A DNA stretch of 64,000 nt from Chitinophaga agri. GTDB taxonomy: Bacteria > Bacteroidota > Bacteroidia > Chitinophagales > Chitinophagaceae. The stretch's first letter is position 1, and each line of letters starts with the position of its first letter. The stretch spans positions 3,472,001 through 3,536,000 of the forward strand of contig NZ_CP048113.1 in NCBI RefSeq assembly GCF_010093065.1. The letters run 5' to 3'. Shown one piece after another: positions 1 through 64,000 of this stretch. Under the pieces are notes generated by a model. It saw only the letters and a list, made by a program, of their open reading frames with translations. It was not told the origin of the DNA and did not search any database. Position numbers and translations under genes: made by a program.

Positions 1-21
1 GCGGCATACTATGGACATAAT

Positions 22-54
22 CTAAAGAATTTAGTACATTACTAACAAAATTAG
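22..54. promoter_or_regulatory. Tandem palindromic operator CTAA-N5-TTAG (x2) upstream of gene 1
   Basis: Two copies of the 13-bp palindrome CTAA-N5-TTAG lie at 22-34 and 42-54, with centres 20 bp apart. A TAATTTTT stretch at 59-66, close to the Bacteroidota -7 box TAnnTTTG, follows the second copy. The same paired arrangement with 19-bp spacing precedes dinB at 1747-1778. I infer that one dimeric repressor or activator controls both loci. The protein itself is not in the window. Confidence 0.6.
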
Positions 55-131
55 CATATAATTTTTATAATAACCAAATATATTCCGGTCTGCTTGACTT
101 ATTTTTGCCGCGTAAAATCCAACTCAATATT

Positions 132-593
132 ATGAATGACACCTTAGTAACTATTCACTCGCTGTTAAGATGGGCAATTGTACTGACCGGTATATGGGCA
201 GTCATCCGCGCATTGAAAGGCGTTAGTGGTAACTCAGCTTACACCGGCGCTGATAAGAAAGCAGGCCTCTTCTTCATGATCTCTCTCGATATTCAGTTAC
301 TGGTAGGTTTAGTACTGTACTTCGTTAGTCCACTGGCCATGAAAGCATTTCAGGCAAGCGGCGGCGCAGTAATGAAAGACAGCACCCTGCGTTACTTTGC
401 GGTAGAACATGCATTGATTGCGATCGTAGCCATTGCGCTTGTTCACATTGGCCGTGCTAAAGTGAAAAAAGCTGCATCCGATGCACAAAGACATAAACTG
501 TCCCTGATATTCTTTGCCATTGCGCTGATCCTGCTGGCATCCCGTATTCCATGGCCGTTCACGGCTGCAGGCGCTGGCAGAGGCTGGTTCTAG
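132..593 (+). CDS. Small four-helix membrane protein, cytochrome b-like
   Basis: A 153-residue hydrophobic protein with four predicted membrane helices, at about residues 8-25, 44-62, 85-103 and 120-137. A His near the N-terminus (IHSLLRW), an EHAL motif and an ALVHIGR motif sit in or beside helices, as expected of haem ligands. Small proteins of this shape in Bacteroidota are often annotated as cytochrome B, but I cannot confirm haem binding. The ATG at 132 is preferred over the TTG at 105, which lies in the promoter-leader region. It is followed by a rho-independent terminator, so it is probably monocistronic. The paired palindromes upstream suggest co-regulation with the dinB-dnaE cassette. 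A role in redox or membrane stress is inference only. Confidence 0.6.
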   Translation: MNDTLVTIHSLLRWAIVLTGIWAVIRALKGVSGNSAYTGADKKAGLFFMISLDIQLLVGLVLYFVSPLAMKAFQASGGAVMKDSTLRYFAVEHALIAIVAIALVHIGRAKVKKAASDAQRHKLSLIFFAIALILLASRIPWPFTAAGAGRGWF

Positions 594-956
594 TATACAA
601 CAACAAGCTATTATAAAAAAGAGATCGTCTCAGGGCGATCTCTTTTTTTATACTCGTAAACGTACAAGAGGGCTGTCAGCCTCTGGCAGGACACCCCTCC
701 TGATGCTGTCAACTGATACAATTTTGACGACTATCCGCCGCCTGGCCGTCGCTAGTTCGTCGCTAGCAGGTCGCTTGTTCTTCCCTTGCTTCAGTGACAG
801 CTACGTCTCCAAAAACTATAAAGCATTACAAATCAGGCAATTACTTTTACCTACCAATAACATAAGGACTGTTATTAATATCAAAATAGTATCAGTGTAT
901 CACTGACGCTGTTGTAGCGGCATGTGTTACTATGCCAGGTAGACCACCTTAGTGTA
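594..956. other. Intergenic stretch between two converging genes
   Basis: A 363-bp gap holding the terminator at 614-650 and a short hairpin at 892-906 (TCAGTG-TAT-CACTGA). On the minus strand that hairpin is followed by a T-rich stretch and could end the SdpI-like transcript. An open frame at 703-906 has no recognisable features and no ATG-plus-promoter context. I see no gene here. Confidence 0.5.
614..650 (+). terminator. Rho-independent terminator of gene 1
   Basis: The inverted repeat AGAGATCG / CGATCTCT encloses a short loop and is followed by a run of seven T, just after the stop codon at 593. The A-rich left flank means it could also act on the other strand. Confidence 0.8.
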
Positions 957-1637
957 TTAACCTTTATCCGTATTAAACAGCCGGTACGAATAGATATAGG
1001 GCAGTGCTGCCAGTATCCCTCCGATAAATATCAGCAGGAAAGTGCCGGTCACTACCGGTAAAAAGAATCCGGCTATGATGGTCGCCGCCCCGGTACATAC
1101 CCATAGATTACCTGCGAATGCGTGGGTTTCACGCCATATATCCTCGCTTTTTAATGTCCATGGTGTACGGACGCCCACAAAGTAGTTAGGCTCCAGACGG
1201 CGCAGGAAAAGGCCAATCGTACCGATCAGCAGCCCGGTTCCTGTAAAGACCCAGCGTTCTATAGCGAACGGATGTCCCTGACTAGCCATAAATACGATGG
1301 CAGCAGTAAAAATAGCCAGGTAGATATGGATCATGAAACGGATCTGGTAGTATTTCTTTTGAAACAATGCCATTTCCTGGGGATTGTGTTCGATATCCTC
1401 TTCTTCCACATGAGGTATATACCTGAACAGAAAATATAACAACAGATTGGTAAGGAACAAAAAGGTCATCAGTAATAAAAAGTCACTCTTGTTGCCAATA
1501 CGGTCGGCTACACCATTAACACTGAAGTTAGTCGGCATAACGCTTGGCAGCGAAGGCCAGATAATTCCCAGATAAGCCATGGGCATTATCAGTAATAACA
1601 ATAACAGCAGTTCCTGGCCAATATCAGGCTTTTTCAT
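957..1637 (-). CDS. SdpI-family integral membrane protein (DUF1648 + SdpI)
   Basis: A 226-residue protein with about six membrane helices. The N-terminal part resembles DUF1648 (PSLPSVMPTNFSVNGVADRIGNKS, seen in pieces). The C-terminal half carries the SdpI signature VGVRTPWTLKSEDIW followed by TH. In Bacillus, SdpI gives immunity to the SdpC toxin, and many homologues are of unknown role. No toxin or SdpR-type regulator is adjacent, so immunity is not implied. It is divergent from dinB across a 280-bp gap containing the CTAA-N5-TTAG pair, which could also affect this promoter. The family call is firm; the function is not. Confidence 0.8.
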   Translation of the reverse strand: MKKPDIGQELLLLLLLIMPMAYLGIIWPSLPSVMPTNFSVNGVADRIGNKSDFLLLMTFLFLTNLLLYFLFRYIPHVEEEDIEHNPQEMALFQKKYYQIRFMIHIYLAIFTAAIVFMASQGHPFAIERWVFTGTGLLIGTIGLFLRRLEPNYFVGVRTPWTLKSEDIWRETHAFAGNLWVCTGAATIIAGFFLPVVTGTFLLIFIGGILAALPYIYSYRLFNTDKG

Positions 1638-1746
1638 GAGAAAGTGTTTTGTTGATAACTATGTTTGACAAATAGCATACCTGCTTGGAGCACATATAGT
1701 TAATAACCATTATCCCCCCCGATTTGTTATTGATTGGTTATGCATA

Positions 1747-1786
1747 CTAATTTTATTAGCATGAACTAAAAATATTAGTAAATTTG
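1747..1786 (+). promoter_or_regulatory. dinB promoter with tandem CTAA-N5-TTAG operators
   Basis: CTAA-TTTTA-TTAG at 1747-1759 and CTAA-AAATA-TTAG at 1766-1778 flank the expected -33 region. TAAATTTG at 1779-1786 matches the Bacteroidota -7 box TAnnTTTG and abuts the second palindrome. This placement would let a bound dimer block RNA polymerase. The expected start of transcription is near 1792. A LexA/S24-like repressor is a reasonable guess because the genes downstream encode translesion polymerases, but the identity is inferred. Confidence 0.6.
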
Positions 1787-1790
1787 GGCT

Positions 1791-1897
1791 GAATGATTGT
1801 TCACAGGTGATGATCTGTGAATGAGCAGCCTCCCCGGTCATAGCCTGTGCTCTTTTTCCGGCTGCCTTCACTGCTTATCGCCCGTGAACAACCATTC
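1791..1897 (+). promoter_or_regulatory. Long imperfect palindrome filling the dinB 5' leader
   Basis: Arm 1791-1804 (GAATGATTGTTCAC) pairs with 1884-1897 (GTGAACAACCATTC) with one mismatch. Further in, GTGAA and GCAGCC at 1817-1830 pair with GGCTGC and TTCAC at 1860-1871. A local hairpin TCACAG/CTGTGA (1801-1806 / 1815-1820) would compete. The predicted transcript starts almost exactly at the palindrome, so the mRNA leader could fold as one long stem ending 20 nt before the dinB ATG. It may be a structured leader or attenuator; the function is unknown. Confidence 0.5.
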
Positions 1898-1917
1898 ATA
1901 ACCATTACCAAACTTGT

Positions 1918-3132
1918 ATGATTTCTTTGCAACACAGGTCCATTGCTCATTTTGACATGGACAGCTTCTTCGTATCAGTGGAATGCAGGGATGATAACAG
2001 CCTGAAGGGAAAACCACTGCTTGTCGGAGGTATGAGCGACCGGGGCGTGGTAGCTGCCTGTAGCTATGAAGCCCGCCGCTATGGCATTCATTCGGCTATG
2101 CCGATGAAAGTTGCGCTCAAACTGTGCCCGCATGCTATTGTCAGACGGGGAGATATGGAGAAATACAGCAACGTATCCCGTGAGGTGACCGGACTCATTG
2201 CTGACAAAGCCCCCCTGTACGAGAAATCATCTATCGACGAATTCTACCTTGACCTCACTGGTATGGATAAGTTCTTCGGCTCCATGAAATGGACTGTGGA
2301 ACTTCGTCAGCACATCATGAAAGAGATGCAGTTGCCCGTTTCCTTCGGTCTGGCGTCTAACAAAATGATATCCAAGGTGGCCACCAATGAGGCCAAGCCT
2401 AACGGACAAATGGAGATCCATTTCGGAGAAGAAAAATCTTTCCTCGCGCCAATGCCAGTGGAAAAGCTCCCCATGGTGGGTAAGGAAACAGCCAGTCAGC
2501 TACACCGGCGCGGCGTAGAAACGGTCAAAACACTGAGTGAAATACCCGTCTCCCTGCTTGAGGCATGGCTGGGCAAGAACGGCATCTCCCTGTGGAACAA
2601 GGCAAACGGTATCGACGAGTCCCCTGTTGTACCGTACCATGAACAAAAGTCCATCTCCACCGAAAATACCTTTCACACTGACACAATAGATATGCAGTTC
2701 ATCCATGCAGAACTTGTACGGATGACAGAAAAAATAGCTTTCGAACTGAGACAACAAAACAAACTCACCGGCTGTGTTACCGTAAAGATCCGCTACTCGG
2801 ATTTTGAAACTGTTACCAAACAGATGACCATTCCGTATTCCAGCAGCGACCACGTCCTCCTGGAAAAAGTAAAAGAGCTGTTTCAGAAACTCTATGACAG
2901 AAGACTCCTGATCCGCCTGATCGGCGTCCGTTTCAGTCATCTCGTACATGGCAACCATCAGATCAGCCTGTTCGATGATACCCAGGAAATGATCTCGCTC
3001 TATCAGGCCATAGATAACATTAAAAACCGCTTCGGATGGCAATACCTGATGCGGGGCACCAACGCAGGCGCTCAATCGAAAAAAGGGGCTGTAAAACAGC
3101 CTGATATCATACCCTATCCTAAAGTGAGATAA
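1918..3132 (+). CDS. dinB: DNA polymerase IV, Y-family translesion polymerase
   Basis: A 404-residue DinB/UmuC-family polymerase that copies damaged DNA at low fidelity. The first catalytic motif FDMDSFF (Asp13, aromatic steric gate at 17-18) and the second, SSIDEFYLDL (Asp107, Glu108), are intact, so it should be active. It has the palm, finger, thumb and little-finger layout. QISLFD near residues 348-353 fits a beta-clamp binding motif of the QxxLF type. It starts at the ATG at 1918 and is separated by only 10 nt from the dnaE homologue downstream, so the two form an operon. Its length is slightly above the ~350 of classical DinB because of the C-terminal tail. Expression is probably damage-inducible through the paired operators. 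Confidence 0.9.
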   Translation: MISLQHRSIAHFDMDSFFVSVECRDDNSLKGKPLLVGGMSDRGVVAACSYEARRYGIHSAMPMKVALKLCPHAIVRRGDMEKYSNVSREVTGLIADKAPLYEKSSIDEFYLDLTGMDKFFGSMKWTVELRQHIMKEMQLPVSFGLASNKMISKVATNEAKPNGQMEIHFGEEKSFLAPMPVEKLPMVGKETASQLHRRGVETVKTLSEIPVSLLEAWLGKNGISLWNKANGIDESPVVPYHEQKSISTENTFHTDTIDMQFIHAELVRMTEKIAFELRQQNKLTGCVTVKIRYSDFETVTKQMTIPYSSSDHVLLEKVKELFQKLYDRRLLIRLIGVRFSHLVHGNHQISLFDDTQEMISLYQAIDNIKNRFGWQYLMRGTNAGAQSKKGAVKQPDIIPYPKVR

Positions 3133-3142
3133 ACCAACGCTT

Positions 3143-6091
3143 ATGTTTCTCAACTGCAAAACATTCTTCAGTCTGCGCTACGGCACCATCGATACAAAAG
3201 ATCTGGTGAAGTATGCCCGCGAAATGGGTGTCACTTCCCTTGCCCTCACAAATATCAATATCACTTCCGATACCTGGAACTTCGTAAAAGAATGTCAGGA
3301 AAACGGCATTAAGCCTATTATCGGACTGGAATGCAGGAACGGCCACCAACTGAAATATATACTGCTGGCACGCGACTTAGACGGATGGTTTTATATCAAC
3401 AGGTTCCTGTCAGATCACCTGCATAAAGGGCTTGACTTTCCCGACCGCGCACCCGGGTTTCCCGGCGTGTTTGCCATTTATACATGGAATACCGTTCCAC
3501 TACAGGATCTCTATGATCATGAACTCGTCGGCATCCGCAAACGTGACATCAATAAACTGTTTCGTGTAAACACCACTGAATGGAAAGACAAACTCGTTAT
3601 CCTCCACCCGGTCACCTTTCAGAATGATGATTACTACCAGTTGCATCGTGTGTTACGTGCCGTTGATCAGAATATTCTTATCAGTCAGCTGGAGCCGCAT
3701 ACCACGGCACATCCGGACGAGCAGTTCCTGTCACCAGCTGCTTTGTTTGACTGCTTCGAACAATACCCCGACATCATCAGTAATACCGTACGTATTATGG
3801 ATGCCTGCCGGATACAGTTTGATTTTAAAACACCCCGCAATAAAAAATACTTTACCAGCAGCGAAGCAGAAGACCATGCCCTGCTACGGAAGCTTGCCTA
3901 TGAAGGCATGCTGGAACGCTATGGTCCTGACAACGCAGAGGCGAAGGAACGTATTGAAAAAGAACTGGAAGTTGTACAGGGACAACATTTCAACGGCTAT
4001 TTCCTGATCACCTGGGACATCATCCGATATGCGCGGGAAAGCGGCTTTTTTTATGTTGGACGAGGCAGCGGCGCCAATTCTATCCTGGCCTATTGTTTAA
4101 AAATAACAGATGTCGATCCGATAGCACTTAATCTCTATTTCGAAAGATTTCTTAACCCATATCGTAGTTCACCTCCTGATTTTGATATCGACTTTTCCTG
4201 GAAAGACAGGGATGAGATCATTGAGTATGTATTCAAAAAGTACGGTGCTGCGCATACCGCCTTACTGGGTACCGTCACTACCTTCCAGCAGAATGCAGTG
4301 ATACGTGAACTGGGAAAAGTTTACGGATTACCTAAACATGAAATAGACAAAATACTGGACACGCCATTTGCACCTGATCTCTCAGGCGATAGCGTACAGC
4401 AAACCATCCTGCGATATAGTAAGATGATGTCTAACGACAATAAATCCTTTCCCAATCATCTCAGCATCCATGCGGGGGGTATACTGATCAGCGAAGCGCC
4501 TATCCATCAGCATTGCAGTACGTACCTTCCTCCCAAAGGATTCAGTACGGCCCAACTGGACATGCATCAGGCGGAGGCTATCGGGCTATTCAAATTTGAT
4601 ATACTTAGTCAGCGGGGCCTGGGACATATACGCGATGCGATCAGTATCATCAAGGAAAATAAAGGCGATGAAGTTGATATTCACGACGTAAAATCATTCA
4701 TGCGTGATGAGCGTGTTAAACAGGCATTGCAGACGGTCAACACGATCGGATGTTTTTATATAGAATCTCCGGCTATGCGGCAGTTGTTACAAAAACTGCA
4801 ATGCGGTGACTACCTGACACTGGTAGCCGCCAGTTCTGTTATACGTCCTGGTGTCGCACAATCAGGTATGATGCGGCAATATGTGCATAACTATCGTAAT
4901 CAGGATAAGGTAGAGTATCTCCATGACATCATCAAAGAGGTATTGAGTGAAACCTTCGGCATCATGGTCTACCAGGAAGATGTGATCAGGATAGTAAGCC
5001 GGTATGCAGAAATGGATCTGGCAGATGCAGATATTCTGCGAAGAGCGATGGCCGGTAAGTACCGCGGGCAGGGAGACTTTCAGAAAATAGAACAACAGTT
5101 CTTCAGCAACTGTAAACAGCTGGGAAGACCAGAAGCTGTGACGGCTGAACTATGGCGGCAGATATCGAGCTTCTCCGGTTTCTCTTTTTCAAAGGCCCAC
5201 TCTGCCAGCTTCGCGGTAGAGAGCTATCAGAGCCTTTTCCTGAAAACATATTATCCGGCGGAATTCATGGTAGCCGTGATCAATAACTTCGGTGGCTTTT
5301 ATAACAGGGAACTCTATTTCCGGGAATTACAAAAAACCGGTGCCGATATCAAACCACCCTGTATCAACAACAGTGACTATTACACGAGGATCACCGGTAA
5401 TACTGTGTATACAGGATTTATACACATCGAAGGACTCGAAGAAAAATGGATGGAACAGGTGCTCGAAGAACGTAAGCAGTACGGTCCCTATACCAGTCTG
5501 GAAGACTTCACTACCCGTATAGCGCCCCCACCGGAACAGCTGGATATACTCATCCGGATCGGCGCTTTTAATTTCGACAACTACACAAAGAAAGAGCTCC
5601 TGTGGAAAAGCAGCCTGTTACTGAAAGCCAAAACACCACATGCAGAGCATATACAGCCGCTGTTCCAGGAAGAATTACCAGATTGCCAGCTGCCCATGCT
5701 GTCTTATACCGAACATGAAAATGCATTTGAGGAAATAGCCTTGCTGGGCTTTCCGTTGTGCTCTCCTTTTTCTATTCTGCAACATGATCAGCGTAGATAT
5801 ATTACAGCCGATGCCTTCAAACGCTACGAAGGAAAAACGATTACAGCCCTGGGATATCTGGTATGTACAAAAGGCATTTATACCAGCAAAGGCATACCTA
5901 TGAGCTTCGGTACCTTTATGGATGTGAACGGAGACTTTATTGATACGGTACATTTTCCTGATATCCTGCGTGCCTACCCTTTCCAGAAAAACGGGTTTTA
6001 CATCCTGCAGGGGAAGGTCACCGCTGAATATGATGTCTATTCAATAGAGATCAGTTATATGCGGAAAATCGGCTACTTTGAGGATAAATAA
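3143..6091 (+). CDS. Second DNA polymerase III alpha-type subunit (DnaE2-like, error-prone class)
   Basis: A 982-residue C-family polymerase, shorter than a replicative DnaE (about 1150 or more). The palm aspartates are present: PDFDIDF (Asp346 and Asp348) and the KFD motif (Asp486). The fingers and HhH region is also present, as is a C-terminal OB fold at roughly 870-970. The N-terminal PHP domain is recognisable, but its opening metal motif, normally HxHS, reads NCKTFFSL. No PHP-type nuclease or proofreading activity is therefore expected. Co-transcription with dinB parallels the ImuB-DnaE2 mutasome of other phyla. I infer a Bacteroidota mutasome for induced translesion synthesis. No imuA or lexA is visible here. 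Confidence 0.85.
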   Translation: MFLNCKTFFSLRYGTIDTKDLVKYAREMGVTSLALTNINITSDTWNFVKECQENGIKPIIGLECRNGHQLKYILLARDLDGWFYINRFLSDHLHKGLDFPDRAPGFPGVFAIYTWNTVPLQDLYDHELVGIRKRDINKLFRVNTTEWKDKLVILHPVTFQNDDYYQLHRVLRAVDQNILISQLEPHTTAHPDEQFLSPAALFDCFEQYPDIISNTVRIMDACRIQFDFKTPRNKKYFTSSEAEDHALLRKLAYEGMLERYGPDNAEAKERIEKELEVVQGQHFNGYFLITWDIIRYARESGFFYVGRGSGANSILAYCLKITDVDPIALNLYFERFLNPYRSSPPDFDIDFSWKDRDEIIEYVFKKYGAAHTALLGTVTTFQQNAVIRELGKVYGLPKHEIDKILDTPFAPDLSGDSVQQTILRYSKMMSNDNKSFPNHLSIHAGGILISEAPIHQHCSTYLPPKGFSTAQLDMHQAEAIGLFKFDILSQRGLGHIRDAISIIKENKGDEVDIHDVKSFMRDERVKQALQTVNTIGCFYIESPAMRQLLQKLQCGDYLTLVAASSVIRPGVAQSGMMRQYVHNYRNQDKVEYLHDIIKEVLSETFGIMVYQEDVIRIVSRYAEMDLADADILRRAMAGKYRGQGDFQKIEQQFFSNCKQLGRPEAVTAELWRQISSFSGFSFSKAHSASFAVESYQSLFLKTYYPAEFMVAVINNFGGFYNRELYFRELQKTGADIKPPCINNSDYYTRITGNTVYTGFIHIEGLEEKWMEQVLEERKQYGPYTSLEDFTTRIAPPPEQLDILIRIGAFNFDNYTKKELLWKSSLLLKAKTPHAEHIQPLFQEELPDCQLPMLSYTEHENAFEEIALLGFPLCSPFSILQHDQRRYITADAFKRYEGKTITALGYLVCTKGIYTSKGIPMSFGTFMDVNGDFIDTVHFPDILRAYPFQKNGFYILQGKVTAEYDVYSIEISYMRKIGYFEDK

Positions 6092-6301
6092 CAACTAATC
6101 AACACTATACAATTCAATATACTATTTCAGGAAAACCAAAACAATATAATTTTATTTCCTATTTTAGCCTTTCGAATAATATATGAATCAGGGGACAATT
6201 TGTAATTCCTAACACCTCGAAAAACATACAATATACCAATACGCCGTATAAGAAACAGGTACTATTCCTATACAGCAATGAGCAAATAACACTATCAACC
6301 T

Positions 6302-7915
6302 ATGAACAGATTTTTAACTGTAACTGTGCTACTGTTACTAAGCGCCCGTGTGTTCGCACAACAAGAAGGGCCTGTAGCTGAGCGTCCGGCTTATTTTATC
6401 TACTCAGCAGGCGAACGCACGGATAAAAAGCTGAAGGTACTGCTCATCAGTACTTACATTTACCGGGCAAAGAATTTCGCCTTTCCCCATGATCAGATAA
6501 GCACAGGCATGTCCCTGGATTTCAGCAAAATTATATTGCGCATCGAACGGGAAGAAAAGTATTTTCCGGCGGACTATGACAACATTATGTTCAATCCGAT
6601 AAAAGTATCGGATATATATGGCAACTTCCAGCGGTGGAATATTACACACCAGTATTATGATGGCATCACACAAAATGACAACACACTCACGGCACTTGAA
6701 AAGATACGGACCGCACTGATAAAGGATTATCAGCAGAAAGGGTATAGCGTCTATCAGGTCAGCTTTGCACCTGAGATTGACGGTGCAAATCAGACGAGTT
6801 ACAGTTACTACGATGCGCAAACCAGCACTTACAAAAAGTTTGCGTTTGAACAGCTGTCGCCGCTATCTCCGTTGTGGATACCTCCCTTCAGAACAGGGAA
6901 TATCAGAAACCTGCTTGCCGGTCTGAATACAAGCACCTCTCAGAGCAGTGGTGGTATTGTCATTGAAAGCAAAAGCACTGGTAAATCGCAGACAACCAAC
7001 AGTAAATCCTATAGTAGTACGTCCTCTTCGTCCAGCAAGTCTTCTGACGATCCGGAGAAATGGAAAAGAGAAGCTGACCTGAAAATGTGGGAAGCAGCAG
7101 CGCTGGAAGCAAAAGGAGACACGCTGTATGGCATGGGTGCGCTGTTTTATATGCAGGCGCTGGACCAATATAAAGCCGCGTTTTATACATTTCCTTCGGC
7201 CAGGGTGCAAAGCAAAATTGATAATATCAATGCCATGGCTAGTCTTGGCAAGGCACTGCGTGAAGGAATGGAAAAGGTAGACGAAGGTGTGGAAAGACTC
7301 GACCCTCATAAAAAGACGCGTCATATATATGGCTTTGTGAATTATTCCGGCCTGTTATCGTCCTACGACAAAATAGCGAACCCAAATGACCATACTGCCA
7401 TGGGTGCATTCCTGGGGGTAACGGGGCACCGTACATTCGTGAGCTTTGAAGTCAGACTGGGATATATGCGTGCACCTGCCTATGAATACAACATAATGGA
7501 TATAAACCGTCAGATAGTAGACGGTAAGGTGCGGATCGTACAAAGCAGTGCGACGCTCGGTATGTCCGGCGGTGTGAATATACCCATCAGGAACCTGGTG
7601 ATTTACGGGCTGTACGGATTCGATTGTATGCTGACAACCAGTCAAAAGATACTGACGTCAGGCTATTCACTGGACGAAACACCGACTTTTCCTTATCTCC
7701 TGACTAAGTTCACGTTCGGTACTATCTACCGGATACCGCGTACAAAAATCGGGATCGGCTTTCAATATAACCTGAATAGTATCAGTGGCGAGAAAGATGG
7801 CGCCTCTGCTATTATCAATGATAAGGCGCCGCAGGAACATTACTATCTGCATTCCACTACGAACGAAAAATATAAGTACAATAATGCCGGTGTACTGATA
7901 GGCGTGACGTTATAA
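6302..7915 (+). CDS. Secreted protein of unknown function, probable outer-membrane barrel at C-terminus
   Basis: A 537-residue protein that I do not recognise. A signal peptide covers residues 1-20 (cut after VFAQ). An N-terminal globular part (20-185) is followed by a Ser/Lys/Thr-rich low-complexity linker (about 220-250). Next comes a helical segment (about 250-320) rich in Ala, Lys and Glu that resembles a TPR-like or coiled unit. The C-terminal part (about 335-537) has alternating hydrophobic strands typical of an outer-membrane barrel (IYGFVNYSGLL, VIYGLYGFDCML, IGIGFQYNLNS). It lies 210 nt after dnaE with its own leader, so it may be independent. A 31-bp perfect hairpin ends it. The three-part architecture suggests an envelope role, but none can be assigned. 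Confidence 0.7.
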   Translation: MNRFLTVTVLLLLSARVFAQQEGPVAERPAYFIYSAGERTDKKLKVLLISTYIYRAKNFAFPHDQISTGMSLDFSKIILRIEREEKYFPADYDNIMFNPIKVSDIYGNFQRWNITHQYYDGITQNDNTLTALEKIRTALIKDYQQKGYSVYQVSFAPEIDGANQTSYSYYDAQTSTYKKFAFEQLSPLSPLWIPPFRTGNIRNLLAGLNTSTSQSSGGIVIESKSTGKSQTTNSKSYSSTSSSSSKSSDDPEKWKREADLKMWEAAALEAKGDTLYGMGALFYMQALDQYKAAFYTFPSARVQSKIDNINAMASLGKALREGMEKVDEGVERLDPHKKTRHIYGFVNYSGLLSSYDKIANPNDHTAMGAFLGVTGHRTFVSFEVRLGYMRAPAYEYNIMDINRQIVDGKVRIVQSSATLGMSGGVNIPIRNLVIYGLYGFDCMLTTSQKILTSGYSLDETPTFPYLLTKFTFGTIYRIPRTKIGIGFQYNLNSISGEKDGASAIINDKAPQEHYYLHSTTNEKYKYNNAGVLIGVTL

Positions 7916-7922
7916 AAGTCCG

Positions 7923-7992
7923 TTAAAGCACTATATAAAGCAAAAGGGTATCCACTATAGCGGATACCCTTTTGCTTTATATAGTGCTTTAA
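7923..7992. terminator. Bidirectional terminator with 31-bp perfect stem
   Basis: The arms 7923-7953 and 7962-7992 are perfectly complementary around an 8-nt loop, placed between the stop of the plus-strand gene (7915) and the stop of the minus-strand aspartokinase (7999). The stem is unusually long for a terminator, and the A/T-rich outer part supplies U-tracts in both directions. Confidence 0.85.
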
Positions 7993-7998
7993 AATTGC

Positions 7999-9321
7999 CT
8001 AACCCAGGTTGAACAAACCTTTGTTCAGCAGTTGTAAAGTTTTCTCTTTGTGTTGTCCACCGATCAGGATGGAGATGTTATGGCGGCTGCCACCATAGGA
8101 GATCATCCGCAATGGCACTTCGTTCAGTGCATCGAAGATCTTCTTCAGAATGGAAGGAGTCGCTGCCACCTCGTTACCTACGATAGAAACGATCGTCTGG
8201 TGATGATCCAGTTCAACAGAACCGAATGGCTGCAGTTCTTTCAGCAGCTGGTCCAGCACAGGTGTATTCTCTATTGTCAGGGACACCGCTACTTCAGAAG
8301 TAGTGATCATGTCGATAGGCACACGGAACTTTTCAAACACTTCAAATATCTTACGGAGGAAACCGTAAGCCAGCAGCATGCGGCTGGATTTGATCTTGAT
8401 AGCGATGATACCGTCTTTGGCAGCAATAGCCTTTACACCGTCGCCGTTTGGCATTTCAGTGATGATGGTACCTCTTGCTTCCGGCTGCATGGTATTCAGC
8501 AGTTTCACCGGGATGTTGAAATGCTGTGCAGGCCAGATAGATGCAGGATGGAGGATCTTCGCACCGAAATAAGCCAGTTCAGCTGCTTCGTCGAAAGACA
8601 GTTGCTCGATCGGGAAGGTCTTTTTCACCACTCTCGGATCATTGTTGTGCATACCATCAATATCCGTCCAGATCTGTACTTCTGACGCCTGGATGGCAGC
8701 GCCGATCAGGGATGCAGAATAGTCGCTACCACCACGTTTCAGGTTGTCGATCTCACCTCTGGAGTTACGGCAGATATAACCCTGTGTAACGAAGATGGTC
8801 TCTCCTTTATTTTTCTCGAGCAGGTTACCCAGCTTGATCTTGATCTTAGGGATTTCAGGCTCTTCGTATTCGTCGATACTCATGAAGTCCAATGCGGACA
8901 ACAGTACAGACTTGACGCCAGCTTCTTCCAGGTATACACTGAACAGGCGGGTTGACAATAACTCACCCTGCGCCAGTATATCCTTATTCAGCGCTTCGTT
9001 GAAAGATATCTTAAGAATGATGTTCAGGAACTCGAAATGCTCGTCAACAACAGCACTCGCCTTGGCACGTGTCTCGTCCTGCTTGACCAGGTCCTCACAA
9101 AAAGTCCTGTAATGTGCTTCCAGCTTGTCTATCTGGCCCTTTGCCTGTTCCTTCTTACCCTCAGAAAGGGATTGTCCGATTTCCACTAATGCGTTAGTGG
9201 TACCGGATAATGCGGATAATACCACGATTTTTGGCGCGGTATCGGCAGTTACCAGACTGGCCACGGCATGCATACGTTCCGGTTTACCTACGGAAGTGCC
9301 ACCAAATTTTAAGATCTTCAT
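7999..9321 (-). CDS. lysC: Aspartate kinase (monofunctional)
   Basis: A 440-residue aspartokinase catalysing ATP-dependent phosphorylation of L-aspartate, the first step to lysine, threonine, methionine and diaminopimelate. The N-terminal KFGGTSV motif is at residues 5-11. The catalytic core includes TQGYICRN, GGSDYSAS and DIDGMHNNDPR. Two ACT domains occupy roughly 300-440, where end-product feedback would act. No homoserine dehydrogenase domain follows, so it is the monofunctional type. Bacteroidota often also carry a fused thrA; the presence of a second copy cannot be judged here. The ATG start at 9321 directly gives the family N-terminus. It converges with the unknown secreted protein and stands alone. 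Confidence 0.93.
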   Translation of the reverse strand: MKILKFGGTSVGKPERMHAVASLVTADTAPKIVVLSALSGTTNALVEIGQSLSEGKKEQAKGQIDKLEAHYRTFCEDLVKQDETRAKASAVVDEHFEFLNIILKISFNEALNKDILAQGELLSTRLFSVYLEEAGVKSVLLSALDFMSIDEYEEPEIPKIKIKLGNLLEKNKGETIFVTQGYICRNSRGEIDNLKRGGSDYSASLIGAAIQASEVQIWTDIDGMHNNDPRVVKKTFPIEQLSFDEAAELAYFGAKILHPASIWPAQHFNIPVKLLNTMQPEARGTIITEMPNGDGVKAIAAKDGIIAIKIKSSRMLLAYGFLRKIFEVFEKFRVPIDMITTSEVAVSLTIENTPVLDQLLKELQPFGSVELDHHQTIVSIVGNEVAATPSILKKIFDALNEVPLRMISYGGSRHNISILIGGQHKEKTLQLLNKGLFNLG

Positions 9322-9397
9322 TACTGTTGAATTGTTATATGTTTGACTGGTACAAGATTTCGCTTAAAAGACGCAAGTTCGGGCGTTTATACCGACT

Positions 9398-10471
9398 TTA
9401 AAAATCCAATTTGAATTTTCGGGCTACTTCCTGCAGGTCTTTCACTACAGGATCCAGTAATGGGATGCCGGCCGTTATCCGCTCTTTCTCCATTTCACGT
9501 TCCGGATCGCCTGGTATCAGTACCTGTTCTCCTTCAACTGGTGTAGCGCTGCGGAAACGTGTGATCCACTTGTCCATGTGCGCTTTGAATTCATCAGCCG
9601 GACGGAAAGCATCTACCCGCATCGCCCCCAGGAAATGCCCCAGTCCCTGCCCTACCGGATCAGGTGCCAATGGCAGGAAGCTCACGAAAGGAGGTGCCCA
9701 GGGACCGTAATTGGCTCCTGATAGTACAGCGGAGAAAATATCTACAATCGCACCCAGACAATACCCTTTATGGCTGCCATGGTCACGATCGCCCCCCAGT
9801 GGCAGTAAAGCGCCTCCGGATTTCAGTTCGTGCGGGTTTGTACTGGAATGACCTTCCTTGTCCTGGATCCAGCCTTCAGGTGCTTCCTGATTCTTACGCT
9901 GGAGTATTTCCAGTTTACCGTTAGCAGCAGTTGTAGTGGCAAAGTCAGCTACAAATGCCGGCTGTTCCTTTGCCGGAATAGCCACAGCGATCGGGTTCGT
10001 ACCCAGCATACGTTCTGTGGCAAAGGTGGGCGCTACCAGCGGACTGGCATTGGTCATTGCCATACCGATCATGTCCCTTTCCAGGGCCATCATCGCATGC
10101 TGACCAGCTATACCGAAGTGATTGGAGTTCTTTACACTTACCCAGCCACTACCAACAGCAGCCGCTTTCTCGATGGCCACTTTCATGGCGAAAGGCGCTA
10201 CTACCAGCCCCAGCCCGGCATCGCCGTCTACAACGGCCGTGCTGGGCGTCTCATGTACAACCCTGACATGGGGAGTAGCATTGATCCTGCCGGCTTCCCA
10301 CAGGCGTACATACCCACTCAGGCGGGCCACCCCATGAGAGTCAATCCCTCTCAGGTCTGCAGATAACAACACCTCACTGGCTGTTTCTGCATCCTGCGGC
10401 GGACAACCCATTTTTATAAAAACTTCCCTGGTAAATTCCCTTAATGCGGGATAGGAGAATATCTGGCTCAT
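9398..10471 (-). CDS. Ldh2-family malate/L-lactate/ureidoglycolate-type dehydrogenase
   Basis: A 357-residue NAD(P)-dependent oxidoreductase of the malate/L-lactate dehydrogenase (Ldh2/YlbC) family, distinct from Rossmann-fold lactate dehydrogenases. Family motifs seen are LRGIDSHGVARL (about 39-50), SNHFGIAGQHA, MTNASPLVAPT, LGTNPIAVAIPA and HKGYCLGAIVDIFSAVLSGA. The His in DSHG and in SNHFG fits the known active-site residues. The substrate within the family (malate, lactate, ureidoglycolate, 2,3-diketogulonate) cannot be decided from motifs. It follows the DUF3467 gene at 54 nt in the same direction, so the two may be co-transcribed. Confidence 0.88.
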   Translation of the reverse strand: MSQIFSYPALREFTREVFIKMGCPPQDAETASEVLLSADLRGIDSHGVARLSGYVRLWEAGRINATPHVRVVHETPSTAVVDGDAGLGLVVAPFAMKVAIEKAAAVGSGWVSVKNSNHFGIAGQHAMMALERDMIGMAMTNASPLVAPTFATERMLGTNPIAVAIPAKEQPAFVADFATTTAANGKLEILQRKNQEAPEGWIQDKEGHSSTNPHELKSGGALLPLGGDRDHGSHKGYCLGAIVDIFSAVLSGANYGPWAPPFVSFLPLAPDPVGQGLGHFLGAMRVDAFRPADEFKAHMDKWITRFRSATPVEGEQVLIPGDPEREMEKERITAGIPLLDPVVKDLQEVARKFKLDF

Positions 10472-10525
10472 GATTCGTAGTCCTGTTTCCTGTATAGTGC
10501 CTTACAGCGTGTTTAGTAGATGTTA

Positions 10526-10840
10526 TTAAGCCTGCGCTGTAGGTCCACCAAAATTAAGCGGCATGGAAACAGGCTCCTGATCCTGGATCGGACCGTTTGC
10601 AGCTTCATACTTTTTGATATTGTCCACCATCGCTCTCATGAAACGCTTGGCATGCTGTGGAGTCAGTATGATACGGGACTTTACCTTTGCTTTAGGCAGG
10701 CCAGGCATTACATTCACAAAATCCACCACAAATTCTGCATTGGAGTGTGTTATAATGGCAAGGTTGGCATAGATACCTTCTGCTATTTCCTCGCTCAGCT
10801 CAATATTCAGCTGATTCTGTTCTTCCTGCTGATTTTCCAT
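10526..10840 (-). CDS. DUF3467-family protein
   Basis: A 104-residue soluble protein matching the DUF3467 pattern: IELSEEIAEGIYANLAIITHS, then EFVVDFVNVMPG, then a basic stretch and RIILTPQHAKRFMRAM with a C-terminal NI..YE. This small family is widespread in Bacteroidota and archaea and has no established function. It is acidic at the N-terminus and lacks a signal peptide, so it is cytosolic. It lies upstream of the Ldh2-type gene and downstream of the SusCD terminator, so it starts a new transcription unit. Confidence 0.85.
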   Translation of the reverse strand: MENQQEEQNQLNIELSEEIAEGIYANLAIITHSNAEFVVDFVNVMPGLPKAKVKSRIILTPQHAKRFMRAMVDNIKKYEAANGPIQDQEPVSMPLNFGGPTAQA

Positions 10841-10867
10841 AATTTTTTTCTTTTGCGCTACAAATGT

Positions 10868-10904
10868 AAAAAAGAGACCTTAAAATGAAAGGTCTCTTTT
10901 TTAA
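10868..10904 (-). terminator. Terminator of SusCD pair 1
   Basis: AAAGAGACCTT / AAGGTCTCTTT forms an 11-13 bp stem flanked by A and T runs, 30 nt past the SusD stop at 10934 on the minus strand. Confidence 0.85.
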
Positions 10905-10933
10905 AACATGGTACAGGAATGTTTGTGTGTGTG

Positions 10934-12280
10934 TTATTGGACGTCCCACCATACACGGCGGGTCAGCCTGGTGTTGGCAGGTGTATTGGTATTGTAACGT
11001 ATTTCACTGCTTGGATAGAACAGGGACCGTGGTAAGGCGCCTCCCAGCACATTGCCGTCAGGGGCTGTCAGCTGAGGGAACCCCGTCCTGCGCCAGTCGG
11101 TCCATACTTCCGGACTCAGGAACAGCGCTATGTACTTTTGCTCAATAATATCTTTCAAAGTGATATTAGCTGGTGTTTTAGCCACTGAAGGCAGATAGGA
11201 TGCATCATTGATCGTCCTTTGCAGATTCGCCCTTACTGCTTCATTGTAGGCAGCGGCTGCACCTGTCGTGTTTCCTGCTCTGAACTCCAGTTCCGCCTCC
11301 ATAAATTTCTGTTCGTCATATGACAGAAAATAAACAGGGGAGTTCGCGGAGCCATACAAAGCACCTAATGCACTCGGATCGGCCGGATCGAAATAGGCAT
11401 CATACCTGGGATCTCCGGCAGCATCCATCAGGTCGTTCAGGTAGCCTGTAAAGATGATATCTGCACGTTGTGTGTTGAACTGATACCAGGGCGCCTGTGT
11501 CGTGGTGGCGCTACTACCTACAAATTTCACAAAAGCACCTTCTCCGTCATCAAAACCATTGGCCAGTGCGGCTAACGCTTTGGTCCGTGCGGTTGCATCC
11601 ACCTTCACGGTATGCAGATAGAATTTGGCTTTGAGTGCGTAGGCAAACTTTATCCACATGTCCAGGTCTCCATCAAAGAGGAGGTCATCATTCGAATTAG
11701 GCTGAAACTCTGCGCCGTCGTCTTTTCCCAGATCGGTGATCGCTTCATCCAGCAATGTCTGCAACCGCGTATAGATTGCCTGCTGACCATCATATTTGGG
11801 CTGCGTATTCTTCAGCCCCTGGAATGCCTCTGTGAAAGGTACATCTCCCCAGAAGTCAGTCACCTGGCCTAAGTCATTTGCCATCATGATCTTACCAACA
11901 GCCGCGTAATGCAACTGACCAGCCGCAGTAGCTACCGCTATCAGCGTGTCTATATTGGTCATAATAGCGCCGTAAAAACCTGCATACCACATGTTATCCA
12001 CATCATCAGGCGTAATGTTATACAGGTCAGCACTGGCCGACTGGTTGGCTGCACCTGTCACCTGCTGCATGAAAATGGCAGGAAAGCGGGAAGCATCTCC
12101 ACCCCAGGTATAGGCACTTTGTAATATCACGCCCGGCAGCAGTGAAGAGGCGGTCGGATTTTTCAGTTGTGAAGGGTCATCATTGATGCCATTGTAGAAG
12201 TAGTCTTTTCTGCAACCCTGCGAGATTACCAGCAGGATCAGTAACGGGAGTATATATTTGGTTATCCGTAACATGGTCAT
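10934..12280 (-). CDS. SusD-like_2 family outer-membrane lipoprotein (pair 1)
   Basis: A 448-residue nutrient-binding lipoprotein of the SusD/RagB superfamily, SusD-like_2 branch. The signal peptide ends in the lipobox ISQGC (Cys23), giving surface anchoring. TPR-like helices, DMWIKFAYALKAKFYLHTV (about 210-228) and the C-terminal WTDWRRTGFP motif are typical. Partnered with the SusC protein encoded 13 nt upstream, it should cap a TonB-dependent pore and capture an oligomeric ligand. No glycosidase, peptidase, ECF sigma or anti-sigma gene is next to it, so the ligand is unknown. An alternative ATG at 12274 (MLRITK) would shorten the signal peptide by two residues. Confidence 0.92.
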   Translation of the reverse strand: MTMLRITKYILPLLILLVISQGCRKDYFYNGINDDPSQLKNPTASSLLPGVILQSAYTWGGDASRFPAIFMQQVTGAANQSASADLYNITPDDVDNMWYAGFYGAIMTNIDTLIAVATAAGQLHYAAVGKIMMANDLGQVTDFWGDVPFTEAFQGLKNTQPKYDGQQAIYTRLQTLLDEAITDLGKDDGAEFQPNSNDDLLFDGDLDMWIKFAYALKAKFYLHTVKVDATARTKALAALANGFDDGEGAFVKFVGSSATTTQAPWYQFNTQRADIIFTGYLNDLMDAAGDPRYDAYFDPADPSALGALYGSANSPVYFLSYDEQKFMEAELEFRAGNTTGAAAAYNEAVRANLQRTINDASYLPSVAKTPANITLKDIIEQKYIALFLSPEVWTDWRRTGFPQLTAPDGNVLGGALPRSLFYPSSEIRYNTNTPANTRLTRRVWWDVQ

Positions 12281-12293
12281 TCGTTTTAAAGGG

Positions 12294-15200
12294 TTAGAAT
12301 TTAAACTTGAAGTTCAGGCCATAACTGGAGGTACCCGGCATATTGAAATAGTCAATACCCTGGGCGTTGGTCGCTCCCGTCAGACTGGTTTCAGGATCGA
12401 TGCCCCTGTACGGTGTCCATATAATGATATTACGGGCAAATAAATTGACGTTGATTCCTTTGATAAACCTGGAATCCTTAAACTTTCCGGATGGCAGGTC
12501 ATAGGAAAGGGTCACTTCACGCAGTTTTACAAAAGAGGCATCATCTATAAATGTCTCTGTCTGTGCACCGAAACCGCCACCATTACCCAGATACCAGCCT
12601 TCATCCAGCGGTACTTGTGTACTATTCACAGCGCCACCGCCAGGTTTCTCCGCACCACCTTCATTGTGTACCACTTCACCCGCATCATTGAGGTGTCCCA
12701 TGACACCCGGGAATACGGTCATTTCACCCCTGTTCAAAGTATAGGCAGATGTTCCGATCGCCTGCAATGAACCACGGGTACCATTCCACAGGTCGCCCTT
12801 GTGCTTCCAGTCTACCAGGAAGTAGAGGGAAACACCTTTGTAACTCAGGGTATTACCAATACCCATCAGGAACTTCGGATTGGGATTACCTACTTTTGTC
12901 TGCACATTAGACACTACCGGATAACCAAAGTCGCCGGAAGCATCACTGATCACGATCCTGCCCTGTGCATCCCGCTGCCATCCATAGGCATAGATGATAC
13001 CGGCCTGTTCACCAGGTATATGTGCTACGACTGTACCTGTAAAACCATTCACCGTGATCTGGTTAATACCAGGTGCTAACGCCAGTACCTTACTCCGGTT
13101 CATACTGAAGTTCACAAACATGTCCCAGGTAAAGGCCTGATCTGTAAGCGGCTTCGCACTCAAAGTCAGTTCGAGACCATTATTCCGGATAGAAGCGGCA
13201 TTCAGGTTCACGTACTGGTATCCGGCGGAACCGGCCAGTGGAGAACGCACCAGCAGGTCAGTACCCTTGGTATGATAGAAGGTCGCATCCAGTCCGATCC
13301 TGTTCTGCAGGAACTGTAACTGTAACCCTGCTTCATAGGAAACTGTCTTTTCCGGCTTCAGATTCGGGTTACCCAGCACATTATTCAGTGAGAAGCTACC
13401 CTTTCCGTCATATGGGAAAGACACCCCTGTCGTATAACCATCCGGATAAGTGGTTGGCACGGAGAATGACTTAGTCAGGAACGCACCAGGGTCTTTACCT
13501 ACCTGCGCTGCTGACAACCTGATCTTACCAAAACTAAGCACCTTACCATCTTTCAGACCTTCCAGTTCCGTAAAGACAAAACCAAGGCTGGCGGATGGAT
13601 AAAAGAAGCTGTTATTCTCAGGAGGCAGTGTTGATGTCCAGTCATTACGTCCTGTTATTTCCAGGAATAACATTGACTTCAGGTCCAGGTTAATATCGAA
13701 ATAACCGGAGATCCTTCTGTATGGTGTTACATAGTTATATGATTTCTGCACAGTTGCGTTACTGATATTATCATAGCCCGGAGAAGTCAGACCATCGCCC
13801 TGTACATACAGTTCGTCCATCCTGCGGGAATACAGGTTATTACCCACTTTCACGTCCATCCGGAAGTCCTTGGAGATCTGCCGTGCCCAGGTAATGATCG
13901 CATCAGAGTTCACACTCTTATAGGTATACCTGTCATCAAAGAGACGGCCACCATTGTAGGCGCCTGACTGGATCTCGTAGTACTGGTGACGGTTATCACT
14001 GTACACGTCCGTACCGATGCGGTAGGTCAGTGTGAAGTCTTTGATGAAATCCCAGTCAAACTGCAGACTACCGATCAAACGGTTCACTGCTGTTGTGTAG
14101 GGGTTTTTATTAATGGTCCAGAATGGGTTGTCATAGATACCGTTACGGTAGGAGCGCTGCAACCCATTTGAGAACAGATAAGTGCGTGGATCATCCGGTG
14201 CGAGATCGCCATTGGAGTTATCAAATGAGATAGGCGTTCTGGTCAGGCCCAGCATGATACCGGACAGGTTACTACCGTTCTGCGGCATGCTACCGTTAGA
14301 CACGTTAAAATTGATATTACCCGATGTTCTGACCTTCTCTGACACTTTCAGTTGTCCTGCCAGTGCGATAGCCGTACGCTGGTTGTACTGCAAGGGCACG
14401 ATAGAGTTCTGATAGTTATGAGAAACGGACATACGGTAGGTAGCAGCCTCGGTACCACCGGTAAAGGACAGGGAGTTGTTGTAAGTGAGCGCTGTTCTCC
14501 AGAAATCGCCCGTATTATCGTACGGCGTAAACTTCACTTTTGCGTTGGGGCTGGAAGCGCCTACGATATCACCATGTATATCGTATTCGTTAGGTGTACC
14601 TGTCCAGAATAATGTGTCTATATTAGGCCCCCAGGAATACCTGTTGGAAGATGTAAAAGGCGCCAGTATACCACCGGAACCTTTGACAAATTGTTTCTGG
14701 ATCTTAGGCAGTCTGTTCACCACATCGAAAGAGACCCCTGTGCTGAAATCAACAGATATCCTACCGGCTTTCCCTTTTTTAGTAGTGATAATAATGGCAC
14801 CATTGGCAGCATCGATACCATAGATGGCCGCTGCCGCAGGACCTTTCAGTACAGAAATACTTTCAATGTCATCAGGATTAATATCCGCACCACGGTTGGT
14901 ATTAGTGGCCCCCTGCAGGAGGTTGTTGGTAGCATCCGCGGGGTCACCGGAGTAGTTCTGTGAGTTATCCACAGGAATACCGTCAATGACAAACAATGGC
15001 TGGTTGTTACCTGTCAGGGAGTTGGTACCTCTTAATTTTACGAAGGTAGCCGCACCAGGGGTACCACCGGAACCGATGACCTGCATACCGGCCACTTTAC
15101 CTGACATGGCCCTGAGTGCATCACCCTGACTGGCCTTCACGAGATCATCGCCCTTTACATCCTGGACGGCATATCCCAACGCCTTTTTTTCGCGTTTGAT

Positions 15201-15530
15201 ACCGATACCGGTGACTACAACCTCCTGTAAATTTTTGTTGTCCGGTGCCAGGGATGCATTGACTGTACTCCCTGTACCTACCGGAACTTCCTTAAGCGTA
15301 AATCCGACACTTCTGAATTGTAAGATGGCGTCATTACCATCTACCATCAGGCGGAAATTACCATTCTGATCTGCGGTGGCACCTCTTGCTGTGCCTTTGA
15401 TCTGAACAGTCGCATATGGGATGGGTACCCCATCGCTTCCTGTTACCTTACCTGTGACTTCACGTTGCTGTGCGTAAAGTCCTGACATGATGCAAAAAAG
15501 AAAAAACAAACAAAGTAAATGTTTCTGCAT
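12294..15530 (-). CDS. SusC/RagA TonB-dependent transporter (pair 1)
   Basis: A 1078-residue outer-membrane importer powered by TonB. It has a signal peptide (1-20, ends LYAQ). A carboxypeptidase-like regulatory domain follows at about 22-100 (VTGKVTGSDGVPIPYATVQI), then the SusC motif NLQEVVVTGIG. The plug is at about 110-240 (LRGTNSLTGNNQPLFVIDGIPVDN, seen in pieces; SVLKGPAAAAIYG) and the rest is a 22-strand barrel ending in GLNFKFKF. It is transcribed ahead of the SusD partner. A terminator-separated second pair lies upstream, so it is independently expressed. No STN domain is present, so signalling to an anti-sigma factor is not expected. Confidence 0.95.
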   Translation of the reverse strand: MQKHLLCLFFLFCIMSGLYAQQREVTGKVTGSDGVPIPYATVQIKGTARGATADQNGNFRLMVDGNDAILQFRSVGFTLKEVPVGTGSTVNASLAPDNKNLQEVVVTGIGIKREKKALGYAVQDVKGDDLVKASQGDALRAMSGKVAGMQVIGSGGTPGAATFVKLRGTNSLTGNNQPLFVIDGIPVDNSQNYSGDPADATNNLLQGATNTNRGADINPDDIESISVLKGPAAAAIYGIDAANGAIIITTKKGKAGRISVDFSTGVSFDVVNRLPKIQKQFVKGSGGILAPFTSSNRYSWGPNIDTLFWTGTPNEYDIHGDIVGASSPNAKVKFTPYDNTGDFWRTALTYNNSLSFTGGTEAATYRMSVSHNYQNSIVPLQYNQRTAIALAGQLKVSEKVRTSGNINFNVSNGSMPQNGSNLSGIMLGLTRTPISFDNSNGDLAPDDPRTYLFSNGLQRSYRNGIYDNPFWTINKNPYTTAVNRLIGSLQFDWDFIKDFTLTYRIGTDVYSDNRHQYYEIQSGAYNGGRLFDDRYTYKSVNSDAIITWARQISKDFRMDVKVGNNLYSRRMDELYVQGDGLTSPGYDNISNATVQKSYNYVTPYRRISGYFDINLDLKSMLFLEITGRNDWTSTLPPENNSFFYPSASLGFVFTELEGLKDGKVLSFGKIRLSAAQVGKDPGAFLTKSFSVPTTYPDGYTTGVSFPYDGKGSFSLNNVLGNPNLKPEKTVSYEAGLQLQFLQNRIGLDATFYHTKGTDLLVRSPLAGSAGYQYVNLNAASIRNNGLELTLSAKPLTDQAFTWDMFVNFSMNRSKVLALAPGINQITVNGFTGTVVAHIPGEQAGIIYAYGWQRDAQGRIVISDASGDFGYPVVSNVQTKVGNPNPKFLMGIGNTLSYKGVSLYFLVDWKHKGDLWNGTRGSLQAIGTSAYTLNRGEMTVFPGVMGHLNDAGEVVHNEGGAEKPGGGAVNSTQVPLDEGWYLGNGGGFGAQTETFIDDASFVKLREVTLSYDLPSGKFKDSRFIKGINVNLFARNIIIWTPYRGIDPETSLTGATNAQGIDYFNMPGTSSYGLNFKFKF

Positions 15531-15717
15531 AACGGTTCTGATTTATTAATACACCGGGGCGGTGCGATGAAGGAATCACAATCAGAAAGAAAAAATCCGC
15601 TGTTACCGTTTAACGAAATGCTGCGTTTAGAACAAATCCAGTCTTCTATTTTGTTGATTGATTTACAATGGGTTCTACTGCTATAACAAAAATTATTGAT
15701 CAGGGTTCAGGCGTTAA

Positions 15718-15754
15718 CAAAAAAAGCGCCTCCCACGAATATCGAGGAAGGCGC
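15718..15754 (-). terminator. Terminator of SusCD pair 2
   Basis: GCGCCT (15726-15731) and AGGCGC (15749-15754) form a stem extended by CC/GG. On the minus strand it is followed by a run of seven T at 15718-15725. It separates the two SusCD transcription units. Confidence 0.8.
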
Positions 15755-15797
15755 CGTTATCAATTCTACATCTTGCCCAGTGTGGCTGAAAATCTTA

Positions 15798-17240
15798 TTA
15801 TTTGTCCCAGAACAATTTGGTACTCAGTGCATCACCGCCAGTGCCGAGAGCAGCTGACGCCTTATCATAGTTACCTTTGTTCAGGTTCTGCTCACTAACA
15901 GGATAAGTTAATCTTACCGGAATATTAGCGTAGGTCATGCCAGTTGGCACGTTGAACACAGGGAAGTTAAATCTTCTCCATTCTGTCCATGCGTCGTACC
16001 CTCTGTTATACAGTGCAATATATTTCTGTGTACCGATCTTCTGCTGCCAGGTACCGGTAGCAGTAGCATAAGCTACAGATGGCTGTAACAGGTAGGCAGC
16101 AACCTGAGCATCAGAGCCGCCCCAGTATTTGATGGAAGCAGTGATACCAGCTGTATAGTGTTCTGCCGGCGTACCAGTTACTGTCAGGCCACCACGTGCT
16201 GCTGCCTCAGCGAGTGCAAACTCTACTTCAGCATAATCGATCAGCAGTGCTTCAAAATCAGCAGCGGTTACTTTCGCACTAATATGAGAAGTGGTTTCAT
16301 AATCAGCACCTGAACCATAAACGCCACCAACATATGCACCACCTACTGCTGTGAAGTAGAAAGGACGACGTGGGTCATTTACGGAGTTCATCAGGTTCAC
16401 CAGTGTGTTGGCAGGTACATAGTCCGCACGGTTGCTCTGTACCAGGTCAATCCAGATAGGATTGGTGTTTGGCTGTACTGGCAGGTATTGCAAGCGGAAG
16501 TTGTCGGCATTGGAAGAGATCACATTCCCTGCCGATTCATTGATCGCAGTTGTACCTGCAGCAGCAGTTGCTGCATCCTCCAGGGCGATCAGCCCCATTT
16601 TCAGTCTCAGGGAGTTGGCAAATTTTACCCATTTGGAAACATCGCCACCGTATACCAGGTCCTGGCTACCGAAGCTACCCTGAGCAGTTTCCAGTTTTTC
16701 AACATCCGCTTTCAGACGGGTCAGCAGGTCAAGGTACACTGTTTTCTGATTGTCGTAAGCCGGAGACAGTGATGCAACATCAAAAGCACCGGTGTATGGC
16801 AGATCACCGAAAGCAGTTACCAGTACAAAGTAAGCATACACCTCTGTAATATCGATAATGGCTAACTTGTTCTCTTTAACAACCTGATCTGCATCTGATA
16901 AAGCAGGAACGCCTTCAATCAGTGATTTTGAAGTATACAGATCTTTCAGTACATCTCTGTACATGCCATGCCAGAAAGACTGTGGCACGTTACGTGATGC
17001 CAGATCATAACGGCTCTCATCCAAGTAGGTCACCTGTGATTGCTGTTGCGCCAGGAGCCTGAATACGTTTGTATTCACATTGTTTGATGTCATCAGGTCA
17101 AACAATGACTTCTCCGCAGCACTAAATACCATTTCACCAGGCACCACTAATGCCTTTTTCGGGTCGCTATTCAGGCTGTCCAGGTCCGAACAGGAAGTGG
17201 CCAGGACCAGCGCTGATATGTATACAAATATCTTTTTCAT
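15798..17240 (-). CDS. SusD-like_2 family outer-membrane lipoprotein (pair 2)
   Basis: A 480-residue lipoprotein of the SusD-like_2 branch. The signal peptide ends in ATSC, placing the lipidated Cys at residue 17. Family segments seen are NSDPKKALVVPGEMVFSAAE (N-terminal), VSKWVKFANSLRLKMGL (mid-protein) and AWTEWRRFNFPVF near the C-terminus. It forms a complex with the SusC protein encoded 19 nt upstream and should bind an oligomeric nutrient on the cell surface. It is only loosely similar to the pair 1 SusD, so the two pairs probably take different ligands. There is no adjacent catabolic gene to name a substrate. Confidence 0.92.
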   Translation of the reverse strand: MKKIFVYISALVLATSCSDLDSLNSDPKKALVVPGEMVFSAAEKSLFDLMTSNNVNTNVFRLLAQQQSQVTYLDESRYDLASRNVPQSFWHGMYRDVLKDLYTSKSLIEGVPALSDADQVVKENKLAIIDITEVYAYFVLVTAFGDLPYTGAFDVASLSPAYDNQKTVYLDLLTRLKADVEKLETAQGSFGSQDLVYGGDVSKWVKFANSLRLKMGLIALEDAATAAAGTTAINESAGNVISSNADNFRLQYLPVQPNTNPIWIDLVQSNRADYVPANTLVNLMNSVNDPRRPFYFTAVGGAYVGGVYGSGADYETTSHISAKVTAADFEALLIDYAEVEFALAEAAARGGLTVTGTPAEHYTAGITASIKYWGGSDAQVAAYLLQPSVAYATATGTWQQKIGTQKYIALYNRGYDAWTEWRRFNFPVFNVPTGMTYANIPVRLTYPVSEQNLNKGNYDKASAALGTGGDALSTKLFWDK

Positions 17241-17259
17241 GTTACTTTTTCGTTTTTAA

Positions 17260-20200
17260 TTAGAATCTGAATCTTACGTTAAAACCAAAGTTGCGGTAAG
17301 TAGGATACACACCACTTTGATAACCCTGGATGTTACCTGCTGACAGGTTCTCTTCAGGATCAGCATAAGGAACATTTTTGTGGATGATCCACAGGTTACG
17401 ACCCAGCAGGCTCAGGTCAATGCCTTTAAATGCTTTCAGATTATTAATCCAGCTACCTGGCAGAGAGTAAGTCAGTGATACCTCACGCAGTTTTACGTAG
17501 CCGGCATCATAGATGTACGCTTTGTTAGGGAAGCCATTCACACCTAAACCACGGGTACCGCTCACACGTACACGCTGTTCGTTAGGTTTACCATCAGGTG
17601 TTACACCGTCGAAGATGATACCACCACCTTTTGAAACGTCTTCTCTGATAGATACGCCTTTGTCATTCAGTCTTACGCTCTCTTCATAGATACCAGTTGA
17701 CTGGCCGTAAGCCTGGTCGAGGGAGTAAGTATCACCACCTTTCTTGATATCGATGAGGAAGCCGAGTGACAGGCCTTTGTAACGGAGTGTATTGGTGATA
17801 CCACCGATCCATTTTGGTGTATAGTTACCGATCACCTCATTGGAAGAAGAACTGATCTGGTAATAACCCGGCAATACAGCCTGGCCTTCCCTGTTCTCTA
17901 CGATCGGTTTGCCGGTTGCTTTGTCATAAACGAAGTCCTTACCACGGATAACGCCATAAGCCTGACCCATTGCGTGACCAACAGTCACACCGCTCTGGAG
18001 TGCAGTGGCACTTAACTGAATGAAATCAACACCCTGTGGCAGGTCCAGTACTTTACTTCTGTTCAGTGACCAGTTAATGTTCATGGTCCAGGAGAAGTCT
18101 TTCAATTTAACAGGCGTTACACCCAGGCTTACTTCCACACCCTTGTTCTGGATAGTACCAGCGTTTACGAACATCTGATCGTAACCGGTGGCTCTTGAAA
18201 CAGGCAGTCTTAAGATCTGGTCAATTGATTTGGAAACATAGTAAGTAACATCGAAGCTTACACGATTGTCAAACAAAGCGATTTCAGCACCTGTTTCAAA
18301 CGCTTTTGTACGCTCAGGTTTCAGGTCTGAATTTCTCTTTACTGAAGGAACGGAGAAGATCGGTGTGCTGCCAAAACCGGTTGGCTTATCGTACGGATCG
18401 TACAATGCCTGTGCAGGAGCACTGTTACCTACTTCTGCATAGTTCACACGTACTTTACCATAGGTCAGCCATGGTGCTTTCACTACTTCAGAGAAGGTGA
18501 AGCCTAAGGATGCTGCAGGATAGTAATAAGAGTTTTTACCAGCTGGCAGTGTAGATGACTCATCACGACGTGCAGACAGATCTAAGAACAACATATTCTT
18601 GTAACCCAGGCCTGCACTGGCGAAAACACCATTTACCTGCATTAAGCTATCCGCTTCCTCAGGAGCGAGGATCGGGTTCTTTGAGTTGGAAAGAGAATAT
18701 AAGTTTGGTACAACCAGACCACCATTGGTGGAAGCACGGATGTACTTAGCGTGTGTACGTCTGATGTTACCACCCACTAAACCGGTCAGTTTAAACTGGG
18801 TGTTCAGTTGTTTGTCAACATTCAATATCAGGTCGTAGTTGTTCTCGGCGAAAGAACCATCGTATCTTGAATAAGAAGAAGGGTTTTTACTACCTACTGC
18901 ATTACGCTCTTCCTGCCACTGATCATAAGTATCCATGCTTGATCTACCCAGTACGGATAACCAGCTGTTGATCTGATAGTTCAGGGTGATGTTACCAAAG
19001 TAACGGATACGACCATCTCTTTCATAGTTTTCATTTCTCATGAAATAGAAGTTATCCGTATAAGTCGGGATCGGGTTGGTAGGGCTGGTCAGGTTCCAGG
19101 ACTTATTCAGTCTGTTTCTTTTGTAATCCTCTTCCTGATCCTTCATGTCAATGTTCATCTGCCACCACTGACGGAAAGCCTGGTTCACGTTATACTCGTC
19201 ATAACCAGTACCGTAACGGCCTTTACCATCGATCTTAGACATGTTAACGCTTGCGCTGGCAGTCAGTTTGTTAGACAGTTTATAAGAAGCCCCGAAGTTC
19301 ACCATGTCTTTTACCAGACGGGCGTTAGGGATCATACCGTTTTCAACTGTTTTGGTGTATCCGAGTTTGAAATTACCTTTATCATTACCACCATCCACAG
19401 CGACGCTGTTATTGGTAGTGAGTGTGTTCTTGTAGAAATAGGAAGGATCGTGTGCACCAGCTACCCAAGGTCTTGCCTTTTTGTAGTAAGGAGATGCCGG
19501 ATCGAGTGACTGATAGTTGAACACCATCAGGTTCGGATCGAATTTAGCACCGAAAGACGCATCTTCCTTCATTGGTACTACTAAATCTCTTGTACCGTCG
19601 CCGTCTATGTCAGCATACCAGAAACGTCCATCAGGAGACTGGTAAGTATTATCTTCCTCATCATAGTAACCAGCACCATATTGTTTCTGATACTTAGGGA
19701 AAGTGCTCTTGTCCATCGTACCAACAGTCAGACCGGTATTTACGGTTACACCCATACCTTGTCTGCCTTTTTTGGTAGTGATCATGATCACACCGTTCGC
19801 CGCACGGGAACCGTACAGTGCAGCAGCAGCAGCACCTTTCAGTACACTTACGTTAGCGATGTCATCAGCGTTGATATCGGAAGCAGCGTTACCGTAGTCA
19901 AAACCACCACGGCCTGTGGCCTGGTCAGTTGTGTTGGCAACGGAGTTATCGATAGGAACTCCATCTACTACGAATAATGCCTGGTTTGAGTTCTGGAATG
20001 ATTTGTTACCACGTAAAACGATGTTGGTGGAACCGCCCATGGTGCTGTTCCTTCTCACTTCCAGACCGGCTACTTTACCGGACAGGGAGTTTACAACGTT
20101 TGGATCACGTGTTCTGTTCAGTTCTTCTGCCTGAACAGTCTGAGCTGAATAGGCCAGCTCATTCTTTTTCCTGGTAATACCAAGAGCTGTTACTACAACC

Positions 20201-20511
20201 TCCTGTAAATTTTTGTCCTCCTCATTCAGTTTCACCGTGAAAGCAGCAGCTGCACCAACTGTGTAATCAATTGTTGCATAACCTACGCTTCTGATTGTCA
20301 GCACAGGGTTTGCACCTGTTACAGTCAATTTGAAGTTACCTTCCTGATCTGATGTTGTTCCGCTGGTTGTCCCTTTAATTTGTACAGTGGCAAAAGGTAT
20401 AGGTGACCCGTCTGCACCGGTGACCTTACCCGTAATCTGACGCTGTTGAGCATACGTCAGGGTTACACTCACCATGAGAATGGTGAAAAAGAGTAACGCT
20501 CTTTTCTTCAT
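17260..20511 (-). CDS. SusC/RagA TonB-dependent transporter (pair 2)
   Basis: A 1083-residue outer-membrane importer with a signal peptide (MKKRALLFF...TYAQ), a carboxypeptidase-like regulatory domain, the NLQEVVVTALG motif, a plug with LRGNKSF and VLKGAAAAALYGSRAANG, and a barrel ending in FNVRFRF. The start is placed at the ATG at 20511. An upstream in-frame TTG at 20535 would add eight residues before a classical MKK signal sequence and is unlikely. It shares an identical 25-nt stretch with pair 1 SusC at the NLQEVVV codons (15214-15238 and 20192-20216). About 480 nt of untranslated sequence lie upstream. Confidence 0.94.
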   Translation of the reverse strand: MKKRALLFFTILMVSVTLTYAQQRQITGKVTGADGSPIPFATVQIKGTTSGTTSDQEGNFKLTVTGANPVLTIRSVGYATIDYTVGAAAAFTVKLNEEDKNLQEVVVTALGITRKKNELAYSAQTVQAEELNRTRDPNVVNSLSGKVAGLEVRRNSTMGGSTNIVLRGNKSFQNSNQALFVVDGVPIDNSVANTTDQATGRGGFDYGNAASDINADDIANVSVLKGAAAAALYGSRAANGVIMITTKKGRQGMGVTVNTGLTVGTMDKSTFPKYQKQYGAGYYDEEDNTYQSPDGRFWYADIDGDGTRDLVVPMKEDASFGAKFDPNLMVFNYQSLDPASPYYKKARPWVAGAHDPSYFYKNTLTTNNSVAVDGGNDKGNFKLGYTKTVENGMIPNARLVKDMVNFGASYKLSNKLTASASVNMSKIDGKGRYGTGYDEYNVNQAFRQWWQMNIDMKDQEEDYKRNRLNKSWNLTSPTNPIPTYTDNFYFMRNENYERDGRIRYFGNITLNYQINSWLSVLGRSSMDTYDQWQEERNAVGSKNPSSYSRYDGSFAENNYDLILNVDKQLNTQFKLTGLVGGNIRRTHAKYIRASTNGGLVVPNLYSLSNSKNPILAPEEADSLMQVNGVFASAGLGYKNMLFLDLSARRDESSTLPAGKNSYYYPAASLGFTFSEVVKAPWLTYGKVRVNYAEVGNSAPAQALYDPYDKPTGFGSTPIFSVPSVKRNSDLKPERTKAFETGAEIALFDNRVSFDVTYYVSKSIDQILRLPVSRATGYDQMFVNAGTIQNKGVEVSLGVTPVKLKDFSWTMNINWSLNRSKVLDLPQGVDFIQLSATALQSGVTVGHAMGQAYGVIRGKDFVYDKATGKPIVENREGQAVLPGYYQISSSSNEVIGNYTPKWIGGITNTLRYKGLSLGFLIDIKKGGDTYSLDQAYGQSTGIYEESVRLNDKGVSIREDVSKGGGIIFDGVTPDGKPNEQRVRVSGTRGLGVNGFPNKAYIYDAGYVKLREVSLTYSLPGSWINNLKAFKGIDLSLLGRNLWIIHKNVPYADPEENLSAGNIQGYQSGVYPTYRNFGFNVRFRF

Positions 20512-20989
20512 AAACGATTTAGATTTAGTTGACAATAAAATTCTTAAAGGGTTTTTCTATGCAGCGATTATGTTGACATAGCGATTTAGCAAACCCCCAT
20601 ATCAGGATTTAAACCACAGTTTGTTTACTAATAAATTTGTTGTTGAACTTTAAAGAACCATCCGGGATGAAGGCGGCAAGACCCTGGATGGTTATTTGTG
20701 ACACAGAATGCGTCTCATTACCCATGCTAGCAACGGAAATATTACTATACCGTCTTAAACAGGTTGACATAAAAGCACTACTAGCTATAGCACAGGATAA
20801 AGAGATTCCGGTCTCTTTCATATTACGATTTAGATTTTGGTTGAGAGCCACAATTTAGAGTATTTTTTTACTCTCCGCCAAGAAAAATTTAACCTTTTTT
20901 TAAGAGAGGTCAAATTTCATATACATAAACAAATATTTTTCAACGTCATATAGAAGAAAATTTAACATTCATTTTTGTCCATTATGTCA
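20512..20989. other. Leader and promoter region upstream of SusCD pair 2
   Basis: A 478-bp gap between SusC (start 20511, minus strand) and the stop of the helix-hairpin-helix protein gene at 20990. It must hold the SusCD promoter, but I find no clean TAnnTTTG box. Small frames on both strands (20637-20858 plus, 20609-20851 minus) overlap each other, start with TTG and have no recognised motif. A plus-strand frame from the ATG at 20667 (64 codons) is the least implausible. Long T runs near 20865-20900 could belong to a terminator or an AT-rich upstream element. Confidence 0.4.
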
Positions 20990-23002
20990 CTAGAATAAGT
21001 GTTGAATCTGACATTGCAAGGCACTTTTCTTACGTCCATTCACTTCCTCCCATCCATTTCCGATGTGATCAACATTTGCATATAGTATTAATTCATATCT
21101 GAACCAGCACGTCGTCCTTTTTGCACACTTCCAGCGCACCCGGCACTGGAACTGATGCCCTTCCCCACTTAAGCGTGACAACGCGTATTCATATAGCATG
21201 CCGGTAGTGATCGTATATAAAGTATTCTTACTTCCATCGGTCATAAACCGGGTATACCTTACATATAGCTGCAACGGCGTTCGCTGGAACTGATACAACA
21301 TCTCCTGGAATAATAACCATCCCTCCTCCCTGTTGTCTTTCCGGATATAGTTGTTCACTTCTATCCTGCTTTTAATAGTTAGTCCCACTGCCGGTTGCAG
21401 TTTATATTGCAAGCGCCAGCTCTGTTTCCGTACAGTCGTCAAGGCAGGAATAAAACGTTGCGGATCCGTGCTGTTTTCCTCTTTTACAACACGGCTGTAT
21501 CGCAGAAAAAATTCTGTCTGTTTATCTGGCGTATAGGTCATTGCGATCATATGATCACTGCCACTGGCCGGTGCCGCCGCCCTGTATTGTAACCACGGAA
21601 AAATAAAGTGATCTGCATATGCATTTACCCTTAGACGACTGTTCAGCTTTACACTGATACCGGTGTATAGTCCTTCTTCATTCACAGGCTTATAAAATTC
21701 TGCAAATGCATCCGCATACAAAGCATGATACCCCTTATCATACCGGCGATGTAACAATACCAGATCGGCGTGGGCGCCTGCACTTATCAAGAGACTACTG
21801 AGTATAGCAGTCCTGCCATTGTTACTTATCGCAGCTTCTCCAAAAAAGTGCATATTTCTCCACGTGATCTCATAATCAGTACTCACACCAGACAGGTTAT
21901 TTCCTTCAAATGCAAACAACTGATAAGGTGCATGGCCCTTTTGCACCGGTGTTGAAAAATGATGCTGTATGAAATTAAAACCCAGTTTACCAGTAGCCCC
22001 TTCCACGCTGATATTACCACCGGCAGTGAACTGCGATAATGTGCCCTGCTTCGCTGTTTCTGCGGCTGTACGATGATATCCGCTGTTGCCGGTAATACTT
22101 CCATCCAGCTGTCGCCCCGATACAAACGCCGTCGCACTGAGTTGCCGATGTGCTATCGTTATCCCCAGGCCTCTGAAGAAATTATATTCTCCTGCGGAGG
22201 CATACGGCTTTAGTAAGTCTCCTTCCCGTTTTACGGACATTACAGCAGCGCCTTTGCCGAAGGCCAGGGATTGCCAGTTTAACAATCCCTGCCCCATATT
22301 CACCGTAAAATCACCTATGGCCAGCGCTTTGACACAACGGTATTTGCTAATAAAGAGATGCATGCTATAAAAGTCAAATCCATGTTGCTGTGCTCCTTTT
22401 AAAAACGCTTCTCCTGCATCTTTTTCCATCACTATGCCCCAGCTGATATAATGCGTGAGATTATACCGGTAACGCAGTAAGAGCTTATCCGGACTCCCCA
22501 TGTAATGGGGTGTTGTAGTATCTGTATGCAGATAACCACGACTCTTTTCTATTTGTCTGCCATACCTCCATAACAATGTATTTTCTCCTTTTTTGATATA
22601 GTCTTTCCAGCTATAGTCAGGTTCCAGCTCATTGCCTGCGCGCACATATGGCAACAACTTGCTGATAAGCTGTGCATCAAAGCCCGGTATCGCCTGCAGC
22701 TCATACACACTCAGCAGCTTTCCCATCTGCCGGCGATACCTGATAAACTGTTCCAGCTGCAGGGGAGAAACCAGCTGCAATGACCGGAGTACTGCTATAC
22801 CGGCTGTATTTAAATTGATCTTATGCCGTGTATATACCTGTAATTGCTGCCAGTGATGATCATCTTCCGGTACATTGTCGGTGTGTGCAACGTAATGCTC
22901 CAGCTGCGTCTCATCAGCTGCCGTCTGTTCAGGTATTGTTTGTGACCAGGCATGCATAGTGCCGCACAGTCCTGTCAGCAGCACTGCAATACTTAATTTC
23001 AT
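20990..23002 (-). CDS. Outer-membrane protein with ComEA-like helix-hairpin-helix repeats
   Basis: A 670-residue secreted protein. A signal peptide (1-21) is followed by tandem helix-hairpin-helix motifs at about 60-122 (KINLNTAGIAVLRSL; LSVYELQAIPGFDAQLISKLLPYV), as in the DNA-binding competence protein ComEA. The rest (about 130-670) consists of amphipathic strands like an outer-membrane barrel, for example LLRYRYNLTHYISWGIVMEKD and LGITIAHRQLSATAFVSGRQ. Proteins of this build are common in Bacteroidota and have no settled function; a role in DNA binding or uptake at the surface is inference. The next gene upstream (23288-24112), after a 285-nt gap, encodes a small barrel-like protein in the same direction. 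Confidence 0.8.
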   Translation of the reverse strand: MKLSIAVLLTGLCGTMHAWSQTIPEQTAADETQLEHYVAHTDNVPEDDHHWQQLQVYTRHKINLNTAGIAVLRSLQLVSPLQLEQFIRYRRQMGKLLSVYELQAIPGFDAQLISKLLPYVRAGNELEPDYSWKDYIKKGENTLLWRYGRQIEKSRGYLHTDTTTPHYMGSPDKLLLRYRYNLTHYISWGIVMEKDAGEAFLKGAQQHGFDFYSMHLFISKYRCVKALAIGDFTVNMGQGLLNWQSLAFGKGAAVMSVKREGDLLKPYASAGEYNFFRGLGITIAHRQLSATAFVSGRQLDGSITGNSGYHRTAAETAKQGTLSQFTAGGNISVEGATGKLGFNFIQHHFSTPVQKGHAPYQLFAFEGNNLSGVSTDYEITWRNMHFFGEAAISNNGRTAILSSLLISAGAHADLVLLHRRYDKGYHALYADAFAEFYKPVNEEGLYTGISVKLNSRLRVNAYADHFIFPWLQYRAAAPASGSDHMIAMTYTPDKQTEFFLRYSRVVKEENSTDPQRFIPALTTVRKQSWRLQYKLQPAVGLTIKSRIEVNNYIRKDNREEGWLLFQEMLYQFQRTPLQLYVRYTRFMTDGSKNTLYTITTGMLYEYALSRLSGEGHQFQCRVRWKCAKRTTCWFRYELILYANVDHIGNGWEEVNGRKKSALQCQIQHLF

Positions 23003-23287
23003 ACGCGGGTATTATTTCTTTACAATCGTGATGTTACAGTCTATGCATCTCTGCATGGAGAGAAAAGCAGCATTCATTACTCAGATAGGTACTATCCTGG
23101 TAATAACGGACATTCCCTCTTCTCCTGCCAGATACTATTTCAACAGGTGTGTATACAGACGTATATACACCTGCTGCTATGCGCTCCTCATTTGCAGCTG
23201 CTGTTTTACAATCCTGCCATATACAGGATATGCGCATCCACTTTAATGTGGATATCATTCATCATTCAGAAAAAAAGATGGTCATCA

Positions 23288-24112
23288 CTAATGTCCCTTT
23301 TTCACCTGCCATACAAAAGAGGCAGCAGGTGTCATACCAAGTTGTGGATGATGACTGGCGGACAGTTGTATATGCAGTTGCTGTAAAGACACCTCGACGG
23401 CAGCAGTGTTCAGTTGCGGGTCAGTACATATACCCAGTTGCAAAGACAGCTCACGGATGATACGGTACTCGCACATCACCTTCGTCAGCGTTGCCATAGC
23501 CGATTCTTTTACCAGAGCAGCACTCAGCAGTAACACTGCTGATATTTCATAGCCTATACCGGCACTATAGACAGCAGGGACCTGCTCATTACCGGGCTTT
23601 TGTAACCGGCTGCCTGCCGGATTAAACACATGCATTCCTGCGTGTAATTGCGGCGTAAGATGTATGAGGCATCCCAGTTCTGCGATAATCGTATGCGCAT
23701 GAAAATAACCAGGTACCTGCCTGGAGAGATAACTGAACTGCGTCCCTATACTAAGCCGTTCTCCCAGTGGCCGGCCATAGGCGAAGCCGATAGACTGCTG
23801 GCGGAAATGTGCACTCCCGGTCTGTGTCAGGTGTAATCCGAAGCCACCGCGCGTGACAGGTAATACGATACCGGCATCATGCTGGTGAATGGCCGACAGC
23901 ATAAAGCGTCTTTCGGTGCGTATACCAGCTGTTATAGCGGGTATATATGCCAGTGCAGCCTGATTCTGCCATGTAGTGAGTAACTGATGATAATTGCGGC
24001 TGTAAGTGCCTGCAAAAGGCTGTTTGTCGACCGATAGCCAGACCAGCTGCGCAAAAATAACAACGGTGCACAACGTGCAAACAATGGTTGCAATGATCTT
24101 TTTCATTTGCAT
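23288..24112 (-). CDS. Putative small outer-membrane barrel protein, possible partner of the HHH protein
   Basis: A 274-residue protein with a signal peptide (about 1-21). The body has many alternating strands with Gly/aromatic turns (FGLHLTQTGSAHFRQQSIGFAYG, in pieces; GERLSIGTQFSYLS; PQLHAGMHVFNPAG). The segment HVFNPAGSR recalls PorP/SprF-like and other Bacteroidota barrels, but the overall assignment is uncertain. A second ATG at 24106 (MKKIIATI) is the more typical start. It lies upstream of and co-directional with the helix-hairpin-helix outer-membrane gene, suggesting a joint envelope function. I do not recognise a specific family. Confidence 0.6.
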   Translation of the reverse strand: MQMKKIIATIVCTLCTVVIFAQLVWLSVDKQPFAGTYSRNYHQLLTTWQNQAALAYIPAITAGIRTERRFMLSAIHQHDAGIVLPVTRGGFGLHLTQTGSAHFRQQSIGFAYGRPLGERLSIGTQFSYLSRQVPGYFHAHTIIAELGCLIHLTPQLHAGMHVFNPAGSRLQKPGNEQVPAVYSAGIGYEISAVLLLSAALVKESAMATLTKVMCEYRIIRELSLQLGICTDPQLNTAAVEVSLQQLHIQLSASHHPQLGMTPAASFVWQVKKGH

Positions 24113-24180
24113 TTAATGGATGTGGATGAGTTGGTTTTTCAAAAAATTTATCGTGGCAATTCAGGTCAACATGTTAACAA

Positions 24181-24209
24181 ACAAAAATCTCCTCACTTGC
24201 GTGAGGAGA
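24181..24209 (-). terminator. Terminator of the deoxynucleoside kinase gene
   Basis: The perfect 9-bp stem TCTCCTCAC / GTGAGGAGA with loop TTGC (24188-24209) is followed on the minus strand by TTTTTG. It lies 50 nt beyond the stop codon at 24258. Confidence 0.85.
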
Positions 24210-24257
24210 CAATATTAGGAAAATAATTTTTACTAAAAAAAATACAGATCAGATTGA

Positions 24258-24893
24258 TCAGAACAAACCATGTAACTGAGAGTCTATCTTTGATATGATC
24301 TCACCAAGATCTTCATCACTCTCGGGGAATTTGTTCTTATCCACATCGATGATCAGCAAAGGCCCTTCGGCATATTTTTCGATCCAGTTATTATAGAATT
24401 CGTTGAGTCTTTTCAGATAATCCAACCGGATATTTTCTTCATATTCTCTTCCTCTTTTCTGGATCTGTGCCACCAGGGTAGGTACAGAGGCACGCAGATA
24501 GATAAGCAGGTCCGGTGGTTTCACCATTGACTTTAACGTTTCGAAGAAGCTGAAATAATTATCAAAGTCCCGTTTAGTCATCAGTCCCATTTCATACAGG
24601 TTCGGCGCAAAGATGTGCGCATCTTCGTATATGGTACGGTCCTGTATGACGATCTGCTCTCCCTGCTGAATATCCAGCAGCTGTCTCAAACGTCCGTGCA
24701 GGAAGTAGATCTGCAGGTTGAATGACCAGCGCGGCATCTCTTCGTAGAAGTCGTTCAGGTAAGGATTATGTTCAACGTCTTCAAACTGGGGTGACCATTT
24801 GTAGTGTTGTGCCAGCAGCTTGGTAAGTGTGGTTTTTCCTGCGCCGATATTCCCGGCGATAGCTATATGTTTGATCTTACTTTGTTTTGTCAT
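24258..24893 (-). CDS. Deoxynucleoside kinase (dNK family)
   Basis: A 211-residue kinase that phosphorylates deoxynucleosides in the salvage pathway. The P-loop GNIGAGKTT is at residues 14-22, the substrate-site segment QDRTIYEDAHIFA is around 83-95, and a lid with RGREYEENIRLDYL is near 148-161. The length fits bacterial deoxyadenosine/deoxyguanosine kinases and Drosophila dNK-like enzymes. Nucleoside specificity cannot be settled by eye. It is cytosolic, with its own terminator, and is transcribed in the same direction as trpS across a 142-nt gap, so it is probably separately expressed. Confidence 0.9.
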   Translation of the reverse strand: MTKQSKIKHIAIAGNIGAGKTTLTKLLAQHYKWSPQFEDVEHNPYLNDFYEEMPRWSFNLQIYFLHGRLRQLLDIQQGEQIVIQDRTIYEDAHIFAPNLYEMGLMTKRDFDNYFSFFETLKSMVKPPDLLIYLRASVPTLVAQIQKRGREYEENIRLDYLKRLNEFYNNWIEKYAEGPLLIIDVDKNKFPESDEDLGEIISKIDSQLHGLF

Positions 24894-25035
24894 GATGATA
24901 ACAGGGGGTCACTAATCGTTCGTTTGCAGCCAGTTAGTGGCAGCAAGTGATCAGTTGACAACCTAAAATTTACAAATTATTTGATTATCAACTGAAAAAA
25001 CTTGCCACCACTATCAGTGACTATATAACGAGTTA

Positions 25036-26040
25036 TTAATAATAGTGAATACCTATGAGTTTTCTCGCTTGTTGCAAAGTCTGTGCCGCACTTTCCCGTG
25101 CTTTTTCCGCACCTTCTTTCATAATACGGTTCAGGTAAGTGGCGTCATTCTGCAATGCGAGCGCCTTTTCTCTGATCGGCGCAATGAAGTTAACCATGTC
25201 GTCACCTAACTGTGCTTTCATATCACCGTAACGGAGAGACTGGTTGTCATATGCATCTCTGAAATGTTTGATGACGTCAGGTGTTGATACCTGATCCATT
25301 AACAGGAAAAGATTTTCAATACTTTCCGGCATAGGCATACCTGGTTCAACTGGTCCGCTATCTGTTTTTGCCTTCTTCATTTTTTTGCGGATCAGTTCAT
25401 CATCATCAGATAAATACAAGGTTGCCATCTGATTTTCACTCTTACTCATTTTACCTACTCCATCCAGGCTTGGTATTTTTACCAGGTTATCTCCAAAGTT
25501 AAATGCCATCGGCTCGGGGAATAAATCTCCGTAACGGCTGTTAAACCGCTGGGCATAGTTACGTGCCATTTCCAGATGCTGCTCCTGGTCTTTACCTACC
25601 GGCACTTTTACCGCACGGTGGATCAGGATATCCGCACTCATGAGCACGGGATAAGTCAATAGACCAGCATTTACGTTCTGCGGCTGCAGACGTACCTTAT
25701 CTTTAAATGTGGGTACTTTCTCAAGTTCACCCATATATGCCAGCATGTTCAGCAACAGGTATAATTCGGCGATCTCCGGTACGTCACTCTGTACATACAG
25801 TGCCACTTTTTCAGGATCAAGACCAGATGCGATATTTTCTGCCAGTACGCGGAACACATTGCCACGCAGGTCCTTAGGATCAGGATGTGTAGTCAGGGAA
25901 TGCCAGTCAGCTACAAAAAAATAACAGTTAAAAGTTTCCTGCATCCTGATGTAGTTACGGATAGCTCCAAAATAATTGCCTAAATGTAAATACCCGGTAG
26001 AGCGGATTCCGCTTACCACTATTTCTTTTGATGTAGCCAT
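25036..26040 (-). CDS. trpS: Tryptophanyl-tRNA synthetase
   Basis: A 334-residue class I aminoacyl-tRNA synthetase charging tRNA-Trp. The signature GIRSTGYLHLGNYFGAI provides the HIGH-type motif (HLGN), and GKMSKSENQ the KMSKS loop. The length matches bacterial TrpRS (about 330). The ATG at 26040 (MATSKEIVV) is chosen over an in-frame TTG at 26052 that would add four residues. It is divergent from gatC, with about 108 nt between the starts, so two translation genes share an intergenic promoter region. Confidence 0.95.
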   Translation of the reverse strand: MATSKEIVVSGIRSTGYLHLGNYFGAIRNYIRMQETFNCYFFVADWHSLTTHPDPKDLRGNVFRVLAENIASGLDPEKVALYVQSDVPEIAELYLLLNMLAYMGELEKVPTFKDKVRLQPQNVNAGLLTYPVLMSADILIHRAVKVPVGKDQEQHLEMARNYAQRFNSRYGDLFPEPMAFNFGDNLVKIPSLDGVGKMSKSENQMATLYLSDDDELIRKKMKKAKTDSGPVEPGMPMPESIENLFLLMDQVSTPDVIKHFRDAYDNQSLRYGDMKAQLGDDMVNFIAPIREKALALQNDATYLNRIMKEGAEKARESAAQTLQQARKLIGIHYY

Positions 26041-26148
26041 AATGGGGTGCAAAATAAGGAATTTGCCAATTATGGACTATCGACTATTTAAGGTAACTTT
26101 AACGCTGACCGATTCTAATAATTATTATTTTTTGATTTAATTTGATTT

Positions 26149-26439
26149 ATGGAAGTGAATGAGACGCTGGTACAGCAACTGGCAGACCTGGCAAGGCTTG
26201 AGTTCAACGAACAGGAAAAAACAGCAATTAAAGGCGATCTGCAACGTATGATCACCTTCGTGGAAAAACTGAACGAGCTGGATACCACTGACGTAAAACC
26301 ATTATTACACATGACAGCAGACAGGAACGTGCTGAGGGAAGACGTGCTGGTCCCTTCCATAACCCGCGAAGAAGGCCTGCAGAATGCGCCTGCTGCCAAT
26401 GACCAGTACTTCAAAGTACCTAAGGTCATCAGGAAGTAG
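26149..26439 (+). CDS. gatC: Asp-tRNA(Asn)/Glu-tRNA(Gln) amidotransferase subunit C
   Basis: A 96-residue GatC, the small subunit that clasps GatA in the GatCAB complex converting misacylated Glu-tRNA(Gln) or Asp-tRNA(Asn). The pattern LADLARLEFNEQEKTAIKGDLQRMITFVEKLNELDTTDVKPL is diagnostic (read in pieces). The tail YFKVPKVI is typical. gatA and gatB are not in the window. It is followed at 26 nt by an ABC ATPase in the same direction, so it probably opens a small operon with the ATPase and the cobalamin adenosyltransferase. Confidence 0.93.
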   Translation: MEVNETLVQQLADLARLEFNEQEKTAIKGDLQRMITFVEKLNELDTTDVKPLLHMTADRNVLREDVLVPSITREEGLQNAPAANDQYFKVPKVIRK

Positions 26440-26465
26440 CATCAATCTATTAACGCAATAAATCT

Positions 26466-27185
26466 ATGCACCCAAATTCCGTCATCCATTTAGAAGACAT
26501 CCGTAAGAGCTATTTCATCGGTAAAAATGAACTGCCGGTACTGAAAGGTATCAACATGGACATTTTGAAAAATGAATATGTAGCCCTGATGGGACCTTCC
26601 GGTTCCGGTAAATCCACGTTGATGAACATGCTGGGCTGCCTTGACACCCCTACCCATGGTAGATATGTCCTGAGCGGTCACGATGTAAGCAAAATGGAAG
26701 ACGATGCCCTGGCCAGGGTGCGTAACAAAGAAATCGGCTTTGTATTCCAGCAGTTCAACCTGATGCCACGCCTCAGCGCGCTGGAAAACGTAGCTGTTCC
26801 CCTGATCTATGCCGGTGTAAATAAAAAAGACCGGGAAGATAAAGCCCGCTTCATGCTGGAAAAAGTAGGTCTGGGGCAACGTTACAAACACAAACCGAAC
26901 GAACTCTCCGGTGGTCAGTGCCAGCGTGTGGCCATTGCCCGCGCCCTGGTGAACGACCCTTCTCTTATACTCGCGGATGAACCGACCGGTAACCTGGATA
27001 CCAAGACCTCTGTAGAGATCATGGACATCTTCGGTAAGATCCACGCTTCCGGCAATACCGTTGTACTGGTCACCCACGAAGAGGACATCGCTGCACATGC
27101 CCGTCGTGTGATACGCCTGCGCGATGGATTAATTGAATCTGACAGGCTGAATGCAGAGATCCTCGCTGAAGCCGTAAAATCATAA
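26466..27185 (+). CDS. ABC transporter ATP-binding protein, MacB/LolD type
   Basis: A 239-residue ABC ATPase of the MacB/LolD/FtsE branch. It has Walker [11 protein letters not shown] (about 43-52), a Q-loop at [17 protein letters not shown], signature [15 protein letters not shown] with a Cys where Gln is usual, Walker [13 protein letters not shown] and an H-loop VLVTHE. Such ATPases drive periplasmic mechanotransmission pumps or lipoprotein release together with a FtsX-like membrane subunit, but none is adjacent. It lies between gatC and a cobalamin adenosyltransferase (9-nt gap). A second LolD-type ATPase lies 600 nt away on the other strand. Confidence 0.9.
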
Positions 27186-27194
27186 ATTATCAGG

Positions 27195-27758
27195 ATGGCT
27201 TTTAAGATCTACACCAAAACAGGCGATAAGGGTAAAACAGCCCTGATCGGTGGTACCAAGGTGCCTAAAAGCGATCTGCGTATTGACGCCTACGGCACCG
27301 TAGACGAACTGAATTCCTATATCGGGCTGGTCAGCGACTATCTGACCAGTTATCCCGATACTGTCAGCCTTTTAAGGGAGATACAGGACCGTTTGTTTAC
27401 GATAGGCGCCTCGCTGGCCTGTGACCCTGACAAGGACACCAAAATGCGTATTCCCGACCTGCATGCGGCCGACATTACTTTACTGGAAGACAGTATCGAT
27501 AAAATGAATGAGGTGCTGCCGGAAATGAAATCTTTCATCCTTCCGGGGGGGCATGTGGCCGTATCGACCTGCCATGTTGCCCGTTGTGTATGCAGAAGGG
27601 CGGAACGGCTTTGTGTGGGGCTGCAGGAGCAGCAGCAGTTCATTGAACCGCTGGTGCTGCAATATGTGAACCGCCTGAGCGATTATCTTTTTGTACTGGC
27701 CCGTTGGATAGGTCATACCTTCCAGGTAGCCGAAATACCCTGGAAACCCAGGGTCTGA
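27195..27758 (+). CDS. Cob(I)yrinic acid a,c-diamide adenosyltransferase (PduO-type)
   Basis: A 187-residue ATP:corrinoid adenosyltransferase making adenosylcobalamin from cob(I)alamin and ATP. The N-terminal ATP site IYTKTGDKGKTALIGG (residues 4-19) and the segment RIDAYGTVDELNSYIG are hallmarks. The later CVCRRAERL and YVNRLSDYLFVLAR helices complete the five-helix trimeric fold. It probably serves B12-dependent enzymes such as methylmalonyl-CoA mutase, none of which is in the window. It converges with the lolD-like gene with only 8 nt between stops and no visible terminator. Confidence 0.92.
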   Translation: MAFKIYTKTGDKGKTALIGGTKVPKSDLRIDAYGTVDELNSYIGLVSDYLTSYPDTVSLLREIQDRLFTIGASLACDPDKDTKMRIPDLHAADITLLEDSIDKMNEVLPEMKSFILPGGHVAVSTCHVARCVCRRAERLCVGLQEQQQFIEPLVLQYVNRLSDYLFVLARWIGHTFQVAEIPWKPRV

Positions 27759-27766
27759 ACACCCGG

Positions 27767-28450
27767 TTATAGCTTCCCTGTTACCGGAGTGGCGATCTCT
27801 CCTACAATTCCCCCATCTTTCATCACCAGCTGCCTGTTACTCATCGGAGCCAGCTCTTCGTTGTGCGTCACGATGATGAAGGTCTGCTGAAATTTATCTC
27901 TCAGTTCAATGAACAACTGATGCAATTCCCGGGCATTTTTAGAGTCCAGGTTGCCCGTTGGCTCGTCGGCCATTACTATGTCCGGCTGATTGATCAAAGC
28001 GCGCGCTACGGCCACTCTTTGCTGTTCTCCGCCTGATAACTGATTCGGTTTGTGTTCCAGCCGGCCGGAAAGTCCCAGGGTCTCGAGTAAATACACGGCT
28101 CTTTCCTTTACAGCGGACTTACGGTTACCCGCAATATAACCAGGTATACAAACGTTTTCCAGGGCAGAGAACTCCGGTAAAAGATGATGGAACTGGAAAA
28201 TAAAGCCCATATGCTTATTTCTGAAATCAGCCAGCGCGTTACCCTTTAGTAAACCCAGATTGACATCATTCAGCCATACTTCTCCGGAACTGGGAGTATC
28301 CAGTGTACCCAGTATGTGCAGCAGGGTGCTTTTTCCGGCACCCGAAGAGCCAACAATAGTAACGATCTCTCCTTTCGAAACGGAAACACTTACATCTCTC
28401 AGGACATGTAAGTTGGAATAATTTTTGGTTAGATTGCGAGCGGTTAGCAT
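27767..28450 (-). CDS. ABC transporter ATP-binding protein, LolD-like
   Basis: A 227-residue ABC ATPase closest to LolD, which powers release of outer-membrane lipoproteins from the inner membrane through LolCE. It has Walker A GSSGAGKSTL, a FQFHHLLPEFSALENV Q-loop segment characteristic of LolD, signature LSGGEQQRVAVARAL, Walker [14 protein letters not shown] and an H-loop IIVTHN. The start is placed at the ATG at 28450 (MLTARNLTKNY). The upstream TTG at 28456 adds only two residues. No LolC/E-type permease lies next to it. Confidence 0.88.
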   Translation of the reverse strand: MLTARNLTKNYSNLHVLRDVSVSVSKGEIVTIVGSSGAGKSTLLHILGTLDTPSSGEVWLNDVNLGLLKGNALADFRNKHMGFIFQFHHLLPEFSALENVCIPGYIAGNRKSAVKERAVYLLETLGLSGRLEHKPNQLSGGEQQRVAVARALINQPDIVMADEPTGNLDSKNARELHQLFIELRDKFQQTFIIVTHNEELAPMSNRQLVMKDGGIVGEIATPVTGKL

Positions 28451-28489
28451 ACTCAAAGAAAAGTAAAATAACCTTTAAAATAGTAATAG

Positions 28490-28519
28490 TTGTTTATTTC
28501 AAATTAAATAATACTTTTG
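28490..28519 (+). promoter_or_regulatory. Promoter of the DUF2795 gene
   Basis: TTG at 28490-28492, a 19-bp spacer and TACTTTTG at 28512-28519 match the Bacteroidota TTG-N19-TAnnTTTG consensus exactly. The expected transcription start is about 25 nt before the ATG at 28551. Confidence 0.75.
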
Positions 28520-28550
28520 CGGAAATTCAGAAAGTAAAAATTTTGATCAC

Positions 28551-28772
28551 ATGTACTGGACCTTAGAATTAGCTTCATACCTGGAGGATGCTCCATGGCC
28601 AGCTACGAAAGACGAATTAATAGACTACGCTATCCGCTCCGGTGCACCGATTGAAGTGATAGAGAACCTGCAGGAGTTGGAGGACGAAGGAGAGATCTAT
28701 GAGGGAATAGAAGATATTTGGTCTGATTACCCGTCGCAAGACGACTTTTTCTTCAATGAAGATGAGTATTAG
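28551..28772 (+). CDS. DUF2795 small acidic protein
   Basis: A 73-residue, very acidic cytosolic protein with the DUF2795-like core WTLELASYLEDAPWPATKDE followed by LIDYAIRSGAP and VIENLQELEDEGEIYEGIEDIW. Small proteins of this type are highly conserved in Bacteroidota and usually well expressed; no function is established. It has a consensus promoter and a strong terminator of its own, so it is monocistronic. The acidic Asp/Glu/Phe tail (DDFFFNEDEY) is characteristic. Confidence 0.85.
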   Translation: MYWTLELASYLEDAPWPATKDELIDYAIRSGAPIEVIENLQELEDEGEIYEGIEDIWSDYPSQDDFFFNEDEY

Positions 28773-28827
28773 ACGGATTATTTTCCATTATTGTTGCCTC
28801 AGCAATTCGCCTATGCATAAAAAATTG

Positions 28828-28862
28828 AGCCGTTCCTTCTAATCAAAGGGAGCGGCTTTTTT
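28828..28862 (+). terminator. Terminator of the DUF2795 gene
   Basis: AGCCGTTCC (28828-28836) pairs with GGAGCGGCT (28849-28857), with one G-U pair, and is followed by TTTTTTG. Confidence 0.85.
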
Positions 28863-29416
28863 GTATCCCGGTCAGCCAACTCATCTGACCAGTGGATGCT
28901 TTGCCGGATCATCCGGGAACATCTCAGCTGCCTATACTTTTGAAAGAATAGCCTGGTATGCAGGGGATTTCCTGTCCCTGATCAACGCCTGCTCCTTTTT
29001 ATTTCAGGCGGCAGGTTATCCGTTTTTCCCTTTCGTTCACCCGGCTGCCGCTCTATCCAACCCTCACCCCGCACTATTTTTCTATCGCGTTATCGTTTCC
29101 TGGCCGGTATTACACCCTTACCGTTTATCACTTTTACTGCCTGTTCCCGCACGGGATATATATTGAAAATGATCGCCAGCGTAAAGCAGGAGACACCCTT
29201 TCCTGCCTGAGGTACTACCCTGTTGATCACGATTGTTTACACAAAAATACGGGGACCATTTCATCGATTTCAGGCCATGTATGCAAACTGCAAAAACACG
29301 TACGTAAACTGCCAAAATTCAGGGGTGGGAATTTTAAACCAGCAATTTCCGGGACTACGGGAGCTGATCCAGCTGATGCTTCACCACCGGTTTACCTTCG
29401 GTGTAGGTTCGCTTAA

Positions 29417-29480
29417 GTAAGCTTTCTCTTCCGTTTCTCCTCCGTTTTAAAACGGAGGAGAAACGGAAGAGAAAGCTTAC
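29417..29480. repeat. 64-bp perfect palindrome with no spacer
   Basis: The arms 29417-29448 and 29449-29480 are exact reverse complements meeting at TTTT|AAAA. Each arm contains two 11-bp units, TTCTCTTCCGT (29424-29434) and TTCTCCTCCGT (29435-29445). It is too long and spacer-free for an ordinary terminator and lies far from any stop codon (117 nt from the end of fabI). Confidence 0.9.
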
Positions 29481-29512
29481 CTGAACATTACCTGAAGATC
29501 GCCTGAAACATA
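29480..29512. repeat. Three 11-bp tandem units (CCTGAA consensus)
   Basis: CCTGAACATTA, CCTGAAGATCG and CCTGAAACATA follow each other directly at 29480-29490, 29491-29501 and 29502-29512, immediately after the 64-bp palindrome. The 11-bp period matches that of the units inside the palindrome arms. Confidence 0.6.
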
Positions 29513-29535
29513 GCTGACTGAAAACCGATCAAATA

Positions 29536-29575
29536 AAAACGCCGTGAGTAAGGAATTTTATCCTTTCTCACGGCG
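29536..29575 (-). terminator. Terminator of fabI
   Basis: CGCCGTGAG-TAAGGA (29540-29554) pairs with TCCTT-TCTCACGGCG (29561-29575), with one bulge. On the minus strand it is followed by TTTTTATTTG. Confidence 0.85.
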
Positions 29576-29597
29576 CATAATTATTTGTAACGACGAA

Positions 29598-30410
29598 TTA
29601 CTTTTCCATCTGTGCGATCACCTCAGCAGAAACGCCGGTGAAAGAGAAACCACCATCATGGAACAGGTTCTGCATGGTCACCATTTTGGTCAGATCAGAG
29701 AACATAGCTACGCAATAGTCAGCGCATTGCTGTGCAGTAGCGTTACCCAGCGGGCTCATTTTCTCAGCATAACCGATGAAACCATCAAATCCTTTAACAC
29801 CACCACCTGCGGTAGTTTTGGTAGGAGACTGTGAAATGGTGTTTACACGTACTTTCTTCTTGAAACCGTAGTGGTAACCGAAGCTACGTGCTACTGATTC
29901 CAGCATAGATTTAGCATCTGCCATTTCGCTATAGTCAGGGAATACTCTCTGTGCAGCGATGTAGGTCAGCGCTACAACGGAAGCCCAGTCATTCAATGCA
30001 TCCAGCTGCCATGCAGTCTGCAGTACGCGGTGCAGGGACATTGCAGAGATATCGAATGTTTTATGAGAGAAATCATAATCCAGATCGGTGTAGGATCTAC
30101 CTTTACGCATATTGATACTCATACCCACAGAGTGCAGTACGAAATCTATTTTGCCACCAAAATGCTCCATGGATTTAGTGAAAAGGTTTTTCAGATCATC
30201 CATATTGGTAACATCAGCGGGTATTACAGGAGCATTACACTGTTCAGCCAGCTTGTTGATCTCTCCCATGCGTAACGCTATCGGAGCGTTGGTAAGCACT
30301 ACTTCGGCGCCTTCTTCCACACAACGTAACGCTGTGCTCCAAGCCATAGACTTCTCGTCCAATGCACCAAATATGATACCTTTCTTTCCTTTTAATAAGT
30401 TATGAGCCAT
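29598..30410 (-). CDS. fabI: Enoyl-[acyl-carrier-protein] reductase (NADH)
   Basis: A 270-residue short-chain dehydrogenase fold enzyme catalysing the last step of each fatty-acid elongation cycle. FabI features: GALDEKSMAW at the cofactor site, LHSVGMS, and the catalytic Tyr-X6-Lys as YSEMADAK, followed by the SQSPTKTTAGGGVKGFDGF loop (in pieces) that covers the substrate. This Y-X6-K spacing is specific to FabI rather than FabG-type reductases. The start is set at the ATG at 30410 (MAHNLLKGK), not the TTG at 30419. It is monocistronic, with a -7 box TATTTTTG at 30433-30440 and a terminator downstream. Confidence 0.94.
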   Translation of the reverse strand: MAHNLLKGKKGIIFGALDEKSMAWSTALRCVEEGAEVVLTNAPIALRMGEINKLAEQCNAPVIPADVTNMDDLKNLFTKSMEHFGGKIDFVLHSVGMSINMRKGRSYTDLDYDFSHKTFDISAMSLHRVLQTAWQLDALNDWASVVALTYIAAQRVFPDYSEMADAKSMLESVARSFGYHYGFKKKVRVNTISQSPTKTTAGGGVKGFDGFIGYAEKMSPLGNATAQQCADYCVAMFSDLTKMVTMQNLFHDGGFSFTGVSAEVIAQMEK

Positions 30411-30432
30411 TGGGTTCAAAAATTAATTTCGG

Positions 30433-30440
30433 CAAAAATA
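30433..30440 (-). promoter_or_regulatory. -7 promoter box of fabI
   Basis: TATTTTTG on the minus strand matches TAnnTTTG and lies 22 nt ahead of the fabI ATG. The -33 part is only T-rich. Confidence 0.55.
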
Positions 30441-30491
30441 GCTGTTATAGTTGAAAAAAAAAGATTAATTGAAAAGCAGTCAACGGATTAG

Positions 30492-32141
30492 CTACTTTAC
30501 CAGCTCCCGTGCGTTTTCAAGTGCCGCTGCCGTTGGCTTCTCACCACTCAGCATCTGGGCTATTTTATTGATCCTTTCTTCTCTGGTGAGCAGGCGTACG
30601 TTCGTATGCACCTTACCATCCCGGGCGTCTTTATACACAAAATAGTGCGCATCTGCCTTACCGGCGATCTGCGGCTGATGGGTGATACAAATGATCTGAT
30701 GTGCTTTGGCCATATCTTCCATAATGAAGCTGACCTGTCTGGCGGCTTCTCCGGAGATACCTGTATCAATTTCATCGAAGATCAGGGTAGGCAGGGCTAC
30801 TGACTTCGCCACGAGTGACTTGATACACAGCATCAGCCTGCTCAGCTCACCACCGGAAGCTACTTTCCGGATCGGTGCAAACTGACCACTTTTATTGGCG
30901 TCGAACAGGAATTCGATGGTATCCTGGCCGTTAGGATTGAGCGCCCCCTGCATGATAGAAGCTTTCAGGCGTGCATTGGGCATACCCACCTGTGCCAGCA
31001 ATTCATTTACCTTCTTTTCAAATGGTTCTGCTACTTTCAGACGTGCAGCAGTAATCGTTTCAGCCAGCTTCTGCAGGGCTGCCCGCAGTGTTTCCAGCTC
31101 GGTTTCCAGGGAAGCCAGTCTGTCATCCAGGTTCAGCACCCCTTCTATACTGTTATTCAGTTGTTCCTGGATAGCCAGTAATTCCGCCGTGGAGTGTACT
31201 GCGTGTTTCTTCAGTAATTTATATCCTAAAGACACTCTTTCGTTCACATGTTCGATACGTGCACCATCAAACTGTACCTGGTCGTTCATACGGCCTATCT
31301 CTGAAGAAATATCCTGTAGTTCGACATAGGCAGACTGCAGGCGTTCTGCCACTGCAGGTGCATCTTTATGGTAGGAAGCCAGTGCCTGCACGGAAGACAG
31401 TATCTGTTTCAGCTGCTGCAGGATAGGCTGTTCATCTTCATTTAGCTGGAAATATACCCGGCTGAGGGTATTGCGGATCTCTTCTGCATGGCTCAGTACC
31501 TTGAGTTCAGCGTCAAGGTCTTCGATCTCATTGGCACCGAAAGCGGCATCACTGAGTTCGTCAAGCAGAAATTTGTTGTAATCCAGTTCTTTGTTGGCGC
31601 TGTCGCGCTGGTTCTGTAATTGTTTCAGTTCGCGCTGTACCTGTGCATAGCGTTGGTATTGCTGCTGGTACTGCTGCATCACAGTAGGCTGGTTCACCAG
31701 GGCATCCAGCACTTCACGCTGAAAATCTGAGTTTTCCAGGTCCTGTGTGTCAAACTGCTGGTGCAGGTCTACGAGGGACTGACTGAGTTCAGTAAGTTGT
31801 CCCAGGTTCACCGGTGTATCATTGACAAATGCACGGGACTTACCTGCTGTACTGATCTCCCTGCGGATGATCAGCTGATCTTCCATATCAAGTTCATGCT
31901 CCTGGAAAAATGCAGCTACCTGGGATTTCTTTACTTTAAAGATCCCTTCTATGACACACTTGGATGCTTTGTCCAGCAGCATGCCCGGATCAGCCCTCTC
32001 CCCCAATATTAATGACAATGCACCTAACACGATCGATTTACCGGCACCTGTTTCCCCCGTAATGACATTCAGGTTGCCGGAGAAATCTACTTCCAGGTGA
32101 TCAATGATCGCGTAGTTCTTGATAGTTAGTTTCTGTAGCAT
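30492..32141 (-). CDS. recN: DNA repair protein RecN
   Basis: A 549-residue SMC-like ATPase that acts early in double-strand-break repair. Walker A GETGAGKS (near residue 30) follows the typical N-terminus MLQKLTIKNYAIIDHLEVDF (read as a whole). Long coiled-coil arms span about 150-380. The C-terminal ATPase half has a signature GGELSRLMLCIKSL, Walker B LIFDEIDTGISG and ICITHQPQIA. The length equals that of typical RecN (about 550). A TPR protein gene lies 88 nt upstream on the same strand. No SOS-type box like the dinB palindromes is apparent upstream. Confidence 0.95.
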   Translation of the reverse strand: MLQKLTIKNYAIIDHLEVDFSGNLNVITGETGAGKSIVLGALSLILGERADPGMLLDKASKCVIEGIFKVKKSQVAAFFQEHELDMEDQLIIRREISTAGKSRAFVNDTPVNLGQLTELSQSLVDLHQQFDTQDLENSDFQREVLDALVNQPTVMQQYQQQYQRYAQVQRELKQLQNQRDSANKELDYNKFLLDELSDAAFGANEIEDLDAELKVLSHAEEIRNTLSRVYFQLNEDEQPILQQLKQILSSVQALASYHKDAPAVAERLQSAYVELQDISSEIGRMNDQVQFDGARIEHVNERVSLGYKLLKKHAVHSTAELLAIQEQLNNSIEGVLNLDDRLASLETELETLRAALQKLAETITAARLKVAEPFEKKVNELLAQVGMPNARLKASIMQGALNPNGQDTIEFLFDANKSGQFAPIRKVASGGELSRLMLCIKSLVAKSVALPTLIFDEIDTGISGEAARQVSFIMEDMAKAHQIICITHQPQIAGKADAHYFVYKDARDGKVHTNVRLLTREERINKIAQMLSGEKPTAAALENARELVK

Positions 32142-32229
32142 AAGGAGTATTGGAAATACGAATATATCACATTGGATTATTCCGCAAATTAAGACCCGCG
32201 GTACGTAATGTATCTGCGTAGTGACAGGC

Positions 32230-33717
32230 TCAACCGCCGGTCAGTCTTTGTATTCCGGCCTTCGCCCGTTGATCAAGTGAGTTTTTATAATCGTGCCCTT
32301 TCATGTCCAGACAGGACTGATAACATTGCTTTGCCTTTGCCTTGTCATTACGCTTTTCGTAGATGTACCCCATCTGTAGCGCTGCTCTGGCCGCAAAATG
32401 CTCAGTTCTGTTGGCTCCGGTTTTAACAGTTGCTTCATACATCGTGATGGCATTGTCGTCCTGACCCATTTCATCGTAGATACGGCCCAGGCGGTATGCA
32501 TACTCGATCTTTTCTTCCATCAGCGGGAAATCAGCTGCCTTTTTATTGACCAGCAGTTTCAGTGCCTCCGGAAAGTAACCGCCATCACTCAGCAAACGCG
32601 CTCTCAGTAACAACTGATTAGGCCATCTGCCACTCTTCGCATCTTTCAGTGCCTGTTTGTCTGCATCTGTTTCTGTATTACCTCTTGTCAGTATTAAGTT
32701 ACGGTACTTATTCGCAGCATCCATATTTCCCCGCAGATAATAATACCAGCTTAGCCTTTGCAGGCCCTCTTTCAGGTAGAACTTGCCTTTGAAACGGTCA
32801 ATGAATTTCTGCAGATAAACGTTTGCATCCTCATCCTGCCGGCAAAGTTTCAGTTGTCCGAGCACGTAATATACATAAGGAATCTCTTCAAACTGCACAC
32901 TATCATTCCGTTCTGTTAACACCTTGATACCCAGTGTCGCTTTCTGATTGTTCATGGCGATATTAGCCACCATCAGCGCGAAAAGGTAGTTATTTTTTGT
33001 ATCAAGCTTATATTTCTGGATAAATGTCCAGACATCTTCCGGCTTATTTTCCACAAAAAGTTTCAGGTAACAGTAATAATAACAGGCTTCTTCCCTGAAT
33101 AACCGGGCTACCTCGGTATTACTGTCTATCACCTGCTGCACCATCTGCATCCCATCCCTGATCGTACCCTTCATTCCAAGCGTGTTGGAAATCCAGCGAT
33201 ACCCTTCCGGAATTGTTCCGAATACCGTCTGCATAGAACCCAGCAGCATATTGTTGGGCAGGAACTGCGGGAATTTCTTCTGATTCTCTTTCAGCAACTG
33301 ATATGCCTTCCGGATCTCCCACACCGCGTCCCACTTCTCATTGAATTTCAGCCGGACCATCCCCCACTGAAAACGGATAGCTGCCTGTGTATATAAATAA
33401 TAGGGAGAATTAGTGGGCCCACCTTCCATTCTGGACAGGCGGTCCGCCTTCAGATATTTCTTTTGGGCATATTCTGCCGGATCTTCATTAAAAAAGAGTG
33501 TAAAAAAGTCAGCATAATTATCAAGAAAATAAGGCACAAGATTATCCGGATGTACTCTCTTTTCTTCGGCCAGTAATGCAGCACCAGCGTCAAGGCGCAG
33601 TTGCATGATAGCATCATAGGCCTGCTGACAGCGGGCGTTAAAGTCATAGACCTTTTGCCTTCCCGAAACAGCAACAGTAATATTCAACAATAAACCCAGC
33701 AGGAATAATGTGCGCAT
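32230..33717 (-). CDS. TPR-repeat protein with signal peptide, function unknown
   Basis: A 495-residue periplasmic or surface protein. A signal peptide (about 1-19) is followed by helical repeats. Clear TPR-like units occur near the C-terminus (IEYAYRLGRIYDEMGQDDNAITMYEATV; AALQMGYIYEKRNDKAKAKQCYQSCL, in pieces). The middle contains the aromatic-rich segment REEACYYYCYLKLFVENK. No catalytic motif is visible, so it is probably a scaffold or binding protein. The start is at the ATG at 33717 (MRTLFLLG) rather than the TTG at 33723. It is transcribed towards recN. Confidence 0.7.
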   Translation of the reverse strand: MRTLFLLGLLLNITVAVSGRQKVYDFNARCQQAYDAIMQLRLDAGAALLAEEKRVHPDNLVPYFLDNYADFFTLFFNEDPAEYAQKKYLKADRLSRMEGGPTNSPYYLYTQAAIRFQWGMVRLKFNEKWDAVWEIRKAYQLLKENQKKFPQFLPNNMLLGSMQTVFGTIPEGYRWISNTLGMKGTIRDGMQMVQQVIDSNTEVARLFREEACYYYCYLKLFVENKPEDVWTFIQKYKLDTKNNYLFALMVANIAMNNQKATLGIKVLTERNDSVQFEEIPYVYYVLGQLKLCRQDEDANVYLQKFIDRFKGKFYLKEGLQRLSWYYYLRGNMDAANKYRNLILTRGNTETDADKQALKDAKSGRWPNQLLLRARLLSDGGYFPEALKLLVNKKAADFPLMEEKIEYAYRLGRIYDEMGQDDNAITMYEATVKTGANRTEHFAARAALQMGYIYEKRNDKAKAKQCYQSCLDMKGHDYKNSLDQRAKAGIQRLTGG

Positions 33718-33805
33718 GGACAAAAAAATAAATCTGATTAATAATTCCGGGCCTATCTGTCAAAATCCAAACCAAATTTTCGTTTACCCCTTCGACCTTA
33801 ATGTA

Positions 33806-33833
33806 AAAGTCCCGGCCTAAAAGCCAGGACTCT
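33806..33833 (-). terminator. Terminator of the zinc-ribbon/Nif3-like operon
   Basis: AGTCCCGGC / GCCAGGACT forms a stem with one mismatch. On the minus strand it is followed by TTTTAC. It lies about 35 nt after the stop at 33867. Confidence 0.6.
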
Positions 33834-33866
33834 ACACTATTAAAATAAGTTAGTTACAATGCGCTA

Positions 33867-34619
33867 TTAAATAGTCACTGTTGCATCCAGATCATTATCA
33901 ACCAGGATACGACCGCAATGTTCGCAAACGATGATCTTTTTACGCTGACGGATCTCTGCCTGACGTTGAGGAGGGATCGCATTGAAGCAACCACCACAGG
34001 AGTCACGGGAGATAGTCACCACAGCCAGACCGTTACGGTAGTTGGTACGGATCTTTTCGTAAGCAGCCAGCAGACGGGCTTCTACTTTACTGCGTGCCTC
34101 ATCGCTCTCTTTACGGAATGCCTTCTCTTCTTTATCAGTTTCAGCGATGATCTTTTCCAGTTCACCTTTCTTGTGCTTCAGGTTAGACTCTTTATCAGCG
34201 ATCTGTTTCTTAGCACCTTCCAGAACACGGCTTTTATCCTTTACCTCTTCGTTAGCGTCTTTGATGTGTTTCTCAGCCAGTTTGATCTCCAGAGACTGCA
34301 TTTCAATCTCTTTGGTGATAGCTTCGAATTCACGGTTATTCTTAACGTTATCCTGCTGCTTCTCGTATTTCTTCATCAGGGCCTCAGAGTCCTTGATTGC
34401 GTTCTTTTTGTTGGCAATAAAGTCCTGGATACCACGAATTTCATCCTCTACATGAGACAGACGGGTGTTCAGACCCTCGATCTCATCTTCCAGATCCTTT
34501 ACTTCCATTGGCAACTCCCCTTTCAACACCTGGATTTCATCCAGTTTGGAGTCCATCTTCTGTAGCCTAAGTACAGACGCCAATTTTTCTTCTACGGAGT
34601 ATTCTTTTACAGTAGCCAT
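33867..34619 (-). CDS. C4-type zinc-ribbon coiled-coil protein (DUF164/CdsZ-like)
   Basis: A 250-residue protein with a long antiparallel coiled coil (about 10-185, rich in Lys, Glu and Leu heptads) and a C-terminal zinc ribbon with two Cys pairs, CGGCFN and VCEHCG, about 22 residues apart. This is the CT398/DUF164 type, a widespread family thought to tether partner hydrolases or act in nucleic-acid transactions. The start at 34619 lies 8 nt after the stop of the Nif3-like gene. The pairing of these two families is recurrent in bacteria and implies a joint function. Confidence 0.9.
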   Translation of the reverse strand: MATVKEYSVEEKLASVLRLQKMDSKLDEIQVLKGELPMEVKDLEDEIEGLNTRLSHVEDEIRGIQDFIANKKNAIKDSEALMKKYEKQQDNVKNNREFEAITKEIEMQSLEIKLAEKHIKDANEEVKDKSRVLEGAKKQIADKESNLKHKKGELEKIIAETDKEEKAFRKESDEARSKVEARLLAAYEKIRTNYRNGLAVVTISRDSCGGCFNAIPPQRQAEIRQRKKIIVCEHCGRILVDNDLDATVTI

Positions 34620-34627
34620 GTATGTGT

Positions 34628-35722
34628 TTATAAGTAATTTACCGGATTTGTACGAATTGTAGATTTAAGAGGCGCAAAATTAGGGAATTTTTCAGTCAAT
34701 ATATGATAAAATAATTCAACCGTAAACTGCTCGCTCTCGAAATGCCCCACATCCGCTATAACAATTTGATTTTCAGCGTCGAAAAACTCGTGATACTTGA
34801 AATCGGCCGATATATAGGCGTCCGCTCCAGCTGATATGGCCCGTTTTAACAGGAAACTGCCGGCTCCCCCGCACAAGGCCACCTTTCTGACCGGTTTTCC
34901 TCTCAGTGGCGTATATCTCACACAACCCGTATCGAACTGCTGCTTCACCCAGCGAAGGAAGGCGGCCTCCTCCATCGGCTCTTTCAGGGTACCGATCAGG
35001 CCCGAACCCACTTCTGCATATGCATTCTCCAGCTTCACAATGTCATAAGCTACCTCTTCGTAGGGATGGCTCCCTAACAGGGCTTTTGTTATAACCTGTT
35101 CCAAATATACGGGAAATATCACCTCGACCTTCGTTTCTGCCTCTATATGTTGCTGACCGACAGTTCCTACATATGGTGTGGTCCCCTCTCCGGCCTTAAA
35201 GGTGCCCCTGCCCTCCACATTGAAACTACATTCGTTATAGGCGCCTATATGTCCGGCTCCCGCTGCAAACAGGGCCGCCCTTACCCTTTCTGCATCTGCC
35301 TGTGGCACAAAGGTATACAGCTTGCGCAGCAACTCCCTTTTAGGAGATAATATACTGCATTGCTGTAATTCCAGCCGGCGGGCCATCATATCGCAAACAC
35401 CATTCCGGACATTATCCAGATTGGTATGTGCCGCGTAAATGGCAATATCATTTTTGATGGCTTTGATGGCCACCCGCTCTACATAATTGTTCCCATTGAT
35501 CTTTTTGAGTCCGCCAAATACGATCGGATGATGCGCGACCACCAGGTTACATTTCTTTTCAATGGCCTCGTCTATGACTGCTTCAGTAGCATCCAGCGTC
35601 AGTAAAACCCCGGTCAGTTCCCAGTCGGCACTGCCGAATAGTAGTCCTGCGTTGTCATAACTTTCCTGGTATTGTAATGGTGCAAATGCCGCAATGGCAT
35701 TGGTAATATCCCTGATCTTCAT
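34628..35722 (-). CDS. Nif3-like dinuclear metal-centre protein (YbgI/YqfO family)
   Basis: A 364-residue protein of the Nif3/GTP cyclohydrolase I type 2-like family. Two Nif3 halves frame an inserted PII/CutA-like domain at about 130-230, as in YqfO. Metal ligands are seen in VVAHHPIVFGG (His-His), AAHTNLDN and, near the C-terminus, DVGHFESEQ. The biochemical role is unsettled (metal chaperone, hydrolase or GTP-cyclohydrolase-related). It forms an operon with the zinc-ribbon protein (8-nt gap). It is divergent from the M32 carboxypeptidase, with the start codons 44 nt apart. Confidence 0.9.
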   Translation of the reverse strand: MKIRDITNAIAAFAPLQYQESYDNAGLLFGSADWELTGVLLTLDATEAVIDEAIEKKCNLVVAHHPIVFGGLKKINGNNYVERVAIKAIKNDIAIYAAHTNLDNVRNGVCDMMARRLELQQCSILSPKRELLRKLYTFVPQADAERVRAALFAAGAGHIGAYNECSFNVEGRGTFKAGEGTTPYVGTVGQQHIEAETKVEVIFPVYLEQVITKALLGSHPYEEVAYDIVKLENAYAEVGSGLIGTLKEPMEEAAFLRWVKQQFDTGCVRYTPLRGKPVRKVALCGGAGSFLLKRAISAGADAYISADFKYHEFFDAENQIVIADVGHFESEQFTVELFYHILTEKFPNFAPLKSTIRTNPVNYL

Positions 35723-35743
35723 AATTGAGCGGTAATTTACCCC

Positions 35744-35751
35744 TACTTTTG
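35744..35751 (+). promoter_or_regulatory. -7 promoter box of the M32 carboxypeptidase gene
   Basis: TACTTTTG matches TAnnTTTG and lies 15 nt ahead of the ATG at 35767. TTG at 35725-35727 could serve as the -33 element with a short, 16-bp spacer. Its position argues against the upstream in-frame start at 35725. Confidence 0.6.
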
Positions 35752-35766
35752 CACAAAATCAACAGC

Positions 35767-37284
35767 ATGGCACAGACTACCTCATCTACAGCAAAACGAT
35801 ACGAAACCTATAAGGGTAAGATGCAGCAGATCGCTGACATCCGTAATGCGATCGCCGTTCTCAGCTGGGACCAGGAAACCTACCTCCCTGAGAAAGGAGC
35901 TGCTTTCCGCGGACAACAGATCACCTCTCTCAGTACCATTGCGCATGAGCTTTTTACTTCCGCCGAACTGGGAACACTGCTGGAATCACTGGACAACGAC
36001 AGACAAACACTCGATACTGTCGCTGCTAAAAACATCACCCTCTCCCTGGAGGACTACCGGAAGAATGCAAAATATCCTGCCAGCTTCGTAGCCGAGCTGT
36101 CAAAAACGACCAATGAATGCTACCACGCATGGATCAATGCCCGGAAAGAAGGTAACTACTCCGTATTTGAACCCGTGCTCGCTAAAATGGTCGCACTAAA
36201 AAAACAGGAAGCCGATATACTGGGCTATGAAGGACATCCTTATAATACCCTGCTGAATGAATATGAGAAAGGCGCCAATACGGCCATGCTGGATACTGTC
36301 TTCAATGATGTGAAAACCGCGCTGACCCCGCTGCTGCGCAGCATCGAGCAAAAACCACAGGTGAATAAGGCATTCCTGCATCTCCGCTATGAGCGGGACC
36401 GCCAGTGGAATTTTGGGATCCAGCTGCTGAAGGCCATGGGGTATGATATGGCCGCCGGCAGACAGGACATCTCTGAACATCCATTTACTACCAGCTTCAG
36501 CCCACAGGATGTGAGAGTGACCACCCGTATAGATGAAAATGACTTCGGCAATATGACCTGGAGCTGTATCCATGAAGGGGGCCACGCACTATATGAACAG
36601 GGACTTGATCCCGAATCATACGGACTACCTTCAGGCGAAGCAACCAGCCTGGGTATTCATGAATCACAATCCAGATTGTGGGAAAATAATGTGGGCCGCA
36701 GCCTTACCTTCTGGGAATATCATTATCCGCAGCTGCAGCAGCTTTTCCCTGAAAACCTGGGTAATGTCCAGTTACGTGACTTCTATAAAGCGATCAACCT
36801 GGTACAGCCATCCCTCATCAGAACAGAGGCGGATGAACTGACCTACCACTTTCACGTGATGGTGAGGTATGAAATTGAGAAAGGGCTGCTGGACGGCACT
36901 TACCATACAAAAGACCTGAGAGAGGTATGGAATAACTATTACAAAGAGTTTTTACATGTGACCGTTCCGAGTGACACACAGGGGGTGCTGCAGGATATAC
37001 ACTGGTCTCACGGCAGCTTCGGTTATTTCCCTACCTATTCCCTGGGTAGCTTCTATGCTGCACAATTCTTTACAGCTGCTCAGCAGCAACTGCCTGGGCT
37101 GGACGCACAGATCACCAGCGGCGATTACACCGCCTTACTGGGATGGTTACGTCAGCAGGTACATCGTCATGGCCGTTCTTTCACTTCCAATGAACTGTGT
37201 GAGAAAATAACCGGTGAACCGCTGAATTTCAAATATTTCCTACACTACGCAACGCAGAAGTTCGGTGACATCTATGGTCTATAA
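35767..37284 (+). CDS. Thermostable carboxypeptidase Taq-type metallopeptidase (M32)
   Basis: A 505-residue zinc carboxypeptidase of family M32. The zinc motif HEGGH is at residues 269-273, followed about 25 residues later by the HESQSRLWENNVGR segment with the third ligand Glu. Other family blocks are SWDQETYLP near residue 34 and GSFGYFPTYSLGSFYAAQ near the C-terminus. It has no signal peptide, so it is cytosolic and probably trims peptides from the C-terminus. The ATG at 35767 (MAQTTSSTAKRY) is preferred because the promoter box lies within the longer reading. Its stop overlaps that of the convergent rhodanese-thioredoxin gene. Confidence 0.93.
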   Translation: MAQTTSSTAKRYETYKGKMQQIADIRNAIAVLSWDQETYLPEKGAAFRGQQITSLSTIAHELFTSAELGTLLESLDNDRQTLDTVAAKNITLSLEDYRKNAKYPASFVAELSKTTNECYHAWINARKEGNYSVFEPVLAKMVALKKQEADILGYEGHPYNTLLNEYEKGANTAMLDTVFNDVKTALTPLLRSIEQKPQVNKAFLHLRYERDRQWNFGIQLLKAMGYDMAAGRQDISEHPFTTSFSPQDVRVTTRIDENDFGNMTWSCIHEGGHALYEQGLDPESYGLPSGEATSLGIHESQSRLWENNVGRSLTFWEYHYPQLQQLFPENLGNVQLRDFYKAINLVQPSLIRTEADELTYHFHVMVRYEIEKGLLDGTYHTKDLREVWNNYYKEFLHVTVPSDTQGVLQDIHWSHGSFGYFPTYSLGSFYAAQFFTAAQQQLPGLDAQITSGDYTALLGWLRQQVHRHGRSFTSNELCEKITGEPLNFKYFLHYATQKFGDIYGL

Positions 37285-37950
37285 CTGATCAGATACACCC
37301 TCTTTGCGCCATACTTCCCTGCCATCTTTATAGAAAATGAAAGTAGGCAGGGAAGTGGCTTTTATAGCCTCCATGACTTCCTGGTCACGCCCCCCGTCCA
37401 CTTTCAGCAGTCGTACAGTTTTGTGTGTTTTCAGATAGGCATCCAATACAGGCTGCATCTTCCGGCAGGGTGGGCACCATTCAGCGCCTACATCTACCAG
37501 CACTTCTCCCTTGTCAATACTGTTCCGGAAGTTATCCACACTCATCTGTTCCACGGCGGCCACACCTTCCACAGGTTGTCCAGCTTGTTTCCAGGCATTG
37601 ATTCCACCGTTCAGCTCAATCACCTCAGTAAAACCGTTCTGTCTCATCCATTCGGCGGCCTTTGTGCTGCGACCACCGCTGAGACAGTATATATATACTG
37701 GTTTTTTCTTATCCAGATACTTCACTCTTTCATTAAATTCGGCCTTATTAGTATAATCTGCCTGCAATGCATTGTGCAAATGCCCTGTTTTAAATTCGGC
37801 CGCCGTCCGCACATCAAAAATCTGGGCATCCTTCTTGTCAGAGATAGATTGCTGAAAGACAGGAGCATTCACCTGTTGAGCTTCCGCCGCATCTCCTACT
37901 AATATGAGTAGACCTACCAGGGCCCCGTATATATAAAATTTAGAAATCAT
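37279..37950 (-). CDS. Periplasmic rhodanese-thioredoxin fusion protein
   Basis: A 223-residue exported protein. After a signal peptide (about 1-25) comes a rhodanese domain (about 30-125) with DVRTAAEF and catalytic Cys89 in YIYCLSGGRS. A thioredoxin domain (about 135-223) follows with active site WCPPC (Cys159, Cys162), VDGG and the cis-proline loop TSLPTF. The fusion joins sulfur transfer and disulfide reduction in one periplasmic chain. I infer handling of oxidised or persulfidated thiols. The last six bases overlap the end of the convergent M32 gene (37279-37284). Confidence 0.9.
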   Translation of the reverse strand: MISKFYIYGALVGLLILVGDAAEAQQVNAPVFQQSISDKKDAQIFDVRTAAEFKTGHLHNALQADYTNKAEFNERVKYLDKKKPVYIYCLSGGRSTKAAEWMRQNGFTEVIELNGGINAWKQAGQPVEGVAAVEQMSVDNFRNSIDKGEVLVDVGAEWCPPCRKMQPVLDAYLKTHKTVRLLKVDGGRDQEVMEAIKATSLPTFIFYKDGREVWRKEGVSDQL

Positions 37951-38166
37951 ACTTTTGTTATATAGTTGAGTTTGGATTCTCGTAAATCGTTCGTTTATCG
38001 TTGAATAAGAACACCTTTGGAGTGATGATGAAACAGCACCCTGACTGTTTATGCGAAGTTGAGATTTTAAATCACAAATAAGTAATTATAACACATTATA
38101 TTTTTTTCATACTTTTCTAGTTTACAACCTTTGCTGACGTCGAGTTGACGCAGTCATATCCGGAAA

Positions 38167-41100
38167 ATGAAACACCATTACCTACGCCAACTTAAGCACT
38201 TCCTGTATGCTGTAGCATATCTCGTCGTGTTCTTTTTGCTATCGGGTGCCAGGGCACAGGCACAGACGGCAGCATTTACCGCCGACAACTGGAGTGGTTG
38301 CGGCGCCGCATTCGTACAGTTTGTCAATCAGTCGACACCTGTTGGTACCGCCTCCTGGGACTTTGGAGACGGAGGGGCGAAGTCCACCCTCTGGAATCCG
38401 TCCCGTACATTTAACAGGCCCGGTACCTTCAACGTGGTACTGACAGTGACCTTCCCCGGCGGACAAACAGCCAGCGCCCAACACGTGGTGAATGTCTATG
38501 CCAGACCTACGGTGCAGTTCACCACCAACCCTACCACCGGTTGTACACCACTGAGTGTCAACTTCCGGGACCAGTCTCTCGCAGGAGATGGTACTATTAC
38601 CGGCATTAACTGGGACTTTGGTGATGGTAATGGCGCCACTGGCACTACTGCCAGCCATACCTATAACAGGGGAGGCGGTTTTGTAGCCACCTCTATTGTA
38701 ACGAACAGCTACGGCTGTACAGGTAGCGGCTCACAGGTTATCCAGGCCAATCCAACACCAGATGTATCCTTTACCAGTAATACACAGGGAGGATGCCGTA
38801 CCCCGGTGACCATCAACTTCACCAATACCACAACGCTCAATACAGCCGGCCCATTGCCCGCAGTTACCTATTTATGGGACTTCGGAGATGGTACGACCAG
38901 TACGGACATGCATCCTACCCATAACTATACATCAACCGGCAACTTTGATGTAACTCTCACTGCTACAACTGCCGACGGTTGTACAAGGAGGATCTCCATG
39001 CCGGCTTATATTAAGATAGCGACCATGCTGGCCGACTTCCAGATCGTGGACAGACCATGTTCCGGCTCCAGCATCACCTTCCGCAATACGACCCAGCCAG
39101 CACCGGTATCTGCTACCTGGACCTTCGCTGACACCGTGATCAATTCTATCGATGCGGTGAGAAGTTTCACTACTGCAGGTACTTATGCGGTTACCATGCA
39201 TGCGATTACGCAGGATGGTTGTGATGCAGTCGTTACAAGGAACTTTACAATTTCCACACCACCGACAGTTGATTTCACCATGAACCCAACTTCGGCCTGT
39301 TCGGTTCCGGTGAACGTACAGTTTACGACGGCCAGCACCAATGCGACGGGCTGGGCATGGAACTTTGCAGATGGTACTACAGGCAATATACAGCACCCAT
39401 TGCATAACTTTACAGCTGAAGGAGATTATGCAGTAACAGTAGTGGCCAGCAATGCGGCAGGCTGTCTGGATTCTGCTACCCATTCTATCACCATCAGGAA
39501 ACCCACACTGACTATCAGTGGTCTTAACCGGGGATGTGTGCCTTTTGATGCTAATCTAAGTGCAGCTATCACTGGTACTACGGAAGCCATTGCTACTTAT
39601 CTGTGGAATTTCGGAGATGGTACAACTTCTACTGATCCCACTCCTACACATACCTACACCCGTCAGGCAAGGTATGATGTAACCTTAAATATCACTACTA
39701 CAGGCGGCTGTACACAAACAGCCACTTATGAGATCAGGGTTGGACGTCCTGTAATACCTGATTTCTCTGTGGATAAGATCAATGGCTGTCAGCCAACCAT
39801 CTTTAACTTTACCGACCTGTCTACGCAGGTGACCAATATGACATGGCAGTGGACCTTCGTGGAAAATACCGGTGCAAATGGCACGTCCACTATCAGGAAC
39901 CCGTCCTATGTCTTTAATTCCATCGGTACACATGATGTGATCCTGACTATCAATAATAATGGTTGTATCCGTACGACCACTAAACCGGCTCTTGTAGAAA
40001 CATTCCCTCCGGCAGCCTTCTTCACGGTAGGTACGGTGGATTGTAATACACCGCTGGTAAGAAGCTTTATTGATGCCAGTGAATGGGGGAATGATCCTAC
40101 ATTGCCGAGGAACTATGCATGGGATTTTGGAGATGGCACTACTGATAATACGCCAAATCCGACCCACACCTTCCCGCGGGAAGGTACATATACCGTGACA
40201 TTAACTGTTAATAACGGCACCTGTTCTTCTACCTATTCTACTACCGTCAGAATACTCGATGACAAACTGGTCATCACGGTAGATCAGAATTTGATCTGCC
40301 AGGGTACAAGGGTAAATTTTGCTACTAACTCTATCGTAGCAGGTATTACAAGTTCCTACCGCTGGACTTACGGAGACGGTCGTTTCAATACAAGTTCACC
40401 AAGACCTGCCTATATTTACAACGTACCTGGCACCTACAAAGTGGCGCTGAGAATGGTAGATATATATGGTTGTATCCATGTATCTGATAGCCTGACAATA
40501 GAAGTTAACGGCGCAACGGCACAATTCACAACTTCTGCCCGCCAGTGCCAGAATGAACCTGTCACCTTTAAAGATCAATCAACTGTCCGCGCAGGAAATA
40601 CGATTACTTCCTGGACATATGACTTTGGAGATGGTACACCCCCTCAGACATTCACTACAAAACCTGACAGCATCACGCACAGCTTCAGCGTGATCAATGA
40701 TTATCCTGTAAAACTGATCGTGACAGATAATACCGGTTGTGCGGATACGGCTACGCAGACGATACGCATCGCTAACATTACAGCCAGTTTCACTGCCAGC
40801 ACAAGGATCGCGTGCCTGAATACGCCATTCCAGTTCACCAACCAGTCAGTAACAGCACCACTGACCTATGCATGGACATTCGGCGATGGCGGCACCAGTA
40901 CAGATAAAGATCCGAGACATACCTATACTGTACCGGGTTCTTACACCGTATCACTGGATGTCACCAGTGCTACAGGCTGTACAGCACATATAGACACGGC
41001 TAACTTCCTGCGCGTACCTAACCCGATAGCCGATTTCGCCGTACCAGTGGTCGCAGGAGATATTTGTCCGCCGGTAAAAGTGCAGTTCACCAACCAGTCA

Positions 41101-43038
41101 TCTGACTATGTAAAAGTATCCTGGACATTTGGTGACGGTAGTTCTTCAGATGAAGAGAACCCGTTACACAACTATATCAGACCAGGTAGCTTCCCGGTAA
41201 CACTGACCGTTTACTCAGAGGGAGATTGTCCTAGTCCGGTAGCAGGTCCTAAGAACATTTCGATTGCAGGTCCGGACGGAAGCTTTGCGGTATCAGTAGA
41301 AAAAGGTTGCGTACCGCTGACAACTTCTATGACCGCAGTATCTGCTACTGCACAACGATTTATATGGGATTTTGGTGATGGTTATACGGTGCGTACGACC
41401 ACACCGGCATCTCCATCCTATACATATAATAAAGAAGGCGTTTACTATCCGGTAGTGTTACTGGAAGACGAAAGAGGTTGTACCGTACCTGCGAGTGGTA
41501 GTCCTAAAGTAGTGGTAGATAAGATCACTGCCGCCTTTGGACTGGACCTGAGCAATGCCTGCGATGGCGGTATCGTATATTTCCATGATTCTACCAGGGC
41601 GGTTTCTATTGACGATGGCAATCCGGCTACCTACCTGTGGGACTTCGGTATTCCAAACCGCACGGACGACGTAGCGACCGGCCCGAATCCTACATTCCTG
41701 TTTGATGCACCGGGTGTTTATACAGTGAGAATGACCGCTACCAGCTATTATGGTTGTGTAAAAGATACCACCATGCCAGTAGTGATAGAGGAAAGTCCAT
41801 CAGCAGAAATCACACCGGTAGCAGCCGTATGTGTGGGTACGCCGGTACAACTGACAGGTACCGATACCAGGAACATGCCTGCCACCGTATGGAACTGGAC
41901 CACAAACGGACAGGATTATCCGGCACAGAACCCGGGCCCGATCACTTATCCGCAACCAGGTATCTATCCTGTACAGTTAATTATATCCAGTGCGACCGGC
42001 GTTTGCCATGATACAGCAACGATGAATGTGGAAGTAGCAGCTTATCCTACGGTAGCGCCGACGCCAGCGGAGTCCAACATTTGCCGCGGAGCCTCTGTCA
42101 ACCTGGAAACGAATACAGAAGCAGGCGTAAATATTAACTGGACCAACTATAATATCTCTGATCCGACCAGTCCATCACCAGTAGTAACACCTGACATGGA
42201 CACCACTTACCGTGTGACGGTTGTCAATAGTACCGGTTGTGCTGCTGAAGGCAGTGTAAAGATCAGGGTATCACAGCCGTTCAACGTACAGGTGAATACA
42301 GCCGATGTATGTCAGGGCAGTGTTGTACAGTTCAACGCCACCGGAGCAGTGAGTTACAAATGGATACCGGAGACGGGGCTGAGTCAGCCGGACATCAGCA
42401 ATCCGACAGTAACAGCAGAAACATCTACTACTTATCAGGTAATAGGTTATGGCAATGACAATTGCTTTACCGATACCGCATTAGCCACTGTAAACGTACA
42501 CACTACACCAGTCGTGAATGCAGGTGAAGACCTGACCATACCTACCGGCAGTTCGATCCAGTTATCAGTGATCGGTAGTCCGGACATCACTGGTATTGAG
42601 TGGTCACCAGCGACATCACTGAGTTGCGTTGACTGTCTGACACCCACCGCCTCTCCGAGATCGAATACGACTTATCAGATCAGAGTGACGAATGCATATG
42701 GATGTGCCGCAACAGACGATGTGACCGTAAACCTGGTATGTTCATCAGGAGTGGTGTTCCTTCCCAACACCTTCTCGCCAAACAATGACGGGCAGAATGA
42801 CCTGTTCTACATCAGGGGTAAGGGTATCAAAACTGCCAAATCATTCAGGATCTATAACCGTTGGGGACAGCTGATATTTGAACGAACCAACTTTAATATA
42901 GAAGACCCATCATTCGGCTGGGACGGCCGTGTGAATGGCGTGGCAGCAAACCCGGATGTATTTGTGTATGTAGCGGAACTGGTTTGCGATACAAACGAAG
43001 ACTTCACCCTAAAAGGAAATGTGATGCTGGTCAGGTAA
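38167..43038 (+). CDS. Giant PKD-repeat surface protein with T9SS type B (CHU_C) sorting domain
   Basis: A 1623-residue secreted protein with a signal peptide (about 1-34, ends AQAQ). About 15 PKD-like domains follow, recognisable by W-x-F-G-D-G and a later HxY...G.Y.V motif, for example WDFGDGTTSTD and WTFGDGSSSDE. About three less regular Ig-like repeats lie at roughly 1300-1520. The C-terminal ~95 residues form the gliding-motility CHU_C domain (VFLPNTFSPNNDGQNDLFYI ... RIYNRWGQ ... GWDGR), the signal for type IX secretion of type B. Most repeats carry two Cys, suggesting disulfides. The PorP/SprF gene 51 nt downstream is the probable export or anchoring partner. It is likely an adhesin, similar in plan to SprB. 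Confidence 0.92.
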   Translation: MKHHYLRQLKHFLYAVAYLVVFFLLSGARAQAQTAAFTADNWSGCGAAFVQFVNQSTPVGTASWDFGDGGAKSTLWNPSRTFNRPGTFNVVLTVTFPGGQTASAQHVVNVYARPTVQFTTNPTTGCTPLSVNFRDQSLAGDGTITGINWDFGDGNGATGTTASHTYNRGGGFVATSIVTNSYGCTGSGSQVIQANPTPDVSFTSNTQGGCRTPVTINFTNTTTLNTAGPLPAVTYLWDFGDGTTSTDMHPTHNYTSTGNFDVTLTATTADGCTRRISMPAYIKIATMLADFQIVDRPCSGSSITFRNTTQPAPVSATWTFADTVINSIDAVRSFTTAGTYAVTMHAITQDGCDAVVTRNFTISTPPTVDFTMNPTSACSVPVNVQFTTASTNATGWAWNFADGTTGNIQHPLHNFTAEGDYAVTVVASNAAGCLDSATHSITIRKPTLTISGLNRGCVPFDANLSAAITGTTEAIATYLWNFGDGTTSTDPTPTHTYTRQARYDVTLNITTTGGCTQTATYEIRVGRPVIPDFSVDKINGCQPTIFNFTDLSTQVTNMTWQWTFVENTGANGTSTIRNPSYVFNSIGTHDVILTINNNGCIRTTTKPALVETFPPAAFFTVGTVDCNTPLVRSFIDASEWGNDPTLPRNYAWDFGDGTTDNTPNPTHTFPREGTYTVTLTVNNGTCSSTYSTTVRILDDKLVITVDQNLICQGTRVNFATNSIVAGITSSYRWTYGDGRFNTSSPRPAYIYNVPGTYKVALRMVDIYGCIHVSDSLTIEVNGATAQFTTSARQCQNEPVTFKDQSTVRAGNTITSWTYDFGDGTPPQTFTTKPDSITHSFSVINDYPVKLIVTDNTGCADTATQTIRIANITASFTASTRIACLNTPFQFTNQSVTAPLTYAWTFGDGGTSTDKDPRHTYTVPGSYTVSLDVTSATGCTAHIDTANFLRVPNPIADFAVPVVAGDICPPVKVQFTNQSSDYVKVSWTFGDGSSSDEENPLHNYIRPGSFPVTLTVYSEGDCPSPVAGPKNISIAGPDGSFAVSVEKGCVPLTTSMTAVSATAQRFIWDFGDGYTVRTTTPASPSYTYNKEGVYYPVVLLEDERGCTVPASGSPKVVVDKITAAFGLDLSNACDGGIVYFHDSTRAVSIDDGNPATYLWDFGIPNRTDDVATGPNPTFLFDAPGVYTVRMTATSYYGCVKDTTMPVVIEESPSAEITPVAAVCVGTPVQLTGTDTRNMPATVWNWTTNGQDYPAQNPGPITYPQPGIYPVQLIISSATGVCHDTATMNVEVAAYPTVAPTPAESNICRGASVNLETNTEAGVNINWTNYNISDPTSPSPVVTPDMDTTYRVTVVNSTGCAAEGSVKIRVSQPFNVQVNTADVCQGSVVQFNATGAVSYKWIPETGLSQPDISNPTVTAETSTTYQVIGYGNDNCFTDTALATVNVHTTPVVNAGEDLTIPTGSSIQLSVIGSPDITGIEWSPATSLSCVDCLTPTASPRSNTTYQIRVTNAYGCAATDDVTVNLVCSSGVVFLPNTFSPNNDGQNDLFYIRGKGIKTAKSFRIYNRWGQLIFERTNFNIEDPSFGWDGRVNGVAANPDVFVYVAELVCDTNEDFTLKGNVMLVR

Positions 43039-43089
43039 TCTTACCTGTCAGCATCCACACCGTAACTATGACTATAAAAACATGCCAGC

Positions 43090-44127
43090 ATGAGAATGAA
43101 CTGTAGAAAACTGTTAGCGGCACTGTGCCTTCTGGGCACACAGACACTGGTAGCACAGGACATTCACCTGTCCCAGTTTTACGAGACACCCATTTTACGC
43201 AATCCGGCCCTGATCGGTTTATTTAACGGAGACTACCGTGTACAGGCCGTATACAGGAATCAGTGGAACAGCGTCACGATTCCATATCAGACAGGCGCAT
43301 TAAGTGCCGAAATGAAATTCCCGGTAGGGAACAGCGAAGATTTTGTTACCGCAGGTCTTCAGTTCACCTATGACAGAGCGGGTACTGCCCGGTTGCAATC
43401 CGTACAGGTCCTGCCGGCGGTGAACTATCATAAGTCACTCAGTCAGGACAAGAATATGTTCCTGTCAGTAGGCTTTACCGGAGGAATCGTACAGCGTCAG
43501 TTTGACCAGACCAAACTGACTTTTAACAACCAGTATACTGGCGGGCAGTATGATGCGACGGCGCCTACCGGAGAGGAAGGCCGGCTGGCATTACGTGGGT
43601 ACTCCTACCTGGACGTCGGAGCGGGTATCAGCTTTAACAGTACAATCGGGGAAAACGAGGATATCAACTATTATATAGGAGCAGCCATGTTCCACTTCAA
43701 CCGTCCGAAGCTGTCGTTCTATAAGGATGCGTTGGTAGCGCTTGACCCGAAGATCACGTTCAATGCCGGTATTACGTTCCCGCTGGAGGAACGTCTGAAA
43801 CTGATCGCGCAGTATAACCAGATCCATATGGGCGCCTATTCAGAATACCTGGGAGGTGCACTGTTGGGATATAGTCTGTATGACGATGGACTGGAAAGTA
43901 CGCGTGCCTTTTATTTCGGTGCTTATCTGCGTTACAACGATGCGATCATCCCGTCTTTCCGGCTGGATATGGAGAAATATGAGGTAGGTATTACGTACGA
44001 TGCCAATATTTCCGGACTAAAACCAGCAACGAAAGGCGTTGGCGGGTTTGAACTATCATTAGTATTCAAAGGATTCCTGAACAGTCGTAACAGCACCATG
44101 GAAGCAGTGCACTGTCCGAGATTCTGA
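43090..44127 (+). CDS. PorP/SprF-family type IX secretion membrane protein (pair A)
   Basis: A 345-residue outer-membrane barrel with a signal peptide ending at about residue 22 (LVAQ). The family start DIHLSQFYETPILRNPALIGLFNGDYRVQAVYRNQW (read in pieces) and the PRF-ended C-terminus are diagnostic. SprF in Flavobacterium is needed for secretion and attachment of SprB, which is encoded next to it. The same order, CHU_C substrate then SprF, is seen here, so it should serve the 1623-residue PKD protein. The 51-nt spacing and shared direction indicate an operon. A second CHU_C/SprF pair lies at 57.9-62.7 kb. Confidence 0.93.
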   Translation: MRMNCRKLLAALCLLGTQTLVAQDIHLSQFYETPILRNPALIGLFNGDYRVQAVYRNQWNSVTIPYQTGALSAEMKFPVGNSEDFVTAGLQFTYDRAGTARLQSVQVLPAVNYHKSLSQDKNMFLSVGFTGGIVQRQFDQTKLTFNNQYTGGQYDATAPTGEEGRLALRGYSYLDVGAGISFNSTIGENEDINYYIGAAMFHFNRPKLSFYKDALVALDPKITFNAGITFPLEERLKLIAQYNQIHMGAYSEYLGGALLGYSLYDDGLESTRAFYFGAYLRYNDAIIPSFRLDMEKYEVGITYDANISGLKPATKGVGGFELSLVFKGFLNSRNSTMEAVHCPRF

Positions 44128-44196
44128 ATCTAATGCGCCAATCATTATCTTTACACCTGACTTGATACATTACTATAACCTTATAACGAATAACAG

Positions 44197-44667
44197 ATGA
44201 ACGTAACCGTTGGCTCAAAAGCACCTTCTTTCTCCCTGCTGAATACTGAGAAAGAGAAAGTTTCCCTGGAGGACTACAAAGGCCAGAACCTGGTAATATT
44301 ATTCTTCCCACTGGCATTTACAAGTGTATGTACAGCAGAGCTGTGCAGCATCAGAGATAACATCAGCACCTATAACAACCTGAATGCAGCAGTTGTAGGT
44401 ATCTCTGTGGATTCTCCATTTACCCTGGGCAAGTTCCGTGCGGAGCAGAACCTGAATTTCCCCCTGTTATCTGATTTCAACAAGGAAGCATCTCAGGCAT
44501 ATGGCGCATTCTATGAGAATTTCGTACTGGACCTGAAAGGCGTTTCCAAAAGAGCAGCGTTTGTGGTTGATAAAGAAGGGGTTGTAAAGTATGCACAGGT
44601 GCTGGAATCAGCGGGAGATCTTCCTGATTTTGATGCAGTTAAAAGCACACTGAGCAGTCTGCAATAA
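44197..44667 (+). CDS. Peroxiredoxin (AhpC/TSA family, AhpE-like)
   Basis: A 156-residue thiol peroxidase reducing H2O2 and organic peroxides. The peroxidatic site PLAFTSVC places Cys45, with Thr42 and Pro38 of the PxxxTxxC motif. A second Cys at 50 (AELC) could be a resolving residue, as in PrxQ/BCP-like enzymes where it lies five residues on. The order VGSKAPSFSLLNTEKEKVSL at the N-terminus fits the family. It has no signal peptide. It lies 69 nt after sprF and has its own strong terminator, so separate expression is likely. Confidence 0.92.
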   Translation: MNVTVGSKAPSFSLLNTEKEKVSLEDYKGQNLVILFFPLAFTSVCTAELCSIRDNISTYNNLNAAVVGISVDSPFTLGKFRAEQNLNFPLLSDFNKEASQAYGAFYENFVLDLKGVSKRAAFVVDKEGVVKYAQVLESAGDLPDFDAVKSTLSSLQ

Positions 44668-44702
44668 AAAATTACGAAAAGCGTTAAATTTTTTAAAAAA
44701 GT

Positions 44703-44745
44703 AATGGCAAGCCTTTGTTTTTGGCTTGCCATTTGTTATTTTTAT
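44703..44745 (+). terminator. Terminator of the peroxiredoxin gene
   Basis: AATGGCAAGCC (44703-44713) and GGCTTGCCATT (44723-44733) form an 11-bp perfect stem followed by a T-rich stretch. Confidence 0.85.
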
Positions 44746-44804
44746 ATAGGTGATATTGTGAAATAAATCGACTTATATTTGAAAAAATCTTTATCTTTAC
44801 GGGT

Positions 44805-45155
44805 ATGTGGAAAACCTCTACACTCTTATTTACTTGTTTTCTTTGCCTGATATCCCTAATAGGTAAAGCTCAAACTGCCAAGAATTCTCCATTTTCTGAT
44901 GGAGGCAGTAAGATCGTGAAACTATATCCCAACCCCGCTACCAGCAGGATCAATTTTGAATTACAGAACAATAACGACCAGGGTTATGATCTTATTGTGT
45001 TCAACTTTCTGGGAAAAAGAATTGATCAGATAAAAAATCTCAACGCCAAGACTACCGTTGAACTGGATAAATATTACAGTGGTGTATATATATTCCAGTT
45101 AAGAGACCGCCAGGGTAACCTGATAGAGTCAGGAAAGTTCAACGTCGTCAAGTGA
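44805..45155 (+). CDS. Free-standing T9SS type A sorting-domain protein
   Basis: A 116-residue exported protein made of a signal peptide (about 1-22, ends GKAQ), a short linker and a complete Por-secretion C-terminal domain. The pattern KLYPNPATSRINFEL, then a DLIVFNFLGKRI strand, then GVYIFQLRDRQGN and a terminal KFNVVK, is that of type A sorting domains. There is no passenger domain. Such mini-proteins could be regulators of or competitors for the T9SS, or surface fibre subunits. It has its own start region (TATCTTTA at 44792-44799) and terminator. Confidence 0.85.
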   Translation: MWKTSTLLFTCFLCLISLIGKAQTAKNSPFSDGGSKIVKLYPNPATSRINFELQNNNDQGYDLIVFNFLGKRIDQIKNLNAKTTVELDKYYSGVYIFQLRDRQGNLIESGKFNVVK

Positions 45156-45184
45156 TATAACTAATAATTTCTCCTTAGGGACTA

Positions 45185-45228
45185 TAAAAGAAAAAGGACT
45201 CGTATAATACGAGTCCTTTTTCTTTATA
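45185..45228. terminator. Bidirectional terminator
   Basis: AAGAAAAAGGACTCGTA and its reverse complement enclose a TAA loop (45188-45224), between the converging genes ending at 45155 and 45243. A/T tracts are present on both sides. Confidence 0.85.
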
Positions 45229-45242
45229 TCTGTACTGACCGG

Positions 45243-46415
45243 TCACTGAACTTCCACTATAAGGAATTTCAGGTAGGTTGTATTTTCTATGTTCCAGAGG
45301 ATCGGATGGTCCTGCGCCTGTGTCTGGAAGGTGACCTGACGCAGTTTCTTTTTTGCATCTTTGGCAGCCATATCGATAATTTCCAGGAACAGGGATGGCG
45401 GCACCAGGTTGGTACAGGAAGCCGTGACGAGGAAACCACCAGGTTTCAGCAGCTTCATACCGCGCAGGTTGATCTCTTTGTAACCAGTGATCGCTTTCTG
45501 GATGTTCTCACGGCTTTTGGTGAAAGCTGGCGGGTCCAGGATCACTACGTCAAACTTTTTGTCTTCACGGGTCCACTGTTTCAACACATCGAATGCATTG
45601 ACAGCCTGGAATTTACATACGTCCTGCAGATTATTGAGCTCGGCATTTCTGCGGGCCGTATTTACTGCATGCTCAGAAATATCAAGACCTAATACACTTT
45701 TAGCACCATAATGGCCAGCGTGGCAGGAGAAAGTACCGGTATAGCAGAAAGCTTCCAGTACATCTGCATCTTTTACAATATGCTGAATAGCACGACGGTT
45801 ATCCTGCTGATCAAGGAAATAGCCCGTTTTCTGACCATTTTCTATATCTACATGGAACTTCAGGCCGTTCTCGTTGATGATCACGTTCGTATCGAACGGC
45901 GCACTCAGGAAACCCTTCTGTTGTTCCAGACCTTCCAGTTCACGTACCGGCACGTCGTTACGTTCATAGATACCTTTAGGAGAGAAGATCCTGTTCAGGG
46001 CATCTACGATAGCGCCCTTCCAGCGGTCCATACCTAAAGCCAGCGTCTGCAGTACGAAATGGTCATTGAACTTGTCAATTACCAGTGCCGGCATGTCATC
46101 CGCTTCGCCAAAAACGAGACGGCAGTTTTCCACATAACCCAGCTGCTGACGATACTTCCATGCTTTCAGCAAACGGCGGTAAAAGAATTCCGCGTCGATC
46201 TGTTCATCTTTATCACGGGTGAGCAGGCGCACCAGGATCTGGGATTGCGGGTTGATATATCCTCTACCAACAAAGAATCCCTGATGGGTAAATACATCTA
46301 CCGTATCACCGGCGGTAACAGGTCCTTCGATCTGACCTACTTCATTACCAAATATCCATGGGTGGCCCTGGAGCACACGGTTCTGTATCTTTTTCTTTAA
46401 AAAAACTTTGGTCAT
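45243..46415 (-). CDS. Class I SAM-dependent rRNA methyltransferase, RlmI-like (PUA + methyltransferase)
   Basis: A 390-residue enzyme. An N-terminal PUA domain (about 1-80, KKIQNRVLQGHPWIFGNEV) is followed by a linker and a Rossmann methyltransferase (about 180-390) with VLEAFCYTGTFSCHAGHYGA as the SAM site, LGLDISEHAV and the catalytic motif DPPAFTKS. The RlmI family makes m5C1962 in 23S rRNA. The start is placed at the ATG at 46415 (MTKVFLKKKI). The longer open frame has no start codon of value and runs through an unrelated leader. It is divergent from grpE, whose promoter lies at 46517-46546. Confidence 0.88.
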   Translation of the reverse strand: MTKVFLKKKIQNRVLQGHPWIFGNEVGQIEGPVTAGDTVDVFTHQGFFVGRGYINPQSQILVRLLTRDKDEQIDAEFFYRRLLKAWKYRQQLGYVENCRLVFGEADDMPALVIDKFNDHFVLQTLALGMDRWKGAIVDALNRIFSPKGIYERNDVPVRELEGLEQQKGFLSAPFDTNVIINENGLKFHVDIENGQKTGYFLDQQDNRRAIQHIVKDADVLEAFCYTGTFSCHAGHYGAKSVLGLDISEHAVNTARRNAELNNLQDVCKFQAVNAFDVLKQWTREDKKFDVVILDPPAFTKSRENIQKAITGYKEINLRGMKLLKPGGFLVTASCTNLVPPSLFLEIIDMAAKDAKKKLRQVTFQTQAQDHPILWNIENTTYLKFLIVEVQ

Positions 46416-46516
46416 TACAATTTTTTCCAGGCTGCAAAGGTAGGACAAATCAGCATTACGATGAGGGGAATTACAAATGCAGGGGTACTTGTGCCAATTT
46501 GTCTTTTCTTCCTGTC

Positions 46517-46546
46517 TTGGCAAGTTAATTGTCTGGTGTACCTTTG
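46517..46546 (+). promoter_or_regulatory. Promoter of grpE-dnaJ
   Basis: TTG at 46517-46519, a 19-bp spacer and TACCTTTG at 46539-46546 match the Bacteroidota vegetative consensus. It sets the grpE start at the ATG at 46584, not further upstream. No CIRCE-type inverted repeat is seen. Confidence 0.75.
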
Positions 46547-46583
46547 CAGACAATATTACTTCATAACAGAAAATAAAAACGAT

Positions 46584-47141
46584 ATGCAGACAAACGGACA
46601 GGACACCGAAAATGGTAAAGGTATGCCGGATATTAATGCTGATGAGAACATGAGCGGCGCCACAAACCTCAACGATGCCTTGGCGGATGAAAGCGAACTG
46701 GATAAAAAACAGCACGAGCTGAATGAAATGAAGGATAAATACCTTCGTCTGGTTGCAGAATTTGACAACTTCAAGAAACGTACTGCAAAGGAACGTATCG
46801 AACTGATGCAGACGGCCAGCAGGGAGCTGATGGTGTCATTGCTCGATGTATTGGATGACACTGACCGTGCTACCAAACAAATAGAAAGCGCCGCTGATAT
46901 CAATGCCGTTAAAGACGGTGTTGCATTAGTTTTCAACAAATTAAAATCGACCCTGCAAGCTAAAGGCCTGAAACCTATGGAAAGTTTGCACACCGAATTT
47001 AATCCGGACCTCCATGAAGCCATTACCGAAATTCCCGCACCAACTGATGATCTGAAAGGAAAGGTAATTGATGATATGCAGAAAGGTTATTACCTGAATG
47101 ACAAATTGATACGTTTCGCAAAGGTAATAGTGGGAAAATAG
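46584..47141 (+). CDS. grpE: Nucleotide exchange factor GrpE
   Basis: A 185-residue co-chaperone that swaps ADP for ATP on DnaK. A charged, flexible N-terminus (about 1-35) is followed by a long coiled-coil helix (LDKKQHELNEMKDKYLRLVAEFDNFKKRTAKER, read in pieces). The C-terminal beta domain carries the typical FNPDLHEAIT and GYYLNDKLIRFAKVIV segments. The ATG at 46584 (MQTNGQDT) lies 38 nt after the -7 box. The 41 codons of the longer frame contain the promoter and are not translated. It forms an operon with dnaJ. dnaK lies elsewhere. Confidence 0.94.
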   Translation: MQTNGQDTENGKGMPDINADENMSGATNLNDALADESELDKKQHELNEMKDKYLRLVAEFDNFKKRTAKERIELMQTASRELMVSLLDVLDDTDRATKQIESAADINAVKDGVALVFNKLKSTLQAKGLKPMESLHTEFNPDLHEAITEIPAPTDDLKGKVIDDMQKGYYLNDKLIRFAKVIVGK

Positions 47142-47176
47142 GTGACGTTCTGACAGAAATGCTTTTCATTAACCAT

Positions 47177-47193
47177 GCCGGCATATTGCCGGC
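47177..47193 (+). promoter_or_regulatory. GC-rich hairpin between grpE and dnaJ
   Basis: GCCGGC-ATATT-GCCGGC forms a short strong hairpin followed by TTTAG, in the 65-nt gap. It could act as a weak attenuator or an RNA-stability element that sets the dnaJ to grpE ratio. Confidence 0.45.
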
Positions 47194-47206
47194 TTTAGTG
47201 TGATAT

Positions 47207-48367
47207 ATGTCTACCAAAAGAGATTACTACGAAATACTGGGTGTTGCCAAGTCCGCTTCCCAGGATGAGATAAAAAAAGCCTATCGTAAGGTGGCTATGC
47301 AGTACCATCCTGACAGGAACCCCGATAACAAAGAAGCGGAGGAAAAATTCAAAGAGGCAGCCGAGGCCTATGAAGTATTAAGTGACGCCGACAAACGGGC
47401 ACAATATGACCGCTTCGGACACGCCGGTATGGGTAACCGTGGTGGATTTGGCGGAGGCTCCATGAACATGGATGATATCTTCTCCAACTTCGGGGACATC
47501 TTCGGAGACGATATATTCGGTAGCTTCTTCGGCGGTAACCGTGGCGGTGGCGCCGGTGGAAGACGTGGCAGAGGTACCCGCGGCTCTAACCTCCGTATTA
47601 AGATCAAACTGACATACGAGGAGATCGCTAAAGGTGCCAACAAAAAGATAAAGGTTAAAAAATATGTTCCGTGCAGCCATTGCAGCGGCCTCGGAGCAAA
47701 AGATAAAAACGCTTTCCAGACCTGTGGTACCTGTGGTGGCTCCGGTCAGGTAAGAAAAGTAACCCAGACTTTCCTGGGACAGATGCAGACAGTGACTACC
47801 TGTCCTACCTGTCATGGTGAAGGCCAGACCATCACCAGCAAATGTGGTCACTGTAAAGGTGAAGGCCGCATGTATGGTGAAGAAATGGTAAACATCGATA
47901 TCCCTGCAGGTGTACAGGAAGGTATGCAGCTCAGCCTGAGCGGCAAGGGTAATGCCGGCGAAAGAGGCGGCGCCCCCGGTGACCTGCTCATCCTCATCGA
48001 GGAAGAACCACATCCTGAACTGCAGCGCGATGGCCTGAATGTAGCCTACGACCTGTACATCTCCTTCCCGGATGCAGTATTCGGCACCTCCCTGGAAGTA
48101 CCAACCATTGATGGTAAGGCGAAGATCAAGATCCCGGCTGGTACCCAGAGCGGCAAGATCTTCCGGTTGAAAGGTAAAGGCTTCCCTTCCGTAAACTCTT
48201 ACGAGAAAGGTGACCAGCTGATCCATGTGAACGTATGGACGCCTCAGCAGGTGAACGGAGATGAGAAAGCTTTCCTGGAAAGAGCACAGGCATCTGACAA
48301 CTTCAAACCAAACCCTGAGAAGTCGGAAAAAGGCTTCTTTGAGAAGGTAAGAGACATTTTCAGTTAA
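47207..48367 (+). CDS. dnaJ: Chaperone protein DnaJ
   Basis: A 386-residue type I J-domain protein that stimulates DnaK ATPase and delivers unfolded clients. The J domain (1-70) has HPD at 34-36. A Gly/Phe-rich stretch spans about 75-125. Four CxxCxGxG zinc repeats follow ([32 protein letters not shown]), then the C-terminal client-binding domains. All elements are intact, and the length matches the family (about 380). It is co-transcribed with grpE and ended by a 10-bp hairpin at 48389-48420. Confidence 0.96.
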
Positions 48368-48388
48368 GTATATCTTATTACAGATAGT

Positions 48389-48420
48389 AAAAGCTGTCCG
48401 CCAGAAGCGCGACAGCTTTT
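48389..48420 (+). terminator. Terminator of grpE-dnaJ
   Basis: AAAAGCTGTC (48389-48398) pairs perfectly with GACAGCTTTT (48411-48420). Confidence 0.8.
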
Positions 48421-48462
48421 CTGTTTATAAGTGGTTTTATCCCCATTCTCAGCTGCTAACCT

Positions 48463-48470
48463 TACCTTTG
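48463..48470 (+). promoter_or_regulatory. -7 promoter box of the RlmK-like gene
   Basis: TACCTTTG matches TAnnTTTG and lies 24 nt before the ATG at 48495. It overlaps the TTG at 48468, which rules that out as the start codon. Confidence 0.6.
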
Positions 48471-48494
48471 CATTTTTTACTTTTTACCCGTTAC

Positions 48495-49442
48495 ATGTTC
48501 GATCCTTCTAAATTACAGATGCTAGAAAACCGGCTGGTAAAGGTGTTCAAACACCTTCGCAAGACTGCACGCCGGCAGAATATTACCTGCTACCGGGTAT
48601 ATGATGATGATATTCCTGAATTTCCGTTCAGTATAGAGCTGTATGAAGACCATGTTTATGTGGCAGAATACAAGCGGCAGCATGGTATGGAAGAGGAGGC
48701 TCATGAGGAATGGCTTGACCTCTGTCTGGAAGTGATCGCGAAGGTGCTGGAAGTGCCTGTGGATAAGATCTATGTTAAACAGCGTCAGCGGAAAGCCAAC
48801 AGGCAGGAGCAGTATGAAAAACTGTCATTCGAAAGCCATGAGATGATCGTACAGGAGGCAGGACTGAAATTTAAGGTGAACCTCTCTGATTACCTGGATA
48901 CGGGGCTTTTCCTGGACCACCGCATTACGCGGGGTATGGTGCGAGATGTTGTAGCTGGTAAAAACGTGCTAAACCTCTTCTGCTATACTGGGTCCTTCTC
49001 TGTGTACGCCGCAGCAGGTGGCGCCACACAGGTTACTTCTGTAGACCTTTCCAAGACCTACCTGGCCTGGGCGGAAGAAAATATGCGCATCAACGGATTT
49101 GATGTAAATAAACACAAATTCGTACATGCAGACGTGCTTCAGTACCTGGACACCCTGCCGGTAGAATCATTTGACCTGGTAGTACTCGACCCTCCTACTT
49201 TTTCCAATAGCAAACGCATGAAGGAAATACTGGACATCCAGCGGGACCATGTCACTATCCTGAACAAGGTACTGGCAGCTACCAAACCTGGTGGCGTAAT
49301 CTATTTCAGTAACAACTACCGTCGTTTTGTACTGGATGCAGATCATATTCTGGCGTCCGATATTAAAGACATCACTGCCCAGACCATACCATTTGACTTT
49401 CAGCAGAAGCTGATCAGAAAATGTTATAAGATCACGCGATGA
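48495..49442 (+). CDS. SAM-dependent methyltransferase, RlmK-like (C-terminal half of RlmKL)
   Basis: A 315-residue methyltransferase resembling the RlmK half of the RlmKL enzyme, which makes m7G2069 in 23S rRNA. An N-terminal RNA-binding region contains FPFSIELYEDHVYVAEY. The core has the sequence DTGLFLDHRITRGMVRD, the SAM motif VLNLFCYTGSFSVYAAAGGA, VDLSKTYLAWAEENMRIN and the catalytic DPPTFSNSKRM. It lacks the THUMP-RlmL half, so it acts alone. The start is the ATG at 48495 because the promoter box covers the longer alternative. It resembles the RlmI-like gene 2 kb away in its core. Confidence 0.85.
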   Translation: MFDPSKLQMLENRLVKVFKHLRKTARRQNITCYRVYDDDIPEFPFSIELYEDHVYVAEYKRQHGMEEEAHEEWLDLCLEVIAKVLEVPVDKIYVKQRQRKANRQEQYEKLSFESHEMIVQEAGLKFKVNLSDYLDTGLFLDHRITRGMVRDVVAGKNVLNLFCYTGSFSVYAAAGGATQVTSVDLSKTYLAWAEENMRINGFDVNKHKFVHADVLQYLDTLPVESFDLVVLDPPTFSNSKRMKEILDIQRDHVTILNKVLAATKPGGVIYFSNNYRRFVLDADHILASDIKDITAQTIPFDFQQKLIRKCYKITR

Positions 49443-49447
49443 GCGGA

Positions 49448-51217
49448 TCACTCTACAAGATGTTTTGATTTTTTAAGATCTTTCAATAGTGTGATGAACT
49501 CCCGGCGATATCCTCCGGGATCATCACCGAGAGATTTGCGGGCGATGTCCATCACCATATTACAGGATCCACTGCCTTTATAGGCAGACTTTCTCAACAG
49601 CATTCCCATCAGCGCCACAGCACTGGCAAAGCGGAAATCGTCCGAAGACTGCTGAAAAGTGGCTGCTTTACCAGGCACCTGGTAAGACAGGCGTTTCAGG
49701 GTCGTATCTGTTACTTCCCGGTAGGTCAGGTGTACCGTAGCCAATACGCTATCGGTCATTACTTCAGGGCTCCGGGGTACTATTTCATACATGGCAACAG
49801 CGCAGTGCCCGGGCCCCAGGATGCCGCCGGTCATCTGTCTGTCTGTGGTGTCTCCCTCCTTAATGACCTTGTTTTCATAACCTATCAGACGGTAAGACTT
49901 TACAGTACGCGGATTAAAGGTCACGTCTGCCTGGACATCTCTGGCTACTGTGAATAAGGTGCTGCCAAACTCACGTGCGAAGATCTTATTAGCTTCCTCG
50001 AGGTTGTCAATGTAGGCGAAGTTGCCATTTCCTTTACTGGATAAAGTCTCCAATTTGGAATCTTTGTAGTTCCCCATTCCAAATCCGAGACAGGTCAATA
50101 ATACACCTGTTTCTTTTTTACTCAGGATCAATTTTTCCATGTCGTAATCACTGGTCTGTCCGACGTTAAAGTCTCCGTCAGTTGCCATGATCACCCGGTT
50201 ATTCCCTTCCGGTATAAAATTCTCTTCCGCGATCTGGTAAGCCAGCTTGATAGCCGCTTCTCCGGCAGTAGCGCCTCCTGCGCTGAGGTAATCTATTGCA
50301 TTCCGGATCTTGTCTTTTTCACTGCCCGGAGTGCTGGGTAAGATCACGCCAGGTATGCCCGCGTAAGCAACAATAGCTACATGATCTGTATTACGTAAGT
50401 TATTCACAAGAATGCGGAAAGCCGCCTGCAGGAGTGGCAGTTTATTCGGCATTGCCATGGAACCGGAAACGTCTATCAGGAATACGAGATTGCTGGGTGG
50501 CAGGCTATCCGTATTCATTTCCTTTCCACGTACAGCGATCTGCAGCAACCGGTGGTCTTCAGCCCATGGACAGGTCGCGTAATTGCTGTAGATCGCCAAT
50601 GTTTGTCCGGCAGGTGGTAAAGGATAACGGTAATGGAAATAGTTCACCATTTCCTCTATGCGTACAGCATTCGCAGGAATACGTTCCTTAAGTTTTACAA
50701 ACCGCCTGATATTACTGTAAGAAGCTCTGTCTACATCCACTGCAAACAGAGAAGGTGTGGCGATACCGGTTTCTATAAACTTGTTTTCGTACAACAGGCC
50801 ATAGGTTTCATTGAAGAAGGCCCTTGTACCCATCATGGTATTGCTGTAATTAGGATTGGAACCAGTGGCGGAGCGTTCACGGGCAATAGCTTTTGCCTTT
50901 TTAACCGCATCTTCAGCGACTTCCTCTCTGGGCATCAGTGAGACAAGCATGCGGGTGTAAGTTCCCGAAGAGAGCTGTTTGGGAAAATATCTGTCGTGTT
51001 GGAACAATAATGTAGCGTCCTGAGAGGGCACCGCGATTCTAAAAAGTCCGTACTGGTTCGTAATACACTTTGCGGTATCATTGATGACTGTAACGATCAC
51101 TCCAGGCAGGGGATTGCGGGAAATGCTATCTTCAACTGCCCCTGAAATCCATATCTTCTGAGCACTCCCAGGTACAAGGATAATTAGGCTGACAAGCAGC
51201 ATAAGGAGCCTTTGCAT
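49448..51217 (-). CDS. Von Willebrand factor A domain protein with carboxypeptidase-regulatory N-domain
   Basis: A 589-residue exported protein. A signal peptide (1-19) is followed by a carboxypeptidase-like regulatory beta-sandwich (about 20-95), a linker, a vWF_A N-terminal domain (about 150-230, FAVDVDRASYSNIRRF), a VWA domain (about 235-410) and a DUF3520-like tail (about 430-585). The metal-dependent adhesion site is intact: DVSGSM with later TDG. This is the YfbK-like type. Its role is unknown but probably lies in surface or periplasmic protein contacts. It stops 5 nt from the end of the convergent RlmK-like gene. Confidence 0.88.
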   Translation of the reverse strand: MQRLLMLLVSLIILVPGSAQKIWISGAVEDSISRNPLPGVIVTVINDTAKCITNQYGLFRIAVPSQDATLLFQHDRYFPKQLSSGTYTRMLVSLMPREEVAEDAVKKAKAIARERSATGSNPNYSNTMMGTRAFFNETYGLLYENKFIETGIATPSLFAVDVDRASYSNIRRFVKLKERIPANAVRIEEMVNYFHYRYPLPPAGQTLAIYSNYATCPWAEDHRLLQIAVRGKEMNTDSLPPSNLVFLIDVSGSMAMPNKLPLLQAAFRILVNNLRNTDHVAIVAYAGIPGVILPSTPGSEKDKIRNAIDYLSAGGATAGEAAIKLAYQIAEENFIPEGNNRVIMATDGDFNVGQTSDYDMEKLILSKKETGVLLTCLGFGMGNYKDSKLETLSSKGNGNFAYIDNLEEANKIFAREFGSTLFTVARDVQADVTFNPRTVKSYRLIGYENKVIKEGDTTDRQMTGGILGPGHCAVAMYEIVPRSPEVMTDSVLATVHLTYREVTDTTLKRLSYQVPGKAATFQQSSDDFRFASAVALMGMLLRKSAYKGSGSCNMVMDIARKSLGDDPGGYRREFITLLKDLKKSKHLVE

Positions 51218-51250
51218 GAGTTTTGCATCAGTTACATACTAAATATAAGC

Positions 51251-51285
51251 AATTAGGAATTAGGAATTGAGAATTAAGAATTTAA
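51251..51285. repeat. Heptanucleotide array AATTNRG x5
   Basis: Five consecutive 7-bp units, AATTAGG, AATTAGG, AATTGAG, AATTAAG and AATTTAA, lie between the VWA gene start and the hpt stop. The same unit type recurs at 55671-55705, so it is a dispersed intergenic repeat. Confidence 0.75.
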
Positions 51286-51316
51286 AAATGTAAGAGATAG
51301 TAGCCGGAACATGGGG

Positions 51317-51862
51317 CTACTTCTCTCCTTCCACCAGTTTATAGATTTCCGGCAGGTTCCTTCCCAGCCCATCATAATCCAGTCCGTAACCCAGCAGGAA
51401 CTTATTCGGCACGGAGAAACCAAGATAATCTATCTTAATTGGATGTACCATTGCTTCCGGCTTTGTGAGCAGTGCAGCGACCATCAGTTTTTTAGGCTGC
51501 TGGTGTTCCAGCTGCGGGAGGAACTGGCTTAATGTTTTACCGGTGTCTACGATATCTTCCAGGATCACCACTGTACGCCCGTAGAGGTCTTCGTCTAGTC
51601 CGATGGCCTGTACGACATTACCGGTAGACTTCATTCCCTTATAGGAGGCCAGCTTGATGAAAGATATTTCTGCGTCAATAGTGAGATATTTGAACACGTC
51701 AGCGGCGAACATAAAAGAGCCGTTCAGGATAGCAATGAATAAAGGCTTTTCACCTTTCAGATCATTGTTAAGCTGCGCAGCTAATTCCTGTATGCGCTGT
51801 TGCAGAGTAGCTGCGCTGATGTATGGTTCAAACTGTTTATCATGTACCTGGATTACAGACAT
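51317..51862 (-). CDS. hpt: Hypoxanthine phosphoribosyltransferase
   Basis: A 181-residue purine-salvage enzyme converting hypoxanthine (and often guanine) with PRPP to the nucleotide. The PRPP loop VVILEDIVDTGKTL is at about 96-109. Other family features are AILNGSFMFAADV, the SYKGMKSTG flexible loop and the C-terminal VPNKFLLGYGLDY base-binding segment. The length (180) is standard. The next gene upstream on the same strand is the LysM glucosaminidase, whose stop lies 22 nt before this start, so co-transcription is possible though functionally unrelated. Confidence 0.94.
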   Translation of the reverse strand: MSVIQVHDKQFEPYISAATLQQRIQELAAQLNNDLKGEKPLFIAILNGSFMFAADVFKYLTIDAEISFIKLASYKGMKSTGNVVQAIGLDEDLYGRTVVILEDIVDTGKTLSQFLPQLEHQQPKKLMVAALLTKPEAMVHPIKIDYLGFSVPNKFLLGYGLDYDGLGRNLPEIYKLVEGEK

Positions 51863-51884
51863 GCGATTCCGATTTACGATTGTT

Positions 51885-53705
51885 TTAGATTTTTCCGACT
51901 AAAAGCCGTTGTCCTATTTTGATATCAAATGATTCAAGATTATTCCACTGTCGCAGTTGCTCCACCGTTACATTGTAACGTTTGGCAATTGCATAGAGTG
52001 TTTCCTTGCTCTGGACCTGATGATACAATGAGTTGCCTTCCCTGATCGGGCCACCGGCTGATGGTGTGGCGACTGGTTGCGCAGGCGCAGTAGCAGGTGT
52101 TCCCGTCTTTGGCGGAGCCTGAGTTGGCGCTGAGGTGACAGGAGCCGCAGGCTGTGATGTTACAGGGCCGGCAGGCATTGTCTGTACCGGTGGTGCGGGT
52201 TCTGTAGACACCGGATTAACGGGTGTTGGTTCTTCCTCCTCCTCTTCTTCTGCTGTCTCAGGGGCAGGCGTCGTATTTGCCGGACGGGGAGAGACTGGCT
52301 GTGCCGGCGTGGCCGCAGGCGTGGTGGCTGGCTGACTGGCAGGCGTTGTAGTAGAAGATGCTGTATGCTCAGGTCTGGAAGAATAAACAGGCTGGGAAGA
52401 CGTAGCAGGTTGTGTGCTCACGGGCTTTGTCTGTGCAGGTGTAGCCGGTTGGGTAGCGACAGGTTTGGAAGTAGCCGGCGCAGTACCACCGGTAGTCTTC
52501 ACCTCACCTAACTTTTTCAGATCGTCTACCATACCAGCCGGCAGGTTATTCTGCGCAGCAGCCTGTTGCTGACGGCGTTCTTCATCGGCTTTCTGCATGG
52601 CCATTTCCTCCTGTCTTTCTCTTTCGATCTCTGCTCTTACATCATCCATGATCTTGCCAGGGTTCAGGTCACCTTCTGTCGGATCTTCAGGAGGCGGATT
52701 CTTAGCCAGTCTGGGCGTCTTATTGGCATAACCCGCCAATGCCAGTCTTTCACCGACTTCAGGCTCCTGTCCTTCCTTCATCTTGTTACGGCGGCGTAGC
52801 CAGCGAAGCTGTATACCCTCCACCTGGGCGATGTCGTACATCGTTTCACCAGGAGCCACAGTATGATAATCATTCTTACCGGATTTCCCCTTTTTCTGCA
52901 GGAAGATATAAGCATCCTTTTTCACGGGATTATCACTCTCAAGGTCATTGTAACGCACAATGTTCCTGAGTTTGATATCACGTTGGTTGGCCACCTGGAT
53001 CAGTGACGTACCGGCAGGGACGACTATTACCTTACGGTCATTGATCTGGAAAATGCCTTTAGGAGCGTTGGCGATAGAGGTGCCGGAAGGTTTACTGGTA
53101 GCAGCCACCGGTGTGGTTGTTTTGACCGGGCCGGAGGCAACCATCTCGTCACCTGTCTTGGCACCATTGGTACCTGCTTTAGCGACACCTTCACCAGCGA
53201 GCGTGTATTGCTGGAGATTATAATCTTCAATGAGTTTGATGAGCTGTTGCGGATAAGTCGTACTTGTAGCGTATCCGGCCTGTTTAAGACCATAAGCCCA
53301 TGACTTGTAATCTTCTTCCTGGAACTGAAAGAGGAATGCGTAACGGGGGTTATTTCTCAGGAACTCTGAGTGGTCTCTGTAAGAGTCCGCAGCAGAGGGG
53401 TACTTACGAAAGCATTCCTGGCGGGCATCATCGTCATATCTGACGCTTTCGCCTGTCCAGTTATTCTTACATTTAATACCGAAGTGGTTATTAGAGTTTT
53501 GCACGAGCCAGCCGTTGCCGGACTGTGTTTCCAGGATGCCCTGCGCTAGCTTAATGGAGGCGGGTACACCAGTGCGTTGCATTTCACTGATGGCAATATC
53601 CTTAAACTTCGCAATGTATTGTTGCGGAGTCTGGTTTTGTGCCTTCAGCAATGGCATGGCACCAAACAAAAAGCTACACACTAAAACGGATCTCCTTAGT
53701 TGCAT
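51885..53705 (-). CDS. Exported glucosaminidase with three LysM domains
   Basis: A 606-residue cell-wall hydrolase. The signal peptide is 1-22. The glucosaminidase domain at about 28-165 (SIKLAQGILETQSGNGWLV, NNHFGIKCKN, YRDHSEFLRNNPRYAFLF) cleaves within peptidoglycan glycans. Two LysM-like modules lie at about 235-275 and 283-328 (VAPGETMYDIAQVEGIQ). A helical Glu/Arg stretch (about 355-385) is followed by a long Pro/Thr/Ser/Ala-rich linker with an eight-residue acidic run (AEEEEEEEPTP). A final LysM is at 560-606 (VQSKETLYAIAKRYNVTVEQ). The linker is low complexity and may vary in length between strains. Confidence 0.9.
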   Translation of the reverse strand: MQLRRSVLVCSFLFGAMPLLKAQNQTPQQYIAKFKDIAISEMQRTGVPASIKLAQGILETQSGNGWLVQNSNNHFGIKCKNNWTGESVRYDDDARQECFRKYPSAADSYRDHSEFLRNNPRYAFLFQFQEEDYKSWAYGLKQAGYATSTTYPQQLIKLIEDYNLQQYTLAGEGVAKAGTNGAKTGDEMVASGPVKTTTPVAATSKPSGTSIANAPKGIFQINDRKVIVVPAGTSLIQVANQRDIKLRNIVRYNDLESDNPVKKDAYIFLQKKGKSGKNDYHTVAPGETMYDIAQVEGIQLRWLRRRNKMKEGQEPEVGERLALAGYANKTPRLAKNPPPEDPTEGDLNPGKIMDDVRAEIERERQEEMAMQKADEERRQQQAAAQNNLPAGMVDDLKKLGEVKTTGGTAPATSKPVATQPATPAQTKPVSTQPATSSQPVYSSRPEHTASSTTTPASQPATTPAATPAQPVSPRPANTTPAPETAEEEEEEEPTPVNPVSTEPAPPVQTMPAGPVTSQPAAPVTSAPTQAPPKTGTPATAPAQPVATPSAGGPIREGNSLYHQVQSKETLYAIAKRYNVTVEQLRQWNNLESFDIKIGQRLLVGKI

Positions 53706-53742
53706 GTACAGTGAATTTAATGGGTGTGGTTAGTCTGTGAGG

Positions 53743-54387
53743 TTAGCCTATCTTTCTAATGATCAGCAAACCGTCTCTGAGCGTTAACAATAACTGTTCC
53801 GCTCTGCCATCAGCCGCTACTTTTTCGCAGAAACTGATCATTGCCCTGGCATTATTACTTTGTTTTGATGGTTCCACAAGCGTCTCTCCATGGAAGAGCA
53901 CATTATCTGCGAGTATAAATCCCCCCGGACGTATTTTGTCCCATACCTGGTCATAGTAGCGTTCATACCCTGCTTTATCTGCATCTATGAACACCAGGTC
54001 AAATGTTTCATCCAGCCTGTCTATAATTTCTGCTGCTTTTCCGATGTGCATTGTTATTTTTCCGGATAAGCCGGCCTCTTCGAAATAGCGGAGGCACATA
54101 TCTTCCCGTTCTTCATTCACATCGATGGTATGCAACATGCCGCCGTCTTTCAGTCCCTGTGCGAGACAGATGGCCGAGTAGCCGGTATACGTTCCCAGTT
54201 CCAGTATACGTGCAGGCTGTAACATATGACTGACCAGGCTGAGAAACTGTCCCTGGAGGTGTCCGCTCAGCATATGTGGCTGATCCACTTTCAGATATGT
54301 TTCACGGTTCAGCCGTTTCAGTAATCCAGTCTCGGGAGTCGTATACTTTTCTGCAAACGCTTCTACAGCAGCAGGAATTATATCCAT
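53743..54387 (-). CDS. SAM-dependent O-methyltransferase (class I, cation-dependent type)
   Basis: A 214-residue enzyme of the catechol/caffeoyl-CoA O-methyltransferase-like family. SAM-binding motif I LELGTYTGYSAICLAQGL is at about 56-73. Metal-site motifs LVFIDADKAGYERYYD and GGFILADNVLFHG are intact. The substrate is not deducible. The ATG at 54387 (MDIIPAAVEAF) is chosen because the -7 box TATTTTTG at 54403-54410 covers the longer TTG reading (54405). It is followed closely upstream by the LOG gene on the same strand. Confidence 0.9.
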   Translation of the reverse strand: MDIIPAAVEAFAEKYTTPETGLLKRLNRETYLKVDQPHMLSGHLQGQFLSLVSHMLQPARILELGTYTGYSAICLAQGLKDGGMLHTIDVNEEREDMCLRYFEEAGLSGKITMHIGKAAEIIDRLDETFDLVFIDADKAGYERYYDQVWDKIRPGGFILADNVLFHGETLVEPSKQSNNARAMISFCEKVAADGRAEQLLLTLRDGLLIIRKIG

Positions 54388-54402
54388 GTTGTATAATTTT
54401 TG

Positions 54403-54410
54403 CAAAAATA
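54403..54410 (-). promoter_or_regulatory. -7 promoter box of the O-methyltransferase gene
   Basis: TATTTTTG on the minus strand, 15 nt before the ATG at 54387. No good -33 match is seen. Confidence 0.5.
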
Positions 54411-54422
54411 TGTCAATAAATC

Positions 54423-55121
54423 CTAGAAGTTAGGACGCAGCTTGTTGGTTGTATAGAATACGCGGAAGTATTCCACCACTTCATCTGCGGTATCAAACAG
54501 CTTCAGCAGCCCCAGATCTTCGGGAGAAATGTTGCTTTCCTTTTCCATCATCGTCCCGCGGATCCACTCCAGGAGCCCACTCCAGTACTCACGACCTACC
54601 AGTACCATGGGGGTTTCAGTCATCTTCTTTGTCTGAATAAGTGTGGCTACTTCAAAGAACTCATCCATGGTACCGAAACCACCGGGCATCATCACGAAAC
54701 CCTGAGAATATTTGGTGAACATGACCTTGCGGACAAAGAAATAATCAAAGTGCATGTTTTTATCGTAATCAATATAGGGGTTGGGATATTGCTCGTGGGG
54801 CAATGTGATATTCACACCTACAGATTTTCCTTTCGCCTCCTGGGCGCCTTTATTGGCAGCCTCCATTACACCCGGGCCACCGCCAGTAATGATACCAAAA
54901 CCTTCCTCTGCCAGCCGTTTTGAAATATCATGTGCCAGTTCATAATATCTTGTTCCTGGTTTGGTACGTGCCGATCCAAATATGGAAATACAGGGGCCCA
55001 TTTTTGCGAGAGATTCAAAACCATCTACAAATTCGGCCATGATCTTGAATATCTGCCAGCTGGAATGTGCTTTGGTTTCCGTCCAGTCTCTCTCTTTCAA
55101 ATGCATTAAACGATCGTTCAT
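54423..55121 (-). CDS. LOG-family protein (cytokinin riboside 5'-monophosphate phosphoribohydrolase-like)
   Basis: A 232-residue protein of the LOG/TIGR00730 family, nucleotide phosphoribohydrolases that release a free base from a nucleoside monophosphate. The family motifs GGGPGVMEAANKGA and PGGFGTMDEFFEVATLIQT are both complete. Bacterial members may act in purine metabolism or housekeeping rather than hormone production. It is cytosolic, with the start at the ATG at 55121. About 770 nt of non-coding sequence lie upstream. Confidence 0.9.
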   Translation of the reverse strand: MNDRLMHLKERDWTETKAHSSWQIFKIMAEFVDGFESLAKMGPCISIFGSARTKPGTRYYELAHDISKRLAEEGFGIITGGGPGVMEAANKGAQEAKGKSVGVNITLPHEQYPNPYIDYDKNMHFDYFFVRKVMFTKYSQGFVMMPGGFGTMDEFFEVATLIQTKKMTETPMVLVGREYWSGLLEWIRGTMMEKESNISPEDLGLLKLFDTADEVVEYFRVFYTTNKLRPNF

Positions 55122-55670
55122 TACTGAGAGTTATTTGATTCAATAATTGGGCTAAAATACTGAAAAACTGCCTAGCCACACGACCGGCAGCCCAATAAGT
55201 TGTGGTAATAATGCTTTATATACCGGAAAATTATGTGCAGATGCGTAGTGTGGAACTTGTGTATATCCCGGTCACTTTACCGGGAATTATGGCGTGAAGA
55301 CGGATGCTTTGATAACATAAGGATGCCTGCAATGGAATACATTGCCGTCTCATATAGTCCGGAGGTTCATTAAAAAGAAGCAGGTAACTTGAAAGAAACC
55401 CGCTTAACATTTAACACGTTATGAACATGTAGTTGCCGTTGTTTGACATACCACATAATTTTTATCCATAGCTGGCCATAACGCATAACGTTCAATGCTT
55501 TGTTCCTTCCCGAATTTAATGATGTAATATTTTTTGCCGGCAATAGCTGGCGTGTACACAATACAGTGCTTTCATATAACGTGGTTTAGCTCTTCATAAC
55601 GCACCCCTTGATTGGAGACAGGGGTAATTTTCATTTAAAATACAGATAATCTTTGTGATTTCCTAGAGAG

Positions 55671-55705
55671 AATTACGAATTGGGAATTAGGCATTGGGAA
55701 TGGGC
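55671..55705. repeat. Heptanucleotide array AATTNGG (second site)
   Basis: Five 7-bp units, AATTACG, AATTGGG, AATTAGG, CATTGGG and AATGGGC. Compare the array at 51251-51285. Partial units also occur at 55816-55829 and, inverted, at 55872-55884. Confidence 0.7.
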
Positions 55706-55765
55706 CTGACAGCGGGCGACTCCTGATCAATGTTTATATCGATGAAAAAGGGAAGCGCATATTAA

Positions 55766-55804
55766 AGCAAAGGGGCACTTCAGTATCTGAAGTCCCCCTT
55801 TGCT
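55766..55804. terminator. Long hairpin, probable terminator of the barrel-protein gene
   Basis: AGCAAAGGGGCACTTCAG (55766-55783) pairs with 55787-55804 with one mismatch around the loop TAT. It lies 87 nt beyond the stop at 55892. The flanking T-tract on the minus strand is weak (TTTAATAT), so the call is tentative. Confidence 0.55.
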
Positions 55805-55891
55805 AATAAAGTAAAGATTAGGAATTAAATGTACATTTCACACTAACCAGGCAAGCTATCTCGCTGCATTTCAATTCCCAATCCTGATCGC

Positions 55892-56473
55892 CTAGAACCC
55901 TAACGATGCGCCCATTCTCAGGATCAGGCCATTCTGGTATGGTGATCTGCTATCCTGTAAGACATCATACAAAGCCATGATACTGAAGGCAGCACGGCTG
56001 CCGAGCGGTTGTGAATAACCACCCCCCATCAGCAAACTAGGCACTCCGTAGCTGTCTTTTACAACTGTTTTCGGATCCGTATCATAGTAGGTGCTCTTCA
56101 GATTTACATGGTTGTATTCCGGCTGAACGTGTATGAAGATCATATCCAGCGGATACACCCTTCCCCATAAACCTCCTCCGAAAATGGAGTATTGATTTCG
56201 TTGTCCTGTATTACCGTAGTAATCGCGAAAACGCTCGGAACCATATTGCGCATTAATAGCCAGTCCCGCAGCAAAGACCTGCGAGATGCGGTAGCCTACC
56301 AGTGGTGAGATGTTGATATTTGTGTAATCTCCGAACGCCAGTCCGAGCGAACCTCCGATGATCAGACGGGAAGCATCAAATTTCTTCTTACTGGTGGTGT
56401 CTGTTTTATAATACTGCGCCTGCGCCAGCTGCACAGCCGATAATAGTAAAAAACATAACAATAAACGTTTCAT
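55892..56473 (-). CDS. Small outer-membrane beta-barrel protein, function unknown
   Basis: A 193-residue protein with a signal peptide (1-19, ends AQAQ) and a body of alternating strands: RLIIGGSLGLAFGDYTNINISP, LVGYRISQVFAAGLAINAQYG and FIHVQPEYNHVNLKS, ending in an aromatic strand LRMGASLGF. This matches small eight- to ten-stranded barrels common in Bacteroidota. No enzymatic motif is present. It lies 30 nt after the GlcD-like gene on the same strand, so the two may be co-transcribed. Confidence 0.75.
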   Translation of the reverse strand: MKRLLLCFLLLSAVQLAQAQYYKTDTTSKKKFDASRLIIGGSLGLAFGDYTNINISPLVGYRISQVFAAGLAINAQYGSERFRDYYGNTGQRNQYSIFGGGLWGRVYPLDMIFIHVQPEYNHVNLKSTYYDTDPKTVVKDSYGVPSLLMGGGYSQPLGSRAAFSIMALYDVLQDSRSPYQNGLILRMGASLGF

Positions 56474-56503
56474 AGTACTGTTCCTTTTAAATGGTTTGTA
56501 TCA

Positions 56504-57910
56504 TCAATCAAAAATCTTCCCCCTGTTCAGTATATGGTTAGGATCGAACACGTGTTTGATCTGCCGCATCAGCTGCATTTCCGTGTTATCGAAAATAATG
56601 TCCATATAGCTTTTCTGTACCAGGCCTATTCCATGCTCTCCGCTGATGGTACCTCCCAGTTGTTTTACCAGCTGAAAGATCTCGCGGATACCTTCTTTTA
56701 GTGTACCATTCCATTGGTCTTCTGTCAGTTCTCCCCTGATGATATTCACATGCAGGTTACCATCACCTGCATGTCCGTAACACACTGAATGGAATCCGTA
56801 TTTACGTCCTATATCTTTCACCCCTTTCAGCAGTACCGGCAATTCAGCTCTTGGTACTACCGTATCTTCTTCTTTATATACTGAGTTTGCCTTCACTGCT
56901 TCTGCCACTCTGCGGCGTAATTTCCATAACTCTTCTTTCTGCTGATGATCTTCTGCAAAGAGTATTTCTCCACAGTCGAACTCAGTGACCACTCCGGCAA
57001 TCCCTTCCATTTCCTGCATCAGTACCTCCGGATAATTACCATCTACTTCAATGAGCAGATGCGCCTGTACATCCTCCTCTATCTTCACGGTGGTACTGTC
57101 TACATACCTGCTCACCCAGTCGAGTGCATCCCTCTCCATAAACTCCATGGCGGATGGCGTAAAACCGGCACGGAAGATAGCACTTACCGCTGCACAGGCA
57201 TTTCCGGCATTCCGGAATGGCACCAGCATTAACAGGTTGGATTTCGGCAGCGGGATCAGACGGAGTACGATCTTGGTGACGATACCCAGTGTGCCTTCGC
57301 TACCTACCACCAGTTGTGTCAGGTTATAGCCGGTGGAGTTTTTCAGTACATTGGCACCCGTCCAGATCACATCTCCTGATGGCAGGACCATTTCCAGGTT
57401 CAGCACATAGTCTTTTACTACCCCATATTTAACAGCTTTAGGGCCTCCGGAGTTCTCTGCAATGTTACCGCCTATAAAACAGGAGCCACGGCTGCTGGGG
57501 TCTGGTGGATAGAACAGCCCTCTTTCCTTTACGGCATCCTGCAATACTTCTGTAATGACACCGGGTTCCGTGGTGACCTGCAGATTTCTATCATCCAGGT
57601 GTAATATCCTGTTGAAACGTTCCATGGAGATCAGTACACCGCCAAACTGAGGCAATGCGCCACCGCTTAGGCCGGTACCACCACCCCGTGGTGTAACGGG
57701 TAGCTTTTCCTCCTGGCACAACCGCATAATGCGGCTTACCTGCTCGGTAGTATCCGGTTTCAACACCACCTCAGGCAGGTAATGCAAATCTTCTGTTTCG
57801 TCGTGTGCATAGCTGTCCAGGCTTTCTGTATCAGCGAACACGTATGCTGGCCCGACTATCTCCCGAAAGGCTTCGAGATGCCGGGTATTGACTTTCGCAA
57901 ATTCGATCAT
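56504..57910 (-). CDS. FAD-linked oxidase, GlcD/D-lactate dehydrogenase-like
   Basis: A 468-residue flavoprotein of the FAD-binding PCMH class that oxidises a 2-hydroxy acid such as glycolate or D-lactate. The FAD domain (about 40-215) shows TPRGGGTGLSGGALP, PPDPSSRGSCFIGGN and NSGGPKAVKYG. The C-terminal domain carries YGHAGDGNLHVNI and GTISGEHGIG with metal/substrate His residues. There is no Fe-S domain, so electrons pass to an unknown acceptor. A -7 box at 57915-57922 lies only 4 nt before the ATG, with no in-frame alternative start downstream until deep in the domain. Confidence 0.9.
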   Translation of the reverse strand: MIEFAKVNTRHLEAFREIVGPAYVFADTESLDSYAHDETEDLHYLPEVVLKPDTTEQVSRIMRLCQEEKLPVTPRGGGTGLSGGALPQFGGVLISMERFNRILHLDDRNLQVTTEPGVITEVLQDAVKERGLFYPPDPSSRGSCFIGGNIAENSGGPKAVKYGVVKDYVLNLEMVLPSGDVIWTGANVLKNSTGYNLTQLVVGSEGTLGIVTKIVLRLIPLPKSNLLMLVPFRNAGNACAAVSAIFRAGFTPSAMEFMERDALDWVSRYVDSTTVKIEEDVQAHLLIEVDGNYPEVLMQEMEGIAGVVTEFDCGEILFAEDHQQKEELWKLRRRVAEAVKANSVYKEEDTVVPRAELPVLLKGVKDIGRKYGFHSVCYGHAGDGNLHVNIIRGELTEDQWNGTLKEGIREIFQLVKQLGGTISGEHGIGLVQKSYMDIIFDNTEMQLMRQIKHVFDPNHILNRGKIFD

Positions 57911-57914
57911 GTAA

Positions 57915-57922
57915 CAAAAATA
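57915..57922 (-). promoter_or_regulatory. -7 promoter box directly before the GlcD-like start codon
   Basis: TATTTTTG on the minus strand ends 4 nt before the ATG at 57910. If it is used, the transcript would be leaderless or nearly so. The -33 region is T-rich without a clear TTG. Confidence 0.4.
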
Positions 57923-57937
57923 GGAAAAAGCACCCTG

Positions 57938-58963
57938 TTAAAAAGACGGACAAATAACTGACCGTTTAGCTCCTGAAAAACTGCGGTTAGGATAGAGACC
58001 GGTAAATACAATACCGACCTCGTAAGCGCCCCGGCGATTATTAAACTGCGCCAGTGAAGAAGTAGTTACATCATAGCTAAACATGATCTTAGCCCCCTTC
58101 AGCTGATACCCTACCAGGAATACGGCCGCATCATTCAAACGGTAATAGGCACCACCATACAACTGTGTTTCTCCATCTCCTGACAGATTATAAGCCACAT
58201 TACCTCCGAATACGGTCTCAGAAGCATTGGCCTGCCTGCCGTAATAGGCAGAAGGATTGATGATGACCATATCACTGAGTTTCAGACTCGCATTCAGGAA
58301 AGCAATGTAACGACGGGGAATCTGGTTGTTACCGTCATAAAACGATTCTCTGGGTGTATTCACATGCTGGGCCGAAAACCCTGCGTTAATGTAAATATCA
58401 TCAGTCGGAAAATAGGCATAGTTCATACCTACCTGCATATCAAAGTAGCCGATGCTTGTCTGACTGAAAGGCTCTGCGGTGGGTACCTGTGCATCAAAGA
58501 ACTTACCATTCCACTGGTCACCGAAGGTCAGTTTGGTGACATCCACCCTTTTACTTGCAGATCCCACATTAAAACCAAGCGATAACAAACTGCTGTTTCC
58601 GAGCAACTGGTGATAGGCAATGGACCCATATACCTTGGTGGAAGTCAGGTTGCCACTACCTGCCACATCCCGCAGGATCACACCTCCAACACCTAACCAG
58701 CCATATTCCAGCCTGTCACGGAACAACTGGAAGTCTCCGAAAGCCGACATCGTTTTGTAAGGCACCGGTATACTTGCCCACTGATTGCGGTAGTTCACCC
58801 CGATACGATAGTTACCGTCCGGAATAAAACCGGTGTTGGCAGGATTGGTCGTCAACGGAGAGTTGAAGTACTGCGAAAAGTGCAGATCCTGTGCATGCCC
58901 CTCCAATGCTGCGGCTAACAACACCAAAAAACAACCGGCGATATGCTTTAAAATATGCTTCAT
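57938..58963 (-). CDS. PorP/SprF-family type IX secretion membrane protein (pair B)
   Basis: A 341-residue barrel with a signal peptide (about 1-24, ends GHAQ). The family opening DLHFSQYFNSPLTTNPANTGFIPDGNYRIGVNYRNQW (in pieces) is clear. The C-terminus ends in a Cys-Pro-Ser-Phe, like the pair A protein. It starts 4 nt after the stop of the 1231-residue CHU_C protein, so the two are co-translated. It is the likely dedicated partner for export or anchoring of that substrate. It is paralogous to the SprF at 43090-44127. Confidence 0.93.
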   Translation of the reverse strand: MKHILKHIAGCFLVLLAAALEGHAQDLHFSQYFNSPLTTNPANTGFIPDGNYRIGVNYRNQWASIPVPYKTMSAFGDFQLFRDRLEYGWLGVGGVILRDVAGSGNLTSTKVYGSIAYHQLLGNSSLLSLGFNVGSASKRVDVTKLTFGDQWNGKFFDAQVPTAEPFSQTSIGYFDMQVGMNYAYFPTDDIYINAGFSAQHVNTPRESFYDGNNQIPRRYIAFLNASLKLSDMVIINPSAYYGRQANASETVFGGNVAYNLSGDGETQLYGGAYYRLNDAAVFLVGYQLKGAKIMFSYDVTTSSLAQFNNRRGAYEVGIVFTGLYPNRSFSGAKRSVICPSF

Positions 58964-58967
58964 ATCA

Positions 58968-61900
58968 TCATCTTAACAAGGTTACGCTTCCATTCTTGGA
59001 TGCTGAAGTACCATCACTAAACTCTACGTTGATCACAAATGCATAGGCGTCCATAGGTTGAAGCGATCCTTTGAATGTTCCGTCCCATCCTATTAAAGCG
59101 TCATTTGTTTCAAAAACCAGCTGTCCCCAGCGATTATAAACTTTCATATTAAACCTGGAGATACCGAAGCCTCTTACCAGGAAAACATCGTTCACTCCAT
59201 CTTTGTTTGGTGAGAATGCAGATGGAATATCAAACAGCGGTACTACGATAGCACTCACCTGCTTCAGGGCTGTATCCGAGCAGCCCGCGCTGTTTGTGGA
59301 TATGAGATAGACATCGTATACGCCTGTCCTGTTATATTGATGAACAGGATTAACTTCCGTTGATCCCGTACCATCTCCAAACTCCCAGAGGAAGCTGACA
59401 GCATCTGCAGATGACTGGTTACTGAAGGTGGTCGGTGTATTTTCTGTCGGAGTAGTAGGTGAATAGGTAAAGTCTGCCGCAGGCGGCGCAAATACTGTTA
59501 CCACCATCGACGTATCATCTGTACGGTTACAGGTGTTATTATCTACTGCCTGCATTGTTACTGTATATACACCAGGGGTATTATAAGTATGCACAGGATT
59601 GATATCTGTAGAAGTACTGCCGTCACCAAAGGTCCAGGTAAATGATTCACCACCACTTGTTGTATTCTGGAATTCAATTGTTGCCGGCACGCAGGTACTG
59701 TCAGGAGCTACGAAGGATGCTCTCACATTTGCTGCCACACGTAACGGTACCGTATCTATTTCCGGTGCGTTACAATAGTTGGTATCCACGAGTGTCAGTG
59801 TAGCGTTATACACTCCTTCCGCCTGGTATCTGTGCTGATAAGGGAAGTCATTCGGACCAACTGTTACAGGTGGCGTATTGTCCCCAAAGTTCAGCACAAA
59901 TGAAGTAGTGGTAAATGGTATTGGAGGTGTAGGCGCAGAAAAAGTGAATTCGTATGCCAGCGATTCACATGGTGGCTGACGTACCGCCTGCATGTCAAAG
60001 TCGGCCCTGTCCGTACGGATACGTAAATCGAGGAAAGAGGTGTCACAACTGTTACAACTGGCGGGATCACACTTGATCAATGTTACACGGTAGTTACCCG
60101 GATTAACATATCTATGTTGAACAGTATCCTGTGTACCTGATACCGGAGCGGAACCATCGCCAAAATTCCATGTCCACGTTTGTGCAGGCGTGCCTGTTGT
60201 ATCGATGAAAGTGATATCAGCAGGTACACAATAATGCGTCCTCCTCTCCTGTGTTTTGATACCTGCTTTTACACCATCCAGGTTAAAAGCGATCTTCAGC
60301 GCCCCCAGGTTACAATTGGGAGGTGCTGTAGTGGCATAAGCGCCCGGTGTAGTCGGGTAACGAGGTCTGAAGCCGGTTTCCGATACCGGACACCATGCAC
60401 AGATACCCTGATAGATCACACCATTCCGGTCAAAACGGCTGGTACCACCATCCACATGTTCATACGTACCATTACCACCAAAATAGCTACCAAAGAGAAT
60501 GTCAGTAGCATCTCGCTGTAATACGAAGAAATACATATCCTGTCCGTCGGTGGTACGCTGCAAAGGATTCTTCAATGGCATTCCCGCTGTATTGGAATTC
60601 GGATAATTCAGTGATACATCAATACCACCGCCCCATCCGGATACATACACATTTTCACAACGGTCTACCAGGAATGCTACCGGAGAAATACTCGGTGTAC
60701 CGGCAGTCTTACCAAACGTAGTGGAATATACGAAAGCTGACAGGTCGGGTTGCAGCTTTGCAATGAATTGTTTTGAATTATTATTGAAGAAATTAGCTGT
60801 TCCGGTAGGCTGTACAATCGGCCAGGTACCTTCTGTTGTACCCATCACATATACAAAACCACGCGCATCCATCTGGATACCATATACCTGATCAGCAGCT
60901 ACAGTGTTTGCACCCAGATAAGTGCTCTGTAAAATGCTGGTACCATCTGCTGCAATATGTGCGATAAAGCCATCACAGATACCACCACGATAGGTACCAT
61001 ACACCGGATTACCTCTTATAGGGAAGTTGTTACTGGCAGTACCACCGGCGACATACAATGAGTTACCATTGAGCGCCAGTACATAAGCAGCATCTTCTCT
61101 TCCACCACCGAGATAACTTGCCCACAAAAGGTTGGCACAATTCTGATCTATTTTCAGCAAAACACCATCCTGCACACCACCGAAGTTAGGCTGGAATACG
61201 CCGGCTGTAGTCGGAAATCTGTCTGAGCGCGTACAGCTGGCGACATAAATATTGCCGGTACCATCTATCACCACTTCACTACGGGCGTCATCTCCATAGT
61301 TACGGAGTAACACGGAAGCACCCAATGTTCTGTCCTCACGGATATTCACACCGTCATCTCCCGGGCTGGCCACGATCATGCTACCGATGATGCCAGTACC
61401 GGTGGCGTTCAGTTTTACTACGGCAATATCCCATCCGCCACGCGTACCTACGACCGTTGGTTGTCCGCGGTTAGGACCAGGAAAGTTACCGGAAGTCGTT
61501 CTGCCGGAAATCACCAGATTACCAGCCGGATCAACAAATAAGCTATGTGGCTGTTCTTTTCCACCACCACCGATATAGGTGGCATAGATCAGGTTACGGC
61601 CATTCGGAGAGAACTTACTGATACCGATATCGAAACCGCCATCTGCATATGTGCTTTGCACTGCGCCTGGTGTAACAGGATATCCTGTATTGAATACGAT
61701 ACCTCCGCCATAGAAAGCACCGGTGCCATCATAAGTGGCAGTGAACCCCCAGTTATCAGCCAATGATCCAGATACGGTTGAGAAGATATATGAAGGGTCA
61801 ATGATCAGTGGATAATTGTTGTCGTATTTACCGGATATTTTAAAACGCAGTTTCTGTCCGCTGAGTGCATAAGACACTTTTACGGTTACACGTTCGTTAT

Positions 61901-62663
61901 CGATATACTGATAAGCAAACGGCATTTGCTCTATCACGGTACCCACAGAAGTAGTGATCACCAGTTGCTCCTTCTTAATTTCAAGTTTATCGGTACCGGA
62001 ATACTGTAACTGGATCTGGGAAGGATCAGCACCTGGTTGAACGATCAGATCATATTTGAGGACAGAAGATTCTGAATAGACCTGCATATCAATACCGGGA
62101 TATAAACCCTTGTAATTCACCAGCTGATAAGACCTGACGTCTGATTTCCATTTGGAGGGATCATTACCAATAAAATAGTTAGCATAGCTTTCCGATCCCT
62201 TTTCAGCAGATATTTCCGGGTTACCAGCGTTCAGGAAAGTTACGTTATACGCATGTCCGCGTACAGTTGGCAGCTGCATTTCACCATCACCGTTACCCGC
62301 ACCGGAAGATGCGCTGGCTGTAGTTACAGCAGCGTTACGGGAGGCATTATCATTGCGCGGTGCCGGGTCATGATGCCAGGTAGTATCATTGGTATGCGCA
62401 TGGCCGTGCAGTTTCGCCGCCAGTTCATATCGCTGTTTTCTGTCTTGCAGCAGGAAGGTAAAACCAGTACGCTTCAGGAAGGCCGCACCTCCGCCCATAT
62501 CTGTTTTATAAAGGAAATCTCCATCCCACTGTCCTTTATTCTCTGTGAACTGCAGCGGTTTATTATCGTAAAGTTCCTGTACCTGCACCTGCGCACTAGC
62601 TGTTACGCCTGAACAAAGCGAAAAAAGGAAAGCTAAACAGCCTATAGGGAAAGTAAAATTCAA
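58968..62663 (-). CDS. T9SS type B surface protein with SBBP-like propeller, PKD repeats and CHU_C domain
   Basis: A protein of about 1231 residues. After the signal peptide, an N-terminal domain of the DUF7948 kind (LQFTENKGQWDGDFLYKTDM) is followed by beta-propeller-like SBBP repeats (about 290-800; ATYIGGGGKEQPHSLFVD, ASYLGGGREDAAYVL). Four PKD domains follow (about 830-1130; WNFGDGSAPV, LNFGDNTPPV, WTFGDGSTST, WEFGDGTGST), then the CHU_C sorting domain. The frame opens with TTG at 62663. Nine codons upstream is an AGG in the position where an ATG would give MNKHFKSTP and a normal positively charged signal peptide, so the true start is uncertain. It is probably a surface adhesin or binding protein. 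Confidence 0.88.
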   Translation of the reverse strand: MNFTFPIGCLAFLFSLCSGVTASAQVQVQELYDNKPLQFTENKGQWDGDFLYKTDMGGGAAFLKRTGFTFLLQDRKQRYELAAKLHGHAHTNDTTWHHDPAPRNDNASRNAAVTTASASSGAGNGDGEMQLPTVRGHAYNVTFLNAGNPEISAEKGSESYANYFIGNDPSKWKSDVRSYQLVNYKGLYPGIDMQVYSESSVLKYDLIVQPGADPSQIQLQYSGTDKLEIKKEQLVITTSVGTVIEQMPFAYQYIDNERVTVKVSYALSGQKLRFKISGKYDNNYPLIIDPSYIFSTVSGSLADNWGFTATYDGTGAFYGGGIVFNTGYPVTPGAVQSTYADGGFDIGISKFSPNGRNLIYATYIGGGGKEQPHSLFVDPAGNLVISGRTTSGNFPGPNRGQPTVVGTRGGWDIAVVKLNATGTGIIGSMIVASPGDDGVNIREDRTLGASVLLRNYGDDARSEVVIDGTGNIYVASCTRSDRFPTTAGVFQPNFGGVQDGVLLKIDQNCANLLWASYLGGGREDAAYVLALNGNSLYVAGGTASNNFPIRGNPVYGTYRGGICDGFIAHIAADGTSILQSTYLGANTVAADQVYGIQMDARGFVYVMGTTEGTWPIVQPTGTANFFNNNSKQFIAKLQPDLSAFVYSTTFGKTAGTPSISPVAFLVDRCENVYVSGWGGGIDVSLNYPNSNTAGMPLKNPLQRTTDGQDMYFFVLQRDATDILFGSYFGGNGTYEHVDGGTSRFDRNGVIYQGICAWCPVSETGFRPRYPTTPGAYATTAPPNCNLGALKIAFNLDGVKAGIKTQERRTHYCVPADITFIDTTGTPAQTWTWNFGDGSAPVSGTQDTVQHRYVNPGNYRVTLIKCDPASCNSCDTSFLDLRIRTDRADFDMQAVRQPPCESLAYEFTFSAPTPPIPFTTTSFVLNFGDNTPPVTVGPNDFPYQHRYQAEGVYNATLTLVDTNYCNAPEIDTVPLRVAANVRASFVAPDSTCVPATIEFQNTTSGGESFTWTFGDGSTSTDINPVHTYNTPGVYTVTMQAVDNNTCNRTDDTSMVVTVFAPPAADFTYSPTTPTENTPTTFSNQSSADAVSFLWEFGDGTGSTEVNPVHQYNRTGVYDVYLISTNSAGCSDTALKQVSAIVVPLFDIPSAFSPNKDGVNDVFLVRGFGISRFNMKVYNRWGQLVFETNDALIGWDGTFKGSLQPMDAYAFVINVEFSDGTSASKNGSVTLLR

Positions 62664-62886
62664 CGGAGTAGATTTAAAATGTTTATTCCTAGTTCTTTAT
62701 CTCTATTACGTAATAACGCAGACGACGGTACATTTGTTACCGCAATAACAGCGCCAATTCAATTAATAGTATCATCCCAAAAACAACGGCAGCGACAATA
62801 TTTTGATGGCGGAAAAATGCCGGAGTTTAATGAAGGCCATATACCAATTAGCCGGGGCGCATTTAGATAATAAACGTAAAAGTGGC

Positions 62887-64000
62887 TCAGGAAATTTTAC
62901 TCCACTGAGATTTTCCTTGCTGAGCAGCAAGAAATTGCTGTAAGGATTGATTCTCAGGCATTGACAAGTCGGGGTCCTCCCCTAATATCTTCTCCGCACT
63001 GGCGCGGGCTGCTTCAAGGATGGGCCGGTCTTCTACAATATCAGCCAGTTTAAGGTCAATCAAACCACTCTGGCGGGTACCTTCTATATCTCCGGGGCCT
63101 CTCAGTTCCATGTCTTTCTCAGATATCACGAAACCGTCATTTGTCTGCACCATTACCTGGATCCTTTCTTTGGAATCGGCGCTGACCTTATTACCGGTCA
63201 TCAGGATACAGAATGACTGTTCGGCGCCCCTCCCTACACGTCCGCGTAGCTGATGCAGCTGGGAAAGGCCGAAGCGTTCGGTACTTTCAATAACCATTAC
63301 GGAGGCATTCGGTACATTCACCCCTACCTCTATCACGGTAGTAGCGACCATTATCTGAGTGTCTCCGTTTACGAAACGCTGCATATTGGTTTCCTTCATG
63401 TCCACTGGCTGACGGCCGTGTACCATGCTGATGTAATATTGAGGTTCAGGGAAAAAGGCTTTCACTTCCTCATACCCTTTCATGAGATTCTCGTAATCCA
63501 GTGTCTCAGAATCTTCAATCAATGGATACACGATATACGCCTGGCGTCCCTTCCGTATTTCATCTTTTATAAAATCCATGACCTGTGGACGCTGAAACTC
63601 GGTGCGGTGTACGGTCGTAATCGGTTTTCGGCCGGGCGGCAGTTCATCGATAACTGATACATCCAGGTCTCCATATACCGTCATGGCGAGTGTCCGGGGA
63701 ATCGGCGTAGCAGTCATGACAAGTATATGTGGGGGTATTGTGTTCTTTTGCCACAGGCGGGCACGTTGCGCTACGCCGAAACGATGCTGCTCATCGACAA
63801 TGGCCATCCCCAGGTTTTTGAAAATCACCTGGTTTTCCAGCAGGGCATGTGTACCGATGAGGATCTGTATCGTTCCTTCTTCTGTCTCCTTCAATATCTG
63901 TTTACGGGCTTTCCCTTTCACATTACCTGTGAGCAAAGCCACTTTCACCGGCATGTGCTCCAGTAGTCCGGCGATACTTTTATAGTGCTGCTGGGACAGG
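62887..64000 (-). CDS. recG: ATP-dependent DNA helicase RecG, C-terminal part (cut by window end)
   Basis: Partial gene; the N-terminal part lies beyond 64000. The visible 370 residues cover helicase motifs from LLTGN (motif Ib region) and IGTHALL through the DEQHRFG Walker-B-like motif, MTATPIPRTLAMT (motif III), the second helicase lobe with HGRQPVDMK and ATTVIEVGVNVPNA, and QLRGRVGRGAEQSFCIL (motif VI). The C-terminal TRG-type segment RGPGDIEGTRQSG is also present. RecG remodels stalled forks and Holliday junctions. The open frame continues upstream of the internal Met at 63954 with LSQQHYKSIAGLLEH, as expected for RecG. Confidence 0.95.
   Translation of the reverse strand, partial: LSQQHYKSIAGLLEHMPVKVALLTGNVKGKARKQILKETEEGTIQILIGTHALLENQVIFKNLGMAIVDEQHRFGVAQRARLWQKNTIPPHILVMTATPIPRTLAMTVYGDLDVSVIDELPPGRKPITTVHRTEFQRPQVMDFIKDEIRKGRQAYIVYPLIEDSETLDYENLMKGYEEVKAFFPEPQYYISMVHGRQPVDMKETNMQRFVNGDTQIMVATTVIEVGVNVPNASVMVIESTERFGLSQLHQLRGRVGRGAEQSFCILMTGNKVSADSKERIQVMVQTNDGFVISEKDMELRGPGDIEGTRQSGLIDLKLADIVEDRPILEAARASAEKILGEDPDLSMPENQSLQQFLAAQQGKSQWSKIS

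Follow-up and report, generated by a model that had tools for sequence, protein, structure and literature searches.

Tandem CTAA-N5-TTAG operators of a probable CI-like S24 SOS repressor in Chitinophaga agri

Introduction

In Bacteroidetes, the SOS response has been reported to be run by a CI-like S24 repressor whose operator is the palindrome CTAA-N5-TTAG (Sanchez-Osuna et al. 2021; PMC8565304), and the main text of that study reports gel-shift assays, operator mutagenesis and mitomycin C induction by RT-qPCR in P. actiniarum; the repressors tested in that study are those of P. actiniarum and S. agarivorans. According to the same text, the Chitinophagaceae are among the families with large regulons, two or more instances of the motif occur at several genes, and single sites are enough for binding (PMC8565304). 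In that main text, as distinct from its supplements, we found no spacing rule, cooperativity, weakened recA site or LigT-like target; in a literature search on the motif, on cooperativity and on later work, it was the only paper titled on the Bacteroidetes LexA.

Three other systems invite comparison. In phage lambda, adjacent CI dimers pair on neighbouring operators, and the OR1-OR2 and OL1-OL2 arrangements share with the present locus a CI-type repressor and tandem operators (as described for lambda in PMC5880393). The present circuit differs in its 13-bp operator, in the spread of its pairs over several chromosomal repair genes and in that its cooperativity is putative. Canonical LexA, as in the SOS responses of E. 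coli and Bacillus, has the S24 C-terminal domain, the circuit logic and the target classes in common with it, whereas the DNA-binding part is an all-helical CI-type HTH here and a winged helix there. The canonical LexA operator differs from CTAA-N5-TTAG, and DdrO of Deinococcus is not known to contain an S24 domain. The DdrO/IrrE radiation-desiccation regulon is similar in having an XRE-type repressor of DNA-damage genes and a 2'-5' RNA ligase gene, and different in that DdrO is cleaved by a separate protease, IrrE, and recognizes another motif (as outlined in PMC5552922).

The locus of Chitinophaga agri analyzed here shares with the Bacteroidetes non-canonical LexA system the 13-bp motif, a regulator combining a CI-type HTH with an S24 domain that bears Ala-Gly and Ser-Lys, the motif before the regulator's own gene, and the targets recA, dinB, imuA-imuB-dnaE2, splB and the UDG-linked operon, all as given in the main text of PMC8565304. 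In Chitinophaga, the genes carrying the motif include dinB, imuA-imuB-dnaE2, recA, an SPL-like gene, the UDG-linked operon, uvrA and others. Since the published study reports the same motif, regulator type and SOS role, the Chitinophaga circuit, judged by its sequence, belongs to that system (main text of PMC8565304). The published circuit is thus very likely present in C. agri, with its regulator and targets named; what the present work would add to it is a pair spacing of mostly 18-24 bp, a recA promoter in which one operator copy is weakened, and a target gene resembling RNA ligases.

Results and Discussion

Operator pairs in the window and across the genome

The whole stretch analyzed, hereafter the window, comprises 64 kb (G000:C1:3472001-3536000) of a single-contig genome of 7.97 Mb. 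An earlier note on this DNA had described four exact copies of CTAA-N5-TTAG in two pairs with centers 20 and 19 bp apart, and both the positions and the distances proved correct, with no other match in the window (table 1). The four exact matches compare with a mean of 0.87 and a maximum of 3 in 100 dinucleotide shuffles, and the two pairs (gap 0-30) with none in 300 dinucleotide shuffles combined, so that both counts lie far above chance. The note had also placed a TAnnTTTG box directly after the second copy of each pair, which holds for dinB, where TAAATTTG follows, and fails at gene 1, where the second copy is followed only by TAATTTTT (59-66); the exact box at that pair is TAATTTTG, which lies on the minus strand within the outer operator copy and points towards the regulator. 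Boxes were read against the promoter consensus of TTTG at -33 and TAnnTTTG at -7. Positions 1-6200 of the window produced no match to Rfam at gathering scores.

The same note had proposed that such pairs be searched genome-wide and their downstream genes listed, with pairs at random positions and at an equal rate as the contrary outcome. The search (gap 4-30) returned five pairs, all located before DNA-repair or regulator genes and every one with a gap of 6-8, against none in the reversed control, which runs counter to that outcome. Among the genes concerned, dnaE2, TIGR03916, TIGR03915 and PA0069 passed their NCBIfam cut-offs, imuB passed in Pfam only, and ImuA scored under its NCBIfam cut-off. 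Single sites were searched genome-wide in the spacer form CTAA-W5-TTAG, which gave 20 forward matches, 7 of them within pairs and 13 single, compared with 7 in the reversed control. No recognized repair gene adjoins six of the 13 single sites: two belong to unnamed ORFs, two have only short ORFs near them, and, as judged by eye, one falls within an ORF that has a ribose-phosphate pyrophosphokinase-like gene close by and one lies before a metallo-hydrolase-like ORF.

Table 1. Features of the window and operator sites of the C. agri genome
Feature	Position in window	Strand	Remarks
XRE-S24 repressor gene, first six codons	1-18	-	250 aa; remainder left of the window; whole gene G000:C1:3471266-3472018
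Operator copy adjoining regulator start	22-34	.	Exact match; 3 bp before ATG
Operator copy overlapping regulator -7 box	42-54	.	Exact match
Probable regulator -7 box, TAATTTTG	46-53	-	-33 TTTG at 75-78 (-), spacer 21; from sequence and promoter consensus
Probable -7 box belonging to gene 1, TATTTTTG	100-107	+	45 bp past the operator pair
Gene 1	132-593	+	153-aa membrane protein; probably outside the regulon
Upstream operator copy of dinB-dnaE	1747-1759	.	Exact match
Downstream operator copy of dinB-dnaE	1766-1778	.	Exact match; abuts the -7 box
-7 box of dinB-dnaE, TAAATTTG	1779-1786	+	From sequence
dinB (DNA polymerase IV)	1918-3132	+	Pfam IMS, IMS_C; NCBIfam
dnaE-like DNA polymerase III alpha	3143-6091	+	982 aa; Pfam DNA_pol3_alpha etc.
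Pair (a), before XRE-S24 repressor gene			Whole-genome search and domain matches
Pair (b), before dinB-dnaE			Whole-genome search and domain matches
Pair (c), before imuA-imuB-dnaE2			Whole-genome search and domain matches
Pair (d), before TIGR03916 radical SAM gene, then TIGR03915 (UDG-linked operon)			Whole-genome search and domain matches
Pair (e), before PA0069-family (SPL-like) radical SAM gene			Whole-genome search and domain matches
Single site			64 bp before recA
Single site			81 bp before uvrA
Single site			4 bp before 2OG-Fe(II) oxygenase (AlkB-like)
Single site			62 bp before methyladenine glycosylase
Single site			158 bp before an ORF, then SRAP gene
Single site			43 bp before SWIM-domain protein gene
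Single site			79 bp before LigT-like gene

The regulator and its promoter

Reading 6 kb to the left of the window placed the ATG of the regulator at window positions 16-18 on the minus strand. The encoded protein matched HTH_3 (Pfam: PF01381; 3.6e-14) and Peptidase_S24 (3.2e-10), both above cut-off. An alignment of 33 relatives shows no variation at Ala99-Gly100 or Ser136 and has Lys175 in at least 90% of the sequences, the single outlier (L115) reading as frameshifted; we take Ala-Gly to be the scissile bond and Ser and Lys to form the dyad, roles assigned from the S24 family. Confidence in the AlphaFold model is modest (mean pLDDT 71.8, pTM 0.42); the model exhibits five helices and no strand over residues 3-64 and an S24-like C-terminal domain. 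In Foldseek, the lambda repressor came first (E 4.7e-06), LexA C-terminal domains appeared in the ranks just below, and the N-terminal fold matched HTH proteins; the only PDB matches by sequence were likewise HTH proteins such as ImmR, PezA and SinR. The full-length match to the lambda repressor has an rmsd of 17.6 and is informative for the separate domains only. An identity as canonical LexA was rejected, as the Pfam matches of the regulator include no LexA winged-helix DNA-binding domain and its modeled N-terminal domain is all-helical.

The promoter was compared among the best 80 of 142 regulator relatives in named genomes, the best match being a Chitinophaga protein 95% identical to the query. 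These loci comprise 50 that we term Chitinophaga-like (L066-L115, of which one is a Flavihumibacter MAG, one a [Flexibacter] and the other 48 carry the title Chitinophaga) and 30 from further Chitinophagaceae and from Bacteroidetes with less precise names (L116-L145). Two exact sites precede the regulator ATG in 80/80 of these loci as well as in the C. agri genome itself, and the nearer site is 1-7 bp from the ATG throughout (2-3 bp in 74 of the 81). The centers of the pair, over the same 81 loci, are separated by 20 bp in 35, 21 bp in 2, 22 bp in 10, 23 bp in 23 and 24 bp in 11. The outer copy contains TAATTTTG or TAAATTTG in the direction of the regulator at 51 of the 81 loci, namely that of C. 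agri and the 50 Chitinophaga-like ones, and no such box at the remaining 30 (L116-L145). Regulators of some other genera have sites with centers 26 or 29 bp apart.

Conservation and spacing of the pairs

The pair upstream of dinB, whose conservation in relatives the earlier note had put forward as a check, was found at the syntenic place in 48 of the 50 Chitinophaga-like loci, the exceptions being L085 with no site and L108 with one. Its centers are 18 bp apart in 31 and 19 bp apart in 17 of these 48; the TA of the -7 box follows the second copy in every case and the full TAnnTTTG in 28. A dinB match lies within the available stretch for 45 of the 48 pairs; L078 and L080 have the pair and no dinB match, and the stretch of L095 ends at the pair. 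As a measure of background, the 50 Chitinophaga-like regulator loci contain 198 exact sites in 532,887 bases, one of which is outside the regulator and dinB promoters. A divergent SdpI-like gene (957-1637, minus strand) starts at about 110 bp from the same dinB pair, and its co-regulation through that pair is possible on grounds of position.

Within the genus, one or more pairs (gap 5-9; 259 pairs summed) were found in every one of the 79 genomes searched, compared with 1/79 in the reversed control, and within the family a pair (gap 0-30) was found in 167/294 genomes, compared with 34/294 in the reversed control (hand count). Among the forward family pairs listed at gap 0-30, 70 of 76 have centers 18-24 bp apart, in a list whose rows are partly related and seven of which repeat one pair of a single genome (G197). 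The other spacings in this list are 26, 29, 29, 30, 32 and 43 bp. The distance depends on the promoter (18-19 bp at dinB, 20-24 bp at the regulator, 21-22 bp at imuA and PA0069), and a strict helical rule found no support, the spacings from 18 to 24 bp being continuous and promoter-dependent.

In 40 pair regions taken from the genus and family listings, mostly omitting the regulator and the syntenic dinB, the targets were PA0069 (18), imuA (9), dinB (6), UmuD-like S24 (3), 2'-5' RNA ligase-like (3) and TIGR03916 (1). Among the 29 family loci L146-L174, 22 are regulators, and in four more the pair lies at dinB, at dnaE, at an exonuclease and at the LigT/PA0069 unit; L166, L168 and L169 have no recognized target. 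In a sample of the phylum, 10 of the 14 family members have a pair. A phylum-wide paired layout found no support, given that outside the family pairs occurred in 8/381 genomes compared with about 29/381 in the reversed control (hand count; gap 5-11). Of these eight out-of-family pairs, examined as one locus per genome, that of L265 lies before imuA, and that of L263 has a dnaE2 stretch at a distance of about 1 kb; the other six loci produced no match to the twelve query proteins.

The recA promoter has a different arrangement. In 30 recA loci, obtained from 40 genomes of the genus, one exact site is present in 28 and one with a single change in 2, and a further site with one mismatch lies upstream in 30/30, the mismatch falling solely at position 4 in 29 of them, counts that are weakened by common ancestry inside one genus. 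The letter at position 4 is T in 18, G in 7 and C in 4 (CTAB-N5-TTAG), and the weakened site is at a distance of 29-32 bp in 28 loci and 21 bp in 2. With seven of its eight letters kept and the eighth other than A in 29/30, this upstream site looks tuned.

Repression model and alternative explanations

The earlier note had hypothesized a damage-responsive repressor of LexA/S24 type acting on mutasomes, an expectation with which the regulator gene at the left edge of the window and the pairs before five repair or regulator genes agree, as does the published work on another Bacteroidete, in which such a repressor binds the motif and mitomycin C induces its targets (main text of PMC8565304). We therefore favor, with a probability of roughly 0.93, repression at both pairs by an autoregulated, phage-CI-like S24 SOS repressor, that is, a non-canonical LexA. 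In undamaged cells, each pair would carry repressor dimers on its two copies, probably arranged next to one another in the manner of lambda CI. The dimers on 22-54 would cover the regulator -7 box, and those on 1747-1778 the DNA immediately preceding the -7 box of dinB-dnaE. Upon damage, RecA filaments would prompt the repressor to cleave itself at the Ala-Gly bond, after which the genes would be switched on, the regulator itself included (autoregulation). Full pairs would control the mutagenic polymerases and the regulator, as well as two radical SAM repair genes; at recA, where one site is full and the other is conserved in a weakened form, the arrangement would permit more basal RecA. The motif, its pairs, their targets and conservation, and the domains and catalytic residues of the regulator come from the present analysis, and binding and induction from the published work on a relative; we infer cooperative binding, RecA-driven cleavage in C. 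agri and graded repression.

Side-by-side, cooperative binding is suggested by the distance of 18-24 bp that the pairs have in common despite their differing position relative to the -7 box, together with the CI-like character of the protein. Lambda operator centers are about 20-24 bp apart. It is nevertheless conceivable, if somewhat doubtful, that each copy acts on its own, the second one merely widening promoter coverage as a road-block with no contact between dimers. The promoter-specific center distances would suit such an arrangement, and so would the nearer regulator site, whose almost fixed place relative to the ATG looks promoter-placed; yet the centers keep to 18-24 bp in most of the family pairs listed although the placement of the sites with respect to the -7 box varies between promoters, and promoter coverage alone would not force a common distance. 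That the operators serve a regulator other than the S24 protein, such as an unrelated XRE protein, is very improbable: in Chitinophaga the motif is linked to the S24 protein by sequence match only, but two sites adjoin the S24 gene in all 80 loci and the published regulator that binds the motif in vitro is of S24 type (main text of PMC8565304). An origin by chance, or as a compositional artefact of AT-rich promoters, has next to no probability. The motif is indeed AT-rich and chance singles do occur, as the reversed control of the CTAA-W5-TTAG search illustrates, but the shuffles and reversed controls exclude a chance origin for the pairs, and their conservation speaks against it as well.

Gene 1, which the earlier note had counted as a member of the regulon, is best regarded as a neighbor. 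By tblastn, it is found on the strand opposite to the regulator in 50 of the 80 regulator loci, which are the 50 Chitinophaga-like ones, and is missing from the available stretch, in some cases a short one, in the other 30, where the pair is still present. A TAnnTTTG box belonging to gene 1 occurs in 31/31 intergenic sequences (C. agri and 30 of the 50 Chitinophaga-like loci), in 29 of them as TATTTTTG. The protein has no family match in Pfam or NCBIfam, its relatives (best 120 of 200) are mostly unnamed, hypothetical or annotated as cytochrome B/b561, and neither these relatives nor the two databases revealed a link to DNA repair. Because the pair is kept in 80/80 regulator loci, gene 1 was not detected in the available stretch of 30 of them and it has a conserved box of its own, the pair at 22-54 appears to serve the regulator, and gene 1 is probably outside the regulon. 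The alternative that this pair regulates gene 1 as well, making the membrane protein a part of the SOS response, is unlikely: the constant opposite-strand position upstream of the regulator in the Chitinophaga-like loci, and the intergenic region shared by both genes, could couple them, but the loci in which the pair stands without a detected gene 1 (some of them short), the box situated past the operators and the lack of any detected repair link all point the other way.

Taken jointly, the observations suggest a broader reading, which we offer tentatively and at somewhat less than even odds. The SOS response of Chitinophagaceae would be built on phage-style tandem operators that hold paired dimers 18-24 bp apart, with damage thresholds set by full pairs (mutagenic polymerases, regulator, radical SAM repair), by a pair with a weakened site (CTAB-N5-TTAG at recA, 29-32 bp upstream in most of the 30 loci) or by single sites, and the 2'-5' RNA ligase-like and PA0069 radical SAM genes would make up an SOS-controlled repair module that is so far undescribed. 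With its paired layout, the circuit lends itself to testing directly whether an ex-phage repressor kept its cooperative switch after taking over a chromosomal stress response.

The LigT-like gene and its neighborhood

The LigT-like (2'-5' RNA ligase-like) gene, which belongs to PF13563, has an exact site within 260 bp upstream in all 30 loci examined from the genus (40 genomes searched), 2 of them with an exact pair, 12 with a one-mismatch partner and 16 with a single site. In other genera, a LigT-like match was obtained in 74 of 98 genomes, and the 30 loci examined, the query's own among them, have an exact site in 16 and none in 14. A PA0069 relative starts 624-1368 bp downstream on the same strand in 25 of these 30 other-genus loci, within 1100 bp in 22, and was not found downstream in the other 5. 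The portions of the literature searched contained no LigT controlled by LexA or an S24 protein. Together, the LigT-like gene and the PA0069 radical SAM gene would constitute a further testable target, of a gene type also found in the unrelated damage regulon of Deinococcus, where ligT is part of the DdrO regulon within a cinA-ligT-recA operon (account of the DdrO regulon in PMC5552922). The placement of ligT in the DdrO regulon is an independent parallel.

Neighborhood of the dinB operator pair

The SdpI/DUF1648 membrane protein gene, which was present in 50/50 of the Chitinophaga-like loci, might share with dinB the pair of CTAA-N5-TTAG sites at 1747-1778, since its start lies about 110 bp from this pair. 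On the other side, the folding computation predicted a strong hairpin in the dinB leader (window positions 1791-1917; -46.6 kcal/mol, z -7.2), and a search of Rfam covering this leader returned no match. Across the 24 loci for which dinB leaders were given, several were long and exhibited other low-energy folds, of different sequence, and others comprised just 28-60 nt. Either an inserted repeat or a control element within the leader may account for the hairpin. To the left of the gene encoding the XRE-S24 regulator, the group of candidate genes listed in the table perhaps constitutes another repair unit.

Features in the window and in fetched loci (L006, the stretch of about 6 kb reaching left from the window; L166, a pair locus from the Chitinophagaceae search)
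Feature	Position	Strand	Remark
SdpI/DUF1648 membrane protein gene	957-1637	-	divergent from dinB
Candidate large helicase-like, metallophosphoesterase-like and histone-deacetylase-like proteins	L006:883-4924	+	left of regulator; by eye only
Copy of the pair repeated in genome G197	L166:1501-1537		directly followed by a short reading frame running off the end of the fetched stretch

Observations across the Chitinophagaceae

In one genome of the family (G197), a single pair was repeated many times on different contigs, with 10 pairs counted; among those listed (7), six were near-identical, as if the repeated pair were carried by a mobile element. Additionally, many genomes of the family harbored a second 2'-5' RNA ligase-like match near the first (loci L299-L328 and L254), and these second matches adjoin the SPL-like radical SAM gene of the PA0069 family.
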